This document shows, one piece after another, positions 1 through 55,881 of a stretch of 55,881 bases of DNA. The notes below the pieces were generated by a model that did no database searches, was not told the origin of the DNA, and saw only the letters and a program-made list of their open reading frames with translations. Numbering within the stretch: the first letter of the stretch is position 1; the number at the start of each line of letters is the position of its first letter. The position numbers and the translations under genes are program-made. Source of the stretch: Chloroflexota bacterium (lineage in GTDB: Bacteria > Chloroflexota > Dehalococcoidia > Lucifugimonadales > UBA3495); contig VXTR01000074.1 of assembly GCA_009837355.1 (NCBI GenBank), positions 1-55,881 on the forward strand, in the 5' to 3' direction.

Positions 1-292
1 CTACCTCTGAACTGGACGCTCTCATTAGGCTCACCCACTCGGAGGGTATAAACCCCCTTGCGTAACTCCCCCGGCCGTGGGGCTGACAACGACCACCTTA
101 CCTCTCGCAGGCTAACCTACCGAATCCCGAAACCGACAACCCACAAGAGCCAACTAAAATGAAAACGAAACCAACGAACCGGCTGGCAGCCAACCCAATC
201 CCGCCAATTCCCAAATCTCACGATCCCGGTTCTGACACCATCCCCCCATAGGGATGCCCCTCTTGGGCTACCAACTAGCCACGTTCTGGGTG
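1..292. other. Left-edge stretch with no recognisable gene
   Basis: I see no convincing coding region here. The only open frame (117-362, minus strand) has no ribosome binding site and an implausible, Trp- and Arg-rich translation, so I treat it as chance. The stretch probably holds the upstream regulatory region of the isocitrate dehydrogenase gene, and possibly the tail of a gene outside the window. Confidence 0.5.
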
Positions 293-325
293 TATAATCG
301 GCAAGGTTTAACCTCCGCTTGGAGG
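293..325 (+). promoter_or_regulatory. Likely -10 box and leader hairpin of the icd gene
   Basis: A perfect TATAAT lies at 293-298 in the context GGGTGTATAAT; no good -35 sits at standard spacing. The same GGGTGTATAAT string recurs before the aminotransferase gene at 3678-3688. The leader to the start codon at 422 is about 115 nt. It contains a hairpin at 312-325 (CCTCC-GCTT-GGAGG) whose CCTCC arm is also complementary to the AAGGAGGGG ribosome binding site near 411-419. Confidence 0.5.
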
Positions 326-421
326 CGCGCCGTTCAGTCATCATGTCCGGGGCTGTAGTCAACGAGTCACTTCACTGGAACCGCAGCAGCCCGTGACGCT
401 TACTGCCTAAGGAGGGGCAAT

Positions 422-2650
422 ATGCCGGAAGCCGCCAAAATCATTTACACCGAAACCGACGAGGCCCCGTTCCTCGCCACGCACTCCCTGTTGCCCATCC
501 TCCAGGCTTTTACCAAGGGTTCGGGTATCGAGTTGGAAACGTGGGACATCTCCCTGTCCGGCCGCATCATCGCCAACTTCCCTGACAACCTGATCGACGA
601 GCAGCGCATCCCCGACTACCTCCGTATGTGCGGCGAGCTGTGCCTGGAGCCGTCGGCCAACCTGATCAAGTTGCCGAATATCAGCGCCTCCATCCCCCAG
701 CTCAAAGGCGCTATCGCCGAATTGCAGGGCCAGGGCTACGACATCCCCGACTATCCCGACCAGCCGGCCAACGACGCCGAACGCGAGGTCCAGGCGCGCT
801 ACTCCCGCGTGCTGGGCAGTGCCGTCAACCCCGTCATCCGCGAGGGCAACTCCGACCGCCGCTCCTCGAACGCGGTCAAGGAGCACGGCCAGCGCAATCC
901 CCATCGGATGATGCAGGACTGGCCCGAAGTCTCCAAAACCCGCGTCGGCCACATGACCGATGGCGACTTCTTCAGCAGCGAGGTAGCCGTTACTACTACC
1001 GAAGCCGGCTCCGCCGCCATCCAGTTCGTCGCCGGCGACGGCAGCACAACCGAACTCAAGTCCGGCATCCCCCTCCAGGCCGGCGAAATCATTGACTGCG
1101 CCGTGATGAACGTCGCCAAGCTGCGGCAGTTCTACGCCGACCAGATGGCCCGGGCCAAAGCCGATGACCTGCTGCTCGGCCTCCACGTCAAGACCACCAT
1201 GATGCGCGTGTCCGACCCCATCATTTTCGGACACCTGGTGTCGGAATTTTTCAAAGACGTCTTTGACAAGCACGCCGACGCATTGGCTCAAGTAGCTGTT
1301 GACCCTGACAATGGCGTCGCCGAAATGCTCACCAAGATACAGGGTCTGCCGGAGGATAAGCGCGCCGAAATCGAGGCCGACATCCAGGCCGCCTACGACA
1401 GCCGACCCGACTTGATGATGGTCAACTCCTACCGCGGCATCACCAGCCTCCACGTGCCCAGCGATACCATCATCGACGCCTCCATGCCGGTAGTCATCCG
1501 CGACGGCGGCCGAACCTGGGGCCCCGACAACGAACTCCATGACACCATCGCCCTGATTCCCGATCGCTCCTACGCCACTATCTACCAGGCGGTGGTTGAA
1601 GACTGCCAGCAACACGGCGCCCTCGACCCGGCCACCCTCGGCAGCGTCGCCAACGTGGGCCTGATGGCCCAGGCCGCCGAAGAGTACGGCTCCCACGACA
1701 AGACCTTTACGGCCCCCGGCAACGGCGCCATCCGCGTCGTTGACGCCTCCGGCGCTACCCTGATGGAACAGAGCGTTGAGGAAGGCGACATTTTCCGAAT
1801 GTGCCAGACCAAGGACATTCCGATTCAGGACTGGGTCAAGCTCGGCGTAACCCGCTCCCGGCTTACCGGCCAGGCTGCCATCTTCTGGCTCGACGCCAAC
1901 CGCGCCCACGACGCCGAGTTGATTAAGAAGGTGGAACAATACCTGCCCGAACACGACACCACCGGGTTGGACATCCGCACACTGCCCCCGGTCGAAGCCA
2001 TGAAGGCGACTGTCGCCCGCAGCCGCGCCGGCCAGGACACCATCGCCGTAACCGGCAACGTCCTGCGCGACTATCTCACCGACCTTTTCCCCATCCTGGA
2101 GTTGGGCACCAGCGCCAAGATGCTGTCGGTCGTCCCCCTGCTCAACGGCGGCGGGATGTTCGAGACCGGCGCCGGCGGCTCGGCCCCGCGCCACGTCCAG
2201 CAGTTCGTTGAAGAAGGACACCTCCGCTGGGATTCCCTCGGCGAGTTCTGTGCCTTGGTCGCCTCCTTCGAGCACTTCGGCGAAGTGTACGACAACAACC
2301 AGGCCCGGCTGATGGCGGAAACCCTGGACCAGGCCATCGGCGAACATCTGGAACACCAGCGCAATCCTTCCCGCCGCGTCAACGAACTGGACACCCGGGG
2401 CAGCCATTTCTACCTGGGTCTCTACTGGGCGCAGGCGCTGGCTAAACAGACCAAAGACCCGGCGCTGCAAGCCCGGTTCGCCGAGGTAGCCCGGCAGATG
2501 TCCGAAAACGAGGAGAAAATTGTTCAAGAACTGAATGACGCCCAGGGCGAAGCCGTGAACATCGGCGGCTACTATCGTCCCAACGCCCAAATGTCCGCCA
2601 GCGCCATGCGCCCCAGCGCAACGCTGAACGCCATCATCGACGCAATCTAA
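422..2650 (+). CDS. icd: Isocitrate dehydrogenase, NADP-dependent, monomeric type
   Basis: This enzyme oxidatively decarboxylates isocitrate to 2-oxoglutarate with NADP+, the NADPH-forming step of the TCA cycle, in the cytoplasm. The 742-residue product is full length for the monomeric IDH family (about 740 residues), which is unrelated in length to the roughly 420-residue dimeric enzymes. The N-terminus ([18 protein letters not shown]) and the substrate-binding stretch around residues 135-152 ([13 protein letters not shown]) are typical. The ATG at 422 follows a strong AAGGAGGGG ribosome binding site. Malate dehydrogenase starts 23 bp downstream on the same strand, so the two are probably co-transcribed TCA-cycle genes ending at the terminator at 3643. 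Family assignment is very secure. Confidence 0.97.
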
Positions 2651-2673
2651 CGACAAGGGAGACCTCCACCGCA

Positions 2674-3615
2674 ATGCGAAGCAAAGTCACCGTAGTCGGC
2701 GCCGGCAACGTCGGCGCCACCACCGCCCAGCGCATCCACCAGCTCGGCTATGCCGACGTCGTGCTGGTGGACGTGGTTGAAGACCTGCCTCAGGGCAAAG
2801 GGCTGGATATGTTGGAATCCGGCCCCATCATCGGCTCCGACGGCCAGATTACCGGCGCCAACGGCTACGAGGAAACCGCCGGCTCCGACGTGGTCGTCAT
2901 CACCGCCGGAATCGCCCGCCGGCCCGGCATGAGTCGCGACGACCTCCTCCTCACCAATATGCGGATTACCTCCGCCGTAACCGAGGAAATCGTCAAACAC
3001 TCGCCCGATTGCATCATTCTGGCGGTCACCAACCCGCTGGACGCTATGGTGCAGAACGTGTTCCAGACCGCCGGTTTCCCGCGCAACCGTGTCTTCGGCA
3101 TGGCCGGCGTGCTCGACACTGCGCGCTACCGCACGTTCATCGCCCAGGAACTCAACGTATCCGTGGACGACGTGCAGGCCATGGTCCTCGGCGGCCACGG
3201 CGACGACATGGTGCCGTTGGTTCGCTACACCACCGTGGGCTGTATTCCGCTCACCGAACTGCTCTCCCAGGACCGCATCGATTCCATAGTGCAACGCACC
3301 CGAGATGGCGGCGGCGAAATCGTCGCCCTGCTCAAGCAGGGTTCCGCCTTCTACGCGCCATCCGCCGCCATTACCGAAATGGTCGAGGCCATCCTGCTGG
3401 ACAAGAAGCGCATTCTTCCCGGCTGCGCCTACCTTGAAGGCGAGTACGGCATCAACGGCCTTTGCGTCGGCGTACCTGTCAAGATTGGCGCCAATGGCCT
3501 GGAGCAAATCATCGAAATCAGCCTGACCGATGAAGAAATGGCCGCCCTCAAAAGCTCCGCTGCCTCCGTCCAGGAACTGGTGGACGTGATGGCCAACGCC
3601 GGGGCAGAAGCCTGA
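2674..3615 (+). CDS. mdh: Malate dehydrogenase (LDH-like type)
   Basis: The enzyme interconverts malate and oxaloacetate with NAD+ in the TCA cycle. The 313-residue protein belongs to the lactate-dehydrogenase-like MDH group. The Rossmann loop GAGNVG is at residues 9-14 and Asp33 ends the second strand, as expected for NAD+ rather than NADP+. The mobile active-site loop has R82-R83-P-G-M-S-R88, with a second Arg where lactate dehydrogenases have Gln, which supports malate specificity. Asn120, Asp148, Arg151 and His175 (GGHGDD) complete the catalytic set. The ATG follows AAGGGAG, 23 bp after icd. The gene ends at an intrinsic terminator 28 bp downstream. Confidence 0.96.
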
Positions 3616-3642
3616 CGGATACGACCAGATTTTTGCCATCGA

Positions 3643-3672
3643 GGGCGGGTGAAAACCCGCCCTTGTTTTGTT
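3643..3672 (+). terminator. Rho-independent terminator after mdh
   Basis: A perfect 8-bp GC-rich stem (GGGCGGGT / ACCCGCCC) with a GAAA loop spans 3643-3662 and is followed by a T-rich run TTGTTTTGTT. It lies 27 bp after the mdh stop and separates the icd-mdh unit from the next promoter. Confidence 0.9.
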
Positions 3673-3680
3673 GGCCGGGG

Positions 3681-3688
3681 TGTATAAT
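3681..3688 (+). promoter_or_regulatory. Probable -10 promoter element for the aminotransferase gene
   Basis: TATAAT at 3683-3688 in the context GGGGTGTATAAT, just after the terminator. No good -35 box is visible at 16-18 bp. The GGGTGTATAAT context is shared with the element at 290-298 before icd. The start codon at 3721 is 32 bp further on. Confidence 0.5.
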
Positions 3689-3720
3689 TATTGCAAATCT
3701 GTTCAACGGGAGGAGCCCGC

Positions 3721-5016
3721 ATGACTGAGCGCACTGAACTGGAACGTGAATTGCTGGCGAAAGCTGCTCAATACTTTCCGGGTAACTCCACCGGCAACAC
3801 CAACTATCCCAAAGAGCTGAACTTCCTGATTAGGGAAGGTAAAGCCGGCCGTGTTTGGGATGTTTCCGGCAACGAGTACGTCGATTGGCTGATGGGCTCC
3901 GGCCCCATGATTCTCGGGCACGCGCATCCTGCCGTCACGGAGGCAGTGCGAGAAGCCGTGGGCCGTGGCTCAACCTTCTTCGCCAACAATGACCAGGCGG
4001 TGATGCTGGCTGAGGAACTTGTGCGCGCCGTACCCTGCGCCGAGAAGGTCCGCTTCACCACCAGCGGCACCGATGCCTGCTTCCAGGCCATGCGCGTCGC
4101 CCGGGCCTATACCGGAAAGGAGAAAGTCCTTAAGTTCGAGGGCGGCTATCATGGCACCAGCGATTACGCCATGATGTCCGTCTTTGCCTCCGCCAGCGTT
4201 GAGTTTCCCCAGGCCGAGACTAACAGCGCCGGCATTCCCCACGCCCTCAGCGACCTGATGCTCATCTCCCAGTTCAACGACCTAGACACCACTGCTGCCA
4301 TCGTTGAAGCTCATAAAGACGAGTTAGCCGCCGTCATCGTGGAGCCGTTGCAACGCACCTTGGCGCCCAACCCCGGGTTCCTGGACGGCCTGCGCAAGAT
4401 TACTGCCGACGCCGGCGTACTGCTCATATTCGACGAGGTAGTTACCGCTTTCCGCCTGGCTTACGGCGGCGCGCAGGAATTCTACGGTGTAACACCCGAC
4501 CTGTGCTCTGTCGGCAAAATTATGGGCGGCGGATACCCCTTGGCCGCCGTGCTGGGCACCGGTGATGTCATGTCCGTTTATGATCGTTCGGCCGTGTCAT
4601 CCGACAGTTATGTTGACCAGATTGGCACCCTGAACGGTAGCCCGGTGGCCTGCGCCGCCGGCCTGGCCACCCTGGCGGAACTCCGTAAGGACGGAGTGTA
4701 TGATCGCCTGCACGACGTGGGCGGTCGCATCCGCCAGGCCCTCGCCAACGCCTGCACCGAGGAGGGCTTTGCGATGCAGAGCGTCGGCGAGGATGCCATC
4801 TTCGACATCTATTTTGCCGATCAGCCGGTGCAGAACTTCCGCGACGGCTTGGCCGCCGACCCGGCGCCCCTGAGCAAGCTCAACGCCGGCCTGCTGCAAC
4901 GAGGCATCATCAAGTCATGGCCGCAGAAGTTCTATCCTTCCGTCGTGCACTCTGACGCCGACGTTGACCAGACCGTTGCCGCCATACGTGAAGTCGTTCC
5001 CACACTGCGCGACTAG
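3721..5016 (+). CDS. Class III aminotransferase, glutamate-1-semialdehyde aminomutase-like
   Basis: This is a fold-type I PLP enzyme of aminotransferase class III, 431 residues, most like glutamate-1-semialdehyde 2,1-aminomutase (HemL) and its paralogues. Visible features are the N-terminal PGNSTGNTNYP region, GSGPMILGHAHP, TTSGTDACFQAMRVARA, Asp238 in FDEVVTAFR (PLP pyridine-N contact) and the Schiff-base Lys266 in SVGKIMGGGYP. The ATG at 3721 is chosen because GGGAGGAG sits 5-12 bp upstream; an upstream in-frame TTG at 3691 overlaps the promoter. It stands alone between a promoter and a convergent terminator, with no haem gene nearby, so the true substrate is uncertain; many HemL-like paralogues are aminotransferases of unrelated pathways. 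Confidence 0.85.
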   Translation: MTERTELERELLAKAAQYFPGNSTGNTNYPKELNFLIREGKAGRVWDVSGNEYVDWLMGSGPMILGHAHPAVTEAVREAVGRGSTFFANNDQAVMLAEELVRAVPCAEKVRFTTSGTDACFQAMRVARAYTGKEKVLKFEGGYHGTSDYAMMSVFASASVEFPQAETNSAGIPHALSDLMLISQFNDLDTTAAIVEAHKDELAAVIVEPLQRTLAPNPGFLDGLRKITADAGVLLIFDEVVTAFRLAYGGAQEFYGVTPDLCSVGKIMGGGYPLAAVLGTGDVMSVYDRSAVSSDSYVDQIGTLNGSPVACAAGLATLAELRKDGVYDRLHDVGGRIRQALANACTEEGFAMQSVGEDAIFDIYFADQPVQNFRDGLAADPAPLSKLNAGLLQRGIIKSWPQKFYPSVVHSDADVDQTVAAIREVVPTLRD

Positions 5017-5046
5017 CGCCAGTGGTGAAATCAGCAAGCAGAACGA

Positions 5047-5065
5047 GGCGGGTTTCAAACCCGCC
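5047..5065. terminator. Palindromic hairpin between convergent genes
   Basis: GGCGGGTTT-C-AAACCCGCC is a perfect inverted repeat 31 bp after the aminotransferase stop and 31 bp before the 3' end of the convergent SdhE-like gene. It has no long T-run on either side, so termination strength is uncertain, but the position suits a shared bidirectional terminator. It resembles the hairpins at 3643 and 26530. Confidence 0.6.
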
Positions 5066-5095
5066 CCGTATCGTTTAGGGCCAGATAGCGTTGCG

Positions 5096-5974
5096 TTACC
5101 GTCCCCGCATCTTCACTTCCAGCGGGCCCGTGCTGACGATATGCCGTTTCAGCCCGAGCTCGTTGGGCGACATGCCCATGGCCAAGCCAATCAGCTGCGG
5201 CATATGCAGGATGGGCAGGTCGATGGAACGCCGGGCCTGGGAAGCCGCCTTGGGCTGGAACCCGTCCAGGTTCAGGTGGCAGAGCGGACACGGCGTAACC
5301 ATGGCGTCGGCGCCCAGGTCTTTCACTTCAGACGTGTGCTTGCCCACCATGGCCATGGAGTTGCGTTGGTTGATGGTCAGTATCGGGAAGCCGCAGCAAC
5401 GGGTTTTACCCTCAAAGTCCACCAGGGTCGCGCCCAGCAACTGGATCAGCATTTCCAGCGATTGCTGGCGTTCCGGATGCTCGGCTATATCCAGCGCTTC
5501 CGTAGGCCGCACGATGTAGCAGCCGTAGAACGGAGCGATTTTCAACTCGTTCAGCGGACGGGTAATCAGCGCGCCCAGGCGGTCCAGGCCGTAATCCTCG
5601 ATCAAAATCCACAGCAGATGTTTCGGCTCGCTGTCGCCGCTGTACTCCAGCCCTTCCTCGGCCAGGTGCGAGTTGATTTCGGCCAGATACTCCGGGTTCC
5701 GCATCCGGTGGTTGGCCTGAGACATGACGCCCTGGCAGGTGCTGCAAATCGTCATGATAGGCAGCCCCATCTGCTCCGCCTTGGCGAAGTTGCGCGCGTT
5801 CAGCGTGTCTCCGAAGAGCTGGTTCTTCTCTTGGATGACGCCGGCCCCGGTGCACGTCCAGCCGGTTATCTCCTCCAGTTCAATGCCCATGCGGTCGCAG
5901 ACCATCCGGGCGGCCGGGTAGAGTTCGGGCGCGCCGCCTTGCGATACGCAGCCCGGGAAAAAGGCGTACTTCAC
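5096..5974 (-). CDS. SdhE/HdrB-like CCG-domain subunit of non-classical succinate dehydrogenase
   Basis: The 292-residue product is a heterodisulfide-reductase-B-type protein with two CCG domains. The second is complete: Cys152, Cys193-Cys194, Cys229 and Cys232. The first has Cys9, Cys41, Cys77 and Cys80, with Thr40 where the first Cys of the CC pair would be. In archaeal and some bacterial E-type succinate:quinone oxidoreductases this subunit (SdhE) replaces or accompanies the haem-b membrane anchor. It directly follows sdhA and sdhB (26 bp gap), which supports that role. The start is GTG (5974-5972) with GAGGAGG 8 bp upstream. Without context it could be called HdrB; its role in this complex is an inference from position. 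Confidence 0.85.
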
Positions 5975-6000
5975 TGGTTGATTCCTCCTCTTGAATCGCC

Positions 6001-7005
6001 CTAACCGAACGGCGAGTTGTTGCTGACCTGCGGGCTGGCCGGCTCCGGTTGCGTGCGGTTGAATATGCGGCGGACAGCTTCCACGTTCTCCACGTTCTGG
6101 TGCATGATGGGCGGCATCTTGCCCCGACGCATTGCCCGGAAGGCCACCGGCATATAGTCCATCAACGCCGGCAGGTTCATCATCCCGACTGACTTAATGG
6201 GCAGCCGCAGCTCATCGAGCCTTCCGCTGTGTCCCACAGACTCGGTAAAGGCATCAGTGTGCCGCGCTCCGTTGTTGTTGTCGTAGCCTGCCTGGATGGC
6301 CTGTTCCCGCATCGCCATGATGCGGTCCATCGGAGCCACGCCCTTGGGGCACGCCTGCACACACTCGTTGCAGCGGGTGCAATCCCAGATGCCGGTGGGT
6401 TCGCTAAGCCCCCACAGGCGTTCCATGGAAACGCCTTCGGCGTCGCCGTCCCGGGGGTCTGCGGTGAAGCGGTACGCCTTGGCCAGCGCCGCCGGTCCCA
6501 GGAACGTGGGGTCGACTTCCAGCACGGTGCAGTCCGAAACGCAGGCGCCGCACATGATGCAGGCGGTAACGCTGGACAGGTGCAGCATGGCGTCGTTGGA
6601 GACGATGTACTCGCCTTCCGGCTCCTGGCCCATATGCTTCAGGTAGGGGTCAACAGCTTCGATTTTCTCCCAGAACATATCGAAGTTGACCACCAGGTCC
6701 TTCACCACCGGCATGACGCCGGCCGGCTCCACGGTAATCACGCCGTTCTGCACCACGGTATTGGCGATGGTCTTGCATGCCAACCCGGCGTGCCCGTTGA
6801 TGCGCATGGCGCACGAGCCGCAAATGGCGCTGCGGCAGGAGCATCGCAGCGACAGCGTGCCGTCGTCGTCTTCGCGAATCTGAATCAGCGCGTCCAGCAC
6901 GGTGGCATTGTCCGCTATGGTGACTGGGTATTCCTGCCAGTAGGGCCGGCGGCGTTCGTCTTGTGCTTCCGGGTCCTGTCGTTTTACCCTGATGGTAACG
7001 TCCAT
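6001..7005 (-). CDS. sdhB: Succinate dehydrogenase/fumarate reductase iron-sulfur subunit
   Basis: This electron-transfer subunit carries electrons from the SdhA flavin toward quinone. The plant-type [2Fe-2S] ligands are Cys57, Cys62, Cys65 and Cys77 (CRSAICGSC...C). Two clusters of CxxCxxCxxxC form follow: Cys149/152/155/159 and Cys209/212/215/219. In classical SdhB the last centre is a [3Fe-4S] with one Cys fewer; the extra Cys212 predicts a second [4Fe-4S], as reported for E-type enzymes. At 334 residues it is longer than the usual 230-260, with an extended C-terminus. The ATG lies 3 bp after the sdhA stop, so the two genes are translationally coupled. Confidence 0.95.
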
Positions 7006-7008
7006 GTC

Positions 7009-8697
7009 CTAGTACTTCCTCTCTTCTGGTGTCCACTTGGTGATGGTCACGGGCAATTCCGAGATTTCAGGGCCGCCCTCGCCTTTAGTGAGCACAATGT
7101 GATGCAGCCACTCCTCGTCGTTGCGGTCGGGGTAGTCAACTCGGAACTGTGCCCCGCGGCTTTCCCGTCGCTCCAATGCGCCTACTGCGATGGTGTCGGC
7201 GCAATCCAGCATATAACCCAGCTCCAGCGCGAAGACCAAGTCAGTATTGAAGGTCTTGCCCTTGTTGTGTACCGGCACGTTTTCGTAGCGACGGCGCAAC
7301 TGGTGCAAATCTTCCAGGGTTTCTTGAATGCCCTCCTCGTTACGGAACACGGCAACGTTCCGATTCATGGAGTCCCCCATGTCCTTGCGAACGGCGGCCC
7401 AGCGGTCGCCGTTGTCGGGGCGGTCCAGCATTTCCTGGATGCGGCGATGTTCACGCGCCAGGGCGGCGCTGACGTCAAAGTCGGCGTAGCCCATGCTGCG
7501 CACGACGTTGGCCGAGTGGTTGCCGGCCCGCTCGCCGAAGACGATGGTGTCCAGCAGTGAGTTCGCGCCCAGGCGGTTGCCGCCGTGCACACTCACGTTG
7601 GCGCATTCGCCGGCAGCATAGACGCCGGGCAGGTTGGTCAGTCCGTCAACGTCGGTCTTGATGCCGCCCATGATGTAGTGCATTCCGGGCCGAATGGGAA
7701 TCGGCTCCTTGATCATGTCCACGCCGGCCAGGTCAATGCCGATTTCCCGGATTTGGATGAGCTTCTCCATAATCAGGGCTTCGCCCAGATGGGTGCAGTC
7801 CAGATAGACACAGCCATCCACCCCGTTGCCGGCGTTGATTTCCGTCTGTTCGGCGCGGGACACCACGTCGCGAGAAGCCAACTCCATCATGTTGGGAGCG
7901 TACTTCTCCATGAAACGATTGCCGTCTTTGTCGCGCAGGTAGGCGCCTTCGCCGCGCGCTGCTTCGGAAATCAGTACGCCGCTGCCGGCCAACGTGGTGG
8001 GGTGGTACTGTACCATCTCCATGTCCATCAGCTGGCCGCCGGCGTTGTACACCAGGCCCATGCCATCGCCGGTAACGATGAGGGCGTTGGTGCTGGGTTC
8101 AAAAAGCCGGCCACAGCCGCCGGTGGCCAATATCACGGTCTTGGCGCGGATGACGTGCAGTTCGCCGGTGCGGATTTCCAGGGCGATAACGCCGGCGGCG
8201 CGTCCCTCTTCCATAATGAGCGACGTTACGAACCATTCTTCGTAGCGACGCACACCGGACTTGATGAGCTGCTCAAACATCACGTGGAGCAAAGCCTGGC
8301 CGGTGAAGTCGCCGACGAAGAAAGTGCGCGCCCGCCGCTGGCCGCCGAAGGCGCGAGTTCCCAAGCGGCCCTCGTCGTCACGGTTGAAGGTGACGCCCAT
8401 GTGCTCCATGTCAATCAGGGACGCGCCGGCCTGCCGACACATGACTTCAATCGCGTCCTGGTCGCCCAGGAAGTCGCTGCCTTTGATGGTGTCGTAGGCG
8501 TGGTCCTCCCAGTCGTCGCCCCGGTCGAGGAGCGCCGCGTTGATGCCGCCTTGTGCGGCGTTGGAATGGCTGCGCACCGGGTGAACCTTGCTGATGATGG
8601 CGGTGTTGGCCCCGCCGTCGCGGGCGGCGATGGCGGCCCGCATACCGGCCAAGCCGGCGCCAACGATCAGCACGTCGTGTTGCAAAACCTCTGGCAT
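7009..8697 (-). CDS. sdhA: Succinate dehydrogenase/fumarate reductase flavoprotein subunit
   Basis: The catalytic subunit oxidises succinate to fumarate. The 562-residue protein has the N-terminal FAD Rossmann motif ([11 protein letters not shown]) and His44 in [10 protein letters not shown], the residue that carries FAD covalently in this family. HPTTL, the capping-domain stretch [20 protein letters not shown] and the C-terminal [13 protein letters not shown] with AAGECA are also present. The ATG has GGAGGAAG 6 bp upstream. It heads an sdhA-sdhB-sdhE-like operon with no sdhC or sdhD anchor genes. A perfect hairpin (8714-8732) sits directly before the ribosome binding site. The gene follows the Nudix genes after 82 bp and may be read through from the nuo operon. 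Confidence 0.97.
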
Positions 8698-8713
8698 TTG
8701 TTACTTCCTCCGA

Positions 8714-8732
8714 CCGGATTGCGGCAATCCGG
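8714..8732 (-). promoter_or_regulatory. Perfect hairpin just upstream of the sdhA ribosome binding site
   Basis: CCGGATTG-CGG-CAATCCGG is a perfect 8-bp inverted repeat with a 3-nt loop. It ends a few bases before GGAGGAAG of sdhA. Without a T-run it is unlikely to be an intrinsic terminator; an mRNA processing, stability or translation-control element is possible. Confidence 0.5.
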
Positions 8733-8779
8733 CTACTTGTGGCGCATCAGCGGCTAAGCGGCGCGCCGATTTGCGACGG

Positions 8780-9346
8780 CTAATTATCCCTCAAGACACG
8801 CATCGCAAGCAACAGGGATGCGATGCTCTTGGCGTCTCGTATCTCACCGCCGGCGATTTTGCCCGGTATATCTACCAAAGGAACCCGAACTACTTCAATG
8901 AATTCGTCATCGTCGGCATCCAGTCGGGCCTGAACCAAATCAGTTGCTAGGTAAGCGTGCATCATCTGGGTGCACCAACCGGGAGCGACGTAGAATGACC
9001 CCAACGCCTGCAAACCGCTCGCCGTATGCCCAACCTCTTCCTGCAACTCCCGTAGCGCGGTGGCGTCCGGGTTCTCATCCGCTTCCATCTTTCCGGCCGG
9101 GGCTTCCAGCAGGAATGACTCAACGGCCTTGCGATACTGACGCACCAGTAGCACGTTGCCCTGGAAGTCCACCGGCACAATGCAAACGGATGACGGATGC
9201 GACACGATTTCGCGGACGGCTTCTTTCCCGTCCGGCAGGCTGACGGTATCAACCCGCACGGTGATAAGTTCACCCCGATATGGTGTCGCCGTGGTAACTG
9301 TCGGCTCTGCCACGGCAACTGCGGGTCTCTTTTCAGTCCGGGACAA
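8780..9346 (-). CDS. Nudix hydrolase (ADP-ribose pyrophosphatase-like), copy 2
   Basis: The product is about 188 residues and belongs to the Nudix family, which hydrolyses nucleoside diphosphates linked to other groups. The Nudix box is complete: GKMEADENPDATALRELQEE followed by VG. The flanking layout (VRQYRK, FLLEAPAG, APGWC) is that of ADP-ribose/NADH-type pyrophosphatases. It is a clear tandem paralogue of the next gene upstream. I chose TTG at 9346 because GGAAGG (9358-9353) lies 6 bp before it; TTG at 9352 would be too close, and GTG at 9313 is another option. Its place after NAD kinase in a complex I cluster suggests NAD(H)-metabolite turnover, which is an inference. Confidence 0.88.
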   Translation of the reverse strand: MSRTEKRPAVAVAEPTVTTATPYRGELITVRVDTVSLPDGKEAVREIVSHPSSVCIVPVDFQGNVLLVRQYRKAVESFLLEAPAGKMEADENPDATALRELQEEVGHTASGLQALGSFYVAPGWCTQMMHAYLATDLVQARLDADDDEFIEVVRVPLVDIPGKIAGGEIRDAKSIASLLLAMRVLRDN

Positions 9347-9348
9347 TT

Positions 9349-9894
9349 TCAACCTTCCAGAACCCGCATCGCCAACAGCAGCGAGGCTACGCTCTTGGCG
9401 TCTTGTATCTCACCGCCGGAGATTTTGCCCGGTATCTCTGCCAATGGAACCCCAACTACCTCAATGAACTCATCATCGTCGGCATCCAGAACGGCCGGCG
9501 TCAAATCCGTCGCCAAGTACGCGTACATATACTCGGAGCACCAGCCCGGCGCCAGCCAGAAAGCCGTCAATTCCGTCAGCCTGCCGGCAGTGTGCCCAAT
9601 CTCTTCTTGCAACTCCCGGCGCGTGGCCTCTTCCGGCGTCTCGCCTTCTTCGATCCCGCCGGCTGGAACTTCCAGCAGGAAGCTCTCGGTGGGCTTGCGG
9701 TACTGCCGCACCAGCAGGACGTTATTATCCTCGTCCACCGGCACCACGCAGATGGACGGGTCGTGGTCAACGATTTCCCGCGTGGTCTCCCGTCCGTTGG
9801 GCAGGCGGATGGTGTCCACCCGTACCTCAATAATGCGGCCTTGGAATATGGAGCGCGTCGCGATGGTAGGTTCGTTGTTGTCGGCAGCAGTCAC
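9349..9894 (-). CDS. Nudix hydrolase (ADP-ribose pyrophosphatase-like), copy 1
   Basis: This Nudix protein of about 181 residues has the full box GGIEEGETPEEATRRELQEE followed by IG, preceded by VRQYRKPTESFLLEVPAG. These are ADP-ribose pyrophosphatase features. It shares layout and many identities with the adjacent downstream paralogue, so the pair looks like a tandem duplication. No ATG is available. GTG at 9894 has GAGG 5 bp upstream; TTG at 9918 would add eight residues and overlap the nadK stop but has no visible ribosome binding site. It lies directly behind nadK, which suggests coupling of NADP synthesis with nucleotide clean-up. Confidence 0.88.
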   Translation of the reverse strand: MTAADNNEPTIATRSIFQGRIIEVRVDTIRLPNGRETTREIVDHDPSICVVPVDEDNNVLLVRQYRKPTESFLLEVPAGGIEEGETPEEATRRELQEEIGHTAGRLTELTAFWLAPGWCSEYMYAYLATDLTPAVLDADDDEFIEVVGVPLAEIPGKISGGEIQDAKSVASLLLAMRVLEG

Positions 9895-9901
9895 GGCAAC
9901 C

Positions 9902-10759
9902 TCAGCGTCCCTGGCCAACGAAACCCAGGCGACGGGTCAGTGTAGCCCAGAAGTAATTGTGCTCATTGGCCCGCAGGAAACGCGCCAGGTACGGGCTGCG
10001 CGTAATGCGAACCCAATCGCCCGGTTCAACGGGGTGGTTCTCAAAGCCGTCCACGCTGATGATGGCTTCCTGCGTGCCTTCCAGATGAAAGTCAACGCTG
10101 CTGGTGGGACGCAACACCAGCGGGGTAGTCAATCCTACGTGCGATGCCAGAGGCGTCAACACCACGTCGTCGGACAAAGGGTCGATGATGGGCCCGCCGG
10201 CCGCAAAGCTGTATCCGGTGCTGCCGGTTGCCGTGGCCAGGATTACCCCGTCGGCGCGAAAGGTGGACACGTCAGCGCCGTCGATGACGGCTCGCACCGT
10301 AATCACTCGCGATACCCGGCTACGCGACAGCACTACGTCGTTCAGTGCGTGGTACGGCCCTTGGGGTGCGTGTGCGCCGCTGTCGCCATTGCCTCGGCGG
10401 TACACCACCGCCTTGAGCATACTGTGCTCCGACACCCGCACGTCGCCTTCAAGATACTTGGGAAGTTGCTCCATGGCGCCCGGCACTGTCAACTCGGTCA
10501 TAAATCCCAGCCGGCCCATGTTGATTCCCAACAACGGGATACCCCGGGGCGCAACGGCACGGTTAACCCGCAGGATGGTGCCGTCGCCGCCGATGGTGAT
10601 TACCAGGTCGGTGCCTGCGGCCCGTTGGGCCAAATCCTCGGCGTCCTCGGCGCGAAGAATCCAGCTGTTGGCTTCCAGGTTCAACTCACCTACGATGGCG
10701 TGAGCCAGGTCCAGAGCCTCCGGAATGAGGTCGTTGTATGCAATTCCAACGGTTTTCAT
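9902..10759 (-). CDS. nadK: NAD kinase
   Basis: The enzyme phosphorylates NAD+ to NADP+ with ATP or polyphosphate in the cytoplasm. The 285-residue protein has the hallmark GGDGT at residues 57-61 (IGGDGTILR), followed by GINMGRLGFMTEL, and the C-terminal Gly-rich region ATATGSTGYSFAAGGPI with SDDVVLTPLASH, both typical of the family. The ATG lies 10 bp after the nuoN stop, so it appears to be the last gene of the nuo operon or coupled to it. NADPH demand of the nearby monomeric IDH and biosynthesis depends on this step. Confidence 0.95.
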   Translation of the reverse strand: MKTVGIAYNDLIPEALDLAHAIVGELNLEANSWILRAEDAEDLAQRAAGTDLVITIGGDGTILRVNRAVAPRGIPLLGINMGRLGFMTELTVPGAMEQLPKYLEGDVRVSEHSMLKAVVYRRGNGDSGAHAPQGPYHALNDVVLSRSRVSRVITVRAVIDGADVSTFRADGVILATATGSTGYSFAAGGPIIDPLSDDVVLTPLASHVGLTTPLVLRPTSSVDFHLEGTQEAIISVDGFENHPVEPGDWVRITRSPYLARFLRANEHNYFWATLTRRLGFVGQGR

Positions 10760-10769
10760 AGTTCATCGA

Positions 10770-12278
10770 CTATCCGCCGGAGAGCACCGAGACTGCCCTT
10801 TCCGCCGCTCCCAACAGGGGGGTTGGAGCCACGCCCAGCCACAGTATCGCCAGCGTAGCAATGCCCAGAGCGACGTTCACTGGCCACGATGCTCCGACCC
10901 GCTCGGTGTGAATCGGAGTTTGCAGGAACATCACCTTGATGATGCGCAGGTAATAGTAGGCTGACACGGCGCTGTTGACTACGCCGATAATTACCAGCCA
11001 CGTCATCAACGATTCGCCGGTGTTGATGGCGGCGGCAAATACGTAAATCTTGGCGAAGAACAAGCCGGTAGGCGGCACGCCGATGAGCGCAATCAACGCC
11101 AGTCCCAGCGCAATCGCCAGGAAGGGCGCGCGACGCAACATTCCGGAGTAGTCGGCGATTTCGTCGCTGTTGATGCGGTTGCCGATGCAGACGATGGCGA
11201 AGAACGCGGTTAGATTGGCGGCGGTGTAGGCCGCGAGATAGAACAGCACGCTGCTGGGGCCGAAAGTAGCGGTTCCGTCCACCGAGGCAACGGCGGCCAC
11301 GCCCACCAGAATGTAGCCGGCATGGGCAATCGTACTGTATCCGAACAGCCGCTTGATGTTCCGCTGGGCGATGGCAACCAGGTTCCCGATGGTCATCGAC
11401 AAGGCCGCCAAACCTGCCAGCAACACCCACCAGTCGCCTCCCAGGGCGTCGAATCCAACATAAAAGACCCGCAGCACCAGCGCGAACGCCGCCGCTTTGC
11501 TGGCAACCGACAGGAACGCAACCATTGGCGTGGGGGCGCCCTCGTACACGTCGGGCACCCACATCTGGAAGGGAGCGGCAGACATCTTGAAGCCGAATCC
11601 AGCCAGCAGCAGCACTATTGCCAGCAGCACGGCCATGCTGCCAAAGGGGAACGCGCCTGCGGACGCTCCGGCAGAAAGCGCGGCGGCGATTTCATCCAAG
11701 CGGGTGGAGCCGGTAAAGCCGTAAATCAGCGCCATGCCGTACAGCATCAGCGCGCTGCTCAACGCGCCGATGATTAGGAATTTCATACCCGCTTCACTGG
11801 AGCGCCCGTTAGGTAGAAAGGCCGCCATTGCCGCCAGCGGCAGCGTGGTCAACTCCAGCGCAATGTACATGGTAATCAGCTCGGTAGCCGATACCAGCAG
11901 CATCATGCCGGTGGCCGACAGCAGCAGCAGTCCGAAGAACTCACCCTGCAAACGCTCCATCCGCCTCGAGTAATCGGTGGAAACCAGTATCACCAGCCCG
12001 GCAGCGGCCAGGATCAGGAAGTTGAAGAACAACGAGAATCGGTCGATGGAAAGGGTGTGCAGCACCACCGAGCCCTGGGCCGACAGCCGACTCTCTCCCG
12101 TGCTGACTAACTCCGCCAACTGCCATGCGCTGAGGGCCGCCGGAGCGGCCAACCCAACGAAGGCAACGCCCACCAGCAGCCCGGTACGCCGGGTCAGCAA
12201 GTCCACGATGATGACCATCATGGCCAAGCCGGCCAGCGCCAGTAGTGGAGAGACGAGATACAGGTCGTAAGCGGTCAT
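10770..12278 (-). CDS. nuoN: NADH-quinone oxidoreductase subunit N
   Basis: This is an antiporter-like proton-pumping membrane subunit of complex I. The 502-residue protein has about 14 hydrophobic segments and conserved NuoN features, including LELTTLPLAAMAAFLPN with the TM5 glutamate, KMSAAPFQMWVPDVYEGAPT with the TM7 lysine region, and FGYSTIAHAGYILVG. It is the last structural nuo gene in the cluster, 19 bp after nuoM and 10 bp before nadK. The ATG lacks a strong ribosome binding site, so coupling to nuoM is likely. Confidence 0.96.
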   Translation of the reverse strand: MTAYDLYLVSPLLALAGLAMMVIIVDLLTRRTGLLVGVAFVGLAAPAALSAWQLAELVSTGESRLSAQGSVVLHTLSIDRFSLFFNFLILAAAGLVILVSTDYSRRMERLQGEFFGLLLLSATGMMLLVSATELITMYIALELTTLPLAAMAAFLPNGRSSEAGMKFLIIGALSSALMLYGMALIYGFTGSTRLDEIAAALSAGASAGAFPFGSMAVLLAIVLLLAGFGFKMSAAPFQMWVPDVYEGAPTPMVAFLSVASKAAAFALVLRVFYVGFDALGGDWWVLLAGLAALSMTIGNLVAIAQRNIKRLFGYSTIAHAGYILVGVAAVASVDGTATFGPSSVLFYLAAYTAANLTAFFAIVCIGNRINSDEIADYSGMLRRAPFLAIALGLALIALIGVPPTGLFFAKIYVFAAAINTGESLMTWLVIIGVVNSAVSAYYYLRIIKVMFLQTPIHTERVGASWPVNVALGIATLAILWLGVAPTPLLGAAERAVSVLSGG

Positions 12279-12297
12279 GTTTCGCTTTGTCCAGGTT

Positions 12298-13836
12298 CTA
12301 ACGGCCGGTCCCGGCGATGCCCGTGTTGTAGCTGCTGACTATGGGCTCCAGCCCGTCCCGGAATACTTCGGTAAGCCACGCCGGATAGATGCCCACTGCG
12401 ACTATGCTGATAACCAGCAGCGCCACCGGCACTGCCTCGACCATGGATGCATCGGTAAGGCCGTCCCAACGGGCGGGGCGCGGGCCGAACATTGTCCTTT
12501 GTATCATCCACAGGATGTATCCCGCCGCGAGGATTATGCCCAGCACGGCCAGGATGGTCAGCGCGGGGAAAGCGCGGAAACCGCCGAAGAACACCAGCAG
12601 TTCCGATACGAACCCGCTCAGCGCTGGCAGGCCCAGCGAGGCCGCCCCGGCCAGCAGGAACGCGCCGGCTACGATAGGCATCCGGTTCGCCAGCCCGCCC
12701 AGGTCCGGAATATGGCGGGTGTGGGTCTTCTCGTAGAGGATGCCCACTGCTACGAACAGCAACCCCGTGATGGTGCCGTGGGTGAACAATTGCATCGCCG
12801 CCCCGGTCAGGCCGGCGTCGGTGAGCGCGCCGCCAACCACGGCCACGGAGCCAATGCCAATCAACACCAGCCCCATGTGGCTGACGCTGGAATACGCGAT
12901 GAGCCGTTTCAGGTCGGTCTGTTGTATCGTCACCACCGCGCCGTAGAGCACGCTGACCACGCCGAGCACTACGATGGGCAAGGCATAGGCGTGCAGCTGT
13001 TCGGGGAACATTCCGGCGTTGACTCGGAGCAAGCCGTAGCCTCCCATCTTCAGCATCACTCCGGCCAGCATGACGCTACCAGCCGTGGGCGCGTCGGTGT
13101 GTGCGTCGGGCAGCCACGTATGCACCGGCCAGGTCGGAAGTTTGACGGCGAAGGCTACGAAGAAGAGCCAGAAAAGGATGCCCAAGGGGAGTGCAGCCCG
13201 GGATGCGTCCAGCGCACCGCCCTGCTCCAAGAGGAGGGTCATGTCAAAGCTGTTCACGCCGGAACTGACGAAGACGGCGACGATGGCCACCAGCATGAAC
13301 GCGGATCCCAGGATGGTGAATATCAAGAACTTCATCGCCGAGTATTCCCGGCGACCCGTGCCCCAGGTGGAAATCAGCAGGTACATCGGCACCAGCTCGA
13401 TTTCCCAGAGCAGGAAGAACAGCAGGAAATCCAGGGCCGTGAATACGCCCATCACCGCCGTTTGCAGCACGAACAGCCAGATGAAGTATTCCTTCACTCG
13501 GGTGGTGATGTGGAAGGAAACGAAAACTGCGCACAGGCCCAGCAGCCCGGTGAGCATCACCAGCGGCGCGCTGATGCCGTCCACTCCCAGCAGGTAGCCG
13601 GCATGGACGGTTCCGGTGTCGATCCAGGTAAAACGGTCAACCAGCTGAAAACGCTCGCCGCCCGGCTGGAACAGCACGAAGACGATTACCGACAACACCA
13701 GGTCGGCGAATGCGACGGCAGCGGCAAACCAGCGAACCATCCGGTCATCGCGGGCAATTCCCAGCGCAAGCAGCAAAGCGGCCACCGCCGGCAAAAAGAC
13801 GGTCGCAGTCAGCAGTCCGTTGAATTCGCTTGCCAT
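12298..13836 (-). CDS. nuoM: NADH-quinone oxidoreductase subunit M
   Basis: This is a second antiporter-like proton channel of the complex I membrane arm, 512 residues with about 14 transmembrane helices. Family signatures include LLWEIELVPMYLLI with the key glutamate, KLPTWPVHTWLPDAHTDAPT with the TM7 lysine, and LKRLIAYSSVSHMGLVLIG. It starts at ATG 13836, 6 bp after nuoL, and is followed after 19 bp by nuoN, the canonical L-M-N order. Confidence 0.97.
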   Translation of the reverse strand: MASEFNGLLTATVFLPAVAALLLALGIARDDRMVRWFAAAVAFADLVLSVIVFVLFQPGGERFQLVDRFTWIDTGTVHAGYLLGVDGISAPLVMLTGLLGLCAVFVSFHITTRVKEYFIWLFVLQTAVMGVFTALDFLLFFLLWEIELVPMYLLISTWGTGRREYSAMKFLIFTILGSAFMLVAIVAVFVSSGVNSFDMTLLLEQGGALDASRAALPLGILFWLFFVAFAVKLPTWPVHTWLPDAHTDAPTAGSVMLAGVMLKMGGYGLLRVNAGMFPEQLHAYALPIVVLGVVSVLYGAVVTIQQTDLKRLIAYSSVSHMGLVLIGIGSVAVVGGALTDAGLTGAAMQLFTHGTITGLLFVAVGILYEKTHTRHIPDLGGLANRMPIVAGAFLLAGAASLGLPALSGFVSELLVFFGGFRAFPALTILAVLGIILAAGYILWMIQRTMFGPRPARWDGLTDASMVEAVPVALLVISIVAVGIYPAWLTEVFRDGLEPIVSSYNTGIAGTGR

Positions 13837-13842
13837 CGTGAG

Positions 13843-15882
13843 CTATCCGAGAATCAGGTACAGGGCGATTATCACCACGCCCCCGGCGGCGGCGACCAGT
13901 GGATACACCTGCGTCTGACCGTTTTGCGCCAGGGCGATCAGCCCGCCGATGTTCCGGGAAATCCAACCGACCAGGCCGACCATGCCATCAACCACGTTGC
14001 GGTCAATCCAGTCGGTAACGGCGACGATGATCTGGTAGAAAATCCGGCCGACAATCAGCCCTTCATATAGATGGTCAAGGTAGTATCGCTGGGAGAGCAA
14101 GATGTGAACTGGCCCGGCCTTGAGCATCGGGTCCAGTCCGGTGAATGGGCGCGGCCAGGCGTAAACCAATGCCGCCAGTCCGATGCCGGCCAGGGCGACT
14201 ACGTTGGAGATCGCAGCCATGAGAATACTGAAGGGCGGCGTATGGTGTCCGTCGTGCAATCCCGATGCGAAGTAATCCGTGAGCCAATGCGAGGGTATCA
14301 CGCCGAACAGGCTGGACACGCCGATGGGGTTTGCTACCCAGCCGGCGATAATGGCGCAAAATCCCAACAGCCCCATGGGCACTACCATCACCCAGGGCGA
14401 CTCGCCAAGATGGACGTGATGGTCAACACCCACCGGCGCCGGCTGGCCGGCTTCCTCAACGTCGTGCAGCTCCTGCTCGCCACCACCGCGAAACTCGCCG
14501 TGGAAGGTGAGGTGCACCATCCGGTAGGTATAAAAGGCCGTGAGCAGGACGCCTACCAACAGCATGACAAACACGAGCAAACTGATTGAGGCCGGCACCG
14601 GCCCCTTGCCCAGCCAGGCCTCCAGCAGAATCTCGTCCTTGCTCCAGAAACCGGCCAGCGGGAAGATGCCCACGAGGCTCAACGCGCCGATGACGGTTAG
14701 CCAGTACGTCCAGGGCATGGCCTTGCGCAGCCCGCCCATGTACATTATGTTGAAGGTTCCGGCGGCGTGATTGACGCTGCCGGCGCCCAGGAATAGCAGG
14801 GCCTTGAAGAAAGCGTGGGTGAACAGGTGGAAGAGAGCCGCGTTGTAGGCGCCGATGCCCAGTGCCGCCATCATGTACCCCAGTTGGCTCACCGTGGAGT
14901 AGGCCATCACGCGTTTGATGTCGTTGGCGGCCAGTCCCATGGTAGCGGCGAAAACGGCGGTGAATGCGCCAATCAAGGCCACGACCATCATCGCGCCTTC
15001 CGACTCGGAAAACACCGGGAAGAAGCGGCCCACCAGGAACACGCCGGCGGCCACCATGGTGGCGGCGTGTATCAACGCGCTTACCGGCGTCGGGCCTTCC
15101 ATGGCGTCCGGCAGCCAGGTGTGCAGCGGGAACTGGCCGCTCTTGCCGGCAGCCCCGGCGAACAGGCCGAGGCACAGCCAAAGCAGGGCACCGCCGGCTA
15201 CGATCCCGGCGCCTCCGGCGGCGATGGGAATGGCGGCTTCCCAGATGTCCGGTATGTGCAGGGCGTTGAGGCCATGGAGGGCAAAATCGTCGGCCTGGAA
15301 GAAGAGATAGATGATGGCCAGCAGAAAGCCCACGTCACCGATGCGCGTGATGATGAATGCCTTCTTCGCCGCGGCGGCCGCTGACGGGCGGTTGTGCCAG
15401 AACCCGATGAGCAGATAGGAGGACAGGCCCACCAGCTCCCAGAACACGTACATCTGCACGACGTTGGCGGCCAGCACCAGCCCGATCATCGAGGCGCTGA
15501 ACAGGGACATATAGGAGTAGTAACGGGCGAAGCTTTCGTCGCCTTCCATGTAACCGAGGGAATAAATCTGCACCATCAGGCTGACGCCCGTAACCACCAC
15601 CAGCATGACGTTGGTCAGCGGGTCCAGCAGCAGGCCCATCTCGATGGTCGCGCCCGGAGCAAGACTAAGCCAAAGGTGCGGAGCGAAGTCGTAGGTGGTC
15701 GTGCCGGCTGCCGACCCCAGCAGCCACAGGGAAAGCACAAACCCCAAACCCAGCGCCCCAATAGTTGCGTAACCGGCCAGCCTGGCATAGCTGCTGCCCA
15801 GGGGCCGTATCACCAGCCCGGTCAGCAGGAAAGACGCCACGGGCGCCAGGAAAATCACCCAAACCAGGGCTTCAGTCAGCAT
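13843..15882 (-). CDS. nuoL: NADH-quinone oxidoreductase subunit L
   Basis: This is the distal antiporter-like subunit of complex I, 679 residues, including the C-terminal extension that forms the lateral helix. Characteristic stretches are FWELVGLSSYLLIGFW with the TM5 glutamate, GKSGQFPLHTWLPDAMEGPTP around the TM7 lysine, and DIKRVMAYSTVSQLGYM. The ATG at 15882 has GAGGG 5 bp upstream. A small DUF2007-like gene lies between nuoK and nuoL, which is not part of the classical order. Confidence 0.97.
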   Translation of the reverse strand: MLTEALVWVIFLAPVASFLLTGLVIRPLGSSYARLAGYATIGALGLGFVLSLWLLGSAAGTTTYDFAPHLWLSLAPGATIEMGLLLDPLTNVMLVVVTGVSLMVQIYSLGYMEGDESFARYYSYMSLFSASMIGLVLAANVVQMYVFWELVGLSSYLLIGFWHNRPSAAAAAKKAFIITRIGDVGFLLAIIYLFFQADDFALHGLNALHIPDIWEAAIPIAAGGAGIVAGGALLWLCLGLFAGAAGKSGQFPLHTWLPDAMEGPTPVSALIHAATMVAAGVFLVGRFFPVFSESEGAMMVVALIGAFTAVFAATMGLAANDIKRVMAYSTVSQLGYMMAALGIGAYNAALFHLFTHAFFKALLFLGAGSVNHAAGTFNIMYMGGLRKAMPWTYWLTVIGALSLVGIFPLAGFWSKDEILLEAWLGKGPVPASISLLVFVMLLVGVLLTAFYTYRMVHLTFHGEFRGGGEQELHDVEEAGQPAPVGVDHHVHLGESPWVMVVPMGLLGFCAIIAGWVANPIGVSSLFGVIPSHWLTDYFASGLHDGHHTPPFSILMAAISNVVALAGIGLAALVYAWPRPFTGLDPMLKAGPVHILLSQRYYLDHLYEGLIVGRIFYQIIVAVTDWIDRNVVDGMVGLVGWISRNIGGLIALAQNGQTQVYPLVAAAGGVVIIALYLILG

Positions 15883-15895
15883 TTCGCCCTCATCC

Positions 15896-16090
15896 TCACA
15901 GCTTCCGGACGATTTCCTCGGCTACGTGCTCCCGTCCCTTGGGCACGTAGATGCGGAACGGCACGCGCTCGCTCCAGTCGCGTATATCGCCCTCCGGCAG
16001 GATGCGACTGGGCAAACCCTCGGCCTCCAGGGCTTCCTTCCAGATTTCGGCGGCCATCAGGTTCGGCGCGCGTTTGAATTCTACCCACAT
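15896..16090 (-). CDS. Small DUF2007-like protein inside the nuo operon
   Basis: The 64-residue soluble protein reads as a DUF2007 / putative signal-transducing domain: an N-terminal strand WVEFKRAPN, a helix (MAAEIWKEALEAEG), a strand (LPSRILPEG), and a C-terminal FRIYVPKGREHVAEEIV. This beta-alpha-beta layout is typical of the family. It starts 8 bp after the nuoK stop and ends 13 bp before nuoL, so it is surely co-transcribed with complex I. Its role there, perhaps assembly or regulation, is unknown. Confidence 0.8.
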   Translation of the reverse strand: MWVEFKRAPNLMAAEIWKEALEAEGLPSRILPEGDIRDWSERVPFRIYVPKGREHVAEEIVRKL

Positions 16091-16098
16091 AGCGATGG

Positions 16099-16428
16099 TC
16101 AGTGCCGCAGCGTCGCGGCGTCGGTCAGGTCAACGCTCTCGTTGGTGCGGTACAACGCGAACACGATGCCCAGCCCCAGGGCAATCTCCGCCGCGGCGAC
16201 CGTGATGACGAAGACAGCAAACACCTGCCCCGTCAAAACGGCGGACAACTGCTCCTGGACGGTGTAAGGAGCGAGCCAGCGGCCCATGGCAACCAGCGTC
16301 AAATTCACCCCGTTGAACATCAATTCAATGGACATCAGCACCGCGATGAAATTGCGGCGGGCCAGCGCTCCGTAGAGCCCGATGCAAAAGAGGACGGCGG
16401 CCACCACCAGCATTGCTTCCAGCGACAC
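16099..16428 (-). CDS. nuoK: NADH-quinone oxidoreductase subunit K
   Basis: This small three-helix membrane subunit (109 residues) carries the conserved glutamates of the proton channel: Glu in SIELMFNGVNLTLVA and in AAAEIALGLGI. I place the start at GTG 16428 (VSLEAMLVVAAVLFCIGLYG) because GGAGG lies 7 bp upstream, overlapping the nuoJ stop. An earlier in-frame start at 16527 would add an implausible Cys/Pro-rich tail inside nuoJ. Its length matches other NuoK proteins (about 100 residues). Confidence 0.95.
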   Translation of the reverse strand: MSLEAMLVVAAVLFCIGLYGALARRNFIAVLMSIELMFNGVNLTLVAMGRWLAPYTVQEQLSAVLTGQVFAVFVITVAAAEIALGLGIVFALYRTNESVDLTDAATLRH

Positions 16429-16432
16429 GACG

Positions 16433-17017
16433 TTACCTCCCTCGCCCGCGCGCCAGTGCCAGTCCGCCGATGGCGGCGGCGAGCAACAGCAAGGAGACCG
16501 CCTCAAAAGGCAGCACGAAATCGCCAATCAGCAAATCTGCCAGCCCGCTTCCGGCGACGCTTTCCACTTCCTCAGCGCTCAGACCGGCACGGGTCAGCTC
16601 GGTCGCGTCGGGTATGCCAACGGCTTGGGTTTGGGCGATCTGAGCCTGGTTTTCCCGTCCGGCCCCGGCCAGTGTAGTCCAGTCGGTGGTAACGGCTGTG
16701 AAAACCATTGCGGCCAGCAGCAGGGCCGAAATCACTCCCGCCGGTATCTGGAGGCGATTGGGCGCATTGCCCCGCTGAACGTCTCGGGTCAGCATGATGC
16801 CAAAGATAAACAGTACGGCGATGGCGCCTACATAAATCAGGATTTGCACTACCGCCAGGAACTCAGCGTTCATCATCACGTAAAATCCGCCCACGGCGAC
16901 GAACACCGTGGCCAACAGCAACGCGGCGCGGAACAGGTCCCGCACCAGCACCACGCCAAGCGCTCCGCCGATAGCTACCGCCGCCAGCGCCCAGAAGACT
17001 ATTTGCTCAAACCACAT
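16433..17017 (-). CDS. nuoJ: NADH-quinone oxidoreductase subunit J
   Basis: The 194-residue membrane subunit has five predicted helices and the family signature QILIYVGAIAVLFIFGIMLT. The middle loop (residues 85-150) is variable, as is usual. The ATG immediately follows the nuoI stop (zero gap), and the stop codon overlaps the nuoK ribosome binding site, showing tight translational coupling. Confidence 0.95.
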   Translation of the reverse strand: MWFEQIVFWALAAVAIGGALGVVLVRDLFRAALLLATVFVAVGGFYVMMNAEFLAVVQILIYVGAIAVLFIFGIMLTRDVQRGNAPNRLQIPAGVISALLLAAMVFTAVTTDWTTLAGAGRENQAQIAQTQAVGIPDATELTRAGLSAEEVESVAGSGLADLLIGDFVLPFEAVSLLLLAAAIGGLALARGRGR

Positions 17018-17605
17018 CTAGGCTTCGCCCTCGGTATGCTGCCTGTTGCCGTTTCGGTCGCCCAGACGCATTCCGGCCTTCTCATGCTGATGCCACTGCC
17101 AGTTCTCCCGGCCTACTTCCCGCCAACCCAATGGACGGCTGGCACCGGGGCGATACTCCATGCCTTCCAACTGCGGGCGGAACCAGGTGCTGGGATGCTT
17201 CTCGGCATGGCGCAGCCGATCAATACTGATAACCAGGTCGGTGCGCTTATATTGCCCCTCCTCAAATCCGCTGCCCATGAACAGCGCGTCGTAGGGGCAG
17301 GCTTCCACGCACAGGCCGCAAAACATACAGCGCTGCAACTCAATGTCAAAGGTCTCCAGCAGGTACTTGTCGCCCTGGAGCGGTGCCGTTTCGCTGGGCG
17401 ACGTTACGATTTTGATGATTCCGAGCGGGCAGTACTTCGCGCAGGACGCGCACCCGGTGCATCGCTCTTCGTACCAGGTAAATTCCTCGCCTCGGAACCG
17501 GGGATGCTGACGCACACGTTGTTCCGGGTAAGAAGTCGTGAACGGCTTTTTCGCCAGGTTGGTCAGCGTAACCAGCAGGCCCTTGGCCATTTCAAGCCCG
17601 TACAT
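17018..17605 (-). CDS. nuoI: NADH-quinone oxidoreductase subunit I
   Basis: This ferredoxin-like subunit binds the two [4Fe-4S] clusters N6a and N6b that pass electrons toward NuoB. Two ferredoxin motifs are present: CTGCASCAKYCPLG and CMFCGLCVEACPYDAL. The 195-residue protein has a C-terminal tail ending RNGNRQHTEGEA. The ATG has GGGAGGG 6 bp upstream. In complexes without NuoEFG, NuoI is the natural docking and electron-entry point for ferredoxin-type donors, which bears on this operon. Confidence 0.96.
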   Translation of the reverse strand: MYGLEMAKGLLVTLTNLAKKPFTTSYPEQRVRQHPRFRGEEFTWYEERCTGCASCAKYCPLGIIKIVTSPSETAPLQGDKYLLETFDIELQRCMFCGLCVEACPYDALFMGSGFEEGQYKRTDLVISIDRLRHAEKHPSTWFRPQLEGMEYRPGASRPLGWREVGRENWQWHQHEKAGMRLGDRNGNRQHTEGEA

Positions 17606-17623
17606 TGCAAGCCCTCCCAGTCC

Positions 17624-18871
17624 TTACATCGTTCCGGTGGTGGGCAATCCGCTTGTCACTGGATTGGCAGAGCGTGCGCCACCGGAACCGCTCCGTACCT
17701 TTTCCTTGATGAGATTCCCGAAGAACGTGATGGACACCACGGCCAGGACGAGATTAATTGCCGCCATAATCCACAGGTCGGCGGTGGTCAGAACGCCGTT
17801 GGCGTCGCGCAGGAAATAGACCTCCAATACCACCGCCGCCAGGTTGATGAAGCTCAGGGGCATCAGGAATTTCCAGCAAACGGCCATTATTTGGTCCAAG
17901 CGCAGCCGCGGGAACGTGGAGCGAATCCATACAAACAGGAAAATGCCGATGAAGGTCTTAATCAGGAACCACAGCCAACCCAGCCAGTCGGCCACCGGTC
18001 CGGCCCATCCAGCCAGGAACAGGGTGGCAATCAAACCGGAGACGAACAACGCACCTCCGAACTCCGCCGCCTGTATCAGGGCAAACTTGATGCCGCTGTA
18101 CTCCGTGTGATAGCCAGCGATGATTTCCGACTCGGCTTCGGCAACGTCAAAGGGCGTGCGGTTCAGCTCGGCGGACATACCGGCCAGGAAAACGAAGAAG
18201 GCCAAGGGCTGCACCAGGAAGAAAGGCACCGCCTGGGCCACCACGATGTCGCCCAGGGACATTGACCCGGCGACTATCACCACGCCCAGCAGCGACAGCA
18301 CCACCGGTACTTCGTAGCTGATCAGCACCGCCACGGCGCGCCCGGCCCCGAACAGCGCGTAACGGTTGTTCGACGCCCAGCCGGCGGTAAAGATGGCGAT
18401 GGACGTGAGCGAACTTACTGCGAGCACGAACAGCACGCCTACGTTCAGATCAACCAGGGCGACGTCCTTGGCAAAGGGAATCACTGCCGTCGCCAGCAGC
18501 AGGGATGACACCATAATAACCGGGACTGCGGTGAAAGCCAGCCGGTCGGCGCCGTAGGGGATGATGTCTTCCTTGGTAATCAGCTTGGCCAGGTCGGCGA
18601 TTGGCTGCAGCGCCCCAAAAGGCCCCCAGCGATTGGGTCCAACCCGGTTCTGGAAGCGGCCCAGCAGCCGGCGCTCTCCCCAACTGACGATAGCAGCGCC
18701 CAGCAGCACCGCGTTGATGAGTATCAGCATGATGACGCCGCCGGCGATTACGTAGGCGAGCCAGCACGGCACAACGTTGGCCGCCAATCCGTAAATCCAG
18801 TAGAAGAGCGGATTGCCGCCCAGCACGCCGTCCGGGCTGATCATCCCATCGGTGAGGTTGCATGGCCTCAT
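17624..18871 (-). CDS. nuoH: NADH-quinone oxidoreductase subunit H
   Basis: This membrane subunit forms much of the quinone-binding chamber. The 415-residue protein has about eight to nine helices and the signatures ERRLLGRFQNRVGPNRWGPF, ELNRTPFDVAEAESEIIAGY and the C-terminal FVWIRSTFPRLRLDQIM. The ATG overlaps the nuoD stop (ATGA). An extra segment at the N-terminus (residues 1-35) precedes the first conserved helix, so a slightly later start cannot be excluded. Confidence 0.96.
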   Translation of the reverse strand: MRPCNLTDGMISPDGVLGGNPLFYWIYGLAANVVPCWLAYVIAGGVIMLILINAVLLGAAIVSWGERRLLGRFQNRVGPNRWGPFGALQPIADLAKLITKEDIIPYGADRLAFTAVPVIMVSSLLLATAVIPFAKDVALVDLNVGVLFVLAVSSLTSIAIFTAGWASNNRYALFGAGRAVAVLISYEVPVVLSLLGVVIVAGSMSLGDIVVAQAVPFFLVQPLAFFVFLAGMSAELNRTPFDVAEAESEIIAGYHTEYSGIKFALIQAAEFGGALFVSGLIATLFLAGWAGPVADWLGWLWFLIKTFIGIFLFVWIRSTFPRLRLDQIMAVCWKFLMPLSFINLAAVVLEVYFLRDANGVLTTADLWIMAAINLVLAVVSITFFGNLIKEKVRSGSGGARSANPVTSGLPTTGTM

Positions 18872-19974
18872 CGGTCAACCTCGCCCATGTTTATGTCAAC
18901 GCTGCCCAGCGAGACAATCATGTCCGCCAGCTTCCAGCCCAGCAGCAGATGCTCCGTGATGGTCAGGTTAATCAGGGACGGCGAGCGAATCTTGCAGCGG
19001 TAGGGTGACACTCCGCCATCGCTGACCAGGTAGAACCCCAACTCGCCCTTGGAGGCCTCGACCCGGCCGTAGGCTTCGGCGCCGGGTTCCGCCCGCAGCA
19101 CCATGGGTAGCTCCAGCCGAACCGGGCCCGGTTCAATCTGGGCGATGCACTGACGCACGATGCGCAGGCTTTGGCGAACTTCCTGCATGCGCACCCAGAA
19201 GCGGTCGTAGTTGTCGCCGTTGCTGCCCAAGGGCACGTCAAAATCAACCTGGTCGTAGGCATCGTAGGGCGCTATCTTGCGCCAGTCCCAGTTGACGCCG
19301 CTGGCCCGCAGCACCGGGCCGCTGACCGAGCAGTTGATGGCGACGTCCCTGGGCAGGGGACTGACGCCGCGGGTGCGAACCATCAGAATTTCGTTGCTGA
19401 GCAGCAGGTTTTCAATCTCCTCCAGCTCGCCCTCAAAGTCGGCCAGGAACTGGTCCAGAGCCGGCCAAAAGTCGGGCGGGGTGTCGGAGAAAACACCGCC
19501 GGGCCGCATATAGCTCACGGTGATGCGCGCGCCGCAGAGCATTTCGAAGAGGTCAAGGATGCGCTCACGACTGCGGAAGGTGTACATCAGCGGCGTGCCG
19601 AATGCGCCGAGTTCCTGCACGAAAAATCCTACTGCGATCAGGTGGCTGGCGATGCGCTGCAGCTCGGCGGTCAGGGTGCGCAGGTACTTGCCCCTGGGCG
19701 GCGCCTCGATACCCAGCAACTGTTCCACGGCCAGGCAATACGCCTGGTTGTTAATCATTGATGAGGTGTAGTCGAGCCGGTCCGTCAGCGTAACTACCTG
19801 GACGTAATTGCGTTCCTCGGCCAGTTTCTCGGTACCCCGGTGCAGGTAGCCAAGCACCGGTTCTACTTCAACGATGTCCTCGCCGTCAAAGGTGATGCGC
19901 ACCCGAAACACGCCGTGCGTGCTGGGGTGCTGGGGCCCCACGTTGACCGTCATCGGTTCGGTGCGTATCGTCAT
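18868..19974 (-). CDS. nuoD: NADH-quinone oxidoreductase subunit D
   Basis: This peripheral-arm subunit contributes the quinone-site His and Tyr and is related to NiFe-hydrogenase large subunits. The 368-residue protein shows VGPQHPSTHGVFR, GYLHRGTEKLAEERNYVQ, LDYTSSMINNQAYCLAVE and the C-terminal GSVDINMGEVDR, the expected end of the family. It starts 24 bp after nuoC as a separate gene rather than a nuoCD fusion. The stop overlaps the nuoH start. Confidence 0.97.
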   Translation of the reverse strand: MTIRTEPMTVNVGPQHPSTHGVFRVRITFDGEDIVEVEPVLGYLHRGTEKLAEERNYVQVVTLTDRLDYTSSMINNQAYCLAVEQLLGIEAPPRGKYLRTLTAELQRIASHLIAVGFFVQELGAFGTPLMYTFRSRERILDLFEMLCGARITVSYMRPGGVFSDTPPDFWPALDQFLADFEGELEEIENLLLSNEILMVRTRGVSPLPRDVAINCSVSGPVLRASGVNWDWRKIAPYDAYDQVDFDVPLGSNGDNYDRFWVRMQEVRQSLRIVRQCIAQIEPGPVRLELPMVLRAEPGAEAYGRVEASKGELGFYLVSDGGVSPYRCKIRSPSLINLTITEHLLLGWKLADMIVSLGSVDINMGEVDR

Positions 19975-19998
19975 CGTTTGAGCGTCCCGGGCCTGGAC

Positions 19999-20442
19999 CT
20001 ACAGAAAATCCTTGCGGAGAGGATGGCCTTCAAAGCCTTCCCACAGCATAATCCGTTTCATGTTGGGGTGGCCCGTAAAGCGTACGCCCATGAGGTCCCA
20101 GATTTCGCGTTCCTGGAAGTCCGCCCCCCGCCACACTTTGACCACCGAAGCGGCGGTCGGTTCTTCCCTGCCATAGACCCGACTGCGGATGACGCCGGTA
20201 TGCCCCTTGGCCATGGAGGTGAGGTGATAGACCAGCTCAAAGTACTCCACGAAATCAATCGCGCTGACGGCGTTCAGGTAAGTGAAATCCAACTCAGCGT
20301 CGTTATGGAGAAAACTGGCCACGTCGCCCATGGCTTCGGGCCGCACCCAGACCGACGAGTCGTTCCATTCAATCACGGCGTCCGGCGCAGCTTCCTGCAA
20401 GCGCCGGGCCAGTGTCTCGCCGGATAGGGCCACCAGGGTCAC
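19999..20442 (-). CDS. nuoC: NADH-quinone oxidoreductase subunit C
   Basis: This 147-residue peripheral-arm subunit (30-kDa type) is on the short side of the family. The signature [45 protein letters not shown] is intact; it is read here from residues about 100-147. The start is GTG (20442-20440), overlapping the nuoB stop as GTGA, a coupling arrangement. Confidence 0.94.
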
Positions 20443-21089
20443 GGCTTGAAACTCCCGCTACCCAAGTTGCGGTACTTCTTGATTTTCTCGTGGAGCTCCA
20501 TAATGCCGTACAGCAGGGCGTCCGGTCGGGGCGGGCAGCCCGGAACGTACACGTCAACCGGGATGATGTGGTCAACGCCGGGCACCACGCTGTAGGAGCC
20601 GTAATACGGGCCGCCACTGGTGGCGCAGACTCCCATGGAAATCACCCAGCGGGGTTCTGCCATCTGCTCGTAGATCCGTTTGATGGGCGGCGCCATTTTC
20701 CAGGTAACGGTGCCGGCCACGATCATCAAGTCGGCCTGGCGCGGTGATGCCCGGAAGACCTCCATACCGAACCGGGAGATGTCAAAGCGGCCCATAGCGG
20801 TGGCCATCATCTCGAAGGCGCAGCAGGCCAGCCCGAAAGACACCGGCCACAGCGCCGACTTGCGGCTCCAGTTCACCAGAGCGTCCACCGACGTAACCAT
20901 CAGGTTGCGCTTCAGGTCGTCGGGCACTTCAATCGCCGGGACTTCGATGGGCAACTGCGAAGCGGCGATAAGCTCGTTCACCAACTGACCCTCGGAGCGG
21001 TCTATCTCCCAAGTCCGGCTGTGCAGCGGGCCACCGACGCTCGGCAGTTCAAAGTGAGTTGATTCAGGCACTTCGGCTACCCCTGCCAT
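20439..21089 (-). CDS. nuoB: NADH-quinone oxidoreductase subunit B
   Basis: This subunit holds cluster N2, the last iron-sulfur centre before quinone. The ligands are visible as the adjacent cysteines in [11 protein letters not shown], the Cys in [10 protein letters not shown] and the Cys in PGCPPRPD. I take ATG 21089 as start (216 residues), overlapping nuoA by 13 bp; an upstream TTG would add eleven residues inside nuoA. The N-terminus is longer than in many NuoB proteins (about 60 residues before the core). Confidence 0.95.
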
Positions 21090-21463
21090 TCCAGATCGCG
21101 CTTGCGCCAGGCGTAGGCCCACGCCAGCAGGAGGATTCCCACGAACACGGCCATCTCAATCAGGGCAAACAGTTCCAGCGTGAGGAACTTGGTGGCCCAC
21201 GGGTACAGGAAGACCACCTCAACGTCGAAGATGACAAACAGGATGGCGAACATATAGTAGCGGAACTGGAAGCGGTTCCACGTCCCGCCGATGGTCTGCA
21301 CGCCGCACTCGTAGGTGTCGTGCTTCACCGGGTCGGGTCGGGCCGGTCGGATTCCAAACTTGGCCAGTCCGTAGGAGGCCGCGAGCATACTGCACGGCAC
21401 GACTACGGAAAGCGCCAGAAAGATGGCAATTAGGCCGTATTGGCCGAAATAGTCTTCAAGCAT
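21077..21463 (-). CDS. nuoA: NADH-quinone oxidoreductase subunit A
   Basis: This is the first gene of the complex I operon. The 128-residue membrane subunit has three helices and the family signature [20 protein letters not shown], followed by [22 protein letters not shown]. The ATG at 21463 is 55 bp downstream of a clear extended -10 promoter. The order nuoA-B-C-D-H-I-J-K-L-M-N follows without nuoE, nuoF or nuoG. Confidence 0.96.
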
Positions 21464-21517
21464 AATTGCGGCATCCCACGCCGGTTCCCTCTAGCGTCCG
21501 GCTGAACGGGCGGCGGC

Positions 21518-21526
21518 ATTATAGCA
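21518..21526 (-). promoter_or_regulatory. Extended -10 promoter of the nuo operon
   Basis: On the minus strand the sequence reads TGCTATAAT, a perfect extended -10 element (TGn-TATAAT) that does not need a good -35; none is evident. It lies 55 bp upstream of nuoA in the gap shared with the divergent hydrolase gene. Confidence 0.75.
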
Positions 21527-21630
21527 TAACCGCCGACGGATAGCAGGGGATTTTGGCTGGGATTGACCCCTATCGAGAAAGATACTAACTTACCCAGGCG
21601 TTGGCTAACTGCCTAACTAGACTCCGTTCC

Positions 21631-22530
21631 ATGAGCGCTCTTCTTATGTCAAACAATTACTGCCCAGAGGACTGGACCAGCCGCTACGTTCAAGCCAACG
21701 GGATCCGCCATCATTATCTGGAATGGGGCGACCCGGACGCTCCGCCGCTGCTGATGCTCCACGCCACCGGCCTGTGCGCCTGGCCGTGGAAACCCATCGC
21801 TCGCCAGCTGGCCGGCAAGTACCGCGTCCTGGCCTTTGACCAGCGGGGGCACGGCGACACTGATGCGTCGGACAAAGGCTATCGTTTCGAGTATGCCGGC
21901 GAGGATGTGGCCGCCATCGTGGAGGCTTTGGAGTTAGCTCGTCCGCGCGTTATCGGCCATTCCTCCGGCGGTCTGGCCACCATCATTGCGGCCAACTTGC
22001 TGCCCAACCGATTCGGCCCCGTCGTGCTGGTGGAAACCCGGGTCAGCAACGACGCGCCCACTGCGCCAACCCAAGACTTGAACCGACGCGCCGAGCGCAC
22101 CCGTATGAAACGTGCCGTTTGGGAGTCCCGCCCGGCAATGTTCGACGGCTATCGCAACCGCGCCGCGTTCAAGGACTGGCAGGATGAACCCTACCGACAG
22201 TTCATCGAGGGTGGCACCCGCCTGCTGCCCGATGGCCGCGCCGAGCTGAAATGCCACCCCGAAACGGAAGCCACCTTTTACGGGATGCGCGACGACCTGC
22301 CGGTTCAAAACTACCTGCACGGCCTCGGAGGGGACTGGTTACTGCTGCTGGCCGATTACCCCGGATGCCAGAAAATCGGTGACCCCGGAATACGGCAGTT
22401 CCGCGAATTGGTGGCAGGATCTGAAGTCAAACCCATGGGGAAGGGCAGCCACTTTCTCCCCATGGAATACCCGGACGAGGTTCTGGCGGTAGTCGCCGCG
22501 TGGTTTGACGCCAAATCCGATGCGCCGTAA
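21631..22530 (+). CDS. Alpha/beta hydrolase
   Basis: This cytoplasmic alpha/beta-hydrolase-fold enzyme of about 299 residues has the oxyanion region MLHATGLCAWPW, DQRGHGDTD, and the nucleophile elbow G-H-S111-S-G-G. The likely catalytic His is in GKGSHFLPMEYPDEV near the C-terminus. There is no signal peptide. Start choice is uncertain: ATG 21631 and ATG 21646 are both possible and neither has a strong ribosome binding site. It is divergent from the nuo operon and 44 bp upstream of a CoA-transferase gene, so it may act on an ester or thioester in the same catabolic route. The substrate cannot be read from sequence. Confidence 0.85.
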   Translation: MSALLMSNNYCPEDWTSRYVQANGIRHHYLEWGDPDAPPLLMLHATGLCAWPWKPIARQLAGKYRVLAFDQRGHGDTDASDKGYRFEYAGEDVAAIVEALELARPRVIGHSSGGLATIIAANLLPNRFGPVVLVETRVSNDAPTAPTQDLNRRAERTRMKRAVWESRPAMFDGYRNRAAFKDWQDEPYRQFIEGGTRLLPDGRAELKCHPETEATFYGMRDDLPVQNYLHGLGGDWLLLLADYPGCQKIGDPGIRQFRELVAGSEVKPMGKGSHFLPMEYPDEVLAVVAAWFDAKSDAP

Positions 22531-22574
22531 CATCGCTCCCGCAGGCATTCTCCTACTGCAATGAGGCATCAAAC

Positions 22575-23825
22575 ATGACCGACGGCCCTGACGAAAACAC
22601 CGCTGGCCTCTTCGCCGGCCCTCTTGCCGGGCTGCGTGTATTGGACCTGTCTATTATCGTGGCCGGCGGCACGGCGTCGTCCCTGATGGCCGATTTTGGC
22701 GCGGAAGTGGTCAAGGTGGAGCGCCCCGGCTCCGGCGACCCGCTACGCAACTGGGGGCCTTTCTACAACGGGGTTTCCCTTTGGTGGAAAGTCCATTCTC
22801 GCAACAAGCAGTCCATTACGCTCAACATGGCCTCGCCTGAGGGACAGGACTTGCTCAAGCGCCTGGCGTCCCAGGCCGACGTGCTGATTGAAGGGTTCCG
22901 GCCCGGCACGTTGGAGCGCTGGAACCTGGGCCCGGCCGACCTTCACGCCGCCGCCGTCAATCCCGGGTTGGTTATCATGCGCTTCTCCGGGTTCGGGCAG
23001 ACCGGTCCCTACAAAGACCGGCCCGGCTTTGGCACCATTGCCGAGTGCATGAGCGGCTACATCGGCATGACCGGGTTCCCGGATACGCCGCCCAACCTGC
23101 CACCCATTCCCCTGGCTGATGAGATTGCCGGCGTTTTTGGGGCGATGGCCGGGATGATGGCGATTTACCGCCGGGACGCCGACCGTCGGAGCGGATTGCC
23201 CGGCGCCGGGCAGGTGGTTGACCTCAGCCTGTTTGAGCCGCTGTTCCGATTGTGCATCCCACATCTCACCATCTACGACAAGCTAGGTGAAATCCGCGAG
23301 CGGGTCGGGAACGATTTTCCGGACGCCGCGCCGCGCAGCCTTTACCGCACCGGCGATGACCGTTGGCTGGGGCTGTCGGCCACCTCGCAGAACACTTGGG
23401 AAGGACTGGCGCGGGCGATGGGCTTGGACGCCCTGCTGGACGACCCCCGTTTCGGTAACAACGCCGCCCGCCTGGAAAACAAGGATGCCCTCAACGAAAT
23501 CCTGCAAGCCTGGCTGGGCAGCCGCCGCACCGACGGCATCATGGACGAGCTTATCCCGGCCGGCGGTGTGGTCGGCCCGGTCTATAACAGCGCCCACATC
23601 ATGGCCGACCCTCACTACATGGAACGCGACGACATCGTTGACCTGGACGACCCCGAGCTGGGCGAAACCAAAATGCTCGGCCTCGTGCCCAAGTTCAGCG
23701 ATACCCCCGGCGAACTGCGCCACATGGGACCGACCATCGGACAGCACAACGCCGACGTCTATGGCGGCTGGCTGGGCTTGGATGACGACGACCTGGCCTC
23801 CCTGTCCGCCGACGGTATCATCTGA
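22575..23825 (+). CDS. CaiB/BaiF family (class III) CoA-transferase
   Basis: The 416-residue product transfers CoA between carboxylic acids. It shows LAGLRVLDLSIIVAGGTASSLMADFGAEVVKVE at the N-terminus (residues about 16-48; key G and D residues kept), SRNKQSITLNM, and RFSGFGQTGPYKDRPGFG. In formyl-CoA transferase relatives the catalytic Asp follows in RPG(F/Y)D; here the same position is Gly (RPGFGTIAE), with a Glu three residues on, as in a large uncharacterised subgroup. The ATG has TGAGG 8 bp upstream. It runs on to rdgB with a 2-bp gap. The acid substrate is unknown. Confidence 0.92.
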   Translation: MTDGPDENTAGLFAGPLAGLRVLDLSIIVAGGTASSLMADFGAEVVKVERPGSGDPLRNWGPFYNGVSLWWKVHSRNKQSITLNMASPEGQDLLKRLASQADVLIEGFRPGTLERWNLGPADLHAAAVNPGLVIMRFSGFGQTGPYKDRPGFGTIAECMSGYIGMTGFPDTPPNLPPIPLADEIAGVFGAMAGMMAIYRRDADRRSGLPGAGQVVDLSLFEPLFRLCIPHLTIYDKLGEIRERVGNDFPDAAPRSLYRTGDDRWLGLSATSQNTWEGLARAMGLDALLDDPRFGNNAARLENKDALNEILQAWLGSRRTDGIMDELIPAGGVVGPVYNSAHIMADPHYMERDDIVDLDDPELGETKMLGLVPKFSDTPGELRHMGPTIGQHNADVYGGWLGLDDDDLASLSADGII

Positions 23826-23827
23826 TT

Positions 23828-24427
23828 ATGTCAGCCCCCACTCTCCTGGTCGCCACCCGCAATCCCGGCAAAATGCGCGAGTATCGCGAACTGCTGGCCG
23901 ACTACCCCGGCCGCCTCATCTCCCTCGATGATGCGGGAATCCCCGACGAAGTCGAGGAAACCGGCAACACCTTCCTTGCCAACGCCCACCTCAAAGCGGC
24001 CACCTACGCCACCCTCTCCGGCCAACTTACCGTATCAGACGACTCCGGCCTTGAAGTGCACGCTCTCGGCGGCGCGCCCGGCGTGTACTCCGCCCGCTAC
24101 GGCGGCGACGCCTGCCACTCCGACGCCGACCGAGTTGACCTGCTGCTGCGCAACCTGGAAGGCATCCCCTGGGAACGGCGCATCGCCCGCTTCCGTTGCT
24201 TCACCGCCATCGCCGCCCCTCACGGCATTATCGCCACCGTCGTCGGTTCCATCGCCGGGGTGATACAATACGAACCGACGAGGCAACACGGCTTTGGCTA
24301 TGATCCGGTGTTTCATCTGCCTTCTTACGGCGGGTCGATGGCCGAGTTGACGTTGGAGCAGAAGAACTTCATCAGCCACCGGGCCGATGCCGCCCGCAAA
24401 GTCCGCAAAATCTTGAACGCGTTATGA
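23828..24427 (+). CDS. rdgB: XTP/dITP diphosphatase (non-canonical purine NTP pyrophosphatase)
   Basis: This housekeeping enzyme removes inosine and xanthosine triphosphates from the nucleotide pool. The 199-residue HAM1/RdgB protein has the N-terminal [18 protein letters not shown], the catalytic [24 protein letters not shown] around residues 67-90, and [18 protein letters not shown]. It starts 2 bp after the CoA-transferase, and its stop overlaps the moaA start (ATGA). A second, divergent HAM1 paralogue is encoded at 42528-43172. Confidence 0.95.
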
Positions 24428-25443
24428 TTACCGACCTGTTTGGACGTTCCCTCCGCGACCTGCGGATTTCGGTTACCGACCGTTGCAATTTCCGCTGTCC
24501 GTACTGTATGCCGGCCGAGATTTTCGGAGAGGCGTACCAGTTCCTGCCTAAGGACGAAATCCTGACCTTTGAGGAAATCGCCCGCCTTGCTGAGCTGTTC
24601 GTCCAGTTGGGCGTGAACAAGCTGCGCATCACGGGGGGCGAGCCGCTGCTGCGGGTTGACTTGCCTACGCTCATCGGTCAGTTGGCGGCCATTCCGGGCG
24701 CGGACGACATTACCCTCACCACCAACGGCTACCTGCTGGGGCAGCAGGCGCAGCAGCTGAGCGATGCCGGCCTCAGCCGCATCACGGTGAGCCTGGACAC
24801 GCTGGACGATGAGATTTTCAAGCAGATGAATGGCCGGGGGTTCGGCACTCGCCGCGTCCTCGACGGCATCAAGCGCGCCGCCGACGCCGGCCTGACTCCC
24901 GTCAAGATTAACGCCGTGGTGCAAAAGGGCGTCAACGATCACACCATCGTTGACCTGGCCCGACGCTTCAAGGGAACCGGGCACATCGTCCGCTTTATCG
25001 AATACATGGACGTAGGCAACCGCAACGGCTGGAAGCTGGATGAGGTCGTGCCCGCGTCGGAGATTGTCGCCCTCATTGATGCGGCAATGCCACTGGAGCC
25101 GGCCGATGCCAACTACGTGGGCGAGGTGGCCCGCCGCTGGCGCTACCGGGACGGCGACGGCGAAATCGGCGTAATCGCATCGGTAACGCAGCCCTTCTGC
25201 GCCGACTGCACCCGCGCCCGCCTGTCAACCGACGGTCGCCTCTACACCTGCCTCTTCGCCACCGACGGCGTTGACCTCCGTGGCCCCATGCGCGACGGCG
25301 GCACCGACGCCGAACTGCTGGAAGTCATCACTGGCATCTGGAGCGTGCGCCAGGACAGGTACTCGGAAATCCGCACAGAAATCACCGCTGGCGAAAGCGG
25401 CGACGCCCGCCCCAAGGTCGAAATGTACCAAATTGGCGGCTAG
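24424..25443 (+). CDS. moaA: GTP 3',8-cyclase (molybdenum cofactor synthesis)
   Basis: This radical-SAM enzyme rearranges GTP to 3',8-cyclo-7,8-dihydro-GTP, the first step of molybdopterin synthesis. The SAM-cluster motif is Cys21-x3-Cys25-x2-Cys28 (CNFRCPYC). The C-terminal second cluster is seen as [18 protein letters not shown], and the protein ends in the conserved Gly-Gly (IGG). Its length of 339 residues is normal. It overlaps rdgB by 4 bp and is followed by moaC after 10 bp. The sulfite-oxidase-type molybdoenzyme at 46556 is a likely client. Confidence 0.97.
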
Positions 25444-25453
25444 GATTAAGGCC

Positions 25454-25954
25454 ATGACCATCGAAAAACCCGCCGACCGATTGACGCACCTGGCCGAAGA
25501 CGGCAGCGCGCGCATGGTGGACGTAGGCTGGAAGCCCGTTACCGACCGCATGGCGCAGGCCGCCGGGCACGTGGTGATGCAGCCCGAGACGCTGGCCCTG
25601 ATACGGGACGGCCTGATGAAAAAGGGCGACGTGCTCACCATCGCGCAACTGGCCGGCATCATGGGAGCCAAGCGCACATCGGAGCTGATCCCGCTGTGCC
25701 ACCCACTGCCCCTCAACAAGGTGGACGTTGAGCTGGAGCTGGACGAAACCGACAGCCGGGTCAACATCTTCGCCACCGCGACCACCTCCGGCAAAACCGG
25801 CGTTGAGATGGAAGCCCTGACCGCCGTCAGCGTGGCGGCCCTTACCATTTACGATATGTGCAAGGCCGTTGACCGCGCCGTGCAAATCGACGGTATCCGC
25901 CTGCTGCGCAAGACGGGCGGGCAATCCGGAGACGTTGACCTCACCGGCGCCTAA
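25454..25954 (+). CDS. moaC: Cyclic pyranopterin monophosphate synthase
   Basis: The enzyme converts the MoaA product to cyclic pyranopterin monophosphate. The 166-residue protein carries the family stretches [42 protein letters not shown] with CKAVD, and the closing [14 protein letters not shown]. The start is ATG 25454, 10 bp after moaA, with TAAGG upstream. Its stop codon overlaps the 3' end of the convergent gene at 25951 by 4 bp. Confidence 0.96.
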
Positions 25955-26316
25955 CCCCCGCGCCGCCGCAATTCCTCCGACAAGGCGCGGATTGCCGCCG
26001 CCAAGTAAACCAGGTACTCCTCGGCGCTCAGATCGTCCAGGGGTTTGAACTGCTCCACCTGGTCAACTTCCAGCACGCCGACGACGCCGGGTATCGCCGC
26101 GACGTCCAGCTCGGCGATTGCCCCGTCAGGGGTCACCACCACGCATCCCCGGTCGGTGCGCGAAGCCAGCGCAGGCTCCAGCTCCACCGCCTGAATCGTG
26201 CTCATTCCCAGGAAAGCCGGAAAAGGCTCCAGCCGACCGCATAACTCCGCCAGCATGACTTCAAGCTTTCCAACGGACTCAGCGAGGACATCGTCAACTG
26301 TGGTCGGCGCAGTCAT
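25951..26316 (-). CDS. Hypothetical protein, 121 residues
   Basis: I do not recognise this gene. The translation is protein-like, with a helical N-terminus ([24 protein letters not shown]), a central strand-rich part ([28 protein letters not shown]) and a C-terminal helix rich in Glu and Arg ([18 protein letters not shown]). I chose ATG 26316 over an upstream start at 26382, which reads through promoter-like DNA. No clear ribosome binding site precedes it. It is convergent to moaC with a 4-bp overlap at the stops. Confidence 0.6.
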
Positions 26317-26345
26317 ATCAAGGCAGCTCGGATGGCGGGTTGTAA

Positions 26346-26375
26346 TTGACAATCCGCCAACCCGCCCATTACCAT
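26346..26375 (+). promoter_or_regulatory. Probable tRNA-Met promoter
   Basis: A perfect TTGACA at 26346-26351 is followed after 18 bp by TACCAT at 26370-26375 (4 of 6 matches to TATAAT), about 48 bp upstream of the tRNA 5' end. The -35 is strong and the -10 weak. Confidence 0.45.
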
Positions 26376-26422
26376 ATTTCAACGCACGGCAGCAGGGGCG
26401 ACTGGCCCGGGCCGTGCCGGTG

Positions 26423-26497
26423 GGCGACGTAGCTCAGTGGCAGAGCGGGCGCTTCATAAGCGCTAGGTCGTTGGTTCGAATCCATCCGTCGCCACCA
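26423..26497 (+). tRNA. tRNA-Met (anticodon CAT)
   Basis: The acceptor stem GGCGACG pairs perfectly with CGTCGCC, followed by discriminator A and an encoded CCA end. The D arm (GCTC...GAGC), anticodon loop TTCATAA with CAT at 26455-26457, and T arm containing GGTTCGAATCC are all present. The anticodon stem lacks the three G:C pairs and the 1:72 mismatch of initiator tRNA, so this is elongator Met, or less likely the Ile2 tRNA whose CAT is modified to read AUA. Confidence 0.93.
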
Positions 26498-26529
26498 TGC
26501 GCAGGCATCGGGTTTTTCCCATAAAACCA

Positions 26530-26563
26530 GGGGACAGGTTTCAAGCCTGCCCCCTGCATTTTT
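26530..26563. terminator. Hairpin terminator after tRNA-Met
   Basis: A GC-rich stem (GGGG-A-CAGGTT / AGCCTG-CCCC, one bulge and one G:T pair, TCA loop) is followed by CATTTTTG. It lies 33 bp after the tRNA and 13 bp before the 3' end of the convergent PAC2 gene, so it can serve both. Confidence 0.75.
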
Positions 26564-26575
26564 GTCCGGCGGTCT

Positions 26576-27487
26576 TCATCTCTCGCGGTCGTCGAATTCC
26601 TCGCCCAGTTCGCTGAGAAACTGCTCGATTTCCGGCGACAGTTCCACCGCTTCGCCGGGCGCATCGTTCTCGCCCGGTTCCACCGCCTCCGCCTCGTTGG
26701 AGTCGTAGTAGTCCTCCATCTGCTTGATGAGGCTTTGCAGGTCGGAGTTGCGCTCGACGGCGGAGTTCAGCTCGCGGTATTGACGCTGGCCGCGTCGCAC
26801 CGGCGCCAAGTCTTCGGGAATGTCGGGGTACACCGACGAGATGGCTTCAATCATACGGGCGGTGCCGTTGAAGTCCTCGTCAAGCTGTACGTACTGGGGC
26901 AGGTGGACCATAAAGTTGATGGATTCCACGCCCAGGCGGTCGATGCCGTCGGAGACCAGGTTCATAATGGTGGTGGGACCCTGGTAGGTGCTGCGCCGGA
27001 GCTTGAGGTTCGGGACCGGCCGAATCTGCTCTACGGAGCCCAACGAGCCGGTTACAAGCAGCGGGCGGGTGTGGGGCACGGTGTCGTACATCGCGCCCAC
27101 GCGGCAGTAGCGCTTGACGCCGAAGGTCTCGACGACTTCCAGAATTGAGTCGGTGTAGGTTTCGCTGTTGGCGTGGGGTTCGCGCAGGTGCAGGAACAGG
27201 AAATCCGGGCCGTTCTCGGTGGTGGCGTAGCGGATGATGCTGTTGGGAATGCGCACCCGGCGTTCGTTATCAACCAGCCGCATACTGGGTCGGTAGCGGG
27301 TGAAGTCAAAAAACTCGCCCGGGCGTTTCAGGCGGCCCAGTTCCTTTGAACCGAGGTAACGTTCCAACCGGTTCAGGGTCAGGGTGCCGACACTGCCCAC
27401 GTCCACCCACGGGCGAATCATCGCGAAAACGTGAGGGTCCCGAAGTTCGGGCAGCGGTTCCTGGATGTCAAATGCGCCAATCATCAT
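26576..27487 (-). CDS. PAC2 family protein
   Basis: The 303-residue product resembles the PAC2 (proteasome assembly chaperone 2) family as found in bacteria. Indicators are the N-terminal MIRPWVDVGSVGTLTLNRLE, the central FLFLHLREPHANSETYTDSI, the Gly-rich YCRVGAMYDTVPHTRPLLVT and VHLPQYVQLDEDFNGTARM. Its C-terminal 60 residues are strongly acidic (about 20 Glu/Asp), a tail whose role is unknown. It is a single gene on the minus strand; the start ATG 27487 lacks a strong ribosome binding site. Its function in bacteria is not established. Confidence 0.8.
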   Translation of the reverse strand: MMIGAFDIQEPLPELRDPHVFAMIRPWVDVGSVGTLTLNRLERYLGSKELGRLKRPGEFFDFTRYRPSMRLVDNERRVRIPNSIIRYATTENGPDFLFLHLREPHANSETYTDSILEVVETFGVKRYCRVGAMYDTVPHTRPLLVTGSLGSVEQIRPVPNLKLRRSTYQGPTTIMNLVSDGIDRLGVESINFMVHLPQYVQLDEDFNGTARMIEAISSVYPDIPEDLAPVRRGQRQYRELNSAVERNSDLQSLIKQMEDYYDSNEAEAVEPGENDAPGEAVELSPEIEQFLSELGEEFDDRER

Positions 27488-27543
27488 AATGAACTATCTT
27501 GCCAGACCAAGCCCGGCAATTCAAGACGTGGCGGGGCTTTGAA

Positions 27544-27620
27544 CCCTCCCGCCGCAGGCGGATGCACCACACCCCGACCTCTCCCGCCAGAGGCGGACGT
27601 TCCGCCCGTTAAGGGAGAGG
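27544..27620. repeat. Intergenic palindromic repeat patch
   Basis: This patch contains CCTCTCCC at 27578-27585 and its complement GGGAGAGG at 27613-27620, enclosing CCGCCAGAGGCGG. The CTCTCCC...GGGAGAG arms recur at 48188-48210, and CCGCCAGAGGCGGAC recurs near 28567. No gene is seen between 27488 and 27635. Confidence 0.55.
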
Positions 27621-27635
27621 GGGATGTTGGACGGG

Positions 27636-28361
27636 TCAGCAGGTGAGTTGGAGCTGGTCGGGGAGCCTGGTGCGGAAGGTTTTTTCCAGGGCGCGGCGCC
27701 AGAGAGGGGACAGGGTGATATGGTTCTCGTCGCCGGCTTCGTGTTGGTCCCATAAGTCGCGGTGGCAGGAGCAGGGACGGGGTGGCTGGCCGTGGTCATA
27801 CCAGCCGTGGGGGTCGGGTTCGGCGGCCAGGGGCGCGCCGGTGAGGTTGAAGCGGCGGCGGATTTCGGCGTAGTTGGGCAGGTTGAGGATTTGGCTGATT
27901 GCGGCCAGGTCGGGCAGCACGGGCCGGTTGGGTTCGCGGAGGTAGAGCTTGTGGTATCGGACGGGTTTGGGTTGGCCGTTGAGGAAGGCGGCGACGGCGG
28001 TGAGCATGGCGGCGACACGACGGCGCAGCCGGCGGAGGGTGATGCCTTCCACGCCCCTGGATTCCGGTCTCGTATCTGGCACGGGGCCGGATTTTCGCGG
28101 GAATGACGAGTGGGTTTGGCGGAAGGTTTTGAGGTGGCTGCGGCTGAGGCGCCGGTCGGCCACGGCGACGTGGAGCGGGAACTCCAGCCGGCGGCGGCTG
28201 CTGTGTTTGCAGCCGCAGTGTACGGCCAGGGCGGTGGCGGCGTGGGAGGCGGCGCGGCGCAGGGCGGAGGCGGCCTCGGTTGGGTCGCGTTCGGTGATGG
28301 CCCGGTCGGCGCGCCGTAGGAAGTCGGCGGCTTTGGCCTGGTGGTGAGGGACGGTACCCAT
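27636..28361 (-). CDS. Hypothetical protein with an in-frame repeat insertion
   Basis: I cannot assign a function. The ATG at 28361 has AAGGAG 7 bp upstream, which supports a real 241-residue gene. The N-terminal 80 residues are helical and Ala/Arg-rich (ADRAITERDPTEAASALRRA, with HSSRRRLEFPLHVAVADRRL), loosely like HEPN-type helical bundles. The C-terminal half (KLYLREPNRPVLPDLAAISQ onward) is more polar and contains GWYDHGQPPRPCSCHRDLWD. Between them, residues about 84-101 (SSFPRKSGPVPDTRPESRG) are the translation of a degenerate copy of the genome's ATTCCGGC-type palindromic repeat (28058-28111), so the insertion kept the reading frame. Confidence 0.65.
   Translation of the reverse strand: MGTVPHHQAKAADFLRRADRAITERDPTEAASALRRAASHAATALAVHCGCKHSSRRRLEFPLHVAVADRRLSRSHLKTFRQTHSSFPRKSGPVPDTRPESRGVEGITLRRLRRRVAAMLTAVAAFLNGQPKPVRYHKLYLREPNRPVLPDLAAISQILNLPNYAEIRRRFNLTGAPLAAEPDPHGWYDHGQPPRPCSCHRDLWDQHEAGDENHITLSPLWRRALEKTFRTRLPDQLQLTC
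28058..28111. repeat. Degenerate palindromic repeat inside a coding region
   Basis: The ends match the intergenic repeat at 28929, 41465 and 55665: TGGATTCCGG at the left and GGGAATGACGAGT at the right. The central part is longer (about 54 bp instead of 29). In minus-strand translation it gives the SFPRK...PESRG peptide typical of such elements, within the gene at 27636-28361. Confidence 0.7.
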
Positions 28362-28928
28362 GTTGGCTCCTTAAACAGGGGGTTCTACATCGATATACAG
28401 GATGCACAGGATGATTCAGGGTGATTGGGTTGGCATGTCTCCTTGCTAGCAGGTGTTGGTAGGTTAGGGTCAGGGTCGATGAGGTTCAGGCTGTCGGCGC
28501 TACGGCCAGAGAGCGTTGGTTGCGATGTTGAGTCCTAGAATCCCGCGTGCTGACCGCGTACAGCCCGCCAGAGGCGGACCTGCGGCCCTCGCGGAGCGGT
28601 GGTGACACCCGCCGTACTGGTCTATGCCATGCCGGGGAATAAGTCGGCCTCAGGCGATAGCCAGCGATGCATGGAATCCGACTGATGGTTGACCGTGTTG
28701 ACCTGAACCTCGATTGACCCTGGTTGTGAAGTGGTTGGCTGGATGATGACGTCATCGGTCGGGCGATGGGCCTTGGCCATAGGCTTGCTGCCTGACGTGG
28801 GGTACAGTGTAAAGAACGGATGTACGGTTACGCAAGAGGCGGGTGTCAGTGATTTTAGGAATTGGGGTTACGGAAATAGCCACAAAGGGCACAAAAGCAC
28901 AAGAGTGGACTGCGCCTCGCCCTGCCCC
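28362..28928. other. Long intergenic region without a convincing gene
   Basis: Over 560 bp hold no frame I trust; the open frames here lack ribosome binding sites and have low-complexity Arg/Ser translations. Visible structure includes a perfect 12-bp palindrome GATGACGTCATC at 28745-28756, a CCGCCAGAGGCGG hairpin near 28567, and tracts such as CAGGATGCACAGGATGATTC near 28395 and GGGCACAAAAGCACAAG near 28888 that look like spacer-repeat DNA. Confidence 0.5.
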
Positions 28929-28957
28929 TGGATTCCGGCTTTCGCCGGAATGACGGT
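28929..28957. repeat. Dispersed 29-bp palindromic repeat, copy 1
   Basis: TGG followed by ATTCCGGC-TTTC-GCCGGAAT (perfect 8-bp stem at 28932-28951) and GACGGT. Identical 29-bp copies lie at 41465-41493 and 55665-55693. The class resembles small intergenic REP-like elements known in many bacteria. Confidence 0.85.
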
Positions 28958-28971
28958 TGGGGGCGGGCAGG

Positions 28972-29000
28972 TTGAACCGCCGGGCCGGCTGTCCTAGAAT
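28972..29000 (+). promoter_or_regulatory. Promoter of the LLM oxidoreductase gene
   Basis: TTGAAC at 28972-28977 and TAGAAT at 28995-29000 are separated by exactly 17 bp, a good vegetative-sigma match (4/6 and 5/6). The start codon at 29075 is about 68 bp beyond the expected transcription start. Confidence 0.65.
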
Positions 29001-29074
29001 GTGGGCCAGACTGATAGAGCAATTCGCTGACTGCTTTGGGGCGCTTGCGCCGCTCGCTATTGGGAGGCATTAGT

Positions 29075-30274
29075 ATGGCCATTACCACTTTTGACAGCCT
29101 GTACGCCGGCCACGTTGACATGGAAAACGTTGGCTACGCCGGCACGGCGGTGAACGACCGCACCTTTTCCGACGAATACCTGGCGACTGCTTTTGACAAA
29201 GGCGTGGCCATCGCGCAGTGCCTGGACCGGAACGGCTACGACAGCTTCTGGATGGCGGAGCATCACTTCCAGCCGGAGGGCTACGAGTGCATCCCCAACC
29301 TGCTGATGTTCATAGTGCACCTGGCCCACGTTACGGAGCGGCTGCGCTTCGGGTGCGGCTTCAACATCGCGCCGATGTGGCATCCGCTGCGGCTGGCCGA
29401 GGACTTCGCCATGGCGGACTGGCTGACCAACGGGCGGGTCATTTTCGGCGTGGGCCGGGGTTACCACACCCGAGAGGTGGAGGTTTTCGGGTCCCCGCTG
29501 ATGGACCAGCCGGCGAACCGGGAACTGTTCGAGGAGCAGGTTGAAGTGCTGTTCAAGGCATTTCACGAGCGCTCCTTCTCCCATCAGGGCAAGCATTACA
29601 ACTTCCCGCCGCAGGTCCCGTACCGAGGCTATGAGCTGGAGGAGCTGACGCTGGTGCCGCGTCCCAAAAACCTGCCGGTGGAGTGCTGGCAACCCATCCA
29701 GGGCGGCACGGGGCGCGCGCTGGAGTTCATGGCGAAAATGGGCATCAAGGGCGTCATCGGCGGCGGTTCGTCGGAGGGCGGCGCCATGGACGGGATCATG
29801 CACGCCTACCAGGACGCCCTGCGTCGCCATGGCAAGCCGGACGCCGAGCTGGGCGAGGACCTGGCCGTGGGGTTCCACTTCCAGATAGCGCCCACCGTTG
29901 AAGAAGCGGCACGGCAGGCGGCAGGCTATTATGAGGAAAACCTCAAGATGTTCGGTCCACTGCGGCTCACCCGCGGCTTGACCGAGCAGCAAATCCTGGA
30001 CATCAGCAACCCAAGCGTTGCGCCGAACGCCGGGTTGCCCACCATCGGCGACGCCATTGAGAACGGCAGCGTGCTGGCCGGGCCGCCGGAGCGGATTATT
30101 GAGCAGCTGAAGGGCGTTGAAGAGCGCTACCCCGGTTTGCAGCGGGTCCAGGTGGGTCAACCCGTGGGGACGCCGCAGTCGGTTATCCTGGAGCAGTTAC
30201 AGTGGTTCGCCGAAGAGGTGATGCCGGCCTTCAAGGACACCAAGGTTGAAGCGGTGGCCGTTGCCGACAACTGA
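29075..30274 (+). CDS. LLM class flavin-dependent oxidoreductase
   Basis: The 399-residue protein belongs to the bacterial-luciferase-like family of FMN- or F420-dependent monooxygenases and reductases. Supporting stretches are YDSFWMAEHHFQPEG, RLRFGCGFNIAPMWHPLRLAE, LTNGRVIFGVGRGYHTREVE and the C-terminal GPPERIIEQLKGVEER. The start at ATG 29075 follows GGGAGG with 7-bp spacing. It has its own promoter (28972-29000). The SGxG and EHH elements are those of alkanal/alkane-sulfonate-like members, but flavin type and substrate cannot be read. Two further LLM genes are in the window. Confidence 0.9.
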   Translation: MAITTFDSLYAGHVDMENVGYAGTAVNDRTFSDEYLATAFDKGVAIAQCLDRNGYDSFWMAEHHFQPEGYECIPNLLMFIVHLAHVTERLRFGCGFNIAPMWHPLRLAEDFAMADWLTNGRVIFGVGRGYHTREVEVFGSPLMDQPANRELFEEQVEVLFKAFHERSFSHQGKHYNFPPQVPYRGYELEELTLVPRPKNLPVECWQPIQGGTGRALEFMAKMGIKGVIGGGSSEGGAMDGIMHAYQDALRRHGKPDAELGEDLAVGFHFQIAPTVEEAARQAAGYYEENLKMFGPLRLTRGLTEQQILDISNPSVAPNAGLPTIGDAIENGSVLAGPPERIIEQLKGVEERYPGLQRVQVGQPVGTPQSVILEQLQWFAEEVMPAFKDTKVEAVAVADN

Positions 30275-30351
30275 TTGATGACAGGCACGGTGGGACGCCG
30301 GCCGGGTCGTGTGCTACGCTGGAATGGTAAATCACACTTGGAGGTTTCCCT

Positions 30352-31152
30352 ATGCCCGAAATGACTCAGTACGCGCCCGGCACGCCGTCGTGGGCCGACC
30401 TGCTGGCCCGGGACGGACAGGCGGCCAAGGACTTCTACACGGCGCTGTTCGGCTGGACTTACGACGACCATCCGGCCGGGCCGGACATGGTCTATACGAT
30501 GTTCTCCCACAACGGTATGCCGGCCTGCGCGTCCGCCGAGGCCGGGCCGGGGCAGGAGAACCTGCCGCCGCACTGGAGCGTGTACGTAACGGTTGACGAC
30601 CTGGAGGCGGCGGTGGAGCGGGCGCAGGCTGCCGGGGGAACCGTCGTGTTCGGGCCGATGGACGTAACGCCGACGCCGGACAATACGGTGGGTCGGATGG
30701 CGGTCATCCAGGACCGGGAAGGCGCGTTTCTGCGGTTGTGGTATCCGGTGGCCCACACCGGCGCCGGGGTGATGATGGAACCGGGTGCACTATGCTGGTT
30801 CGAGCTGGCGACCACCGACCCGGAGTCGGCAAAGGATTTTTACCAGCAGACGCTGGGGGTAGAAATCAACCTGGACGAAAACATGGATGAGTTTTCCTAC
30901 TGGCTGATGACGGTTGACGACCAGATGGTTGGCGGCATGGTGCAGATTGGCGAGGACTGGGGGCCGGTGCCGCCGAACTGGGGCGTCTATTTCGGCGTGA
31001 ACGACGTGGAGATCACGGTGGCCAAGGCGCAGGAACTGGGCGGCAGCCTGGTGCACGGCCCGGCCGATATCGCCGACTTCGCCCGTTTCGCAGTGTTGGG
31101 CGACGCTGAGGGGGCCATCTTCACCGTTATCAAGCTGAACGACTGGGAATAA
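30352..31152 (+). CDS. Two-domain VOC family protein (glyoxalase/dioxygenase-like)
   Basis: The 266-residue protein contains two tandem vicinal-oxygen-chelate modules, residues about 10-130 and 145-262. Each begins with a W-x-(D/E)-L line (PSWADLLARD; LCWFELATTD) and continues through AKDFY, and each ends with an (A/V)xxDxEGA(F/I) strand. This layout matches the fold-duplicated glyoxalase/bleomycin-resistance-like proteins often called hydroxylases in actinobacteria. The ATG has GGAGG 7 bp upstream. It follows the LLM gene by 77 bp, with a weak TGCTACGCT element between. Substrate unknown. Confidence 0.88.
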   Translation: MPEMTQYAPGTPSWADLLARDGQAAKDFYTALFGWTYDDHPAGPDMVYTMFSHNGMPACASAEAGPGQENLPPHWSVYVTVDDLEAAVERAQAAGGTVVFGPMDVTPTPDNTVGRMAVIQDREGAFLRLWYPVAHTGAGVMMEPGALCWFELATTDPESAKDFYQQTLGVEINLDENMDEFSYWLMTVDDQMVGGMVQIGEDWGPVPPNWGVYFGVNDVEITVAKAQELGGSLVHGPADIADFARFAVLGDAEGAIFTVIKLNDWE

Positions 31153-31160
31153 ACCGCCGC

Positions 31161-31184
31161 AGGGGCGGCCGGTGCGTCGCCCCT
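31161..31184. terminator. Inverted repeat between convergent genes
   Basis: AGGGGCG at 31161-31167 and CGCCCCT at 31178-31184 form a 7-bp stem between the VOC gene and the 3' end of the deacetylase gene. No T-run is present. The AGGGGCG half also appears near 32151, so it may derive from a dispersed repeat. Confidence 0.5.
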
Positions 31185-32088
31185 ACAACGTCCCCGGAGG
31201 GTAGTTTTCCAGCCACCAGCGGGCGATTTCGTCGCGGCGAGCGAACCAGACACCGGGGTGGTTGCGGGCGTAGCGCAGGAAGCGATCCAGGGCCCGGGAA
31301 CGGGCAGGACGGCCGGCGATGCGGCAGTGGAGTCCGACGGACATCATCTTGGGGTGGGTGCGGCCCTCTTCGTAGAGGACGTCGAAGGTGTCCTTGAGGT
31401 ACTCGTAGAAATCGCCGACGCTGTTGAGGCCGCCGCGCCAGAACCGGGCGTCGTTGGTCTCGAAGCTGTAGGGGAGCACCAGCCAGGGGTTGCCGCCCAC
31501 ATCGGTGTAATAGGGCAGGTCGTCGTTGAAGACGCCACTGTCGTAGATGAAGCCGCCCTCGTTGACCACCAGCTCGCGGGTGTTGACGCTGGGGCCGTAG
31601 CGGGTGAACCAGCCGACGGGACGCACGCCGGTGGTGGCGGTGAGTGACTCGACGGTCATGCGGATGGCCTCGGCTTCTTCGTCGCGGGTCTTGCTGTGGT
31701 ACTCCTCCCAGCGGTAGCCGTGGCCGCAAACTTCATGGCCACGCTCCACGACGGCGCGGGCGACTTCCGGGTTGCGCTCCATGGCCACGGCGCAGCAGAA
31801 GAAGGTGCTGGGCGCGTCGTACTTGTCCAGCAGGTTGAGGATGCGCCAGACGCCGACGCGGCTGCCGTATTCGAAGAAGGACTCGTTGAAGAGGTCCCGC
31901 TGATCGGCGGGAATGGGGGACGGCACCTCGTTGTTGGACTCGTGGCGGTCGTCGCCGTCCAGCAGGGAGGTTTCGCTGCCCTCCTCGTAGTTGACGACTA
32001 CGGAGACGGCGATGCGGGCGCCGTTGGGCCATTGGATGGTTGGCGGGTTGGGGCCGTAGCCGATGAAGTTGCGGGGTTGGTTGGTCAC
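31183..32088 (-). CDS. Polysaccharide deacetylase family protein (PuuE/allantoinase-like)
   Basis: The 301-residue NodB-fold protein resembles the PuuE branch, which includes cofactor-independent allantoinases, rather than true peptidoglycan deacetylases. It shows RIAVSVVVNYEEGSE near the N-terminus, GVWRILNLLDKYDAPSTFF, HEVCGHGYRWEEY, GWFTRYGPSVNTRELV and a late MMSVGLHCRIAGRPAR. There is no signal peptide, which points to a cytoplasmic amidohydrolase. The start is GTG 32088 with GAGGAG 8 bp upstream. It lies 23 bp behind the UGSC partner gene and is probably in that operon. Confidence 0.87.
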   Translation of the reverse strand: MTNQPRNFIGYGPNPPTIQWPNGARIAVSVVVNYEEGSETSLLDGDDRHESNNEVPSPIPADQRDLFNESFFEYGSRVGVWRILNLLDKYDAPSTFFCCAVAMERNPEVARAVVERGHEVCGHGYRWEEYHSKTRDEEAEAIRMTVESLTATTGVRPVGWFTRYGPSVNTRELVVNEGGFIYDSGVFNDDLPYYTDVGGNPWLVLPYSFETNDARFWRGGLNSVGDFYEYLKDTFDVLYEEGRTHPKMMSVGLHCRIAGRPARSRALDRFLRYARNHPGVWFARRDEIARWWLENYPPGTL

Positions 32089-32111
32089 CTGGTGCGCTCC
32101 TCGATAATGGT

Positions 32112-33209
32112 CTATGCCGGCATCCGCACCGGCCTAGTTGCGGGGCGGTTGTAGGGGCGGGCCGGGCAAAAGGCCGACCTGGAGCGGGCCGGGTCGCCGG
32201 CGACTACTATCATTATGTTGTCGGGGTCGCGGACTATGGGCAGCATGGGGTCCGGTTCCGTGGGGTCTTCAACATCCAGCCACTTGGGCCAGAAGTAGGG
32301 TTCACCAGCCTCGACGTTTCGCCCGTACCGTAACTCTTTGTACCGGCGGACCCGTTCAATCGGGACCCTGGCCCGCTCGTACAGGTACAGTTGCACGTCC
32401 CGTTTCGTCCAGCCTTCCGCGTGGAGGCCGTGGGCAATCAGCGGACTGATGACCACCAGCGTATGCCCGCCGTGGATCATATTCGGATTCAGGTTGCGCA
32501 GCGAGTCGGCGAGCACCCACAGCGCGAACTCCATGCTGCCGGATCCCGCCGGATTGTTCCCCCGCGGCCCGTCTGCCGCGAACACGGTTACGCAACTCTC
32601 TTCCGGGGCGAACCCGAAATCCGCGTGTATCGGAGCCCACGGTGTGTCCACGTCCGCGCCCATGCAGTAGGAATACTTGGACGGGGAGCCCATAGTCGAT
32701 TTATCGCCGGTGTCGGGCCGGCCGTCGCCGAGGTTGATCATCATCAGACGCAGGGCGCGGCCGATGGTGGCGTTGGCGCGGCTGCCGTGTCCGAAGAGGC
32801 CGACGCCGTGATTGACACCGACCTGCTCGACCACCGGGCCGCTCACGATTACCAGCGGCGCGGCCGGATCGCTGGTTGCTTGCAGGCCGCGTATGTCCAG
32901 CACGGGATCCAACGCGGCCTCCGCCGCCGCCAGCACTATAGGCATATACTCAGGCAAGCAACCTGCCATTACCGCATTGGTGGCCGCCGCTTCCACCGTA
33001 ACCACCCCCATGCGGGGCGGCATTACGCCCAGGACTTCATCGCCGTTCCGTCCTGATGCAGCTACGAACTCGGCGACGGCGGACTCGGTGGGCGGTACGA
33101 TGGGGAGGCCGTCAGTCCAGCCGTTCTCGAAGTAGGTTTCGATGGTGTCCAGGGCGCCCTGGACGGTATCGAGGCCGGTGAGGCGCTGAGCGTTTTCCTC
33201 GGTCAGCAT
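32112..33209 (-). CDS. Unknown partner protein of the UGSC selenoprotein
   Basis: The 365-residue protein is not one I can name. It carries FENGWTDGLPIVPPTESAV near the N-terminus (after residue 27), a glycine-rich middle (VSGPVVEQVGVNHGVGLFGHG and GDGRPDTGDKSTMGSPSKYS) and cysteines in MAGCLPEY, KYSYCMGAD and EESCVTVF. I have the impression this family is encoded next to UGSC proteins in other genomes, but that was not tested here. Its ATG overlaps the end of the selenoprotein gene (ATGCTGA), so the two are translationally coupled and probably act together. The last 20 residues are Pro/Arg-rich and read through repeat-like DNA (TTGTAGGGGCGGGCC). Confidence 0.8.
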   Translation of the reverse strand: MLTEENAQRLTGLDTVQGALDTIETYFENGWTDGLPIVPPTESAVAEFVAASGRNGDEVLGVMPPRMGVVTVEAAATNAVMAGCLPEYMPIVLAAAEAALDPVLDIRGLQATSDPAAPLVIVSGPVVEQVGVNHGVGLFGHGSRANATIGRALRLMMINLGDGRPDTGDKSTMGSPSKYSYCMGADVDTPWAPIHADFGFAPEESCVTVFAADGPRGNNPAGSGSMEFALWVLADSLRNLNPNMIHGGHTLVVISPLIAHGLHAEGWTKRDVQLYLYERARVPIERVRRYKELRYGRNVEAGEPYFWPKWLDVEDPTEPDPMLPIVRDPDNIMIVVAGDPARSRSAFCPARPYNRPATRPVRMPA

Positions 33210-33790
33210 ACGCCGCTCTCGGAGCGGGCCGGCTGGGGCTCGGAGGTGATGGCGGCGACGACCTGGGCGGCGACGGCGCGGGCGCGGGCGGCGGCTTCTT
33301 CCCGGTTGCCGAGGGGGTGCGGTATGGTAACCAGCGGCAGCGTGTCCAGGTGGTTGGCGCGGGCGATGGAAGTGGCCAGGCGCACGAAGTTAGTGGTGGC
33401 GACTACGGCGGCCGGCTTGCCGACGCTCTCGAAGTTCACTGCGTCGAGCATACTGCCCGACGTGCAGGAGCCTCAAAGGGCCACGCCGGAGATTAAGAAA
33501 TCAGCCTCCTCGCCAATCTCGGCTATGAGCGACGGTTCGGCCGGGCGGGTTGAGGTGAACTTGGTGCGTAGGAGGACCCGGCTGACGCCGTACTCGGTTT
33601 CCAGCACCTCGGCGAGGCTGGCGAAGAAATAGCTGGAGGTGTCGTTGCCGTTGTCGAGCAAGCCGGCCGCCTTGCCGGCGACGCCGGGCAGTCGGGGCGT
33701 CAACTGACGCTCCACCTGCTGCACAAAGCCGGTGGGGTTGAGATAGGTTACGCGGCCGGTGTCCTGGGCTACGGCTGCTGGCGTCGTCAT
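33203..33790 (-). CDS. UGSC family selenoprotein (in-frame TGA read as selenocysteine)
   Basis: Read through the TGA at 33475-33473, this is one 195-residue protein with the motif SGVAL-U106-G-S-C109-TSGSM, the U-x-x-C redox motif of the UGSC (seleno)protein family, which is related in style to selenoprotein B of glycine reductase. The N-terminal part (residues 1-105) and C-terminal part (110-195, FESVGKPAAVVATTNFVRLA, PHPLGN) are both well formed and in the same frame. A stem-loop directly downstream fits the bacterial SECIS consensus. ATG 33790 is preferred (GAGG 6 bp upstream); ATG 33802 is possible. An extended -10 lies at 33818-33826. Conventional annotation would give two short ORFs or a pseudogene. 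Reaction unknown; probably a thiol/selenol-based reductive step. Confidence 0.88.
33442..33475 (-). promoter_or_regulatory. Predicted bacterial SECIS element
   Basis: After the TGA (33475-33473) come 10 nt, then a 9-bp stem CGTCGGGCA / TGCTCGACG (one G:T pair) closing a GTA triloop at 33453-33451. The first loop base is G, 20 nt after the TGA. From memory, the bacterial SECIS pattern asks for a stem-loop with G among the first two loop bases about 16-37 nt downstream of UGA; this fits. The hairpin lies within coding sequence, as in bacteria. Confidence 0.75.
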
Positions 33791-33817
33791 GGTGCACCTC
33801 ATCGGGAGTTTCGCCCA

Positions 33818-33826
33818 ATCATACCA
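33818..33826 (-). promoter_or_regulatory. Extended -10 promoter of the UGSC operon
   Basis: The minus strand reads TGGTATGAT (TGn plus a 5/6 match to TATAAT). It lies 28 bp upstream of ATG 33790 in the 114-bp gap to the divergent acyl-CoA synthetase gene. No good -35 box is evident. Confidence 0.6.
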
Positions 33827-33904
33827 CGCTGGACAATTCGGTCGTTACGGTACAGAATGGCGGCAATTACCGGAGCACACCGGGCCTGAACCGGAGACTG
33901 ATTT

Positions 33905-35524
33905 ATGCCGACCAATGCGACATCAGGCAAGCTAAGCCCGCTGCTTTTCCTGGAACGCAGCGCGGCCGTTTATCCGCGCCGGGCCGCCTGCATCTACAAC
34001 GGCGGGGTCACCACCTACGGGCAGTTTTACGAGCGGGTGCGCCGCCACGCCGCCGCCCTGCGCAGCGTTGGCGTTGGGGCCGGCGACCGGGTGGCATACC
34101 TGTTACCGAATTTGCCGGCGATGCTGGAGGCCAACTTTGCACCCATGGGCATCGGCGCGGTGCTGGTGGCTTTGAACATCCGGCTGTCGCCCCGGGAGAT
34201 CGCGTACATCCTCAACCACTCCGGCGCGAAGGTGCTGGTGTTTGACTCGGAGCTGGCTGACACCGTGCGCCAACTGCGGGATGACTGCCCCGGCGTGGAG
34301 ACCTACGTACAAGTGCGGGATACGGTTCCGCTGGCTGGCGACATCGACGGGCCGGAGTTCGAGCAGTGGCTGGCCGGTGTAGAGCCGCTGGCGGAGCTGC
34401 CGGGCGCGGCGTCGGAAACGGACACGGTGACCATCAATTACACGTCGGGCACCACCGGGATGCCCAAGGGCGTGGAGTACACGCCGCGGGGCGCTTACCT
34501 AAACGCGCTGGGCGAGGCGATGGAGATGGGGATGGACTGGCGGAGCGTGTATCTGTGGACACTGCCGATGTTCCACGCCAACGGGTGGTGCTTCCCCTGG
34601 GCGGTGACGGCAGTGGGCGGGACCCACGTTTGCCTGCGCCGGGTGGACCCGGCCGAGGTGTATCGGCTGATTCGTGAGGAATCGGTGTCGCACCTTTGCG
34701 CCGCGCCGACGGTGCTGACCGGGCTGTACGCCGCGCCGGAGGCAGCCTCCGCCGACCTGACCGGGTTGTCGATTATGACCGCCGGCGCGCCGCCGGCACC
34801 GCAGGTCATCCGCACCATTGAGGGCATGGGCGCGCGCATCATCCACGTGTATGGCCTCACCGAGACGTACGGCCCCTGCACCGTGGCCGCGCCGCAGCCG
34901 GAATGGGCAGCGATGGACTCGGAGGAGCTGGCGCGAGCCAAGGCCCGGCAGGGCGTGCCTTTCATGGTGTACGGAACCGGCCTGCGGGTGGTGGACGAAA
35001 GGATGACCGACGTGCCGCGGGACGGCGAAACCATGGGCGAAGTGGTGATGCAGGGTGATGCAGTGATGAAGGGATACTACGACGATCCCGACGCTACTGC
35101 CGAGGCGTTTCGGGGCGGGTGGTTCCACTCCGGCGACCTGGCGGTGTGGCATCCCGACGGGTACATTGAGTTGCAGGACCGTTCCAAGGACATCATCATC
35201 TCGGGCGGCGAGAACATCTCCAGCCAGGAAGTTGAGAAGGTCATCATGGAGCATCCCGCGGTGTTGGAGGTGTGCGTGGTCGGCGTACCCGATGACCGGT
35301 GGGGCGAAGTGCCCAAGGCGTTCGTGGTGCCGCGAGACGGCGGAGGGGTGAGCGCCGAGGAAATCATCGAGTTCACGCGCGACCGCATCGCGCACTTCAA
35401 GGCGCCCAAGAGCGTGGAATTCGGCGAATTGCCCAAGACGGCGACCGGCAAGATTCAGAAGTACATCCTGCGGGATAAGGAGTGGCAGGGCCAGGAACGG
35501 AGGATACAAGGGTCGCAGGTGTAG
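33905..35524 (+). CDS. Acyl-CoA synthetase (AMP-forming)
   Basis: The 539-residue ANL-superfamily ligase activates a carboxylic acid to its acyl-CoA through an acyl-AMP. Motifs are the P-loop YTSGTTGMPKGVEYT, MFHANGWCFPW, HVYGLTETYGP, GWFHSGDLAVWHPDGYIELQ and the C-terminal lysine Lys516 in PKTATGKIQK. The HANGW line is shared with medium-chain and methylmercaptopropionate-CoA ligases (DmdB type), but the substrate is not determined. The ATG has GGAGA 8 bp upstream. It is divergent from the selenoprotein operon and followed after 44 bp by an LLM oxidoreductase gene. Confidence 0.93.
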   Translation: MPTNATSGKLSPLLFLERSAAVYPRRAACIYNGGVTTYGQFYERVRRHAAALRSVGVGAGDRVAYLLPNLPAMLEANFAPMGIGAVLVALNIRLSPREIAYILNHSGAKVLVFDSELADTVRQLRDDCPGVETYVQVRDTVPLAGDIDGPEFEQWLAGVEPLAELPGAASETDTVTINYTSGTTGMPKGVEYTPRGAYLNALGEAMEMGMDWRSVYLWTLPMFHANGWCFPWAVTAVGGTHVCLRRVDPAEVYRLIREESVSHLCAAPTVLTGLYAAPEAASADLTGLSIMTAGAPPAPQVIRTIEGMGARIIHVYGLTETYGPCTVAAPQPEWAAMDSEELARAKARQGVPFMVYGTGLRVVDERMTDVPRDGETMGEVVMQGDAVMKGYYDDPDATAEAFRGGWFHSGDLAVWHPDGYIELQDRSKDIIISGGENISSQEVEKVIMEHPAVLEVCVVGVPDDRWGEVPKAFVVPRDGGGVSAEEIIEFTRDRIAHFKAPKSVEFGELPKTATGKIQKYILRDKEWQGQERRIQGSQV

Positions 35525-35568
35525 CCCGCCGGCGACGCTCCCGCCTGACCTGACTGAGGAGGACCAGC

Positions 35569-36612
35569 ATGGAGTTCGGATTGTTCCTGGAATTTCCTCG
35601 CCCGGTTGACGGCGACCATCACGATGCCTTTACGCAGTCGTTCCGGCTGGTTCAGGAAGCCGAAGACCTGGGCGTGGCGTCGGTCTGGCTGGCGGAGTAT
35701 CACTTCAACATGGAGCGGGTGTTGGCATCGCCGGTGATGATTGCCACGGCGATAGCCGCCAAGACCAGCACGATGCGCATCGGCACGGCGGTATACTGCC
35801 TGCCACTGGGTCATCCCATCCGGGTCGCCGAGGAGATGGCGACGCTGGACCACATCAGCGACGGACGCGTCGAGTTGGGCGTCGGGCGCGGCACTTTTCC
35901 CAACGTTCACGAGGGTTTCAACGTGGGATTTGAGGAAAGCCGCAGCCGGTTCGACGAGTTCCTGGAGGTCGTCGTAGCGGCGTGGACGCAGGAAACGTTC
36001 TCATTTGACGGTGAGCATTACTCGTGCGAGGAGCTGACGGTAACGCCACGGCCTTACCAGCAGCCGCATCCGCCCATCAGCGTGGGCGTAACGTCGGCGG
36101 AAAGCTTTCCCATCATCGGCGCGATGGGCTACCCGCTGATTGTGAATCCGTCGCGGGTTTTCACGCTGGATGAGTTGGCCGGACCGATGTCGGAATACCG
36201 GGCGGCGTGGCAAGAAGCCGGGCATCCGGGCAATGGCAAGCTGGGCCTGCGGGTGCCGATTTATGTCAACGAAGACGCCGACCTGGCGTACCGAAACCCG
36301 ATGGATTCGGCGATGCACTCGGTAACCCGGCTGGGCAATCGGGTCGGTTCCTACGCCGGGCGTGACGGAACCATCGGCGACTGGGGCGAGCAGAGCCGGC
36401 GCATCCTGGGGATGGAATACGACGACTGGCTGCGGGACAAGGTGGTGTACGGCACGCCGGATTACGTTGCCGAAAGGCTGGCGCAGTTGGAAGAAACGCT
36501 GGGATTGGATCAGCTGATTTATGAGGTGAACTTCGGCAACCTGATGTCGGACGAGCTGCAAACGGATTCGCTGCGGCTGTTCAACAAGAAGGTGCTGCCG
36601 AGGTTGGCCTAG
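35569..36612 (+). CDS. LLM class flavin-dependent oxidoreductase
   Basis: The 347-residue luciferase-like protein starts MEFGLFLEFPRPVDGD and has GVASVWLAEYHFNMERVLASP, STMRIGTAVYCLPLGHPIRV, GRVELGVGRGTFPNVHEGF and the SVGVTSAESFPIIGAMGYPL strand typical of the family. GAGGAGG precedes the ATG by 6 bp. It is in the same direction as, and 44 bp behind, the acyl-CoA synthetase, so a shared catabolic role is plausible. The family uses FMN or F420; which one cannot be told. Confidence 0.9.
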   Translation: MEFGLFLEFPRPVDGDHHDAFTQSFRLVQEAEDLGVASVWLAEYHFNMERVLASPVMIATAIAAKTSTMRIGTAVYCLPLGHPIRVAEEMATLDHISDGRVELGVGRGTFPNVHEGFNVGFEESRSRFDEFLEVVVAAWTQETFSFDGEHYSCEELTVTPRPYQQPHPPISVGVTSAESFPIIGAMGYPLIVNPSRVFTLDELAGPMSEYRAAWQEAGHPGNGKLGLRVPIYVNEDADLAYRNPMDSAMHSVTRLGNRVGSYAGRDGTIGDWGEQSRRILGMEYDDWLRDKVVYGTPDYVAERLAQLEETLGLDQLIYEVNFGNLMSDELQTDSLRLFNKKVLPRLA

Positions 36613-36653
36613 CGGCGATCAAGCGAGAGAAGCGGGAGTTTTTCAGTACGGCG

Positions 36654-38258
36654 CTATGGGTCGATGAGGACGCCGGGGTTGAGGATGCCGTTGGGGTCAA
36701 GGGAGCGTTTGACGGCGCGCAGGGCGTCGGCGAAGGGGTCGGGACGCTGCTGGTCATACCAGGGGCGATGGGATCGGCCCACGGCGTGATGGTGGGTGAT
36801 GGTTCCGCCGGCGGTCATTACCGCGTCGGAGGCGGCCTGCTTGATTTCGGCGTGGGCTTCCAGTTCGCCACCGACTTTGGCCAAGCCCTCGAAGGTGTAG
36901 TAGGGCGCCGGGCCGTCGGGATAGACGTGGGTAAATCGGCAGGAAACGCGGCCGCCGCCGCAGGTGCGTTGCAAGGCGTCCTGAAGGGCGGAACGCACCA
37001 TTTCGTCCATGGCCGGCCAGCGTTCCCAGGTGATTGAGGTTTCGAGGGTTTCGGCGACGATGCCGAAGCCAATGGTGGCGTTGCGCTCGTAGGGAGCGTT
37101 GATGAAGGAATTGCGCCAACTGCCGACGGCGCCCTGGCGTCCGGCGGAGGAACCGGAGGTCTCGGCGGCGTCGGCGATGACGATGGCCTCCTCGTCGATG
37201 GAGCCGCCGGCGTCGCGGGCGATGGCGACAGCCTGGCGGATGTTGTCGCCCTGGGGGAGTTCGGCGGACTCGAAGCCGACAATCAGCAGGGCCTGGGTGC
37301 CGTCGAGACCGGCGAAGTCTTCGGCCTCGGCGGGGTCGAGCATACGGAGGTTGGCGGGCCACTGCTTGGCCTGGGCGATGAGACGCGCGCCCTGGGCGGC
37401 GGCGGCCATACCGTCGAAGACGACGCCGGCGGAGGCGCGGAAACGGGGGCGGGCCTGAATGCGCATCCAGGCTTCGGTGATGACGCCGAGGATGCCCTCG
37501 CTGCCGATAATCATGCGGTCGGGTGACGGGCCGGCGCCACTGCCGGGGAGGCGACGGGACTCCCACACGCCGGACGGCGTGACCATGCGCACTGACTCGA
37601 CGAAATCGTCGATGTGGGTGTGGTTGGTGGCGTAGTGTCCGCCGCTGCGGGTGGCAATCCAGCCGCCGAGGGAGGAGAACTCGAAGCTCTGGGGGAAGTG
37701 GCGCAGGGTGTAGCCGTGGGGACGGAGTTGGGCTTCGAGGGCCGGGCCGAGGACGCCGGCCTGGATGCGGGCGGCGCGGGAAGTGTCGTCGATTTCCAGC
37801 ACCTGGTCCAGTCGGGTCAGGTCAATGGTAACGACGGCGTTGGCTGGCGGTGGTTCGACTCCGGCGACGACGGTGCTGCCGCCGCCGTAGGGGATGGCGA
37901 CGATGTTGGAGTTGGAGCACCAGTCGAGGACGGTTACCAACTCGGCTTCGGTGCTGGGGTAGGCGATAACGTCGGGCGGGTTGGGGAAGTCGCAGTTGAA
38001 ACCGCGGATGCGGTCGCGGAAGCTGCGGCCATAGTTGTGGGCGGCGCGGTCGTGGTCGTCGGTGGAGCAGAACTCGGCGACCAGGGGATGGGGCAGGATG
38101 CGCGGCGGGCGGAGGTTGAGGTCGGCGTCGGTAGGCGGCTTGGGGGGCGCCAGGGTTGCGCCGTAACGCTGGTGAATGCGCCGGGCCATGGCGTCGTAGT
38201 CGGCGGGGGTAGGCTGGCGGTCTTCGTTGCCCCAGGCCCAGAAACTGCGGCGGGTCAT
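36654..38258 (-). CDS. FAD-linked oxidase (alkyldihydroxyacetonephosphate synthase-like)
   Basis: The 534-residue flavoprotein is of the PCMH/vanillyl-alcohol-oxidase type. The FAD-binding PP-loop appears as VAIPYGGGSTVVAGVEP, followed by SSLGGWIATRSGGHYATNHT and GSEGILGVITEAWMRI. The C-terminal GGTITHHHAVGRSH matches the His-rich active-site stretch of alkyl-DHAP synthases, and NPGVL closes the FAD-oxidase C-terminal domain. ATG 38258 follows AGGAG by 7 bp; an upstream frame runs through tRNA-Pro and is not real. It is convergent with the LLM gene. Ether-lipid synthesis and alpha-hydroxy-acid oxidation are both possible. Confidence 0.88.
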   Translation of the reverse strand: MTRRSFWAWGNEDRQPTPADYDAMARRIHQRYGATLAPPKPPTDADLNLRPPRILPHPLVAEFCSTDDHDRAAHNYGRSFRDRIRGFNCDFPNPPDVIAYPSTEAELVTVLDWCSNSNIVAIPYGGGSTVVAGVEPPPANAVVTIDLTRLDQVLEIDDTSRAARIQAGVLGPALEAQLRPHGYTLRHFPQSFEFSSLGGWIATRSGGHYATNHTHIDDFVESVRMVTPSGVWESRRLPGSGAGPSPDRMIIGSEGILGVITEAWMRIQARPRFRASAGVVFDGMAAAAQGARLIAQAKQWPANLRMLDPAEAEDFAGLDGTQALLIVGFESAELPQGDNIRQAVAIARDAGGSIDEEAIVIADAAETSGSSAGRQGAVGSWRNSFINAPYERNATIGFGIVAETLETSITWERWPAMDEMVRSALQDALQRTCGGGRVSCRFTHVYPDGPAPYYTFEGLAKVGGELEAHAEIKQAASDAVMTAGGTITHHHAVGRSHRPWYDQQRPDPFADALRAVKRSLDPNGILNPGVLIDP

Positions 38259-38285
38259 GCTATCACTCCTGTGTGGGGATAGCGA

Positions 38286-38361
38286 TGGTCGGGGTGAGTG
38301 GATTCGAACCACCGACCTCCACGTCCCGAACGTGGCGCGCTAGCCACTGCGCTACACCCCG
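38286..38361 (-). tRNA. tRNA-Pro (anticodon CGG)
   Basis: On the minus strand the acceptor CGGGGTG pairs with CACCCCG, followed by A and an encoded CCA. The D arm (GCGC...GCGC), anticodon stem CCACG/CGTGG with loop TTCGGGA (anticodon CGG at 38328-38326) and T loop TTCGAAT are all present. The 76-nt length is normal. Confidence 0.95.
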
Positions 38362-38372
38362 ACTATATTTTC

Positions 38373-38381
38373 ATTGTAGCA
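38373..38381 (-). promoter_or_regulatory. Extended -10 promoter of tRNA-Pro
   Basis: The minus strand reads TGCTACAAT (TGn plus a 5/6 match to TATAAT), ending 11 bp before the tRNA 5' end, so transcription would start just before the mature tRNA. It is near-identical to the nuo promoter element. Confidence 0.7.
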
Positions 38382-38391
38382 TATGAACTAT

Positions 38392-38407
38392 CAGAATCAG
38401 GATTCTG
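38392..38407. terminator. Inverted repeat downstream of the MFS gene
   Basis: CAGAATC-AG-GATTCTG, a perfect 7-bp inverted repeat with a 2-nt centre, lies 37 bp after the 3' end of the MFS gene on the minus strand and before the tRNA-Pro promoter. A terminator role is possible but weakly supported. Confidence 0.35.
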
Positions 38408-38444
38408 GGGATTAGAGGATTTACGGGATTGGGTGGGGAGCTGA

Positions 38445-39689
38445 TTAGTTGAGCGCTCCTGGACGGGGTGGGAAGAGGGTTGCGGCCATGATGCCGAGGG
38501 AGGTGAGGGCGGCTACGGTCAGGACGCCGGTGGTTAGGGAGTCGGCGGCCTGGGCGACGGCGCCGGCGAGGACGGGACCAGCGCCGAATCCGACGGCGCT
38601 GAAGGTGAGGACGAGGGCGGTGAGCATTGAGACCTGTCGAGGAGCGATGCCGGCGAACTCGAAGGGCAGCACCTCCATGGCAGGTACGAAGACCCAAACC
38701 AGGCCAAGGCCGGTCAAGGCGAGGGCGGCCAGGGTGAAGTTGTCGGACAGCAAGGCGGCGACGGTGAAGGCGGTGTTGAAAATCGCAGGCAGCAGCACCA
38801 TGAGGCGGCGGTTGGTGACGTACTTGAAGATCCGGCTGCCGACGGGGGCGCCGGGAATCAGGGCGTAGTAGAGGAAGCCGAAGAGGATGCTGCCGGCGGA
38901 GATGGCGATGCCGCGTTCGGTTTCGAGGATTGTGGGCAGGAAGGTCAGCACGGTGGTCCAGGACGCGGACAGGCAGAGCATGATGCATCCCAACAGCCAG
39001 GCATGGGGGTAGGCGCGGAGGGTGCTGATTAGTGAGAGAGCGCTGTTGGGGTTCTCGGACGCCGGCGGAGAGGGGGGTTCGGGTTCGAGAGGAGGCGGAG
39101 GGTTGCGGGTGATGAAGGCCCAGATGATGAGTTGGATGGCCAGCAGGCTGGCTTGCAGGAAGTAGGCCAGCCGCCAACTGGCGAGGGCGACGATAAGCAG
39201 AGGGCTGAACGTGAGGGTGGCCGCCATCCAGGTGGAATGGACCGAAAGGCCGACGGAGGTTATGGTCGCGTACTGTTGGGGGGCAGCCCAGCGTCGCAGG
39301 AGCAGGGGGCGGGCCGGAGCCATGGCGGCGTGGGTCAGGACGGTGAGAAACCGGGAGGCGAGCAGAGTCCAGAAGCCGAGGGCCAGGCCCTGGGTTAACA
39401 CCAGGGGCGTGAGCAAGGCCAAGGCGGCAAGCACTCGGCGGTTGGGGTCGAACCGGCCCAGCAGCGCGCTGAAGGGAACGAGGAACAGGGCGGAGGTTGC
39501 CCACCAGACGCCCTGCAGGACGCCGATTTCCAGGTAGCTGAGTTTCAGGTCGGCCTGGATGAAGGGCAGGAATAGGCCGAAGGCGAAGGAGGACAGAACG
39601 ACGGAGCTGTAGTGCAGGCGGTTGAGCAGGAGGACGGCCCAGCCGCGGGGGGTCGTCCTGGTGGCAGAGGCGGCCGGCGACGGGGCCAC
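38445..39689 (-). CDS. MFS transporter
   Basis: The 414-residue membrane protein has about twelve hydrophobic helices in two halves, separated by a Pro/Glu-rich loop (residues about 200-225, PPPPLEPEPPSPPASENPN). A conserved MFS-like loop with Arg (LGRFDPNRRVLAAL) follows helix 2. The ligand cannot be inferred. The start is GTG 39689, 7 bp after the DAO-type oxidoreductase gene, with no ribosome binding site; it is probably coupled to that gene. Confidence 0.85.
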   Translation of the reverse strand: MAPSPAASATRTTPRGWAVLLLNRLHYSSVVLSSFAFGLFLPFIQADLKLSYLEIGVLQGVWWATSALFLVPFSALLGRFDPNRRVLAALALLTPLVLTQGLALGFWTLLASRFLTVLTHAAMAPARPLLLRRWAAPQQYATITSVGLSVHSTWMAATLTFSPLLIVALASWRLAYFLQASLLAIQLIIWAFITRNPPPPLEPEPPSPPASENPNSALSLISTLRAYPHAWLLGCIMLCLSASWTTVLTFLPTILETERGIAISAGSILFGFLYYALIPGAPVGSRIFKYVTNRRLMVLLPAIFNTAFTVAALLSDNFTLAALALTGLGLVWVFVPAMEVLPFEFAGIAPRQVSMLTALVLTFSAVGFGAGPVLAGAVAQAADSLTTGVLTVAALTSLGIMAATLFPPRPGALN

Positions 39690-39696
39690 AGCAGTA

Positions 39697-40896
39697 CTAC
39701 CGATGGGCGGCTCTGGGGTGGGCCATAGTCTCTATTTCCTCGGCAGTCATGGCGGCGAACCGTTCGGGGCGGTAGGGAGACAACACGGCGTCGGCGCGGG
39801 CGTTATCGCAGATTTCCAGCGCGGCCAGTTGGCTGAGGGCCGGGGCCAGGGTAACGCCGCTGTGAGTGAGCGCCACGTAGAGGTTGGGGGCTTCGTTGGT
39901 GAATCCGAACGTGGGATAGCCGTCCAGGGGCATGGGTCGCCATCCCACGGGCACAGGGATGGCCTGAGCGTCGGAGAGGCCCGACAGGTAGCAGGCGGCG
40001 CGGGAGAGCAGGTCGTCAGCGTGGGCCTGGGTGTCGTCCTCAGCGAGGCTTTCCTGGTCGCCCTCGCCAATCATAAAGCGTCCGTCGGGGCATTGGCGGA
40101 GGTGAATCTCACGGCGGCCATCGCCCAGCGGCGGCGCGTAGACCACTGGAACATGATGGAGCAAAGGCGGCAACGGTGTGGTTCGGATGACGACGCCGGG
40201 GCTTTCGGCCTGAGGGATTTTGACGCCGGCGAGGTCGGCAAGGGCGGTGGTGTCGGTGCCGGCGGCGAGGACGACGGCGTCAACTGCAATTTCGTCAGAC
40301 TCGGTTTGCACGGCCTGGATATGGCCGGCTCCGTTGAGGCTGAAGCCGGACACCGTGACGCCGGTGAGTACGGAGGCTTCCAGCTCGGCCAGACGGCGGA
40401 GGCAGGCGTCGACAACCAGTTGGGGTTCGACCTGGCCCTCGTTCTCGCTGTACTCGGCGGCGGCGACGGGGCCGATTTCCAGGGACGGTTCCAGGTCGGC
40501 CAGCTCGGCGGCGGACACTGTTCGGATGGGGTAGCCCCAGGATTGGAGCAGCTGAACGCGGGCTTGCAGCTGTTGGGCAGCGTCGGGTGCGGTTTCCCAG
40601 GCGACCTTGCCGCCCCAGCGCAGGCCAACGTTGGCTACGTCGCCGTCGTCGGCGATGGCGGCGGCGAAACGAGGCCACATTTCCAGAGAGCGGCGGTTAA
40701 GGTTGTGGTAACCGATGGGTTGCTTTGCGCCGGCGTTAATCCAGGCGAAGCTGTGACTCGAAGCTCCGCTGCCGGGTTCCGCCTTGTCAATGAGGGTAAC
40801 GCGGAGGCCGCGGGAGGCGATGCGCCAGGCGATGGAGGCGCCAACGATGCCGGCGCCGATAACGGCGACGTGGCGGGCAGATTGGTTAGCGGTCAT
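39697..40896 (-). CDS. FAD-dependent oxidoreductase, DAO family
   Basis: The 399-residue protein is of the glycine/D-amino-acid-oxidase type. The N-terminal dinucleotide fold is VAVIGAGIVGASIAWRIASR, ending in LIDKAEPG, followed by SSHSFAWINAG. The C-terminal FAD contact region is LYVALTHSGVTLAPALSQLAA. These proteins oxidise secondary or primary amines. ATG 40896 overlaps the preceding gene by 11 bp; ATG 40908 is an alternative. The adjacent MFS gene may import the substrate. Confidence 0.9.
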   Translation of the reverse strand: MTANQSARHVAVIGAGIVGASIAWRIASRGLRVTLIDKAEPGSGASSHSFAWINAGAKQPIGYHNLNRRSLEMWPRFAAAIADDGDVANVGLRWGGKVAWETAPDAAQQLQARVQLLQSWGYPIRTVSAAELADLEPSLEIGPVAAAEYSENEGQVEPQLVVDACLRRLAELEASVLTGVTVSGFSLNGAGHIQAVQTESDEIAVDAVVLAAGTDTTALADLAGVKIPQAESPGVVIRTTPLPPLLHHVPVVYAPPLGDGRREIHLRQCPDGRFMIGEGDQESLAEDDTQAHADDLLSRAACYLSGLSDAQAIPVPVGWRPMPLDGYPTFGFTNEAPNLYVALTHSGVTLAPALSQLAALEICDNARADAVLSPYRPERFAAMTAEEIETMAHPRAAHR

Positions 40897-41440
40897 CGTA
40901 ATCACCATCCGGGTCGAGCTCCAACTCGGAGAGGCCGAGCTGGGATGCGAGTTCGTCAAAGTCTATGTCGTCGAGGTCAAAGTCGTCGAAGTCGTCGGAG
41001 CCGCCGGGAGTGAAGATATCCTGGAGGAGGCCATCGGAGAGCATCTTGATGACGCTGAGAGCGCCGGCGGCGGCTTCGTAGTCCATATCGCCGGAGATGA
41101 CGTTGCGGAGGAGGGGGCGGCTGGCGACGGCCTGCATCATGGCCACGCCGACGATCCTGGCCTCGTCGGTGGCGTCGTCGGAGGCGAGGGTCTCAAGGGC
41201 GACCATGGCCATCATTGCTTCTTCGTCGCCGTCGTCGGCCATGTCGGAGATGGCCACGGCGATGCGGTCGGGAGCGTCGTTGAAGCCGTACTCGTCGGAG
41301 TCGTGGGTGAGGCAGGCGAAGTAGAGCATGAGGAGTTCGGACGCGCTGCGGCCGCCCTCGGCGAGAACGTCATCAACCAGAGTTGCATCCAGGGGCGGGA
41401 AGGCGCTTATATCCATGGATTCGAAAAAGTTATCCACCAT
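40886..41440 (-). CDS. Acidic hypothetical protein, 184 residues
   Basis: I do not recognise this protein. It is very acidic, with an Asp-rich segment near residues 145-165 (SDDFDDFDLDDIDFDEL) and an acidic C-terminus (LDPDGDYDDR). The rest is helical (ASELLMLYFACLTHDSDEYG; EEAMMAMVALETLASDDATD). ATG 41440 follows GAGGAG at 4-bp spacing; an upstream frame runs through the 29-bp repeat and is artificial. It lies downstream of a MoxR ATPase gene in the same direction, separated by the repeat. Confidence 0.7.
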   Translation of the reverse strand: MVDNFFESMDISAFPPLDATLVDDVLAEGGRSASELLMLYFACLTHDSDEYGFNDAPDRIAVAISDMADDGDEEAMMAMVALETLASDDATDEARIVGVAMMQAVASRPLLRNVISGDMDYEAAAGALSVIKMLSDGLLQDIFTPGGSDDFDDFDLDDIDFDELASQLGLSELELDPDGDYDDR

Positions 41441-41464
41441 GATTCTCCTCAAACGCCAGGGTAG

Positions 41465-41493
41465 TGGATTCCGGCTTTCGCCGGAATGACGGT
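41465..41493. repeat. Dispersed 29-bp palindromic repeat, copy 2
   Basis: This copy is identical over 29 bp to those at 28929 and 55665 (ATTCCGGC-TTTC-GCCGGAAT hairpin plus TGG and GACGGT ends). It lies in the 88-bp gap between the MoxR gene and the acidic protein gene. Confidence 0.85.
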
Positions 41494-41528
41494 GGTGTCG
41501 GTGGGCATGAAGGTGGTTGTCGGCATGG

Positions 41529-42521
41529 CTAGGAGCGTCTTCCGCCGCGACGGGGGCCGCGGTTCTGGGAGCGTTCCAGCAGGGCGCGGACGGGTTCGCC
41601 GCGCACGGCTTCAATATCATCCTGGTACTTGAGCATGATGCCGAGGGTGTCGTCGATGACTTCGGGTTCGAGTTGCCGCATATTGAGGGCCATGAGTGCG
41701 GAGGTCCAATCGAGGGTTTCGGAGACGCCGGGGATTTTGTACAGCTCGGTTTCGCGGAGTTCCTGGATGAAGGAGGTAACCTGCTGGGCCAGTTGACGGG
41801 GGGCGTCGGGCAGACGGGCGCTGACGATTTGCAGCTCTTTCTGATAGTCGGGGTAGTCAACCCAATAGTAGAGGCAGCGGCGTTTCAGGGCGTCATGAAC
41901 TTCGCGGGTGCGGTTGGAGGTGATGACGACCACCGGGGAATGGACGGCGTGGAAGGTGCCGAGCTCGGGTATGGTGATTTGGTAGTCGGCCAGGAGCTCG
42001 AGTAGAAAACCCTCAAACTCTTCGTCGGCGCGGTCGAGCTCGTCGATGAGGAGCACCGGGGCGCGGTCGCGGGACTGGTCGATGGCTTCCAGCAGGGGGC
42101 GCTTGATGAGGAATTTGGGGTCGAAGAGGTCGATGTCAGTGGGAGCCGGAGCGTCAGCGCCGCGGGCTTCCATCAGGCGGATTTCCAGGAGTTGGCGGGT
42201 GTGGTTCCACTCGTACACGGCGTGGTTGACGTCCAGGCCTTCGTAGCATTGCAGCCGGATGAGGTCGGTTTGCAGGCCGGCGGCCAGGGCACGGGCGATT
42301 TCGGTTTTGCCCACGCCGGCTTCGCCCTCCAGGAAGAGGGGACGCTGCAGTTTGAGGGCCAGGAAGATGGCGATGGCCAGGCCGCGGTCGGTGATATAAG
42401 CCTGGTCGCGGAGGAGGCTTTGGACGTCCTCGATAGAGGCAGGGATGGACGCAGGGGCGGAAAGGTCGTTGGTGGCAGCGGCGGTCAAGGGAAAGCTCCG
42501 GCGGGTGAATTGCCCCTGCAT
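41529..42521 (-). CDS. MoxR/CoxD-family AAA+ ATPase
   Basis: The 330-residue AAA+ protein has the Walker A motif GEAGVGKTE at residues 66-74, Walker B VLLIDELDRAD and sensor-1-like VVITSNRTREVHDALKRRC, ending in a basic tail GPRRGGRRS. The layout is that of MoxR-type chaperone ATPases, closest in feel to CoxD of carbon monoxide dehydrogenase clusters. Such ATPases normally work with a VWA-domain protein that inserts metal or matures enzymes; none is encoded here. It follows the HAM1-like gene by 6 bp. ATG 42521 has only a weak ribosome binding site. Confidence 0.9.
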   Translation of the reverse strand: MQGQFTRRSFPLTAAATNDLSAPASIPASIEDVQSLLRDQAYITDRGLAIAIFLALKLQRPLFLEGEAGVGKTEIARALAAGLQTDLIRLQCYEGLDVNHAVYEWNHTRQLLEIRLMEARGADAPAPTDIDLFDPKFLIKRPLLEAIDQSRDRAPVLLIDELDRADEEFEGFLLELLADYQITIPELGTFHAVHSPVVVITSNRTREVHDALKRRCLYYWVDYPDYQKELQIVSARLPDAPRQLAQQVTSFIQELRETELYKIPGVSETLDWTSALMALNMRQLEPEVIDDTLGIMLKYQDDIEAVRGEPVRALLERSQNRGPRRGGRRS

Positions 42522-42527
42522 TGTAAC

Positions 42528-43172
42528 CTATTCGCTGCCCATAGATTCGTGCACAAACTGTTGAACCAGGACGCGCAGGGCGCTCCAGTGGTCGCCCAGG
42601 GCGGCGCGCTGGGACTCGGTGAGACAGTCATAAGTGAGGTGGTATTGGTCAAAGTACCAGAGAGGAAAGACCCAGAATCCGTCGCCACCGGAGGCCTGTC
42701 CCGCATCGGCCACGGTTTCTACGATGCGACCGGTAGCGCCCTGAACTTCCCAGGATACGAGAGTTTGGCCCTGTCGGGCGATGGCCAGGCCCTCGACGAA
42801 AGCGGCGTTGCGGTCATCCCCGGAGTACGGCTGCAACAGCTCAAGCAGGCGACGCTGTCTCTCAGCATCGTCGGCGGCGGGGCCGGCGAAGCGGCGGGTG
42901 TAGCGGCTTTCCCAGTTGGCGCCCAGCACGGGAACCAGCAGGCCGCCGTCGCTGGCGATGGCGGTTACGCCGGCGACGCGGGACCATTCCTCGGCCTTGG
43001 CGCGGGCGATGGCTTCGTGGGTCGCGGCGGATTCGTCGGGTTCGGCAGACACACCGAGGTCGGCAGGGGTAACCGGGTTCAGGGACAGACCTTCCAGCAG
43101 CCAGCGCAGCATCCGCTGCTTATCGAGATTGCCGGTGGCGAGGAGGATGTCGGGGAGATGAGCCGACGCCAT
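42528..43172 (-). CDS. HAM1/RdgB-like non-canonical NTP pyrophosphatase paralogue
   Basis: The 214-residue protein has the start of a HAM1 fold (ILLATGNLDKQRMLRWLLEG) and ASDGGLLVPVLGANWESRYT in place of the canonical SDDSGLEV...PGVYSARY stretch. The C-terminal part (GDGFWVFPLWYFDQYHLTYD) diverges strongly. It is thus a distant paralogue of RdgB at 23828, possibly with a different nucleotide or metabolite substrate. Its ATG overlaps the upstream stop as TGATG, and MoxR follows after 6 bp. Confidence 0.8.
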   Translation of the reverse strand: MASAHLPDILLATGNLDKQRMLRWLLEGLSLNPVTPADLGVSAEPDESAATHEAIARAKAEEWSRVAGVTAIASDGGLLVPVLGANWESRYTRRFAGPAADDAERQRRLLELLQPYSGDDRNAAFVEGLAIARQGQTLVSWEVQGATGRIVETVADAGQASGGDGFWVFPLWYFDQYHLTYDCLTESQRAALGDHWSALRVLVQQFVHESMGSE

Positions 43173-43570
43173 CAGCCGGGACGTAGAGCTACGTTAATGG
43201 GCAGGCGAGCCATTTCGTTGCCGTCAACTACGACGTGGAAGGCGTGGGGGCCGGCCTGCCGGAAGGTAACGTTGTTGACTTCGGCGATGATGCGGGCGTT
43301 GGCGTCAACGACGCCCTGGCGGGCGGAAAAGGAGATACCTTCGGCAATTCGTTCAATGACGTCCTGGGCGTCCGGGTCGAGCAGGCGAATTTGCATTCGC
43401 TTGTCGCCGGCTTCGGCGGTGGAGTACTCGACGACGCAGACGATGATGAAACGGGGGTGGGTCAGGGGGAAGGAATCGCCCTGCACGGTGTCGATGTCGA
43501 TACCCAGGGCGTGTAGTTTGCCCCGGTCGTCAAAAGCGGAATCGCAGAGGAAAGCCAGTTTTGTGTTCAT
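43172..43570 (-). CDS. DUF6941-like hypothetical protein
   Basis: The 132-residue protein opens NTKLAFLCDSAFDDRGKLHA followed by LGIDIDT, the pattern of DUF6941 proteins, and continues as a beta-rich domain (HPRFIIVCVVEYSTAEAGDK; RMQIRLLDPDAQDV; AFHVVVDGNEMARLPINVAL). Function unknown. AGGGAG lies 8 bp before the ATG. It is the first gene of a run into the HAM1-like and MoxR genes. Confidence 0.7.
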   Translation of the reverse strand: MNTKLAFLCDSAFDDRGKLHALGIDIDTVQGDSFPLTHPRFIIVCVVEYSTAEAGDKRMQIRLLDPDAQDVIERIAEGISFSARQGVVDANARIIAEVNNVTFRQAGPHAFHVVVDGNEMARLPINVALRPG

Positions 43571-43585
43571 ATTCGCGCTCCCTAG

Positions 43586-44977
43586 CTAGTCGCCATCCCC
43601 GTCGCCGCCCACATTGCCGAAAGCCACGCCGGCCGCTGCTGCTGCCGGAGGAACGGTCGCCGGAGCCGGGCCCGGCGTGCGCGCTTCGGGGGGCAGTTGG
43701 TCTTCCCAGTCGGGAATCAGCTCCCGCTTGGTGGTTTCCAGGGTCAGGATGATCAGGACGCCGAGGCCGCTGAAGGCCATGGACAGGATGAAGGCCGGCT
43801 CATAGCCGATGAACTGGATAATGACGCCGGCGGCAACGGTGGAGATACAGTGTCCCATCATGGCGCCGGAAATCTGGAGGCCGTACACGGAGGCGACAGG
43901 GCCGGTGCCGAAATACTGGCGGTTGACCACCGGGTAGGCGGACATCTCACCGCCGAAGCCGAGGCCGAAGACGGCGCCGAACAGGTAGAATGCCCAAACG
44001 TCCTGGGCGAAGAACAGGATGACGACAGACAGGGCCTGAATCGCAAGGGCGGTAGCCATGATGGGTTTGCCGCCGATTTTCTCGGTGATGATGGGAACTG
44101 CGAAGCGGCCGGCGATGCTGAAAATCTGCACCAGGGTCAGGATGACGGCGCCGGTGGTGAAGTCGATGCCGCGCTGGACAGCGAAGTCCACGACGAAGAT
44201 GAGGATGATGCCGTGTCCGGCGCAGCCGAGGCCGTGGATGACGGGCAGATTCCAGAAGGCGCGGGTGTGTCGCATCTGCTTCTGGAAAATCTTCAGTCGC
44301 ACTTTGGCCGCGTCGGGAGTGAATGTAGCGGCGGGCTGTTCGCTGGCCGTCGCGCCATAGGCCCGCAATCCTTTCTCGGTGGGCTGGTTGCGGTAGAAGG
44401 GAACGAGGCCCAGGATGAGGCCGCCGCCGACTGAGCCGATGATGACGAAGGTGGTGGTCCAGCCGAAGGATTCCAGCAGCAGGGAGTACACCGGAGCCAG
44501 CAGGGCCGCTCCCAGACCGCCGGCTGCCCACATCAGGCCGATGGCCAGGCCCAGGCGGCGGCGGAACCACGGGTTGATCGCGGCCATGAGGGGGACGATG
44601 GTGATAGAGGACGTGAGGGCCAGCATCACGCTGTACACCAGGAAAAACTGCCATACCTGGGTGATGAAGCCGATGAGAATCATGCTGCTGCCGAACAGCA
44701 GACCGGCGGCGGTGAGCAGCTTGCGCGAGCCGAGAATGTCGCCGAATCGGCCGCTGAAGGGCGAGGTAAGCGAACCTACGAGGTAGTAGCCAGCCAGGGC
44801 CGCGCCAATGACACCGGCGGACCAGCCAAAACGTCCGTCCTCAGCGCGCAGCTCCGGCACCATAATGCCGGCGGACATGGAGATAGACTGTCCGAAGATT
44901 TGGATGATGGCCAGGATGCCTAGGATGACCCAGGCGTAGTGAAAACGGGCGGGTGGCCGGAGGGCGGTTGAATTCAT
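43586..44977 (-). CDS. MFS transporter, oxalate/formate antiporter-like
   Basis: The 463-residue protein has twelve predicted helices and resembles the OFA/monocarboxylate branch of MFS. It shows HYAWVILGILAIIQIFGQS, the helix 2-3 loop GRFGDILGSRKLLTAAG, NPWFRRRLGLAIGLMWAAGG and a central hydrophilic loop around residues 200-235. The C-terminal 45 residues are Pro/Ala-rich, ending GGDGDGD. It probably moves a carboxylate. It is 15 bp upstream of the DUF6941-like gene in the same direction. Confidence 0.87.
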   Translation of the reverse strand: MNSTALRPPARFHYAWVILGILAIIQIFGQSISMSAGIMVPELRAEDGRFGWSAGVIGAALAGYYLVGSLTSPFSGRFGDILGSRKLLTAAGLLFGSSMILIGFITQVWQFFLVYSVMLALTSSITIVPLMAAINPWFRRRLGLAIGLMWAAGGLGAALLAPVYSLLLESFGWTTTFVIIGSVGGGLILGLVPFYRNQPTEKGLRAYGATASEQPAATFTPDAAKVRLKIFQKQMRHTRAFWNLPVIHGLGCAGHGIILIFVVDFAVQRGIDFTTGAVILTLVQIFSIAGRFAVPIITEKIGGKPIMATALAIQALSVVILFFAQDVWAFYLFGAVFGLGFGGEMSAYPVVNRQYFGTGPVASVYGLQISGAMMGHCISTVAAGVIIQFIGYEPAFILSMAFSGLGVLIILTLETTKRELIPDWEDQLPPEARTPGPAPATVPPAAAAAGVAFGNVGGDGDGD

Positions 44978-45020
44978 TGACGTGCAGGGATTGCCTGGTG
45001 ACCGAGGCGGCGAAAATCAA

Positions 45021-45320
45021 CTAGTGCAGAGGACACGCACCCAGCAGGGCTTTGCCCCACCAGGTATCGGCGGGAGCACTGCCGTTGGCGGCGGAGGCGA
45101 GGCGGGGCACGTTGTCGGACGCTCCGGCGGTAGTCGGAGTGTATGGCGTGGAGACGTTGCCGGCGAACCCGACGGTGGCGCCGGAGAGCACACCGGCCAC
45201 GTCGGTGTCGCTGCTGGCGGAGACGGCCCAGGCACCGAAGAAAATCAGCAACATGATAGTGGCCAACATTCCACCGATGGAGGTAACCATAGCCGCATTT
45301 CGCCGCGTGTAAGCAAGCAT
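45021..45320 (-). CDS. Small single-pass membrane protein
   Basis: The 99-residue product has one strong hydrophobic helix (residues about 15-33, SIGGMLATIMLLIFFGAWAV) after a short basic N-terminus, then a Ser/Thr/Gly-rich stretch and a C-terminus with TWWGKALLGACPLH. No family recognised. It has no ribosome binding site; a TACAAT box ends only 9 bp before the ATG, so the mRNA may be leaderless. Confidence 0.5.
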   Translation of the reverse strand: MLAYTRRNAAMVTSIGGMLATIMLLIFFGAWAVSASSDTDVAGVLSGATVGFAGNVSTPYTPTTAGASDNVPRLASAANGSAPADTWWGKALLGACPLH

Positions 45321-45329
45321 AGCGGGGTT

Positions 45330-45335
45330 ATTGTA
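45330..45335 (-). promoter_or_regulatory. -10 box for a possible leaderless transcript
   Basis: The minus strand reads TACAAT, 9 bp before the ATG at 45320. Transcription starting about 7 bp after the box would leave almost no leader. A matching -35 is not evident. Confidence 0.4.
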
Positions 45336-45394
45336 CTACTGAGCGGCGAAACCTGCCATGCTTACGATGAGACGCTTGGACAGGTTAAGAGCGG

Positions 45395-46549
45395 TCAGTC
45401 GGCGAGGCTTTGCTGGAAGACCTGGTCCCAGGCGAGGGCCCACGGGGGGCGCAGGTAGCCCAGGGCGCGCACGTCGTCGTACCACACGGACAGGGGGGAG
45501 TAGCGGGTGTAGGCGCTGCCGCCGGTAAGTTTGCAGAGGCGTCCCAGACAGTCCTCGGAGAGGCGGGCGACGCTTTCCTTGGCCAACAGGAGCTCACGGC
45601 GTCCGGTGTTGGTTTCGAGGCAGCGGATTGCGCCCTCCCAAGCCTGGCCGATGAGCCAGGCTTCCTGCTCGGCGTGGGCCCATTCCACCTGCTGGAAGGC
45701 GCGGAGGCCGGCGTCGGAGGCGAGGCCGTTCTTGATGCGGGGGCGGACATAGTCCATGGCAGCGTCCACGACGCCGACGATTACGGAGAGGAAGGCGGCT
45801 GCGCCGAGTCCGCCGTTGGCGCCCATCAACTCGGCCTGGTGGTTGGGCCAGGCGACGCGGGTGGCCGGGAAGTTGGCAAATTCAAAGGCGTGGCTATTGG
45901 TGGATTTCATGCCGTGGCCGCGCCATTCGGCGGTGAGCTTCAGGCCGGTGGAGCCGTCCCAAGGGTGGTTGCGGACTTCCATGAAGAAGAGGTCGGGTAC
46001 GGTTTCACCGGCGGCCAGGGCGCGGGTGGTCATAAATGAAGTGAGGCCGGAACCGCTGCCGAAGTGCTTTTGACCGGAGATGCGGTAGCCGAACTCGGTG
46101 GCGCCGTCGGGTTCGCAGACGCTGGCGGTGCGAGCGGTGTCGCCGCCGGAGCCGGGTTCGCTGACGATGGTGCCCCACCAACAGCCACTGTGGACGCTGT
46201 CGAAAACCTGGTTGCGCTGTTTGACCCAGCCGGCGGCGTAGGGTTCGGGAACGGTGGGCATCCGCCAGGAGGACAGGACCAGATGATGCATGGCGCTGGC
46301 CAGAGTGATGGACGGGTCGCCGGTGGCCAGGACGCGGAGCATGGAGCAGATTGGGCGGGCCGACTGTTCCAGGGATTCCCAGGTGCCGCCCAGGCCGGTG
46401 GGCACGGCCATGAGGGGCACGCCGATCTGGGCAAGGCGGGCGTAGTCGGCCGGGTCGCCCTTGGTGCGCTGCTGACGGTCGGCGCGCTGTTCGGCCCACT
46501 CGGCGGCGACGGCGGGGGCCTGCTCCAGGATGGATGGGATGGTGGTCAT
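45395..46549 (-). CDS. Acyl-CoA dehydrogenase-like flavoprotein (DszC/monooxygenase-like)
   Basis: The 384-residue protein has the acyl-CoA dehydrogenase fold: TGDPSITLASAMHHLVLSSW in the helical N-domain, GTIVSEPGSGGDTARTASVC and YRISGQKHFGSGSGLTSFMT in the beta domain, and RLCKLTGGSAYTRYSPLSVW in the C-terminal bundle. The usual catalytic Glu of acyl-CoA dehydrogenases is not obvious, which is a trait of the FMN-dependent DszC-type monooxygenases. It starts 6 bp after the sulfite-oxidase-like gene, with GGAG 9 bp before the ATG, so the two form an operon. A role in sulfur-compound oxidation is an inference. Confidence 0.85.
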   Translation of the reverse strand: MTTIPSILEQAPAVAAEWAEQRADRQQRTKGDPADYARLAQIGVPLMAVPTGLGGTWESLEQSARPICSMLRVLATGDPSITLASAMHHLVLSSWRMPTVPEPYAAGWVKQRNQVFDSVHSGCWWGTIVSEPGSGGDTARTASVCEPDGATEFGYRISGQKHFGSGSGLTSFMTTRALAAGETVPDLFFMEVRNHPWDGSTGLKLTAEWRGHGMKSTNSHAFEFANFPATRVAWPNHQAELMGANGGLGAAAFLSVIVGVVDAAMDYVRPRIKNGLASDAGLRAFQQVEWAHAEQEAWLIGQAWEGAIRCLETNTGRRELLLAKESVARLSEDCLGRLCKLTGGSAYTRYSPLSVWYDDVRALGYLRPPWALAWDQVFQQSLAD

Positions 46550-46555
46550 ATATTG

Positions 46556-47761
46556 CTACTCCACCGTGATGTCGTACCCGACGATGGCGCTGAAGTTCTT
46601 GCGCATATTGTTGTAGCGGGGTTCGTGGGACTGAACCTGCCCGACGCTGTCGGTGGCCCGGGACATTACCGTGTAATCGCCGGGGGCGGCGTCCCAGACC
46701 CACGACCAGCGGCGCCACATCCAGCGCTCGGCCGGCTCTTCCAGGCGGGCGGGCTGCCAGGTTTGGCCGCCGTCCACGCTGACGTCCACCTGGGTGATTG
46801 CGCCGCCGCCGCTCCAGGCGTAGCCGCGGACGACATGCTGGCCGGCGGGCAGGGTTCGGGTGTCGTCGTTGGGCTGGGAGACGAGGGACTTGACGCCGAT
46901 GGTGGTGATGAGTTCCTTGTTGGGATCGTCGGGGGAGTCGCCGTAGTAGTAGAAGTTGTAGTGATACCAGCAGTCGGGTTCGTGGTCGAGGACTTCCAGG
47001 CGGCGGAGCCACTTGACGGACCAGTTGCCGGACCAGCCGGGCACGAGGAGGCGGATGGGGGCGCCGTGAAGATGCTCAAGAACCTGGCCGTTCTGGGCGT
47101 AGGCGAGGATAGTGTCGGGATGGAGGGCCTTCTGCAGGGGCAGGCCCTTGTCGTAGAAGAAGGGTTCGGTGCCCTCGGCGGCGGTGGCGGGCACGCCCTC
47201 GTCCCAGCCCTCGGCGCGGATGTGAGTGGCGCGCCCGGTGAGGCCGGCCGCGTTGAGGATGGCGGCCAGGGGGACGCCGGTCCACTCGCTGCCGGAGAGA
47301 ATCATGCGCTCCTGGGTGCGAGAGGGGCGAGGGCCCTCGCCCTTGAAGTACTCGAAGTAGGTGGCGTCGCTGCCGGAGCACTCCATTACGGTGCGGACGG
47401 AGCGGGACGGGAAGCGCCGCAGGTCGTCGTAGGAAAGGCGCAGGGGCTTTTTGACCTCGCCGTCCACGGAGAGGGACCAGTTGTTGGCGGAGACGGTTTC
47501 GGGGACGCCGAAGTGCTGCACCACGTAGTGCAGCTCGGTGGGGGTAATCAGACCTTCCAGGTCCATGACCGGGGTGCGGACGCGCTCGGTTTTTCCGTCG
47601 GGGCGCTGGAGGGTAACGGGCTCGACTTTGCGATGGGGCCAGCCGTACCAGCTATCGGTGGTGTCGTCGGAATCCGCGGCTTCGGCGCCGTTCATCTGGA
47701 GAAAGTCGGGACGGGCGGTGTCGCCATCCTGGGTTTGGGACGGGTTTTGCGGGGTAGTCAT
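46556..47761 (-). CDS. Sulfite oxidase-family molybdopterin oxidoreductase
   Basis: The 401-residue protein is of the sulfite oxidase/SorA/YedY-related family that oxidises sulfite or similar substrates using Mo-molybdopterin. The Mo-ligating Cys is Cys128 in VMECSGSDATYF. NNWSLSVDGEV, HGAPIRLLVPGWSGNWSVKW and LEVLDHEPDCWYHY follow, then a C-terminal dimerisation domain (AITQVDVSVDGGQTWQPA). No Tat or Sec signal peptide is visible after ATG 47761, suggesting a cytoplasmic enzyme. AGGAGG lies 10 bp upstream. Moco genes moaA and moaC are at 24424-25954. Confidence 0.92.
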   Translation of the reverse strand: MTTPQNPSQTQDGDTARPDFLQMNGAEAADSDDTTDSWYGWPHRKVEPVTLQRPDGKTERVRTPVMDLEGLITPTELHYVVQHFGVPETVSANNWSLSVDGEVKKPLRLSYDDLRRFPSRSVRTVMECSGSDATYFEYFKGEGPRPSRTQERMILSGSEWTGVPLAAILNAAGLTGRATHIRAEGWDEGVPATAAEGTEPFFYDKGLPLQKALHPDTILAYAQNGQVLEHLHGAPIRLLVPGWSGNWSVKWLRRLEVLDHEPDCWYHYNFYYYGDSPDDPNKELITTIGVKSLVSQPNDDTRTLPAGQHVVRGYAWSGGGAITQVDVSVDGGQTWQPARLEEPAERWMWRRWSWVWDAAPGDYTVMSRATDSVGQVQSHEPRYNNMRKNFSAIVGYDITVE

Positions 47762-47870
47762 CGGGCAAGCGCCTCCTGGGATGTTGCGGGCCGTTCTAGG
47801 GCCGACGCTAAAATGCTGCGCGTGCCAGTTTCCCACGCCGGCGGGCGGAGGGCAAGGGGCGGGGGAGGTT

Positions 47871-47879
47871 TGGTACAAT
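47871..47879 (+). promoter_or_regulatory. Extended -10 promoter of the small CxxC gene
   Basis: TGGTACAAT (TGn plus a 5/6 -10 match), 17 bp before the ATG at 47897. No clear -35. This is the fourth extended -10 of this kind in the window. Confidence 0.6.
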
Positions 47880-47896
47880 GGCGCTGAGAGGGGCTG

Positions 47897-48148
47897 ATGA
47901 CTACGCTGCACATCATTGTGGAGATTACCGAGCAGGTGCCTACGGGGCGCACCGAGTGGCGGGTGGACTGCGCCGAGTGCGGCTGGTACGACATCTTCGA
48001 CGACCGCCGCCGGTCTGAGGACGCGGCGACCCGGCACGTGGGGGATACGCACGGCGACCAGCGGGCTTACAACCGTATCACGCAGACGCTGCGGATTGAG
48101 CCGAACCCGGAGGAAGGGGAGCTGGTGGAATCCCCCGCGCGTCCTTAG
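47897..48148 (+). CDS. Small CxxC...H protein, possible zinc-binding
   Basis: This 83-residue protein contains CAECGW near residue 25 and RHVGDTHGDQR near residue 46, a Cys-x2-Cys...His-x4-His arrangement that could bind zinc. The context DCAECGWYDIFDDRRRSEDA followed by AATRHVGDTHG resembles small zinc-ribbon proteins. It has its own extended -10 promoter and GAGAGGGG before the ATG. It is divergent from the sulfite-oxidase-like gene. Function unknown. Confidence 0.65.
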   Translation: MTTLHIIVEITEQVPTGRTEWRVDCAECGWYDIFDDRRRSEDAATRHVGDTHGDQRAYNRITQTLRIEPNPEEGELVESPARP

Positions 48149-48169
48149 ACAGGCTCAGGATGAGCGGGA
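48141..48169. repeat. Short dispersed repeat, copy A
   Basis: GTCCTTAGACAGGCTCAGGA followed by TGAGCGGG. A close copy in the same orientation (GTCCTTTGACAAGCTCAGGA, then TGAGGGG) lies at 49876-49902, so the pair flanks the rhodanese gene. The first bases overlap the end of the small CxxC gene. Confidence 0.7.
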
Positions 48170-48187
48170 GAATCCCCCTCACCCTAA

Positions 48188-48210
48188 CCCTCTCCCGCGA
48201 GGGGAGAGGG
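48188..48210. terminator. CTCTCCC palindrome between convergent genes
   Basis: CCCTCTCCC-GCGA-GGGGAGAGGG forms a 9-bp stem between the small CxxC gene and the 3' end of the rhodanese gene. It has a terminator-like position but no T-run, and belongs to a repeat type also seen at 27578-27620. Confidence 0.5.
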
Positions 48211-48240
48211 GACTTGTTGCACTCTCCGGCGGAGGGGAGG

Positions 48241-49857
48241 TTAGTCGGCGGCGTATTTTGCGCCTAGTTCGGTTTCCCAGCGGAGGTAGTGCTGCATATC
48301 GGCGTAGGTGCGGTCGGGGCCGCTGAACACGATGTCGGCGGGAGTGCGCATCACGCCGGTTAGTCCTTCCTCCACGGGCAGGCCGGCGGCGCGCCAGGCC
48401 GTCATTCCTCCATCCAGGGCGGCGACGTTGGAGTAGCCCATTGCCTGGAGGGTGGCGGCGGCGAGCAAGGACTGCCGGCCGTCACCGCAGGTTACGATGA
48501 CGCGGGCGTGGGTGTCGGGCGCGAAGTCGGCAATCTGCCACTCGAGCCAGCCGCGGGGCGCCCAGTGGGCGCCGAGGACGTGGCCGCGGGAGAAGTCGCG
48601 GCTGGTGTCCACGAAGATAACAACGGCGGATGAGTCGTTCTGCACGTCGGAGGCGGATAGGGTGGTTACGGAGTTACGGGCGTCGAGGAGGGGCTGGGGC
48701 TCGCCGGCGCCGCTGATGGAGCCGTCGAACTGGGCGCCGGCGTTGGAGCCGGATTCCAGGGGGCGACCGGCGGCAGCCCAGGCGCCGACACCGCCGTCCA
48801 GGGCGTACACTTCTTCATAGCCCAGCTGTCGATACCAAGACGCAACGAGGGTGGCGCGGGCTTTGCCGTCGCAGCAGAAGACGATGGGGGCGTTCTTGAC
48901 GACGGCAACGTCATCGCTGCGCTGGACGCACTGTCCGCCGGGGAACCAGCGGAAGCCGGCGATGCGGCCCTGGTCGTATTCCTCGGCGGTGCGAACGTCG
49001 ATGAAATAGACGCTCTCATTTTGGCGGCGGTCAATCAGAGCGTCCAGGCCGTTTACGTCGAGGAAGCGGACGCCGTCTTCGGATGCGCAGCGGTCGGCAT
49101 AGGCTTCGGCGGCGGCGCGGCCGGCATTGGAGACGCCGGGCAGTTGGTCGCGGTCGGCGCCGGATTCCAACTCGTAACCGGCCAGAACCCAGCCGGAGGT
49201 GCCGTTTTTGAGGCCGACGACTTCCCGGTCAAGGCCCATGCGCTGGAGGATGCGGGTGCCGATGATGCTGCGGGTGCGGCCGGCGCAGTTGATGACGACG
49301 GTGGTGTCCGGGTCAAGGTCGGCGGTTACGTCGGTGATGCGCAGGGCGAGTTCGCCGCCGGGGAGGCTGCGTCCGCCAGGGATGCAGAAACGGCGGTATT
49401 CCTCGGGCGTGCGGGTGTCCAGGATGACCATCTTGTCGCCGCGCTCCATGCGGGCGTGGAGTTCCATGGCGTCGATTTCGGGCACGTGGTGGACGACTTC
49501 CATCTTTTCGCCGAAATCCTTGCTGGGGACGTTGACGCCCCACTCGGTGGGGTGGTCGAGGCTCATCCAGCGGTTGACGCCGCCGTCGAGCCAGGCCACG
49601 TTGGAGTAGCACATGTTTTCAACGGTGTCCACGGCGCGGGCGACGCGGTGGCCGTCATCGTCGCAGAGGGCGACCAAGGTAGACGGATGGGGGACGGCAA
49701 CGGCGAGGTCAAACTCCAGCATACGGCGTGGTATGAGGCTGCTGCCGGGGATGTGGCTGGCGTTGTATTCGCCTGGTTCACGGACGTCGATGAGGGCGAA
49801 AGGCGTGTTGCCGTCGAAGAGTTCGAGCAACTGGGCGGGGGTGATTGGTTGGGCCAT
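48241..49857 (-). CDS. Four-domain rhodanese protein
   Basis: The 538-residue protein is built of four rhodanese domains, residues about 1-110, 120-235, 265-370 and 395-500. Each keeps an active-site cysteine: Cys65 (VALCDDDGHR), Cys191 (VINCAGRTRS), Cys328/Cys329 (IVFCCDGKAR) and Cys457 (IVTCGDGRQS). Each also has the DV/DT-R start (IDVREPGEY, LDTRTPEEY, IDVRTAEEY, VDTSRDFSR) and LDGG...W exit. Rhodaneses move sulfane sulfur as persulfides. ATG 49857 follows GGAG by 8 bp. It lies 52 bp behind the thiol-dioxygenase-like gene, with a repeat between, and probably shares its operon. No signal peptide. Confidence 0.92.
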   Translation of the reverse strand: MAQPITPAQLLELFDGNTPFALIDVREPGEYNASHIPGSSLIPRRMLEFDLAVAVPHPSTLVALCDDDGHRVARAVDTVENMCYSNVAWLDGGVNRWMSLDHPTEWGVNVPSKDFGEKMEVVHHVPEIDAMELHARMERGDKMVILDTRTPEEYRRFCIPGGRSLPGGELALRITDVTADLDPDTTVVINCAGRTRSIIGTRILQRMGLDREVVGLKNGTSGWVLAGYELESGADRDQLPGVSNAGRAAAEAYADRCASEDGVRFLDVNGLDALIDRRQNESVYFIDVRTAEEYDQGRIAGFRWFPGGQCVQRSDDVAVVKNAPIVFCCDGKARATLVASWYRQLGYEEVYALDGGVGAWAAAGRPLESGSNAGAQFDGSISGAGEPQPLLDARNSVTTLSASDVQNDSSAVVIFVDTSRDFSRGHVLGAHWAPRGWLEWQIADFAPDTHARVIVTCGDGRQSLLAAATLQAMGYSNVAALDGGMTAWRAAGLPVEEGLTGVMRTPADIVFSGPDRTYADMQHYLRWETELGAKYAAD

Positions 49858-49875
49858 GGGTATATCTCCGTGACG

Positions 49876-49902
49876 GTCCTTTGACAAGCTCAGGATGAGG
49901 GG
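49876..49902. repeat. Short dispersed repeat, copy B
   Basis: GTCCTTTGACAAGCTCAGGA plus TGAGGGG, the direct-orientation partner of the copy at 48141-48169. It occupies the gap between the dioxygenase-like and rhodanese genes. Confidence 0.7.
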
Positions 49903-49909
49903 ACGCGGG

Positions 49910-50497
49910 TTAGCAGTTGTCGTACTTTTCGGTCATCATCTGCTTGACGGCGCCGGTTTCCAGGTCGTAGCGGACGCGCTCCAGGCCGCGCAGGTCGTTG
50001 CCGTACACGTGGATTTCGACGGTGGGCCGGTCGGTGAAGTTGTCCATCTGGTGAATCTCGTCAACTTCGGGGATGAGCAGGCTGATTTCGCCGGGCTTGA
50101 CGACGGCGGAGCGGTCGCGTTCGAGCTGGGCCCAGTCGTCGCGCCGGTGGTCGTCAACGCGGCGGAAGCGGGTTTCGGTGAGGGCGTTGTCCATTACGCC
50201 AATCATGCCCCAGGTGCGATGGTCATGGGGCGCGGCGTGGTCGCCCGGCCCCCAGACGACGGCGGTTACCAGCAGGCCACTGTCGGGGCTGTGGTGAAGC
50301 AGCCAGGAGCCGTGATTGGCGCGGCTGCCGGCGCCGACCGGCTTGCGGAACCGCTCTGGGATAGCATCGGGGTTGGCGATCAGGCGGGAAAGATAATCGG
50401 AGCCGCGGTCGAAGATTTTCTCATTGTTGGGCTGGGTGGCCAGCAGGTTTTCCATCTCGTGAACGAAGTCGTCCAGCGTATATTTGACGGCTACCAT
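49910..50497 (-). CDS. Thiol dioxygenase-like cupin (cysteine dioxygenase family)
   Basis: The 195-residue cupin resembles the cysteine/3-mercaptopropionate dioxygenase family, which oxidise thiols to sulfinates with a 3-His iron site. Likely ligands are His91 and His93 (APHDHRTWG) and His149 (DEIHQMDN); His163 in EIHVYG matches a conserved active-site region residue. The start at ATG 50497 has AGGAGG 7 bp upstream. Neighbouring rhodanese and sulfite-oxidase genes fit a route from organic thiol to sulfite to sulfate, which is an inference. The thiol substrate is unknown. Confidence 0.87.
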   Translation of the reverse strand: MVAVKYTLDDFVHEMENLLATQPNNEKIFDRGSDYLSRLIANPDAIPERFRKPVGAGSRANHGSWLLHHSPDSGLLVTAVVWGPGDHAAPHDHRTWGMIGVMDNALTETRFRRVDDHRRDDWAQLERDRSAVVKPGEISLLIPEVDEIHQMDNFTDRPTVEIHVYGNDLRGLERVRYDLETGAVKQMMTEKYDNC

Positions 50498-50605
50498 GGG
50501 ATGCCTCCTGCGGGTTGGGTGCAAGCAGTTTAACCATAGGGGGCGGGCAGTGGCAAGCCGGAGTTATGCGGCAGAATGCGGTGAGGCTCTTTTACGAAAA
50601 TCGTC

Positions 50606-50642
50606 AATATCATGCCTAGCAATATCATAACCCGCTGATATT
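50606..50642. promoter_or_regulatory. Triple AATATCA operator candidate
   Basis: The 7-mer AATATCA occurs at 50606-50612 and 50621-50627, and inverted (TGATATT) at 50636-50642: three sites at exactly 15-bp steps, ending 13 bp before the -35 of the ABC operon. The spacing suggests a multimeric DNA-binding regulator. Between 50498 and 50769 no gene is seen. Confidence 0.5.
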
Positions 50643-50655
50643 ACGGATTGTTATG

Positions 50656-50684
50656 TTGACATACGAACCGGGTTCGCCTAAATT
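50656..50684 (+). promoter_or_regulatory. Promoter of the ABC transporter operon
   Basis: A perfect TTGACA at 50656-50661 is followed after exactly 17 bp by TAAATT (4/6) at 50679-50684. The spacer contains the imperfect palindrome CGAACC-G-GGTTCG, and CGCC-TAAATT-GGCG frames the -10, so repressor binding here is plausible. Confidence 0.65.
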
Positions 50685-50769
50685 GGCGGAACAAGGCGAA
50701 TCGGCGCGCGGCGACGATAAGAGCGTCGGTGCGGAAAGATACGACCGATGTCGTCGGAGGAGGCGCAAA

Positions 50770-52614
50770 GTGAGTACGGTTTATGCCACACGATTGTTGC
50801 CAATGTCCCTGCTGGCCGTAGCCTCGGCAATTCTGTTGGTGGCGGGCATTGCCTGCGGGGGCGCCGGAGAGCCGGCAGCCGAGAGCGGCGATTCGGGAGG
50901 GTCGGCAGCGACCACGGGGACTACGCAATCCTCGTCGGGCAGCGCGCCGGCGGCTACCCAGGTGCCGGCAGCAGCGCCGGCGGCGACGGAAGCTCCGGCG
51001 ATGGAAGCGATGGACTCGGACGTTGACCTGTTCACGGTGATGGTAACGACGCAGGGCAACGAGCTGTTCAATTCCAAGTACGGACAGGGAGAGAACAACC
51101 TGTGGCAACGCTTGGGCCAAGTCTGGCTGGTGGGCGGCAGTTTGACGGACGGCAGCCTGGTGCTGGACCCGGCAACGGGGATTGCCAACAAATGGGAGAT
51201 TGTGGACGATGGCCTGGCGTGGGAGTTCACCATCCGGCCGGGGATTCAGTTCCACAACGACGAGGAACTGGACGTGCACGACGTGGACTTTGTGGCCAAT
51301 TGGGCGGTCTCCGAGGAATCGGCGGGTGTGTCCACCGTGCGCATCGCGCGGGAGATAACGAACCGCGAGGTTACGGGGCCGGACACGTTCAAGTTCACGT
51401 TCAAGGAACCGCTGGCGTTCTTCGGGGCGGCGGTGTCGGAGGTTGACAACACGGCCATTGGCACGGTGCTGTCGGTGGATTACTGGAAGAGCCTGCCGCT
51501 GGGCCAGACCATCGAGAACTGTACGCCGGCGGACGTATGCCAGCAGGCGGAAGCCTTTGAGGAGAACCCCAACCCCGGGCTGCCCGGCCCGTTCGAGGTG
51601 GTCAGCCATCGTTATGAAGAAGAGATTCTTTACGAGCGGTTTGAGGACTACTTCCTGCGGCAGGAACGGCCCTACCCCTTCCGCCAGATTTCGCTGCGGG
51701 TAGTGCCGGAGCTGTCGACGCGGGTGGCCGCTTTGCAGGCCGGCGACGTTGACATCATCGAGGCGGACAACACGGTGGTGGGACAGATCCAGGACGCCGG
51801 CGGGCGCATTGTGTACGCTCCCGAATCGGTGCACATCTGGATTAACGCCAACGGGTGCAACCGCGCGACGGACAATGACGGCCTGCCGATTATGTGCCAC
51901 GACCTGCGAGTGCGTCAGGCGCTGGACTACGCCATCGACAAGACCAAAATCCAGGCGCTGTACGGCGGTTCGGACGCCTTCCAGATTGACGGGATGCACG
52001 GCATCGGCAGTCCGTCGGGGTTGGGTTTTGAGTCGGATCTGGGGCCGCTGCCCTTTGACCCCGACAAGGCACGGGCATTGCTGGCGGAAGCCGGCTACCC
52101 CGACGGCGCGGGATTCAACGAAGGCCGCGTCTTCCCCATCCACACCTGGACGGGGGCGGGCGCTCCGCTGACGGTGGAGTTGTCAACGCTGATTTGCCAG
52201 GGCTGGAAAACGGAACTGGGGATTGAGTGCGAAGTGAACGTGGGCGAAGAGGTGAGCTTGAAGGAAGTGCAGTACGCCGGTGAAATCGCCGGGCAGTACC
52301 TGGTGCGCACCAACGAGAACACCTATGACGGCGGACGGCGAATGCTGGGCCGCTACGCTCGCGAGGGAGCCTACATCGCGTTCGACCAGGACATCGCCGC
52401 AAAGGTGCTGGCCGCCGGCGCGATGATTGGCACCCAGGAAGAGCGGCATCAGGCTTACTATGAAGCCCTGAGGATCATCCACGACAAGCACTACGACTTC
52501 ACACCCGGCTTCCTGAACCAGCCCTACGGGGTGAGCGACCGGGTATCCGGCTGGAATCCGTGGCCCCTGGCGCCCTACATGAGCGCTTTGTGGACAGTGG
52601 AAATCAGCCAGTAG
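50770..52614 (+). CDS. ABC transporter substrate-binding lipoprotein, family 5
   Basis: The 614-residue protein is a peptide/nickel-type (SBP_bac_5) solute receptor. The start is GTG 50770, because GGAGGAGG lies 7 bp before it; longer frames begin upstream of the promoter -10. The signal peptide (LLPMSLLAVASAILLVAG) ends in a lipobox-like GIAC, predicting lipidation of Cys29, followed by a long Gly/Ser/Ala/Thr linker to about residue 80. The body has the usual GLAWEFTIRPGIQFHNDEEL and VRQALDYAIDKTKI segments. It is followed by a strong hairpin and two permease genes. Ligand unknown (peptide, opine or other oligomer). Confidence 0.93.
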   Translation: MSTVYATRLLPMSLLAVASAILLVAGIACGGAGEPAAESGDSGGSAATTGTTQSSSGSAPAATQVPAAAPAATEAPAMEAMDSDVDLFTVMVTTQGNELFNSKYGQGENNLWQRLGQVWLVGGSLTDGSLVLDPATGIANKWEIVDDGLAWEFTIRPGIQFHNDEELDVHDVDFVANWAVSEESAGVSTVRIAREITNREVTGPDTFKFTFKEPLAFFGAAVSEVDNTAIGTVLSVDYWKSLPLGQTIENCTPADVCQQAEAFEENPNPGLPGPFEVVSHRYEEEILYERFEDYFLRQERPYPFRQISLRVVPELSTRVAALQAGDVDIIEADNTVVGQIQDAGGRIVYAPESVHIWINANGCNRATDNDGLPIMCHDLRVRQALDYAIDKTKIQALYGGSDAFQIDGMHGIGSPSGLGFESDLGPLPFDPDKARALLAEAGYPDGAGFNEGRVFPIHTWTGAGAPLTVELSTLICQGWKTELGIECEVNVGEEVSLKEVQYAGEIAGQYLVRTNENTYDGGRRMLGRYAREGAYIAFDQDIAAKVLAAGAMIGTQEERHQAYYEALRIIHDKHYDFTPGFLNQPYGVSDRVSGWNPWPLAPYMSALWTVEISQ

Positions 52615-52622
52615 GCGATTGT

Positions 52623-52652
52623 GGTTGGGGTCGGCTGCAGCTGGCCCCAACC
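52623..52652 (+). promoter_or_regulatory. Intercistronic hairpin after the binding-protein gene
   Basis: GGTTGGGG at 52623-52630 pairs with CCCCAACC at 52645-52652, and the inner bases pair further, giving a stem of about 12 bp around a CTGCAG loop. It has no T-run. Such hairpins after binding-protein genes often stabilise the upstream message, giving more binding protein than permease. Confidence 0.65.
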
Positions 52653-52692
52653 CTCACTGTTGTCGTAAGCACGCGCTACAGGACGTGACCTG

Positions 52693-53610
52693 ATGCTCCG
52701 TTTCACTGCAGCTCGCATCGGCCAGTCAATCATCACGTTGATAGTGCTCAGTGTGGTGGTGTTCTTCGGGTCGGAGTTGACCGGAGACCTGGCGCTTTCG
52801 CTGGCCACTGCGGACACCACCCAGGCAGAGTTGGAAGAAATCAGGCAGAAGCTCGGGTTGGATCGTCCGGCCTACATCCGGTACGCGCGGTACATGATAA
52901 ACCTGGCCCAGGGGGACCTGGGCGTCTCCGGCACCAGCCGGCGGCAAGTCAGCGAGATGATGGCGGAACGCATTCCGCCGACGCTGCAACTGGCGGCGGT
53001 GGGGCTGTTCATCGCCATGCTCATCGGCATACCGTTAGGAGTGGTGGCGGCGGTGAAGCGGAACACCATTTTTGACCAGTTGAGCAAGCTGTTCGCCATT
53101 ATCGGGATGTCCGCGCCGCAGTTCTGGGTGGCCATCATGCTGATAATGTTCTTCGGAGCGCAGTTGAAGTGGCTGCCGACCTACGGCCGGGGCGGGATTG
53201 ACCACTACATCCTGCCGGGGATAGCGATATCGCTGTTCGTGATGGCGGGGTTCATGCGGCTGACCCGTTCGAGTATGTTGGAAGTGCTGGACAGCGAGTT
53301 TGTGAAGTTCGCGCGGATCAAAGGCTTGCAGGAGCGGTTGGTAATCTTCAAGCACGCGTTGAAGAACGCCATCATTCCAGTGCTCACCTTTGGGGGCGTG
53401 AGCTTTGCCGGGCTGTTGAACGGAGCCATCGTGGTGGAAGTAGTGTTCGCCTGGCCGGGGCTGGGCCGGTTGATGCTGGACGCGATACGGGAACGGGATA
53501 CCGTGGTGATAATGGCCACCATACTCACGTCCGGCTTCATTTACATCTTTCTGTCCACGGTGGTGGACATTCTGTACGCCTACGTGGATCCGCGGATTCG
53601 CTACCAGTAA
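52693..53610 (+). CDS. ABC transporter permease, DppB/OppB type
   Basis: The 305-residue inner-membrane protein has six predicted helices and the BPD_transp_1 fold of peptide importers: the N-terminal helix MLRFTAARIGQSIITLIVLS, LGLDRPAYIRYARYMINLAQ with GDLGVS, PTLQLAAVGLFIAMLIGIPL and the EAA-like loop EFVKFARIKGLQERLVIFKH. It starts 78 bp after the binding-protein gene, beyond the hairpin, and 12 bp before the second permease gene. Confidence 0.95.
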   Translation: MLRFTAARIGQSIITLIVLSVVVFFGSELTGDLALSLATADTTQAELEEIRQKLGLDRPAYIRYARYMINLAQGDLGVSGTSRRQVSEMMAERIPPTLQLAAVGLFIAMLIGIPLGVVAAVKRNTIFDQLSKLFAIIGMSAPQFWVAIMLIMFFGAQLKWLPTYGRGGIDHYILPGIAISLFVMAGFMRLTRSSMLEVLDSEFVKFARIKGLQERLVIFKHALKNAIIPVLTFGGVSFAGLLNGAIVVEVVFAWPGLGRLMLDAIRERDTVVIMATILTSGFIYIFLSTVVDILYAYVDPRIRYQ

Positions 53611-53622
53611 GGGAGTGTCACA

Positions 53623-54516
53623 ATGGCAGCGGAGACGACAACCACGCTAAGGGGCCTGGGCGGGATGCAGCAGTGGGTCGGCCAGGTGGCGGCGATGCGC
53701 ATACCCTGGATCCCGGTGGTTGTGCTGGCGATCCTGCTGGTGTGCGCGCTGTTTGCACCGTGGCTGGCGCCCTATGACCCGCAGGAGCCGGACGTGCTGA
53801 AAGGCGTGCTGAGGATTGGGCCCTTCGAGACCAGCGAGAACCCGCTGGGGGTTGACTTGCTGGGCCGGGACATCCTGAGCCGGCTGGTTTACGGGGCGCG
53901 CATCTCGGCGTTCATCAGCCTCATTTCGTTGGGGTTCGGCGCGCTGGTGGGCACGGCCCTGGGCGTGGCGTCGGGCTATCTGGGAGGCAAGATAGACGCC
54001 ATCCTGATGCGGGTGTGCGACGGGGTGATGGGGTTCCCGACCATTCTGCTGGCGCTGATTATCGTGGCGATACAGGGCGGCGCCGGCATTCAGAACGTGG
54101 TCATCGCCATCATGGCGACGGTGTGGGCGAGGTTCGCGCGGCAGGTGCGGGGCGAGGTGCTGAGCATCAAGGAACGGGACTTCGTGACGCTGGCGGTGGT
54201 TGCCGGAGTGCCCAGCCACGTCATCATGTGGCGGCACATCTTCCCCAACGTGGTGAACACGGTGCTGGTCATCATCAGCCTGCTGGTGGGGCAGACGATA
54301 CTGCTGGAAGCGTCGCTGAGTTTCCTGGGGGTGGGCGTGCCGCCGGGCGAGCCGGCGTGGGGCATCATGGTAGCGGAGGGCCGGAACAACCTGCTGGACT
54401 TGTGGTGGCTGTCGCTGATGCCGGGGCTGGCGATAACGATCGTGGTGATGGCGCTGAACCTGTTCGGCGACTGGCTGAGGGACACGCTGGACCCACGGCT
54501 GCGGCGGACGCGGTAG
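53623..54516 (+). CDS. ABC transporter permease, DppC/OppC type
   Basis: The 297-residue inner-membrane subunit pairs with the preceding DppB-like one. Typical features are APWLAPYDPQEPD, the short ENPLGVDLLGRDILSRLVYG stretch that marks DppC proteins, and the EAA loop REVLS-like segment EVLSIKERDFVTLAVVAGVP with FPNVVNTVLV. GGGAG lies 8 bp before the ATG. No ATPase gene follows; the next gene is an LLM oxidoreductase. Confidence 0.95.
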   Translation: MAAETTTTLRGLGGMQQWVGQVAAMRIPWIPVVVLAILLVCALFAPWLAPYDPQEPDVLKGVLRIGPFETSENPLGVDLLGRDILSRLVYGARISAFISLISLGFGALVGTALGVASGYLGGKIDAILMRVCDGVMGFPTILLALIIVAIQGGAGIQNVVIAIMATVWARFARQVRGEVLSIKERDFVTLAVVAGVPSHVIMWRHIFPNVVNTVLVIISLLVGQTILLEASLSFLGVGVPPGEPAWGIMVAEGRNNLLDLWWLSLMPGLAITIVVMALNLFGDWLRDTLDPRLRRTR

Positions 54517-54593
54517 AGGGAGAGGACGTTTCTGGCTGATATACTGCCGTGCAGAGAACCGCGTATGAGCGCGGATGCACGGAGGCGATCCCA

Positions 54594-55643
54594 ATGGCCG
54601 ATTCCATCAAGATATCAATGCGCGTGCCGGGCACGTCGCCTATGCCGGAGCTGCTGGCGCTCATCAAGAAGATAGAGGACGCCGGCTTTGACGGGGCCGG
54701 CATCCTGGACAGCCAGATGATATGTCGCGACACGTTCGTGACCATGGGGCTGGCGGCCAGCGCCACCAGCCGGCTGCGGTTGTTTCCAGCGGTTACCAAT
54801 CCCTTCGGGCGGATCCCGTCGGTGCTGGCGGGAGCGGCGCAGACGGTGGCGGAGGTTGCGCCGGGTCGCACCAAGTTCATCATCGGGACGGGGTACACGT
54901 CGGCCAGCACGATAGGGCGGCGGCCGGCGACGCTGCGGCAGATGCGCCGGTGCATCATGGAGGTCAAGGCGCTGCTGGCCGGCGAGTCGGTGGACTACAA
55001 CGGGATGAGCAACCGACTGGATTTCGCGGGCGCTGACGGAGGGGCCGGCGTGCCGGTGCTGATGGCGGCGTCGGGGCCGCGCTCGCTGGAGTTGGCCGGC
55101 GAGGTGGCGGACGGCGCGCTGGTGCTGGTGGGTTACACGCCGGGCATCGTGGGCAAAGCGCTCGAGCATCTGGAAGCCGGGGCGAAGCGCAGCGGACGGA
55201 CGCTGGAGGACCTGGACGTGGTGTTCGCGGTGCGGACGTGCGTGTCGGACAGCAACGAGGAGGCGCGACGGCTGGCGCGTCCGGTGTCGGTGCATTGGGC
55301 GCTGCTGTGGGGCGGGCCGAACTGGCTGCCCTACTCGGACATTGAGCTGCCGGACTACGAGGTTCCGCAGGCGGTGCGGGACGTTTATCCCGACCTGGGG
55401 CACGCGCCGAACTGGGAGGAGGCCATCGAGCTGACGCAGTTCGTGAGCGACGACGTGAACACGCAGTTGTGCGACGCGATGGGGCTGGTGGGCACGCCGG
55501 AGCATTGCACGGAGCGCATCCGGGAGATGGCGAAGCACGGGGTGAACCAGATTTACCTGATGCCGTGCCTGACCTTCGCGCCGCCGGAGGCCGAGGTGCG
55601 GGCCTTCGGGGAGCACATCATCCCAGCGCTGGCGGGGGCGTGA
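54594..55643 (+). CDS. LLM class flavin-dependent oxidoreductase
   Basis: The 349-residue protein resembles the F420-dependent methylene-tetrahydromethanopterin-reductase-like branch of the LLM family: IKKIEDAGFDGAGILDSQMI, TSRLRLFPAVTNPFGRIPSV, FIIGTGYTSASTIGRRPATL, VPVLMAASGPRSLELAGEVA with DGALV, and GTPEHCTERIREMAKHGVNQ. Cofactor identity is an inference. ATG 54594 follows GGAGG with 8-bp spacing. It is 77 bp behind the permease genes in the same direction and may handle the transported substrate. Confidence 0.9.
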   Translation: MADSIKISMRVPGTSPMPELLALIKKIEDAGFDGAGILDSQMICRDTFVTMGLAASATSRLRLFPAVTNPFGRIPSVLAGAAQTVAEVAPGRTKFIIGTGYTSASTIGRRPATLRQMRRCIMEVKALLAGESVDYNGMSNRLDFAGADGGAGVPVLMAASGPRSLELAGEVADGALVLVGYTPGIVGKALEHLEAGAKRSGRTLEDLDVVFAVRTCVSDSNEEARRLARPVSVHWALLWGGPNWLPYSDIELPDYEVPQAVRDVYPDLGHAPNWEEAIELTQFVSDDVNTQLCDAMGLVGTPEHCTERIREMAKHGVNQIYLMPCLTFAPPEAEVRAFGEHIIPALAGA

Positions 55644-55664
55644 GCCCCCACCGACGGCGGGATA

Positions 55665-55693
55665 TGGATTCCGGCTTTCGCCGGAATGACGGT
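55665..55693. repeat. Dispersed 29-bp palindromic repeat, copy 3
   Basis: This copy is identical over 29 bp to those at 28929 and 41465. It sits between the 3' ends of the LLM gene and the partial membrane-protein gene, 2 bp from the latter's stop. Confidence 0.85.
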
Positions 55694-55695
55694 GG

Positions 55696-55881
55696 CTAGT
55701 CCGGCCGGCTGTTGGAGCGCAGCAGGGCGATGCCCTCCCAGGCGAGGACGGCGACGGCGGCCGGGTCGAGGTACTGCCAGAGCGCAACGTTGTCTTCGGC
55801 GTGGGGTACGAGGAAGAGCAGCGAGTTGTGCAGGAACAGCATGAGGACGAACGCGGCGACGACGGTGATGGCGTCGCGGGG
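55696..55881 (-). CDS. Partial membrane protein (C-terminal end only)
   Basis: Only the last 61 residues are in the window; the gene continues past the right edge. The visible part has a hydrophobic helix (ITVVAAFVLMLFLHN, then SLLFLVPHA) and a short amphipathic second segment (LDPAAVAVLAWEGIALLRS), ending SNSRPD before a TAG stop. It reads as a small or multi-pass integral membrane protein of unknown family. Confidence 0.55.
   Translation of the reverse strand, partial: PRDAITVVAAFVLMLFLHNSLLFLVPHAEDNVALWQYLDPAAVAVLAWEGIALLRSNSRPD

Follow-up and report, generated by a model that had tools for sequence, protein, structure and literature searches.

An in-frame TGA codon that splits one minus-strand gene of the analysed window (55,881 nucleotides from a contig of a Chloroflexota bacterium) is almost certainly translated as selenocysteine (Sec), and the protein that results belongs to the UGSC family and is encoded next to a constant partner gene. 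Our explanation as a whole, in which the Sec-directed UGSC protein and this partner work as a two-part reductase resembling GrdB/PrdB, is one that we consider probable. The features concerned are listed below.

33203..33790, minus strand: gene for the UGSC selenoprotein (195 codons and a stop, TGA), with an internal TGA almost certainly read through
33473..33475, minus strand: in-frame TGA, predicted Sec codon for residue U106; one TGA also in each of nine paralogues
33442..33462, minus strand: SECIS-type hairpin CGTCGGGCA-GTA-TGCTCGACG, with covariation in 55 Sec homologues
32112..33209, minus strand: partner gene, 365 amino acids; all nine copies in the source genome lie beside UGSC or are fused to it
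31183..32088, minus strand: polysaccharide deacetylase superfamily gene (PF01522, E 4.6e-18), next downstream and a probable operon member
33905..35524, plus strand: acyl-CoA synthetase (AMP-binding; PF00501, E 3.2e-81), divergent neighbour

The minus-strand ORF that opens at 33802 (or 33790) stops at the TGA at 33475–33473, and a second ORF follows in that frame as far as the TGA at 33205–33203. Re-reading of the sequence confirmed the claim of the earlier note that the two ORFs share one frame and are split by this codon alone. Translation from 33790 with TGA as Sec reproduced the read-through product described there, a protein of 195 residues with U106 in the peptide SGVAL-U-GSC-TSGSM, in which residues 106–109 (UGSC) represent the [U/C]-G-S-C motif. 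The ATG at 33790 is preceded by GAGG 6 nt upstream and agrees with the start of the nearest relative (L068, MTT...); an alternative in-frame ATG lies at 33802. The Pfam UGSC profile PF24696 matches across the TGA (residues 16–182, E 5.6e-39), with 134.5 bits against a gathering score of 25 and positions 2–171 of 172 covered. The NCBIfam UGSC_fam equivalog NF041046 is matched over positions 2–145 of 147 (E 2.5e-28) with 99 bits, which falls below its curated naming cut-off of 125 bits. Judged by its sequence, the window protein is a member of the UGSC family, though one under the NCBI naming threshold.

UGSC has been known as a selenoprotein family since 2008, according to an ocean survey (PMC2398784), and the statement of the earlier note that it is a known Sec/Cys family is borne out by that source and by PF24696 and NF041046. 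The window gene resembles the published family, as far as these sources describe it, in sequence, motif, size and the TGA at the motif. It adds a member to a known family; no family-level difference was found, and in the window genome there are nine copies, each paired with a partner. Annotation is another matter. The expectation that standard annotation misses the protein holds for simple annotation, as on Paracoccus and Acidovorax plasmids, where the annotation of Sec-type UGSC genes (L166:6010-6513 and L164:5962-6468) gives only hypothetical proteins, split or truncated, but it fails for the family and its Sec, which are published and modelled (PF24696, NF041046).

Several features of the gene argue for translation through the TGA. 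Among 14 in-frame TGA candidates of the window, defined as those passing one length and codon-bias filter, the codon at 33475–33473 ranks first in coding score both before and after the TGA; another candidate, at position 4599, had no Pfam match. The TGA is kept in the two closest relatives, which were assembled independently, and in all nine paralogues, which excludes a sequencing error. In comparison with these two relatives, substitutions on both sides of the TGA are biased towards third codon positions. Relative to the nearer one, the 78 codons after the TGA carry 45 differences at third positions and 10 and 9 at the others, and the 105 codons before it carry 57, 21 and 17, respectively. 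Because the differences after the TGA fall mainly at third positions, the protein beyond it is under selection. The aligned UGSC proteins continue past the TGA column, where 62 of 63 have Sec or Cys and none has Trp; Cys replaces Sec in homologues from some other organisms.

The source genome (3.25 Mb, 96.6% complete) encodes tRNA-Sec(UCA) (66.4 bits, anticodon TCA), SelA (556 bits, cut-off 268), SelB (354.8 bits, cut-off 242) and SelD (382 bits, cut-off 125), a set that upholds the proposal of the earlier note that the host inserts Sec. The selD gene (L016, G000:C39:7224-8144) has an in-frame TGA of its own, so that the host selenophosphate synthetase is, by sequence, probably itself a selenoprotein. 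About 30 bp upstream of the tRNA-Sec gene, and in the same orientation, is a gene for thioredoxin (L038:91-529, G000:C56). The genome also contains two PrdB-type genes, L158 (G000:C46:55752-56174) and G000:C34:5231-5644. The former stops at a TGA with the in-frame continuation TPTUPLCTHAV, and its read-through product matches TIGR04483 (E 1e-46); it is likely a selenoprotein. A thioredoxin-like protein with the peptide FWAPWUPHCRR (L183, G000:C27:7033-7152) is probably another.

The hairpin downstream of the TGA is as described in the earlier note, with a 9-bp stem, a GTA loop and the loop G 20 nt past the TGA. A loop G at about this distance fits the bacterial SECIS consensus. As a single sequence, the hairpin folds only moderately better than its shuffles (z −2.3, 4 of 200), so the case for it rests on comparison; Rfam holds no model matching it. 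In the nine paralogues, the position of the hairpin is kept and two pairs have changed on both sides. Across 55 Sec homologues from several phyla, 82.2% of the cells are paired vs 73.7% in shuffles, and compensatory changes occupy 37 cells vs 15.2. Covariation scores 0.207 vs 0.083, a value reached in 0 of 500 shuffles and lost when the pairing columns are slid. The clearest covarying pair is C-G in 29 sequences and G-C in 25. At the stem positions, the fraction paired is 0.81 across 66 Sec genes vs 0.51 across 10 Cys genes.

Two other readings of the TGA have to be set against these data. If the codon were a genuine stop, or an error of sequencing, the two pieces would be separate ORFs or a pseudogene, and the standard code does list both as separate ORFs. 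The complete Sec machinery, the nine paralogues with one TGA each, the covarying hairpin, the codon-type substitutions past the TGA and its presence in independent assemblies make this reading highly improbable. Decoding as tryptophan, or some other recoding, would likewise account for the open frame, and is more improbable still, given the composition of the TGA column and the several UGSC genes of this genome that terminate at TGA.

Translation as Sec also agrees with what is seen in other UGSC genes. Each of the nine in the source genome has exactly one TGA, at the motif, and several of them end in TGA as the stop. UGSC is present in 94 of 294 genomes of the class, with one TGA in every match among those listed. 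On plasmids, the Sec form occurs in Paracoccus and Acidovorax and the Cys form in Arthrobacter, Embleya, Variovorax and haloarchaea; on the Paracoccus plasmid, selB lies about 4 kb from UGSC.

The start codon of the partner gene overlaps the UGSC stop (ATGCTGA). The partner has no credible family in Pfam or NCBIfam; its closest homologue (93%) comes from a Chloroflexota metagenome bin and the next (71%) from a Dehalococcoidia bin, so that the host probably belongs to the latter class. Two cysteines are conserved, Cys84 in 60 of 60 sequences and Cys182 in 54 of 60. All nine UGSC genes of the source genome are adjacent or fused to one of nine partners (eight within 600 bp, one at 811 bp), and the pairing recurs on 10 of 10 plasmids, four of them haloarchaeal, and within 600 bp in 21 of 29 loci of the class, where the flanks are short. 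Among genome loci the association holds in 74 of 78, a set biased towards partner-holding loci by the use of the partner as query, the UGSC alignment being too variable for this purpose. The link extends to Rokubacteria, Proteobacteria, Bacillus, Mycobacterium and other loci, and 14 of 80 collected UGSC genes continue into a second domain, which is mostly the partner. Bacillus dakarensis (L144), a cultured host of Sec-type UGSC, has such a fusion with the partner. A fusion of UGSC with Unknown_1 was already noted in the 2008 survey (PMC2398784), and the partner is probably this Unknown_1. In the genome set, UGSC is absent within 900 bp of some 16 of the 91 partner domains; contig ends account for part of this, and the partner may therefore have further proteins to work with.

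Two variations of the locus were observed. Haloarchaeal plasmids have the order partner-UGSC-partner, with two partner genes flanking one Cys-type UGSC gene (L168:4927-7569, L169:4899-7528). In some members of the class (L058, L060, L062, L063 and L067), the partner frame opens with a thioredoxin/peroxiredoxin-like stretch (CPTC), which gave an AhpC-TSA match in one of three cases tested, below the Pfam cut-off.

Profile comparison connects UGSC with the Sec-containing subunits of amino acid reductases. GrdB-type and PrdB-type proteins of same-family relatives have reading frames stopped mid-way by a TGA. When 63 UGSC sequences were compared by hhalign with ten such read-through proteins, of which one GrdB-type and one PrdB-type were confirmed by NCBIfam, the probability was 92.8% (P 4.1e-7, 86 columns), with Sec aligned on Sec. 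The probability was still 85.5% after masking of the Sec columns, whereas the best of 100 column shuffles reached 0.7% and the reversed alignment 0.8%. The UGSC profile scored 1.6% against GrdE and 0.5% (P 0.11) against thioredoxins. Direct searches gave no GrdB/PrdB match (PF07355), neither in Pfam at E 10 for any of the nine UGSC proteins nor in NCBIfam at 1e-3 for the window protein, and no GrdB relative in the PDB. On the profile comparison with ten sequences, UGSC appears to be a remote homologue of the Sec-bearing half of GrdB/PrdB.

GrdB/PrdB (PF07355, TIGR01918, TIGR04483) is selenoprotein B of the reductases for glycine, sarcosine, betaine and D-proline. Its C-terminal half, remotely homologous to UGSC, has Sec at the corresponding position; the two also share a motif of the UxxC type and a constant second protein. 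In contrast to GrdB, UGSC has no detectable N-terminal GrdB domain, and in contrast to the Grd enzymes its partner is not GrdE-like: the partner profile gave no signal against GrdE (0.3%) or GrdB, the subunits compared. Any likeness to Grd/Prd therefore covers one subunit only. GrdA and GrdE were not found in the source genome. Three same-family relatives have glycine/betaine-reductase-type genes, in which GrdB and GrdE are adjacent and GrdA contains a TGA (L170-L176, L184-L186).

The AlphaFold2 model of UGSC (mean pLDDT 93.6) has alternating strands and helices with five strands; U106 is placed just ahead of a helix, and the motif Cys in the first turn of the helix that Sec begins. Comparison with known structures by Foldseek and VIA-align led to nothing more specific than generic folds of the Rossmann, flavodoxin and receiver-like types; thioredoxin was absent from the matches listed, which is not decisive. 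The predicted fold is Rossmann-like and, from its order of strands and helices, likely non-thioredoxin. In the 2008 survey, UGSC was guessed to be probably thioredoxin-like (PMC2398784). The profile scores and the alternating strand-helix model speak against this guess. Thioredoxin-like selenoproteins share with UGSC a UxxC motif ahead of a helix but differ in their predicted strand-helix order and in having no profile similarity to it. The partner was also predicted with good confidence scores (pLDDT 91.3), and no good structural match was found for it. Its best Foldseek matches were class I fumarate hydratases (7xky, E 6.8e-5), followed by barbiturase-type cyclic amide hydrolases, at TM-scores of about 0.2–0.3 and VIA-align Z of at most 4.3. 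When the UGSC and partner profiles were searched against PDB sequences, no match had an E-value under 0.19.

The product of the gene downstream of the partner is closest to the allantoinase PuuE model (TIGR03212, 351.5 bits, below the cut-off of 424.6). Around the divergent acyl-CoA synthetase gene, a relative (L068) has genes of like size and orientation, and an LLM-type monooxygenase gene lies in the window on the strand opposite to UGSC. An allantoinase-like hydrolase, an acyl-CoA ligase and an LLM-type monooxygenase in the window hint at catabolism of a small organic compound. The neighbours of UGSC across up to 40 loci vary widely and show no dominant substrate theme; the 140 neighbour proteins include nine TctC-type receptors, six CoA-transferases III and four LLM monooxygenases. 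An Arthrobacter plasmid with a Cys homologue has the gene order trxB-trxA-partner-UGSC. Strong adjacency to thioredoxin and its reductase was seen in this one locus only, and Pyr_redox_2 matches in 3 of the 140 neighbour proteins.

Given the shared Sec half, the constant second protein and trxB/trxA in Arthrobacter, we favor a two-part reductase. GrdB is described in a review as responsible for substrate binding and amine release, with its homologue PrdB serving D-proline reductase, and the electrons of glycine reductase come from thioredoxin. Sec insertion at the TGA is almost certainly directed by the downstream hairpin and the SelA, SelB, SelD and tRNA-Sec of the host. By analogy with GrdB/PrdB, UGSC and the product of the next gene, often fused, would then form such a reductase. 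The partner would bind and activate a small organic substrate, which the selenolate of UGSC (or the thiolate of its Cys forms) would attack, leading to reductive cleavage. Sec and the motif Cys would then form an Se–S bond, to be reset by thioredoxin and thioredoxin reductase. We infer the reaction, the role of the partner and the electron donor, and to such a GrdB/PrdB-like mechanism we assign about an even chance.

Two other functions for the pair were weighed. UGSC could be a general thiol/selenol oxidoreductase, such as a disulfide reductase or peroxidase, with the partner as its protein substrate or scaffold. A UxxC motif that opens a helix, together with trxA/trxB genes adjoining UGSC in one plasmid, would suit such an enzyme, but the thioredoxin profile scored 0.5% vs 92.8% for GrdB/PrdB, an alternating sheet of Rossmann-like type is predicted, and nine paralogues, each with its own partner, fit substrate-specific enzymes better; we regard this function as rather unlikely. 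A non-redox role is more doubtful still. Here UGSC and its partner would resemble a hydro-lyase or hydrolase, the partner being distant kin of class I fumarate hydratase or of cyclic amide hydrolases, and Sec/Cys would serve as a ligand or nucleophile. The leading Foldseek matches of the partner, its two conserved cysteines and the allantoinase-like gene downstream point in this direction. However, the low TM-scores and VIA-align Z values mean that the fumarate hydratase match may be due to chance, and a hydro-lyase gives no reason for Sec.

Such selenoprotein families are still described as largely uncharacterised in a 2026 review (PMC13188914). The passages on UGSC considered from this review and from the 2008 survey, both in the open-access literature (PMC2398784, PMC13188914), state neither the constant partner nor its one-to-one expansion with UGSC to nine pairs, and neither the kinship with GrdB/PrdB nor the likely non-thioredoxin fold. 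On the reductase reading, UGSC and its partner may tentatively be viewed as a widespread but unrecognised family of selenoenzymes (or cysteine enzymes) made of two components and sister to the glycine and proline reductases; their substrate subunit would be of a new kind, and some Chloroflexota would have at least nine substrate-specific copies. The constant partner, the remote kinship with the Sec subunit of amino acid reductases and the cultured hosts of the Cys form, among them Arthrobacter, Cupriavidus and Candidimonas, make the function of UGSC testable. Around ten UGSC genes are present in some genomes of the class, which means that an uncharacterised reaction may account for a real share of the selenium used there.
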